Shown here: piece after piece, positions 1-12,115 of the stretch
Layout of the letters: every line of letters starts with the position of its first letter
How positions within the stretch are numbered: the first letter of the stretch is position 1
Assembly: GCA_002172355.2 (NCBI GenBank)
Contig: NHGH02000008.1
Span: 1 to 12,115, forward strand
Direction of reading: 5' to 3'
From: Euryarchaeota archaeon TMED132
GTDB lineage: Archaea; Thermoplasmatota; Poseidoniia; Poseidoniales; Poseidoniaceae
DNA length: 12,115 bases
Notes under the pieces: generated by a model
The model's input: only the letters and a program-made list of their open reading frames with translations
The model's database searches: none
Told to the model about the DNA's origin: nothing
Translations under genes and position numbers: made by a program

Positions 1-2291
1 AATGGGGTTGAGAAAATACAGGTATTTTGGGCTTGGTCTTCTTTGAGAATATCGGCTTGAACAGTGCCTCTAACGGTTTGAAGAGTTTTTGCTTTGATCT
101 CTGCGTATGTCTTCTTATCGACCAGTTCATCGCCTCTTCGACCAATAGTAGCAAGACCAAATCCATTGTGACCTTCAGGTAAATCTCCTCGATATGCGTC
201 CTTGTTTATCTTAGGAAGTTTGCCATTTTCGACAAGATGCGCTTCGACCTGTTGGTCGATTGCTGCATTGAGATAAAATGCTAGAATCATTGGAGCAGGT
301 CCATTGATTGTCATACTGACTGAAGTATTTGGATTACACAAATCAAAACCAGAATAAAGACGCTTAGCATCATCACAGGTAGCAATACTTACTCCAGAGT
401 TTCCTACTTTACCCCAAATGTCTGGTCGCTTTGCTGGGTCTCTTCCATACAGGGTTACCGAGTCAAAAGCTGTCGATAAACGGACATAGTCTTGGCCTTG
501 AGACAGATAGTGGAATCTTCTGTTAGTTCGCTCTGGCTCACCTTCTCCAGCAAACATTCTCGCTGATAATTCATCGGTTCGCTTGAAAGGAAATACACCT
601 GAAGAATACGGGAAATGCCCTGGAGCATTTTCTTTACTCATCCAAGAATATAATTCTCCATCATCGGCAAATGTTGGCAGGGCAACTCTAGGGATGTCAG
701 AGTGTGAAAGAGACTTAGTAGTTGTTTGAACAGTGAATGGTTTTCCTCTTACGTGATAGGTATACTCGCCACTGGAGTATTGTTTTGCTAATTCTCTAAA
801 TTCTGCTAATTCACTGCGAGCCTCAGAAATTTCCTCGAGTAATTCATCGATTTGAGTTTGTAAATCATCTACAACAGCCTTTGCCCCACGAGATGTAGCA
901 TTATCTGCAGCGGTTTCCAAGTGCTGGCAAAGTCTGAGTTTCTCGACAACTTCACCATTTCTTTGATGGTATTCTCTAACAGTTGCTGCAATTTCAGACA
1001 AGTAATAGACACGCTCTGAAGGAATAACACCTTTGCGCTCTCCCATTAAATCAACAGGCTCACTCGCTTCAAATCCTACGAGTTTTGCTACTTTACCCCA
1101 TAGTCTGTCTACTCCACCATCAGCGAATTGACTGGCAATAGTTGCAACAATCGGTAACTCTTCATCAGCGATATCAAACAGATTTCGATTACGTCTAACC
1201 TGCTTACGAATTGCCCTTAGTGCATCTTCACTGCCACGCTTCTCATACTTGTTTAGAACTACAACATCTGCAACATCAAGCATCTCGATTTTCTCAAGTT
1301 GAGTATGTGCGCCAAACTCTGCAGTCATAACGTAAAGTGAATGGTCTGCAACAGAAGTAATAGCATCACTACCTTGACCAATTCCACTTGTTTCACAGAA
1401 AATCAAATCAAATCCAACAGCCTTTGCCACTTCGATTGCTCGGTCAAGGTTTGCAGAGATCTCACTACCCGAACCTCTACTTGCAAGACTTCGCATGAAT
1501 AGGTCATTATTAGAAAGTGAATTCATTCTGATTCTATCGCCAAGTAAAGCACCACCAGTTCGCTTACGAGTTGGGTCAACACAAAGTAAGCAGATTTTCT
1601 TACCAGGATTATCTCTAAGAATTCTAAGCATCAATTCATCGAGAAGACTTGACTTTCCTGCACCACCAGTCCCAGTAAACCCGATTACTGGTACATCATT
1701 ACTTGATGAGCGACAAGTCTCCAAAGTCGACTTGAACAGGTCATCATCAGCACTTTCTGACATAGTCAAAAGCAATCCTACCTTTGCCATATCGTCAGGA
1801 GTAACTGGTCCGTTTAGCGTGCTAAGTCGTTTCTTGCCTATTATGTCGACTTCACTAGCAATTCCCATAAGATGGTGAATCATGCCCATTAGACCCATTG
1901 TTCGGCCATCATCAGGTGAGTAAATTTTAGAGATTCCAGATTCGTGCAAGGTCTTGATTTCAGGAGGTGTAATTGTTCCACCACCTCCGCCAAAGATTCT
2001 AACATGCTCGCATCCAGCCTCGTCGAGAAGTTGACGAATGTAAGTGAAATACTCAATGTGGCCACCTTGATATGAGGTTAGGGCAACACCATGTGCATCT
2101 TCTTGAACAGCACAATCAACAACAGCTTTTGCCGATTGGTCGTGGCCGAGGTGAATTACTTCAGCACCAGATGATTGAATCAGTCTGCGCATGACATTTA
2201 TCGCCGCATCATGGCCATCAAAAAGCGAGGCTGCAGTGATGATTCTCACTGGACCAGCGCTTGTCTGGAACACTACCTCTTCATCGGCCAT
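1..2291 (-). CDS. icmF: Fused isobutyryl-CoA mutase (IcmF), C-terminus cut by window edge
   Basis: Adenosylcobalamin-dependent mutase that interconverts isobutyryl-CoA and n-butyryl-CoA, with its G-protein chaperone built in. I translated it by hand: 763 complete codons without a stop, running off the left edge. Full IcmF proteins are roughly 1,050-1,100 residues, so the C-terminal third is missing. Order seen: (1) B12-binding domain, about residues 14-142, with DGHDAAI (25-31) carrying the probable cobalt-ligand His27, then a glycine run near IFGGGGG; (2) MeaB-like GTPase with P-loop GTGGAGKS (207-214), an ETSGIGQ segment and NKYE (347-350) as base-recognition motif; (3) a long helical linker, about 430-520; (4) start of the mutase barrel with PGHFPYSSGVFPFKRT, RMFAGEG, TNRRFHYLS, SMTINGPAP and GTVQADILKE. 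Phe580 and Gln755 align with the Phe/Gln pair of isobutyryl-CoA mutase rather than the Tyr/Arg pair of methylmalonyl-CoA mutase. The start is the first ATG after an in-frame TAA. I see no Shine-Dalgarno; an AT-rich patch at 2331-2340 could be a TATA box. The family call is firm; exact substrate range is inferred. Confidence 0.93.
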   Translation of the reverse strand, partial: MADEEVVFQTSAGPVRIITAASLFDGHDAAINVMRRLIQSSGAEVIHLGHDQSAKAVVDCAVQEDAHGVALTSYQGGHIEYFTYIRQLLDEAGCEHVRIFGGGGGTITPPEIKTLHESGISKIYSPDDGRTMGLMGMIHHLMGIASEVDIIGKKRLSTLNGPVTPDDMAKVGLLLTMSESADDDLFKSTLETCRSSSNDVPVIGFTGTGGAGKSSLLDELMLRILRDNPGKKICLLCVDPTRKRTGGALLGDRIRMNSLSNNDLFMRSLASRGSGSEISANLDRAIEVAKAVGFDLIFCETSGIGQGSDAITSVADHSLYVMTAEFGAHTQLEKIEMLDVADVVVLNKYEKRGSEDALRAIRKQVRRNRNLFDIADEELPIVATIASQFADGGVDRLWGKVAKLVGFEASEPVDLMGERKGVIPSERVYYLSEIAATVREYHQRNGEVVEKLRLCQHLETAADNATSRGAKAVVDDLQTQIDELLEEISEARSELAEFRELAKQYSSGEYTYHVRGKPFTVQTTTKSLSHSDIPRVALPTFADDGELYSWMSKENAPGHFPYSSGVFPFKRTDELSARMFAGEGEPERTNRRFHYLSQGQDYVRLSTAFDSVTLYGRDPAKRPDIWGKVGNSGVSIATCDDAKRLYSGFDLCNPNTSVSMTINGPAPMILAFYLNAAIDQQVEAHLVENGKLPKINKDAYRGDLPEGHNGFGLATIGRRGDELVDKKTYAEIKAKTLQTVRGTVQADILKEDQAQNTCIFSTP

Positions 2292-2342
2292 GCCGATGCC
2301 AGCGGTTTTTGGTTCATCAATCCAGCCCTTGAATTAAATTCT

Positions 2343-4019
2343 TCAAACCGATGAAATTTCGTCATCTCCAAGTGGTGGAAGACCTTTCTTAGCACGAACA
2401 TAATCGGTATAGTTTCCATAGTAAACCGTGACAACTCCATCTTGTAATTCCCATATGCGGTTAACCACTTGGTCGAGGAACCATCTGTCGTGAGATACTG
2501 TGATTAAAGAGCCCTCATAGTTGATCAGTGCTTCTTCTAAAGTATCCTTTGAGTCCATGTCAAGGTGATTGGTAGGTTCGTCCATCAGTAAGAGATTGTT
2601 TTCTTCGAGTAGTAATTTGAGTAGGGCTACTCTCGCTCTTTCTCCACCAGATAATTGTGAGAGTTTAGTGGTGACTTGGTCGCTAGAGAATTGGAACCTT
2701 CCTAGTGCAGCACGAATGTCGCCGTATTGGAAATCAGGTCGCAATTTTTCTATTTGTTCTACCGGATTAAGATTGAAATCCAAAGTAGCATGGTCTTGAT
2801 GGAAATAACCGATTTCACAGCCAGGTGCAAGGTCTCTCATTCCACTATCGAGTTTTTCATCACCATTGATAATTTTGAGAAGAGTAGTCTTTCCTTGTCC
2901 ATTGCCGCCGACAATACCAATTCTGTCTCCTTTACGAATTTCAAGGTCTTGATTATTTAGAATAGGTCTTTCGAGTCCTTCAAAACTCTTGGAACCACCT
3001 TCGATTTGAATTACATCCATACTGGCTTTATCGGTTGCTTCTAGTTTGAGAATCAATGGTTTACGTTTCTTTGGAACTCTTGCTCTAAGTGCTTTGAGTT
3101 CTTGTTGCATACGTTCGATCATCTTTTGTTTAGCAGAAATAGACTTGTCATACTTATTGGCTCTCTTCATTTGTTTTAGAGCGCCAGTTGTAGCATCGAT
3201 TTTCTTCTCTACCGTGTTTATCATATCACTAAGAGTTGCTTCTTGAGCGGTTTTTTGGCGTAGGAATTTACTGTAGTTGCCTTTCCAAGGCCATGCTCTA
3301 AGATTATCAACTTCAACAATTCTAGTACATACTTGGTCTAGGAAATATCTGTCGTGAGAAACTATCAGTTGAGCGCCCTTGAAGTCTCTAAGGAATGCTT
3401 CAAGCCATTCTGTGGTTTGAATATCCAAGTGATTTGTCGGCTCGTCAAGGAACATTACATCGACTCCAGCGAGCCCAACAAGTTGACGAGCAAGAGCCAG
3501 TTTCGCTTTTTCTCCACCAGATAATTTGCTGACTTGCATGTCCATTGGATGCTTATCCAGTCCTAGTTTAGCAAGAGTGGCTTTAGCAATACCTGCCACA
3601 TTTGAACCGCCACTCTCTCCTAATGTTTGTTGGAGTTGACTATACTTTTCAATAACTGCTTCCCAATCTCCTTCATAGAAAGCAGGGTCAGCCATTTGTG
3701 CTTCAATAGATGCAATTTCTTCTTCTAATTCTTGGAATTGTCTTCCTTTTCGACTGAGTTCTTCTTCGATAGTTGAATCAGAATCAATATCTCGAATCTG
3801 GGTAAGGTAAGCAAGTCTTATTCCAGGAGCGAAATCAATATCGCCAACATCTTGTGTTTGCTCACTAATTGTGTTTAGAAGAGTTGTTTTTCCAGCACCA
3901 TTGTGACCAACAATTCCAATGCGGTCACCGTCTTGAACCAAGAGATTGATATCTACTAATACATCGACTGGACCGAAACTTTTGTCCACTCCTTCGATGG
4001 TGATTAGCTCACGTACCAT
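2343..4019 (-). CDS. ABC-F family ATPase (ribosome-associated translation factor type)
   Basis: Soluble protein with two ABC ATPase cassettes and no membrane segments, the ABC-F layout. Members bind the ribosomal E site and act on stalled or antibiotic-blocked ribosomes; that role is known for the family and inferred here. Counting from the ATG at 4019 (558 residues): Walker A GHNGAGKTT at 38-46, signature LSGGE at 166-170, Walker B DEPTNHLD at 192-199 with catalytic Glu193, and switch His222. The second set is GGNGQGKTT at 371-379, LSGGE at 456-460, DEPTNHLD at 480-487 with Glu481, and His510. A charged helical arm lies in cassette 1 (about 85-140). The basic helical inter-cassette linker (about 255-320) corresponds to the P-site tRNA interaction motif. 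All catalytic residues are intact. An in-frame TTG lies four codons upstream (4031), but GAGGG sits 5 bases before the ATG at 4019, so I prefer the ATG. The icmF start codon lies 51 bases downstream of its stop, so co-transcription is possible. The subfamily (Uup, EttA or other) is not resolved. Confidence 0.95.
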   Translation of the reverse strand: MVRELITIEGVDKSFGPVDVLVDINLLVQDGDRIGIVGHNGAGKTTLLNTISEQTQDVGDIDFAPGIRLAYLTQIRDIDSDSTIEEELSRKGRQFQELEEEIASIEAQMADPAFYEGDWEAVIEKYSQLQQTLGESGGSNVAGIAKATLAKLGLDKHPMDMQVSKLSGGEKAKLALARQLVGLAGVDVMFLDEPTNHLDIQTTEWLEAFLRDFKGAQLIVSHDRYFLDQVCTRIVEVDNLRAWPWKGNYSKFLRQKTAQEATLSDMINTVEKKIDATTGALKQMKRANKYDKSISAKQKMIERMQQELKALRARVPKKRKPLILKLEATDKASMDVIQIEGGSKSFEGLERPILNNQDLEIRKGDRIGIVGGNGQGKTTLLKIINGDEKLDSGMRDLAPGCEIGYFHQDHATLDFNLNPVEQIEKLRPDFQYGDIRAALGRFQFSSDQVTTKLSQLSGGERARVALLKLLLEENNLLLMDEPTNHLDMDSKDTLEEALINYEGSLITVSHDRWFLDQVVNRIWELQDGVVTVYYGNYTDYVRAKKGLPPLGDDEISSV

Positions 4020-4024
4020 ACTAT

Positions 4025-4029
4025 CCCTC
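4025..4029 (-). promoter_or_regulatory. Shine-Dalgarno-like site for the ABC-F gene
   Basis: On the minus strand GAGGG lies 5 bases before the ATG at 4019 and overlaps the alternative TTG start at 4031. This decides in favour of the ATG. A weak TATA-like TTTATC (4053-4058) lies about 36 bases upstream of the ATG and would allow a leader of about 10 bases that still contains this site. Confidence 0.5.
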
Positions 4030-4086
4030 AAACCGCCGGCTTACTGCTCATTGATAAACCGACTCCAAAGAATGCTAGGTGGTGTT

Positions 4087-4422
4087 TCAATCTAGCGAGG
4101 TAAAAGCGCTGATGATTCTTGCCTTACGGGCAAGAGCCGCTTTTCGGGTTTTTTCCAACTCACGTCTTTCAATAAGTTGTTTCACCATTGCAGGACATCC
4201 AATTAGGCAGACAAGTAATCCAATGCCTATCCCAGAGATTACCGAATAATTAAGCGGGATATCGAGGATTAATGAATTACTCAACCCTACTAGTAAACCA
4301 ACCACGAAACCAACGCCAAGTGGGCGGTCATATATTGGGAAAAGGAGAGATAGAATCGATCTTTTATCAGCGCCAACATCTGTCTTGGCTGATGAAATCA
4401 CTTCAACGCTATCTATAGTCAT
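4087..4422 (-). CDS. Small two-helix membrane protein, function unknown
   Basis: A 111-residue protein I do not recognise. Visible structure: a polar N-terminus (1-33), two hydrophobic glycine-rich segments at about 34-54 and 59-81 joined by a short turn, and a strongly basic, probably helical tail (about 81-103, rich in Arg, Lys and Glu). By the positive-inside rule both ends should face the cytoplasm, making a hairpin in the membrane. There is no signal peptide and no catalytic motif. The ATG at 4422 is well supported because a TATA box sits at the distance expected for a leaderless transcript. The gap to the ABC-F gene downstream is 67 bases. It may be conserved only in close relatives. 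A holin-like or small transporter-subunit role cannot be argued from the sequence. Confidence 0.75.
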   Translation of the reverse strand: MTIDSVEVISSAKTDVGADKRSILSLLFPIYDRPLGVGFVVGLLVGLSNSLILDIPLNYSVISGIGIGLLVCLIGCPAMVKQLIERRELEKTRKAALARKARIISAFTSLD

Positions 4423-4445
4423 TTGATAACAGTCAATTGTGACGG

Positions 4446-4453
4446 TTTATAAA
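4446..4453 (-). promoter_or_regulatory. Archaeal TATA box, leaderless promoter of the membrane-protein gene
   Basis: The self-complementary octamer TTTATAAA is centred about 27-28 bases upstream of the ATG at 4422. In archaea transcription starts about 25-28 bases after the TATA centre, which places the first base of the transcript at or next to the ATG. No Shine-Dalgarno is visible, which agrees with a leaderless message. Confidence 0.6.
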
Positions 4454-4491
4454 CTAAAAGCCGACATGTTCTTTGATTTACATCAATAATG

Positions 4492-4521
4492 CCGTTTAAC
4501 GGTAAAACGGGACGGTTTTAC
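4492..4521. terminator. Inverted-repeat cluster just after the acyl-CoA synthetase stop
   Basis: Read on the plus strand, GTAAAAC (4502-4508) and GTTTTAC (4515-4521) form a perfect 7-bp stem with a 6-base loop. The overlapping CCGTTTAACGG (4492-4502) is a perfect 5+1+5 palindrome. On the minus strand the stem begins two bases after the TGA at 4526-4524, so it could end or protect the acyl-CoA synthetase message. No long T-run follows, so a bacterial-type intrinsic terminator is not clear. An operator for the neighbouring TATA box is the alternative. Confidence 0.4.
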
Positions 4522-4523
4522 GT

Positions 4524-6437
4524 TCAACTGAATTCTGCAATTGCGCCATCATGATGCTTCAGAAGATTTCGCAATTTGACCTTCATGGAAGGTGTCAACA
4601 TATCGTTGTCTGTGGTCCACTCTTCGTGATCTAAGATTAGATTTGCAGCAACCTCATAGCCTTTCCATACTGGAGATTTCATGTTGTTTGCCTTTAGTTC
4701 ACCAAGTAGCCAATCTTTAGTTGACTTACGGCCACAAATATCAGCATTACTTCCTGATGAATCAACACCTGCAGCAGACATAGCAGACTTTAGAGCATCC
4801 ATGTTTGGATGAACTATCAAATATGTTTTCAGCATGTTTCTGCCATCTAGAACCGCTTGCTCAACAAGCGGTGATAATTTCAAGTTCTCTTCCAAAGGAG
4901 CAGGAGAAACATACTTTCCATTTTCTAGTTTGAATTGACTCTTAACACGGCCGGTGATGGACAAATAACCATCTTTGGTTAGTTTCCCAAGGTCTCCAGT
5001 TCTAAATACGCCAGGTTCCATAATTACTTCCTTGGTAGCCTCTTCATTATTCCAGTACCCCTTCATAACGTTAGGTCCGTGAACAATGATTTCCCCTTCA
5101 TCAGGTCGGTCAGGGTCGTCCCAAGCATTGGTATCGATTGTGACCTTGACGCCATTAGCAACTCTACCAACACAACGTAGTTTGGAAGTTCCTGGCCCCG
5201 ACCATCCATTAGCGGAAACCAATGGTGAGGTTTCGGTTAATCCATATCCTTCGTAGCAACTAAATCCAACCATTTGAATGAACTCTGCGACATCAGGGGA
5301 TAGTGCAGCAGCACCAGACATACAGAAACGAATGTTTCCTCCAAAACGCGCTCTTACCTTAGACCAAACCAACTTGTCGTATAGTTTGTCAAAGACGCCC
5401 TTTGCTGGAACTGCATCACATTCAACGTCAGCCTTTGCGATTCTCTTAGCAGCGGACTTCTTTGCCTTGCCGATAAGGAATTTCTTTACTCCAGTAGCTG
5501 CTTCAAATTGACTGTTTACTCGGTCGTAGAATTTATTCCAAACACGAGGTACTGCAAGAAGTACTGCCGGTTTAATCTCAATACATTCATCTGCAATCTT
5601 TGTTAGATCTGAGATTAGATTGATATGTACTCCACATCTAATCATCCAGTGCAAGTCGAAAGTACTTCCAAATGAGTGAGCCCATGGAAGGAATGCAGCA
5701 TTCTTATCGCCGACATAAATCTTGAAAGCAGATTGGACACATAGGATATTGGAAAGTGTATTCCAATTGGTGAGCATTACACCTTTAGGATTTCCAGTTG
5801 TCCCTGATGTATAGATCAGAGTGTTTAGTGCGAATGGGTCATCAGCGATTTCAAAATCATTTTCGCTAGAACGCCCTTTTGCAACAAAATCAGTCCATGA
5901 GTGTATTTCAATACCTTTTGGTGGTATCTTATTTGCAGCATCATCACCTAGTAGTATTACTCCACACTTTGGCCAAGCAGATGCCTCTGCAGGTAAATTG
6001 TCAACCAACTTGTCTAATACAGTTGTATTTGCAACAGCGATAAGCGCAGGAGTAGAGTCTCCAAGAATGTAAGCCCATTCTGAACCATGTTGATGAGTAT
6101 ACATTGCAGTATATGCTGCTCCAATAGCATTTGCACCGTAAGATAGTGCAGCCCATTGGACGCTGTTATCTAGGATAAGAGCAACTCGGTCGCCTTTTTC
6201 AACACCGATATCGTTCAATCTCTTAGCTACCGAAGTAGATAATTCTCCAAAGGTATTGTAGTCTAAATGTACTCTAGCCATTCCTTCTCCAGGAATATAT
6301 CCGAAGCAAGGTTCTGTTCCAAACCTTCCAACGCTTGTCATCAACATTTGGTATAGTGTTCGTGGGTCGTCACCTTCTGGTCCTTCCCATTGTCTGTCAT
6401 CTGGTTGCCTTTCCCAGGCCATCTTAAGTTCTGCCAT
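4524..6437 (-). CDS. Long-chain acyl-CoA synthetase (AMP-forming)
   Basis: Adenylate-forming ligase that activates a fatty acid with ATP and CoA to give acyl-CoA, AMP and pyrophosphate; cytosolic or loosely membrane-bound. From the ATG at 6437 it is 637 residues, normal for long-chain family members. Motifs: P-loop-like YTSGTTGNPKGV (209-220), FLPWAHSFGS (249-258), the ATP-binding segment YGLTETSP (398-405), FRTGDLG (478-484, with ribose-binding Asp482), GRVKSQFKLENGKYVSP (496-512) and the likely C-terminal catalytic lysine in LTPSMKVK (614-621). The GKYVSP form is typical of long-chain rather than short-chain or firefly-type enzymes. The frame stays open to a possible ATG at 6512, but that would overlap the upstream gene. 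An ATG at 6455 is also plausible because an AT-rich TTAAAATT (6481-6488) lies 26-33 bases upstream of it, as for a leaderless start. Chain-length specificity cannot be read. It fits functionally with icmF in acyl-CoA metabolism. Confidence 0.93.
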   Translation of the reverse strand: MAELKMAWERQPDDRQWEGPEGDDPRTLYQMLMTSVGRFGTEPCFGYIPGEGMARVHLDYNTFGELSTSVAKRLNDIGVEKGDRVALILDNSVQWAALSYGANAIGAAYTAMYTHQHGSEWAYILGDSTPALIAVANTTVLDKLVDNLPAEASAWPKCGVILLGDDAANKIPPKGIEIHSWTDFVAKGRSSENDFEIADDPFALNTLIYTSGTTGNPKGVMLTNWNTLSNILCVQSAFKIYVGDKNAAFLPWAHSFGSTFDLHWMIRCGVHINLISDLTKIADECIEIKPAVLLAVPRVWNKFYDRVNSQFEAATGVKKFLIGKAKKSAAKRIAKADVECDAVPAKGVFDKLYDKLVWSKVRARFGGNIRFCMSGAAALSPDVAEFIQMVGFSCYEGYGLTETSPLVSANGWSGPGTSKLRCVGRVANGVKVTIDTNAWDDPDRPDEGEIIVHGPNVMKGYWNNEEATKEVIMEPGVFRTGDLGKLTKDGYLSITGRVKSQFKLENGKYVSPAPLEENLKLSPLVEQAVLDGRNMLKTYLIVHPNMDALKSAMSAAGVDSSGSNADICGRKSTKDWLLGELKANNMKSPVWKGYEVAANLILDHEEWTTDNDMLTPSMKVKLRNLLKHHDGAIAEFS

Positions 6438-6484
6438 GTACACTAAGTGTAGCATCAAGCACTTGAACTTCACGCCTGCGAATT

Positions 6485-7264
6485 TTAACCAAAATCGCCA
6501 TTGTTCAAGCAATTTTTGACATTATTACGCCAATCAGCGCCACCATTTCGATTTGAAAGCGGGCTTGCAGGGCTTGGATGCCAACATGAAGTAATCTCGA
6601 TCTCTCTACCCGATTTTGTGGTGCCAGGCCCACTTTTATCAGCATTTAACGCCAATCGTGCTCTCTTTTCTGCATACTTGCCAACACCGATAATTCTCTC
6701 TATCTGTAAAATTTCTATTATCTTCATTAGGTGATTATCGCAAGCTTCTAAGATTGGTTTCATAATATTCGCCGGTAAATTGTCGGGAGTCAAATTTTTA
6801 CCGGTTTCTCCTAGCAAGAGTAGTGGGCAATGATTTAGAACAAAAACATTGGAAAAGACAGATTCAGCTGAACCATAGTGTTCAAACAGTAACCCCCACA
6901 ATCTTTGACCAGATATTTCTTGACGTTCCATGCCTAATCCTATGATGGGTCGCTTAGGGTGGGCATTACTTGGTGTTACCAATTCATGAGGCTTGATTTC
7001 TAAACTTGTTCTTGCCACTTCGGTGGAGCCGAAAGGTATGCCTGTTTGAGCCATACCCCAAGGTCCAGGGTTCATGCCAAGTAGCAGTGTTTTAGAACCA
7101 TAACTACCCCATTTAGACAAATATTGCTCATGATGTGGCCAAGCATAATCCAAAGGATTGGTAGCGTGAGCAACAATAGTTTTCTTTTCTAGAACTGGAA
7201 TTGCCTTGTCACAGAAGTCAGAAAGTCGCTTTGCCGCTTCAATCAAGCGTTCTTCGACCTCCAT
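6485..7264 (-). CDS. SMUG1-type uracil-DNA glycosylase
   Basis: Base-excision repair enzyme that removes uracil, and in characterised members oxidised pyrimidines such as hydroxymethyluracil, from DNA. 259 residues, similar to human SMUG1. Clear SMUG1 signatures: GMNPGPWGMAQTGIPFG (63-79) with catalytic-water Asn65, HPKRPIIGL (102-110), SGQRLWG (118-124), NHCPLLLL (144-151) with uracil-binding Asn144, LTPDNLPA (158-165), GVGKYAEKRAR (193-203) and HPSPASPLSN (229-238) with His229. These correspond to human Asn85, Asn163 and His239. No iron-sulfur cysteine set of the family 4/5 archaeal UDGs is present. The segment after HPSP (238-246) replaces the loop that in human SMUG1 wedges into the helix, and differs in sequence. 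The start at 7264 has no obvious Shine-Dalgarno. The downstream acyl-CoA synthetase begins about 47 bases after its stop, so the pair could share a transcript. Confidence 0.93.
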   Translation of the reverse strand: MEVEERLIEAAKRLSDFCDKAIPVLEKKTIVAHATNPLDYAWPHHEQYLSKWGSYGSKTLLLGMNPGPWGMAQTGIPFGSTEVARTSLEIKPHELVTPSNAHPKRPIIGLGMERQEISGQRLWGLLFEHYGSAESVFSNVFVLNHCPLLLLGETGKNLTPDNLPANIMKPILEACDNHLMKIIEILQIERIIGVGKYAEKRARLALNADKSGPGTTKSGREIEITSCWHPSPASPLSNRNGGADWRNNVKNCLNNGDFG

Positions 7265-7338
7265 GAGCCGTCTAAGGTGCGGAGATACATGATGATTCCG
7301 ATACCACTAAATCAGACTTTATGCATATCGAGTTAGAC

Positions 7339-7359
7339 TTTACCCGATATGAGGGTAAA
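7339..7359. other. Perfect inverted repeat in the gap between SMUG1 and radical SAM genes
   Basis: TTTACCC (7339-7345) and GGGTAAA (7353-7359) form a 7-bp stem with a 7-base loop inside the 102-base gap. It lies seven bases downstream of the radical SAM stop codon on the minus strand, where a 3'-end hairpin would be. It lacks a following T-run. An octamer AGACTTTA occurs twice nearby (7314-7321 and 7335-7342). It could be a transcript end, a processing site or an operator. The SMUG1 promoter must lie in this gap if that gene is transcribed separately; ATGCATA-type AT-rich sequence at 7319-7330 is the only weak candidate. Confidence 0.4.
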
Positions 7360-7366
7360 ATCATAT

Positions 7367-9142
7367 TCATTCAAAAAATCTTTCAAAAGAGGCACTCCAT
7401 TCGATTTTTGATTGTTCAAACCAATTCTTTGGACTTTCGTAAGAATTATCATTACCTTTTTTACGCTTCATCTTTACTCGCTGACTAATTAGTTTCCAAG
7501 CAGATTTTTCCCCTATGCCAGGAATTGCTTCTAATTGCTTTTGTGAAATATTATCATGATTCAGACCTGTCTCGACACCAGTTATCGATCTAGCTCCATG
7601 TCCAGTGATGATTATATTAGATTTAGTTTCAAGTGGAATGTGGTACTGTACGCCAATCAATATTGGATATGCTCCAATTTGGCGGCCGAAAGTAATTCCT
7701 GCTTTTCCACGACATAATTCTGAGGTATGCTCGATTTCTTGGTGCTTAGGCAGTCTGGTTCGGCCATCATGTGTCTCCCAATGCACATCGCATAACTGGC
7801 CACCCAGTGGGAATAATTCTTCAAGTAATGGTTTGTCGATAGTATCACGTACGCTGGTTTTGAAATCTTTAAATGCTTCTTGAGGTATCTCTTGAAAGCC
7901 TTCACCTTCTACTTGACGGATATTTATTCTTCTTAGTAACAACTCTTCTTTACGTATTTCATGCAATAAATCAAGATTGAGTTGGTAGGTTTCCTTGGTT
8001 TCCCCATTCAAGCCCGCAATGAAATTCAAGCCAGGTAGAAGTTTAGGAAGGCCTCTTTCTCCTCTTTCTTTACCATATTTATTGATTAGTCGAATTGCAT
8101 CTTTAAGTTGATTAGAGTCACAGTTTAGCCAATTTGCTTGGTGAACATTTGGGTCTGCGGATTCAAGTCCAAAAGAAAGTACCGCACCATCGGATAATGT
8201 TTCCACCAATGTTTTAGTTATCTCTTCTGAAGGTTCAATATTTTCAGCTATGATAGATGGATTACCATTATCGGTATGAAGGATTTCAAGACGCTCATCT
8301 TCTCGAAGTCCATGAAGTAACTTGGCAATAGGTTCAGGATTAGGTATTGGATACTCTAGATCTTTGACTCCTTCAGCCATGTATGTGTAAGTATCAGTCA
8401 TCCCGCCAAGGCGAACATGTTTGACGCCCATGTCATGGGCGATCTGAACCTCTTGGATAATATCTTCAGGAGTACGCCAAATTGGTATTCCTTTTTTCGG
8501 CTCTATACAGAATTTACATCCCCTCTTAAATCGGACACAGCCTTGGTAAACTTCGACTTCATATGTTAGAGGACCGGGCTTTTCTTGATTTCCTAAATCT
8601 GGATGAAATTCGACAGCCTTACTTTTAGCTCCAAGATGTGCCCACTTTGTCCATTGCTGGGAATTTCTACGACAGTGTTTCCACTGACCACTTTCAAGAT
8701 AGTTATTCAATGTGGCATCGGTATCTTGTACGGCTAAAAACAAATTTCTTCTCAGTGGATTCCAACCTTGCTGACGCCATCCGCGAATCGCCCATCCACC
8801 TAGTATAGCCGGAATTTCAGAAGGTAATTGCCGAACGACATTTTGCATTTCTTTGAGTGAAATAGGAGTTCCTCTGAGATACCTGCCAGGGACTACTGCA
8901 CCTGCAATACAAGCAAACCCCTCTATTTGTGACATTAATTTTTGAACGCCATCCTCGCCCTTTTGTTCAACAAAATTGCGCCATTGGTCAATTGTCATGT
9001 AGCGGTAATCGATTTTGGCATCCTCGAGTACCCCGCAAAGGTATCTGATATGGAACCCAACATATGGTGGAACACCAAAAGCAGCAGGTTCGTCTTCATA
9101 GCCATCAAGAACCAACCACTTTGGGTCACTCTGCTCGGCCAT
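7367..9142 (-). CDS. Radical SAM protein with C-terminal helix-hairpin-helix (COG1031-like)
   Basis: A 591-residue enzyme of unknown reaction. The N-terminal part (about 1-185) looks like a Rossmann-type region (LVLDGYED at 10-17; ILGGWAIRG at 113-121). The radical SAM core follows, with GCVRFKRGCKFCIEP (201-215). The cluster ligands are probably Cys202, Cys209 and Cys212, spaced C-x6-C-x2-C instead of the canonical C-x3-C-x2-C; I recall this wider spacing from the archaeal COG1031 family. Further core motifs include VRLGGMTDTY (243-252), LEILHTDN (285-292), LSFGLESAD (322-330) and PGLNFIAGLNGET (370-382). The C-terminal NISQKQLEAIPGIGEKSAWKL region (531-551) is a helix-hairpin-helix of the kind that binds DNA or RNA backbone, followed by a basic tail. 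It starts 24 bases after the stop of the Csl4-RRM gene, so an operon is likely and a nucleic-acid substrate is a reasonable guess. The ATG at 9142 is the first ATG after the upstream gene; no Shine-Dalgarno is seen. Confidence 0.85.
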   Translation of the reverse strand: MAEQSDPKWLVLDGYEDEPAAFGVPPYVGFHIRYLCGVLEDAKIDYRYMTIDQWRNFVEQKGEDGVQKLMSQIEGFACIAGAVVPGRYLRGTPISLKEMQNVVRQLPSEIPAILGGWAIRGWRQQGWNPLRRNLFLAVQDTDATLNNYLESGQWKHCRRNSQQWTKWAHLGAKSKAVEFHPDLGNQEKPGPLTYEVEVYQGCVRFKRGCKFCIEPKKGIPIWRTPEDIIQEVQIAHDMGVKHVRLGGMTDTYTYMAEGVKDLEYPIPNPEPIAKLLHGLREDERLEILHTDNGNPSIIAENIEPSEEITKTLVETLSDGAVLSFGLESADPNVHQANWLNCDSNQLKDAIRLINKYGKERGERGLPKLLPGLNFIAGLNGETKETYQLNLDLLHEIRKEELLLRRINIRQVEGEGFQEIPQEAFKDFKTSVRDTIDKPLLEELFPLGGQLCDVHWETHDGRTRLPKHQEIEHTSELCRGKAGITFGRQIGAYPILIGVQYHIPLETKSNIIITGHGARSITGVETGLNHDNISQKQLEAIPGIGEKSAWKLISQRVKMKRKKGNDNSYESPKNWFEQSKIEWSASFERFFE

Positions 9143-9166
9143 GCTCTTGTCTCGTGCTCTTAGGCT

Positions 9167-10585
9167 TCAATCCTTCTTAGGTCGAGGTCTTCGCTTACGC
9201 TTTTTGGAATCTTCTTCTTCTTCACGCATAGCTTTCATTTCTCTAGAGGATTTTTCTGGTTTGCCACCGCTATTATTGTTGTTACGCTTCTTCTGTTGAG
9301 CAACATCAACACGGATTTTACGTCCAAGCAATTCACTACCATTGACTGATTTGACGATTTCTTCAACCTTGTCTTTTTCTTTAACAAATGCAAAAGCGAA
9401 ACCTTTCGGCTTTCCAGCATTATCTGTGATTATGGTCAGTCCAGTAATTGTTGCAACACCTTTGAAAACTTCTTTGAGTTGGTCTTCAGTTGCTTTGAAT
9501 GGAAGGTTTCCAATGTATAATTTAGCTCCTTCAGGGTCTTTTCTCTTACCCTTTTTACCTTTCTTATCATCACTATCGGCATCTCTGACACCGATTCGAC
9601 GTCCATTGATTTTGTGACCATCAAGTTCAGCAACAGCAGCATCTGCTTCTGATTTTTCACTGTATGTAACAAATCCAAATCCACGGTTAGCACCGTTGTC
9701 ATCAGTAGGAACAATACAATCGCTCATATCACCGAATTTGCCGAACATCTCTCTTAGTTCATCGGTTCCGATTTCTCTTGGAAGTCCGCCGATGAATAGT
9801 TTACATCCAGGACTATGACGAGGTCTTTGCGGGCCACGTCCACTGCCACCTTCTCCTTCGAATCTGAAATAGGTTCTTTCACGGCCATCTTCTCTAACAT
9901 CTTCAGCAATGAATGTTGCACGGCCTGATGGCCCCTTACCAAACATCGATTCAGCGGCTGAACCCCAACGCTTTCCAGAATTATTCAAAGCACTAGCACC
10001 TTGGTCTAATTCAGCCCATCCTGCTGAGAAGTTATCGGCAAGTGCTCGATATGCTTGGTATCCACAAGTTTCACACTTAACGTTCCAATCGCCATCAAGA
10101 TTAGCAACTAGATTTTCTCCACAAGGTGGACAAATAGCATGTAGTACTCCGCAATCATCTCTTTCACGGAAATCGATTCTTACTACAGGTTCGACTTCCT
10201 TGATCAGTGCACGGCAAACATCTCGCCTTCTAACAGCATCAGCAGTTTGATGCATATATCTGTCAACTATTCCAGTTACATGGAATTGTCCGTATAGATG
10301 ATTTGGCTGAATACTTCCTGGTTTTCCTTCAATAGCCAGAATCATTGCTTCGCCATTTTTTTCATTGAGTTTTACGATTTCACAAATTACAGTGTCACCA
10401 ACAACTGGACTAACAAGTTCTTTTCGTGGCATTACTACGCCAAATCCTTCTTCAATAGCAAAGACGCCAATCGTAGTTGCAACGATCTTTCCGTCAATTT
10501 CAATCGTTCCTTCACCAGCCGCACATTTGGCAGCTGTTGATACTTGCATTCCTGGGGTGACGAGGCTCGCCGTCATGTTATTCAT
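9167..10585 (-). CDS. csl4: Exosome subunit Csl4 fused to two RRM domains
   Basis: 472 residues in one uninterrupted frame. Residues about 9-178 match archaeal exosome cap subunit Csl4: N-terminal domain (VTPGMQV at 9-15, GEGTIEIDGKIVAT at 24-37), an S1-like RNA-binding barrel (about 60-145; VVGDTVICEIV at 61-71, RRRDVCRALI at 119-128) and a complete zinc ribbon (Cys152, Cys155, Cys171, Cys174). A linker of about 85 residues leads to two RNA recognition motifs absent from ordinary Csl4. RRM1 has RNP2 LFIGGL (263-268) and RNP1 RGFGFVTY (301-308). RRM2 has LYIGNL (356-361) and KGFAFAFV (394-401). The C-terminus (430-472) is a charged, Lys/Arg-rich disordered tail. Known family role: sits on the RNase PH-like ring with Rrp4 and links to DnaG. 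The RRMs probably recruit single-stranded RNA; that is inference. Start uncertain: ATG at 10585 or at 10576, the latter with AGGAA at a more normal distance. Normal archaeal Csl4 is under 200 residues. Confidence 0.9.
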   Translation of the reverse strand: MNNMTASLVTPGMQVSTAAKCAAGEGTIEIDGKIVATTIGVFAIEEGFGVVMPRKELVSPVVGDTVICEIVKLNEKNGEAMILAIEGKPGSIQPNHLYGQFHVTGIVDRYMHQTADAVRRRDVCRALIKEVEPVVRIDFRERDDCGVLHAICPPCGENLVANLDGDWNVKCETCGYQAYRALADNFSAGWAELDQGASALNNSGKRWGSAAESMFGKGPSGRATFIAEDVREDGRERTYFRFEGEGGSGRGPQRPRHSPGCKLFIGGLPREIGTDELREMFGKFGDMSDCIVPTDDNGANRGFGFVTYSEKSEADAAVAELDGHKINGRRIGVRDADSDDKKGKKGKRKDPEGAKLYIGNLPFKATEDQLKEVFKGVATITGLTIITDNAGKPKGFAFAFVKEKDKVEEIVKSVNGSELLGRKIRVDVAQQKKRNNNNSGGKPEKSSREMKAMREEEEDSKKRKRRPRPKKD

Positions 10586-10697
10586 TTCCTAAGCTGACAT
10601 GGCCCTGTGTGGAACGCATGTGTTTCGCTTAATCTAGCGGGCGGGCTTTTCCCTTTTGAATCCCTCATATTGAAGGGACGTAATATCGCGATGAAAT

Positions 10698-11333
10698 TTA
10701 TTCACTCTCTATGATTTTTGCATCGCCAGTTCTATGAAATCTCCAGCACCTAGCATCGGTTGTTGATTTTTTCTTAGAATGATGAGAATATATCGGAGGC
10801 AATCTAAAATCGGTTTCAAAGACAATTTCTCCTTCGTATCCAAAATCCTTTGCTATCGCAGATACATGCTTGGCCTTGGCGGAATGAAGGACATAAATCG
10901 CAGTAGCATCAAGTGAAAAGGCCAATTCTAGTAAAGGCCTGTCAGCCTTTTCGGTTTGAAATCCCCATGGCGGATTCATTACAACGATGTCAGTTTGTTT
11001 GGGGATTTCTAGTTCTTGAGAGCCAATTACAGCATGAATGGTTTCAATTTGAGCACTAAACTTTTGATTGATTTTTTCAGTATTTTGCTTTGAAATTAAA
11101 CATGCTTCTTCATCCGCTTCTACTAGAATTACTTTTTTTGCCCCTAGAAATACAGTACCCAAACCGAGAATTCCATTACCTGAACCAAGGTCCACTACGA
11201 TTCTATTTTCTAGATTGTCGAGTTGGTCAATGGCAAGGAGCCAAAAAGCGGCTAAGTCACCCTCTGTGGCGTATTGCTCTAATTCGACTGAATTATATGG
11301 ATGTGGCTTGAGTTTTGATAACTCTATGGCCAA
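10698..11333 (-). CDS. METTL5/COG2263-like RNA adenine-N6 methyltransferase
   Basis: 211-residue class I S-adenosylmethionine-dependent methyltransferase. Motifs: LEQYATEGDLAA (18-29), the family hallmark ahead of the SAM pocket; VVDLGSGNGILGLG (46-59), the glycine-rich SAM loop; acidic Glu72 after strand 2 (VEADEEA); and NPPWG (120-124), the catalytic motif of N6-adenine methylases, where METTL5 usually has NPPF. ADRPLLELAF (130-139) and YVLHSAKAKHV (147-157) also match the family. Human METTL5 modifies A1832 of 18S rRNA together with TRMT112, so small-subunit rRNA is the likely target. The start is a TTG at 11333: the frame is closed by a TGA only 18 bases upstream, no ATG fits before the LEQY motif, and the N-terminal length agrees with relatives. 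It lies 19 bases after the zinc-ribbon gene, so the two are probably co-transcribed. It is followed by a 112-base gap before csl4. Confidence 0.87.
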   Translation of the reverse strand: MAIELSKLKPHPYNSVELEQYATEGDLAAFWLLAIDQLDNLENRIVVDLGSGNGILGLGTVFLGAKKVILVEADEEACLISKQNTEKINQKFSAQIETIHAVIGSQELEIPKQTDIVVMNPPWGFQTEKADRPLLELAFSLDATAIYVLHSAKAKHVSAIAKDFGYEGEIVFETDFRLPPIYSHHSKKKSTTDARCWRFHRTGDAKIIESE

Positions 11334-11352
11334 ATGTTTGGGCCGCAGTCAA

Positions 11353-11613
11353 TCACCACCTAGGTGGATAATTCTGATTTTGCTGGTTGTTCAATCTTGC
11401 AGCGGCTTCAGCTTGTTGACGCATTGCCTCAAGTCTTGCATATGCATCATCTTGGACATTGCCTTGTTGCATCTGCATCCTCTGGAGTCTAATTTGTTCG
11501 GCTTCTGCACGGAGTCTTGCCAAAAGTTGCTCACTGGGTTGTTGTGAGCCACAGAATCTACAGAATCTGACACCATCGTGGTGCTGGTGACCGCAGTTGA
11601 CACAGAATCCCAT
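11353..11613 (-). CDS. Small zinc-ribbon protein with coiled-coil tail
   Basis: 86 residues. The N-terminus is a compact zinc ribbon, CVNC (4-7) and CRFC (18-21), of the generic double-CxxC kind. Residues about 26-75 form one amphipathic helix rich in Ala, Arg, Glu and Gln, probably a coiled coil, followed by an Asn/Gln/Pro-rich end. No enzyme motif and no membrane segment. The start at 11613 is supported by GGAGG 7 bases upstream. The fold suggests a protein- or nucleic-acid-binding adaptor, but its partner is unknown. It directly precedes the METTL5-like gene. It is not recognisably Trm112, the usual METTL5 partner, although its size and zinc site invite the comparison. Confidence 0.75.
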   Translation of the reverse strand: MGFCVNCGHQHHDGVRFCRFCGSQQPSEQLLARLRAEAEQIRLQRMQMQQGNVQDDAYARLEAMRQQAEAAARLNNQQNQNYPPRW

Positions 11614-11620
11614 ATTTACT

Positions 11621-11625
11621 CCTCC
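11621..11625 (-). promoter_or_regulatory. Shine-Dalgarno site of the zinc-ribbon gene
   Basis: On the minus strand GGAGG lies 7 bases before the ATG at 11613, within a purine-rich GAGGAGGAG run. It is the best ribosome-binding site in the window and fixes the start. It suits translation from a longer transcript coming from the gene upstream. Confidence 0.65.
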
Positions 11626-11640
11626 TCGTCGTGGTATATG

Positions 11641-11646
11641 ATATAA
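11641..11646 (-). promoter_or_regulatory. Possible TATA box upstream of the zinc-ribbon gene
   Basis: TTATAT within an AT-rich stretch (about 11635-11648 on the plus strand) is centred about 30 bases before the ATG at 11613, in a 40-base gap. The spacing would start the RNA only a few bases before the ATG and would remove the Shine-Dalgarno site at 11621-11625. So either this is not a promoter, or the gene has two modes of expression. Confidence 0.3.
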
Positions 11647-11653
11647 TCGAATT

Positions 11654-12112
11654 TCATTCCATTGCGGCTAGTTGTAAGAACACCGGCCAAGTTTCAAATC
11701 CAACTGCAGTTGCTCTCTCGGAAATATCTTCCCATCTAGGGTCATCCATCATGTCAGATGGATCTACTCCTGCAGCAAGAAGTCCAGTTACAAGTTCTCT
11801 AAATTCGATTTCAATTTCAGACATTTCAGGTTCATCAACAACATCTTGCACTTCTGGTAACTGTACATCACTAGCAGGAGAATCCTCGAAACTAATTACT
11901 GGGCTGTCAGAGACTGATTCAGGTTGTGATACTGGTTTTTTAGCAGACGATGGCAGAGGAACAAATGCAGTGCCAGCGGAAATATCTTCGTGAGATGGAG
12001 ATGACTTTGGAAGTTCGACATCTTTTACCTCTTCTTGCTCTGCCATATTTTCTAGCATTTCATTTGAGAAATTATCCATCATTGCATTCATTGTTGCTTC
12101 GGTTTGATTCAT
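11654..12112 (-). CDS. Acidic protein of unknown function, possibly partial at N-terminus
   Basis: 152 residues from an ATG at 12112. The codon before it (GTA) is open and the window ends there, so the true start may lie outside; in-frame ATGs at codons 8, 11 and 12 are alternatives. Not recognised. Residues about 24-97 are a low-complexity, Ser/Pro/Glu/Asp-rich and probably disordered stretch. Residues about 98-150 look like a small helical domain (EIEFRELVTGLLAAGV, then DDPRWEDISERATAVGFETWPVFL). There are no cysteines, no membrane segment and no catalytic motif. The net charge is strongly negative. It lies 40 bases upstream of the zinc-ribbon gene on the same strand. A protein-interaction role is plausible but unsupported. 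Confidence 0.65.
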   Translation of the reverse strand: MNQTEATMNAMMDNFSNEMLENMAEQEEVKDVELPKSSPSHEDISAGTAFVPLPSSAKKPVSQPESVSDSPVISFEDSPASDVQLPEVQDVVDEPEMSEIEIEFRELVTGLLAAGVDPSDMMDDPRWEDISERATAVGFETWPVFLQLAAME

Positions 12113-12115
12113 TAC

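Follow-up and report, generated by a model that had tools for sequence, protein, structure and literature searches.

A natural fusion of the archaeal exosome cap subunit Csl4 to two RNA recognition motifs in the order Poseidoniales

In the genome of Euryarchaeota archaeon TMED132, the exosome cap subunit Csl4 is encoded as one continuous reading frame with two RNA recognition motif (RRM) domains and a basic tail. The gene lies in the window analysed here, a stretch of 12,115 nucleotides at the start of contig NHGH02000008.1, and the fusion is real, present throughout the searched genomes of the order, and under strong selection. Because the RRMs are built into the cap protein itself, the RNA-degrading machine of these archaea probably has an RNA-grabbing arm of its own, not one borrowed from a separate protein. 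The reading favoured here, with reasonable if not strong confidence, is that the RRM arm captures single-stranded RNA at the exosome cap and feeds it to the Rrp41/Rrp42 pore; RNA binding, RNA specificity and association with the exosome are what we infer for the natural protein. Both halves of the protein are already named in databases, where a close homologue bears the label "RNA recognition motif-containing protein/exosome complex RNA-binding protein Csl4", and the open-licence literature that was searched yielded no description of a Csl4 with RRMs. New here are a second build of the fusion in the sister family, consisting of a zinc finger and one RRM, the finding that the class outgroup has an unadorned Csl4 alongside a small, separately encoded RRM protein, and a highly constrained linker at residues 191-233.

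Structure of the fusion gene

The frame occupies positions 9167..10585 of the minus strand and comprises 472 codons with zero internal stops. Translation probably starts at Met4 (position 10576), a start that is favoured because homologue P0053 begins at this methionine, and because an AGGAA motif lies 9 bases 5' of the Met4 ATG, yet abuts the first ATG. An earlier note on this DNA had placed a Csl4, two RRMs and a basic tail in one frame, and profiles, fold, gene neighbourhood and recurrence all bear this out; its domain boundaries were also correct, save for the small adjustment of the start.

All features of the gene are on the minus strand. The Csl4 part (residues 4-190, 10016..10576) consists of an N-terminal domain, an S1-like barrel and a zinc ribbon (10064..10132), and is followed by linker element A (residues 191-233, 9887..10015), a possible docking element, and by the Gly/Arg-rich linker B (residues 234-258, 9812..9886), which is mostly disordered in the AF2 model. 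RRM1 (residues 259-338, 9572..9811, with LFIGGL and RGFGFVTY motifs) and RRM2 (residues 353-430, 9296..9529, with LYIGNL and KGFAFAFV motifs) lead into a basic tail (residues 431-472, 9170..9295) that has a predicted helix at residues 447-460 and is the least constrained part of the protein. The Csl4 part is modelled confidently, with 10-residue block means of 78-95 past the first block, and the RRMs with moderate confidence (about 72-85), while parts of the linkers, including residues 218-232 of element A, fall below a pLDDT of 50. The pTM of 0.43 indicates that the mutual placement of the domains is not fixed by the model.

The Pfam RRM_1 model matches the protein twice, with 130.4 bits and an E-value of 2.1e-38 for the whole protein; the two PF00076 copies score 77.6 and 60.6 bits (cut-off 20.7), and the fused part has the RRM fold. 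Among 68 distinct own-family sequences the RNP aromatics F264, F303, F305 and Y357 are present in 68/68, and F396 and F398 in 67/68, with one gap. The RRMs would bind single-stranded RNA to judge from these RNP residues; RRMs are also able to bind proteins or DNA.

The Csl4 half

Identity of the N-terminal half as a Csl4 ortholog is established by profile, fold and gene neighbourhood. The NCBIfam Csl4 model NF034126 matches residues 8-186 with 87.7 bits when the whole protein is searched and 91.1 bits in a six-frame search, on either side of its cut-off of 90, which is exceeded in 40/59 genomes of the order; the Pfam ECR1_N model scores 26.5 bits, slightly below its cut-off of 27. When a profile built from 52 relatives was compared with PDB sequences, the top match among solved structures was the Csl4 of Archaeoglobus fulgidus (2ba1_A; 148.7 bits over residues 9-192), and both fold and homology place the protein with the solved archaeal Csl4. 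Csl4 was absent among the 60 matches listed from a single-sequence PDB search, which were RRM proteins only. The zinc ribbon cysteines C152, C155, C171 and C174 are invariant in all 68 distinct own-family sequences. A competing identity as Rrp4 was ruled out for the N-terminal part, which scores 24.3 bits with that model; residues 1-190 thus fit Csl4 over Rrp4.

The A. fulgidus protein (AF_0206; PDB 2ba1, 3m7n, 3m85) resembles the present one over residues ~6-192, sharing the N-terminal domain, the S1-like barrel and the four-cysteine zinc ribbon, but it is 179 residues long and stops at the zinc ribbon, whereas the fusion adds ~280 residues that comprise the linker element, two RRMs and the basic tail.

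Distribution within the order and the phylum

The relatives set consisted of 59 genomes of the order, 35 from the window's own genus (the window's genome included) and 24 from the order's other family, which we take to be Thalassarchaeaceae. RRM matches were found in 54 of them, and comparison of contigs and frame lengths places RRM and Csl4 in one frame in 53/59, that is, in 53 of the 54 genomes with RRMs. The joined form thus recurs through the order, and the two-gene arrangement that would have spoken against it is found nowhere in the searched genomes of the order, save that in G010 RRM and Csl4 fall on separate contigs, which we attribute to contig ends. Five genomes (G012, G014, G017, G034 and G042) have no RRM, and their Csl4-model matches are short or partial, and Rrp4-like where placed; we interpret them as gaps in the assemblies. 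None of the 59 genomes showed an RRM outside the fusion gene.

A wider sample of the phylum comprised 194 genomes: 48 of the order, 5 from the family that forms the class outgroup, presumably Marine Group III, and 141 others. Within the order, 47 of the 48 genomes had RRMs; the frames span 301-598 residues, G161 having an extra piece of 90, and 13/13 own-family loci drawn from this sample are fusions. All five genomes of the class outgroup have a separate RRM frame of 85-105 residues, and plain Csl4 frames of 185-214 residues were found in four of them among the matches listed; those four Csl4s (L145-L148) stop two residues past the modelled domain. Elsewhere in the Thermoplasmatota RRMs occur in 16/141 genomes, only in frames of 81-158 residues. 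The earlier note's statement that RRMs are scarce in archaea therefore holds for the phylum outside this class, the whole-genome searches having been made within the phylum. Searches with the Csl4 part for fusions elsewhere, which depend on shared 5-residue words, returned in one case 10 matches, all with PF00076, and in another 80 matches, none with PF00076.

Assembly error and chance are both excluded by the recurrence of the fusion in dozens of independent assemblies, including the 2.06-Mb single-contig genome G073. The idea that assembly or annotation had merged two adjacent genes is accordingly vanishingly improbable, because the dozens of assemblies include two layouts of the fusion and dN/dS is low across the joint.

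Gene neighbourhood and origin in place

The fusion gene occupies the ancestral Csl4 slot. Upstream of it lies a gene for a small methyltransferase (10698..11333, minus strand), an ancestral neighbour of Csl4 in the phylum, which adjoins Csl4 in 20/20 sister-family loci and in 19/24 loci outside the order, three of the latter having had Csl4 itself placed in a separate reading of the loci. Downstream in both families of the order is a gene for a radical SAM protein of 591 residues (7367..9142, minus strand in the window), found beside Csl4 in 19/20 sister loci and in 0/24 loci outside the order, within a few kilobases of flank that is in some cases cut at contig ends. The common slot and neighbours indicate that the fusion most likely arose in place in the ancestor of the order. 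In L136, from another own-family genus (G154), the fusion is kept, the methyltransferase gene is on the opposite strand and the usual gene order is broken. At the far end of the window, a frame at 3-2291 that runs off the window carries B12-binding, MeaB GTPase and mutase domains, an arrangement like that of the IcmF-type fused mutases.

Two builds of the arm and the history of the RRMs

In the window's own family the build consists of Csl4, linker element A, RRM1, RRM2 and a basic tail. Sister-family proteins also begin with Csl4 and a linker whose core is related, but continue with a treble-clef zinc finger (CxxC-x17-CxxC), a single RRM and an Arg/Gly tail. The zinc finger (PF23477) was found in 23/24 sister-family genomes, within the fusion frames, and in 0/35 own-family genomes. 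TIGR04272 is matched by 12/17 members of alignment A1, which contains 17 sequences from both families, and 12 is also the number of its sister-family rows. In other Thermoplasmatota, RGG-rich Csl4 tails of 55-129 residues, which may bind RNA, occur in 5/44 loci (L160, L162, L163, L164 and L176), a frequency biased upward by the choice of some loci for their long frames. Taken together, the zinc finger-RRM build and the RGG tails suggest that the C-terminus of Csl4 repeatedly acquires RNA-binding add-ons in the phylum.

Small stand-alone RRM proteins of the NF058537 Rbp_regulator type belong to the same RRM family, and occur in the class outgroup and in the 16 RRM-bearing genomes among the 141 other Thermoplasmatota, but differ from the fusion in having frames of 81-158 residues with one RRM, apart from Csl4. 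The source of the fused RRMs was probably a small stand-alone protein like that of the sister family in the class, a source not itself visible in the tree. In a careful tree of 59 of 95 RRM rows, from which 6 long or doubtful rows were left out and 30 own-family near-copies thinned, the fused RRMs separate from the phylum's stand-alone RRMs with support of 100/99. RRM1 clusters with the lone RRM of the sister-family proteins (91/88), but two alternatives were not rejected (AU p 0.07 and 0.08). A quick tree of all 95 rows joins RRM1 to the sister RRM weakly (63) and RRM2 to the stand-alone RRMs equally weakly (63).

These distributions bear on a rival reading, under which the RRMs serve generally as an RNA chaperone or RNA-storage module that has replaced a stand-alone RRM protein, and the tie to the exosome does not steer degradation. 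Such a replacement would fit the presence of a stand-alone RRM protein in all five class-outgroup genomes and the complete lack of RRMs outside the fusion in the 59 genomes of the order. We nevertheless consider it unlikely, since the fused RRMs separate from the stand-alone ones in the tree, the sister family's different arm retains the same linker core, suggesting a role tied to Csl4, and an engineered Csl4 fusion altered degradation in a study of Sulfolobus solfataricus (PMC4227792).

Constraint on the RRMs and on linker element A

Conservation was assessed in 68 distinct own-family sequences, obtained from 88 rows by dropping identical ones. Over at most 146 close pairs, the median dN/dS is 0.024 for element A, 0.030 for RRM1, 0.042 for RRM2, 0.060 for linker B, 0.061 for the Csl4 part and 0.154 for the tail. 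Of the 2278 possible pairings among the distinct sequences, 146 with a whole-gene dS of 0.15-1.2 entered this simple Nei-Gojobori count, and many of them are not independent of one another. Both RRMs are under strong purifying selection, and the most constrained stretch of the protein is the 43 residues of element A, a result that disposes of the suspicion that the linker might be an assembly scar.

Residues 191-233 of the window's protein have no Pfam or NCBIfam family match, and no relative of element A was found among PDB sequences (best E-value 0.78); a sub-threshold DUF5558 match covers the element in one sister protein (17.3 bits, cut-off 25). In the 17 sequences of A1, residues L200, N201, G204, R206, W207, D229 and R231 are invariant across both families, and the core LN..G.RW is common to both (sister-family loci L084-L103). 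A search for element A over 21 genomes found it in the fusion gene only, in 13/21, with one sister-family match at an E-value of 0.05 and none in the other 7 sister-family genomes or in G012; since this search is nearly blank for the sister family, the sharing of the element rests on A1. Element A may be a docking element that docks or orients the arm, a possibility to be read alongside its partly low-confidence model.

The tighter constraint on element A than on the RRMs also lends something to the view that the arm is mainly a platform for docking proteins or the ribosome, recruiting a helicase, DnaG or a modification enzyme, with RNA binding secondary. RRMs can bind proteins, and the order's DnaG has a divergent C-terminal domain. 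The RNA-stacking RNP aromatics are invariant, however, which docking of proteins does not demand, and this platform reading is judged quite unlikely.

The rest of the exosome and DnaG

In the nearest relative, G025, the genes psmA, SBDS, Rrp4, Rrp41 and Rrp42 stand in a row, with Rrp41 above the cut-off of its curated model and Rrp4 and Rrp42 below theirs. RNase_PH matches are present in 59/59 genomes of the order. The window's own bin, which is 74.6% complete, has no Rrp4 and no Rrp41/Rrp42; relatives have them, and their absence here is ascribed to incompleteness. A stand-alone RNase PH, additional to the exosome Rrp41/Rrp42 of the order, is encoded at L196:1208-2032 (G000:C34; TIGR01966, 244.5 bits against a cut-off of 141.5), and third RNase_PH matches occur in many relatives.

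Profile searches of the 59 genomes identify the fused gene as the sole Csl4 candidate in those genomes of the order that have Rrp4, Rrp41 and Rrp42. The remaining matches to the Csl4 model are Rrp4-like (Rrp4 being confirmed in G025 only) or weak and partial, and in G046 an incomplete second copy of the fusion lies where a contig ends. One could suppose from the bin without other exosome subunits, and from a Csl4 part that scores only near the curated cut-off, that the fused protein acts for the most part away from the exosome, binding or regulating RNA as a free protein that has kept its Csl4 body. This is very unlikely, given that no other Csl4 candidate exists where the other exosome genes do and that the N-terminal ring-binding domain is strongly constrained.

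DnaG is found above cut-off in 53/59 genomes, the window's included (locus L200:1334-2599), and the RRM arm as a stand-in for a missing DnaG is thereby ruled out. In S. solfataricus the DnaG C-terminal domain binds the Csl4 exosome (PMC4227792). Where this domain was scored separately it reaches 17-27 bits in the order, whereas intact genes from other parts of the phylum score 51-61 bits. This divergence is no more than a lead, because the DnaG core has diverged as well and in some of the order's genomes the alignment runs from one end to the other. The earlier suggestion that the RRMs replace a separate helper therefore survives in part: the outgroup's separate small RRM protein is absent from the order, but the gene for DnaG, the helper already known, has been kept.

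How the RRM arm may work

Under the reading favoured here, in which the arm captures RNA for the pore, Csl4 would, as in other archaea, dock through its N-terminal domain on the Rrp41/Rrp42 hexamer, and linker element A would dock or orient the arm. The two RRMs would extend on flexible tethers and bind single-stranded RNA, raising the local RNA concentration, and perhaps exerting RNA choice, at the pore, after which the RNA 3' end would be threaded through to the sites in Rrp41. With a trimer of Csl4 on the hexamer, the complex would bear six RRMs.

Support for this scheme comes from an engineered protein, Csl4-NT of S. solfataricus, in which an RNA-binding domain of DnaG was placed on the C-terminus of Csl4 and conferred poly(A) binding and preference; exosomes with the engineered Csl4 broke down poly(rA) more quickly than those with unfused Csl4, whether or not DnaG was present (PMC4227792). 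The likeness lies in a C-terminal RNA-binding domain that alters preference and rate, with the difference that Csl4-NT is man-made with the DnaG N-terminal domain, whereas the present fusion is natural and has RRMs and a conserved linker. According to PMC7667871, 3' ends are bound at the cap and threaded into the ring, and it is this threading, together with the like topology of the engineered fusion, that leads us to see the RRM arm as a part that captures single-stranded RNA and passes it to the pore. Counted against such a capture arm are the continued presence of DnaG, which makes the need for a second arm less evident, the absence of Rrp4 and Rrp41/Rrp42 from the window's own bin, the loose mutual placement of the domains in the model, the ability of RRMs to bind proteins or DNA, and the Csl4 and ECR1_N scores, which sit on the cut-off line.

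A bolder version, which we regard as rather improbable, holds that RNA recruitment has moved from DnaG into Csl4 by way of an RRM arm on the new, highly constrained docking element (191-233), and that the different arms of the two families, RRM-RRM and zinc finger-RRM, give lineage-specific substrate choice. If true, the fusion would be a cis-acting archaeal counterpart of the eukaryotic RRM exosome adaptors.

Under the favoured reading, too, the arm would work like eukaryotic RNA-binding exosome adaptors. RBM7 and Nrd1 contain RRMs. RBM7 of NEXT and Nrd1/Nab3 are likewise RNA-binding proteins that deliver RNA to the exosome, but they are separate adaptors that act via Mtr4 or TRAMP, whereas here the RRMs are in cis on a cap subunit (PMC5886371, which names the Nab3 RRM). 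Archaeal DnaG is similar as an RNA-recruiting part that reaches the exosome via Csl4 (PMC4227792, PMC7667871), and differs in being a separate protein of another fold that these genomes still encode.

Significance

The choice of RNA by exosomes is mostly credited to separate helpers; here, in the searched genomes, the only RRMs of the order sit in a core cap subunit. The fusion is a natural parallel to the engineered Sulfolobus protein and to the eukaryotic RRM adaptors, and the conserved linker offers a definite new candidate for an interface. How the archaeal exosome chooses its RNA can thus be tested directly on a single protein and truncated forms of it.
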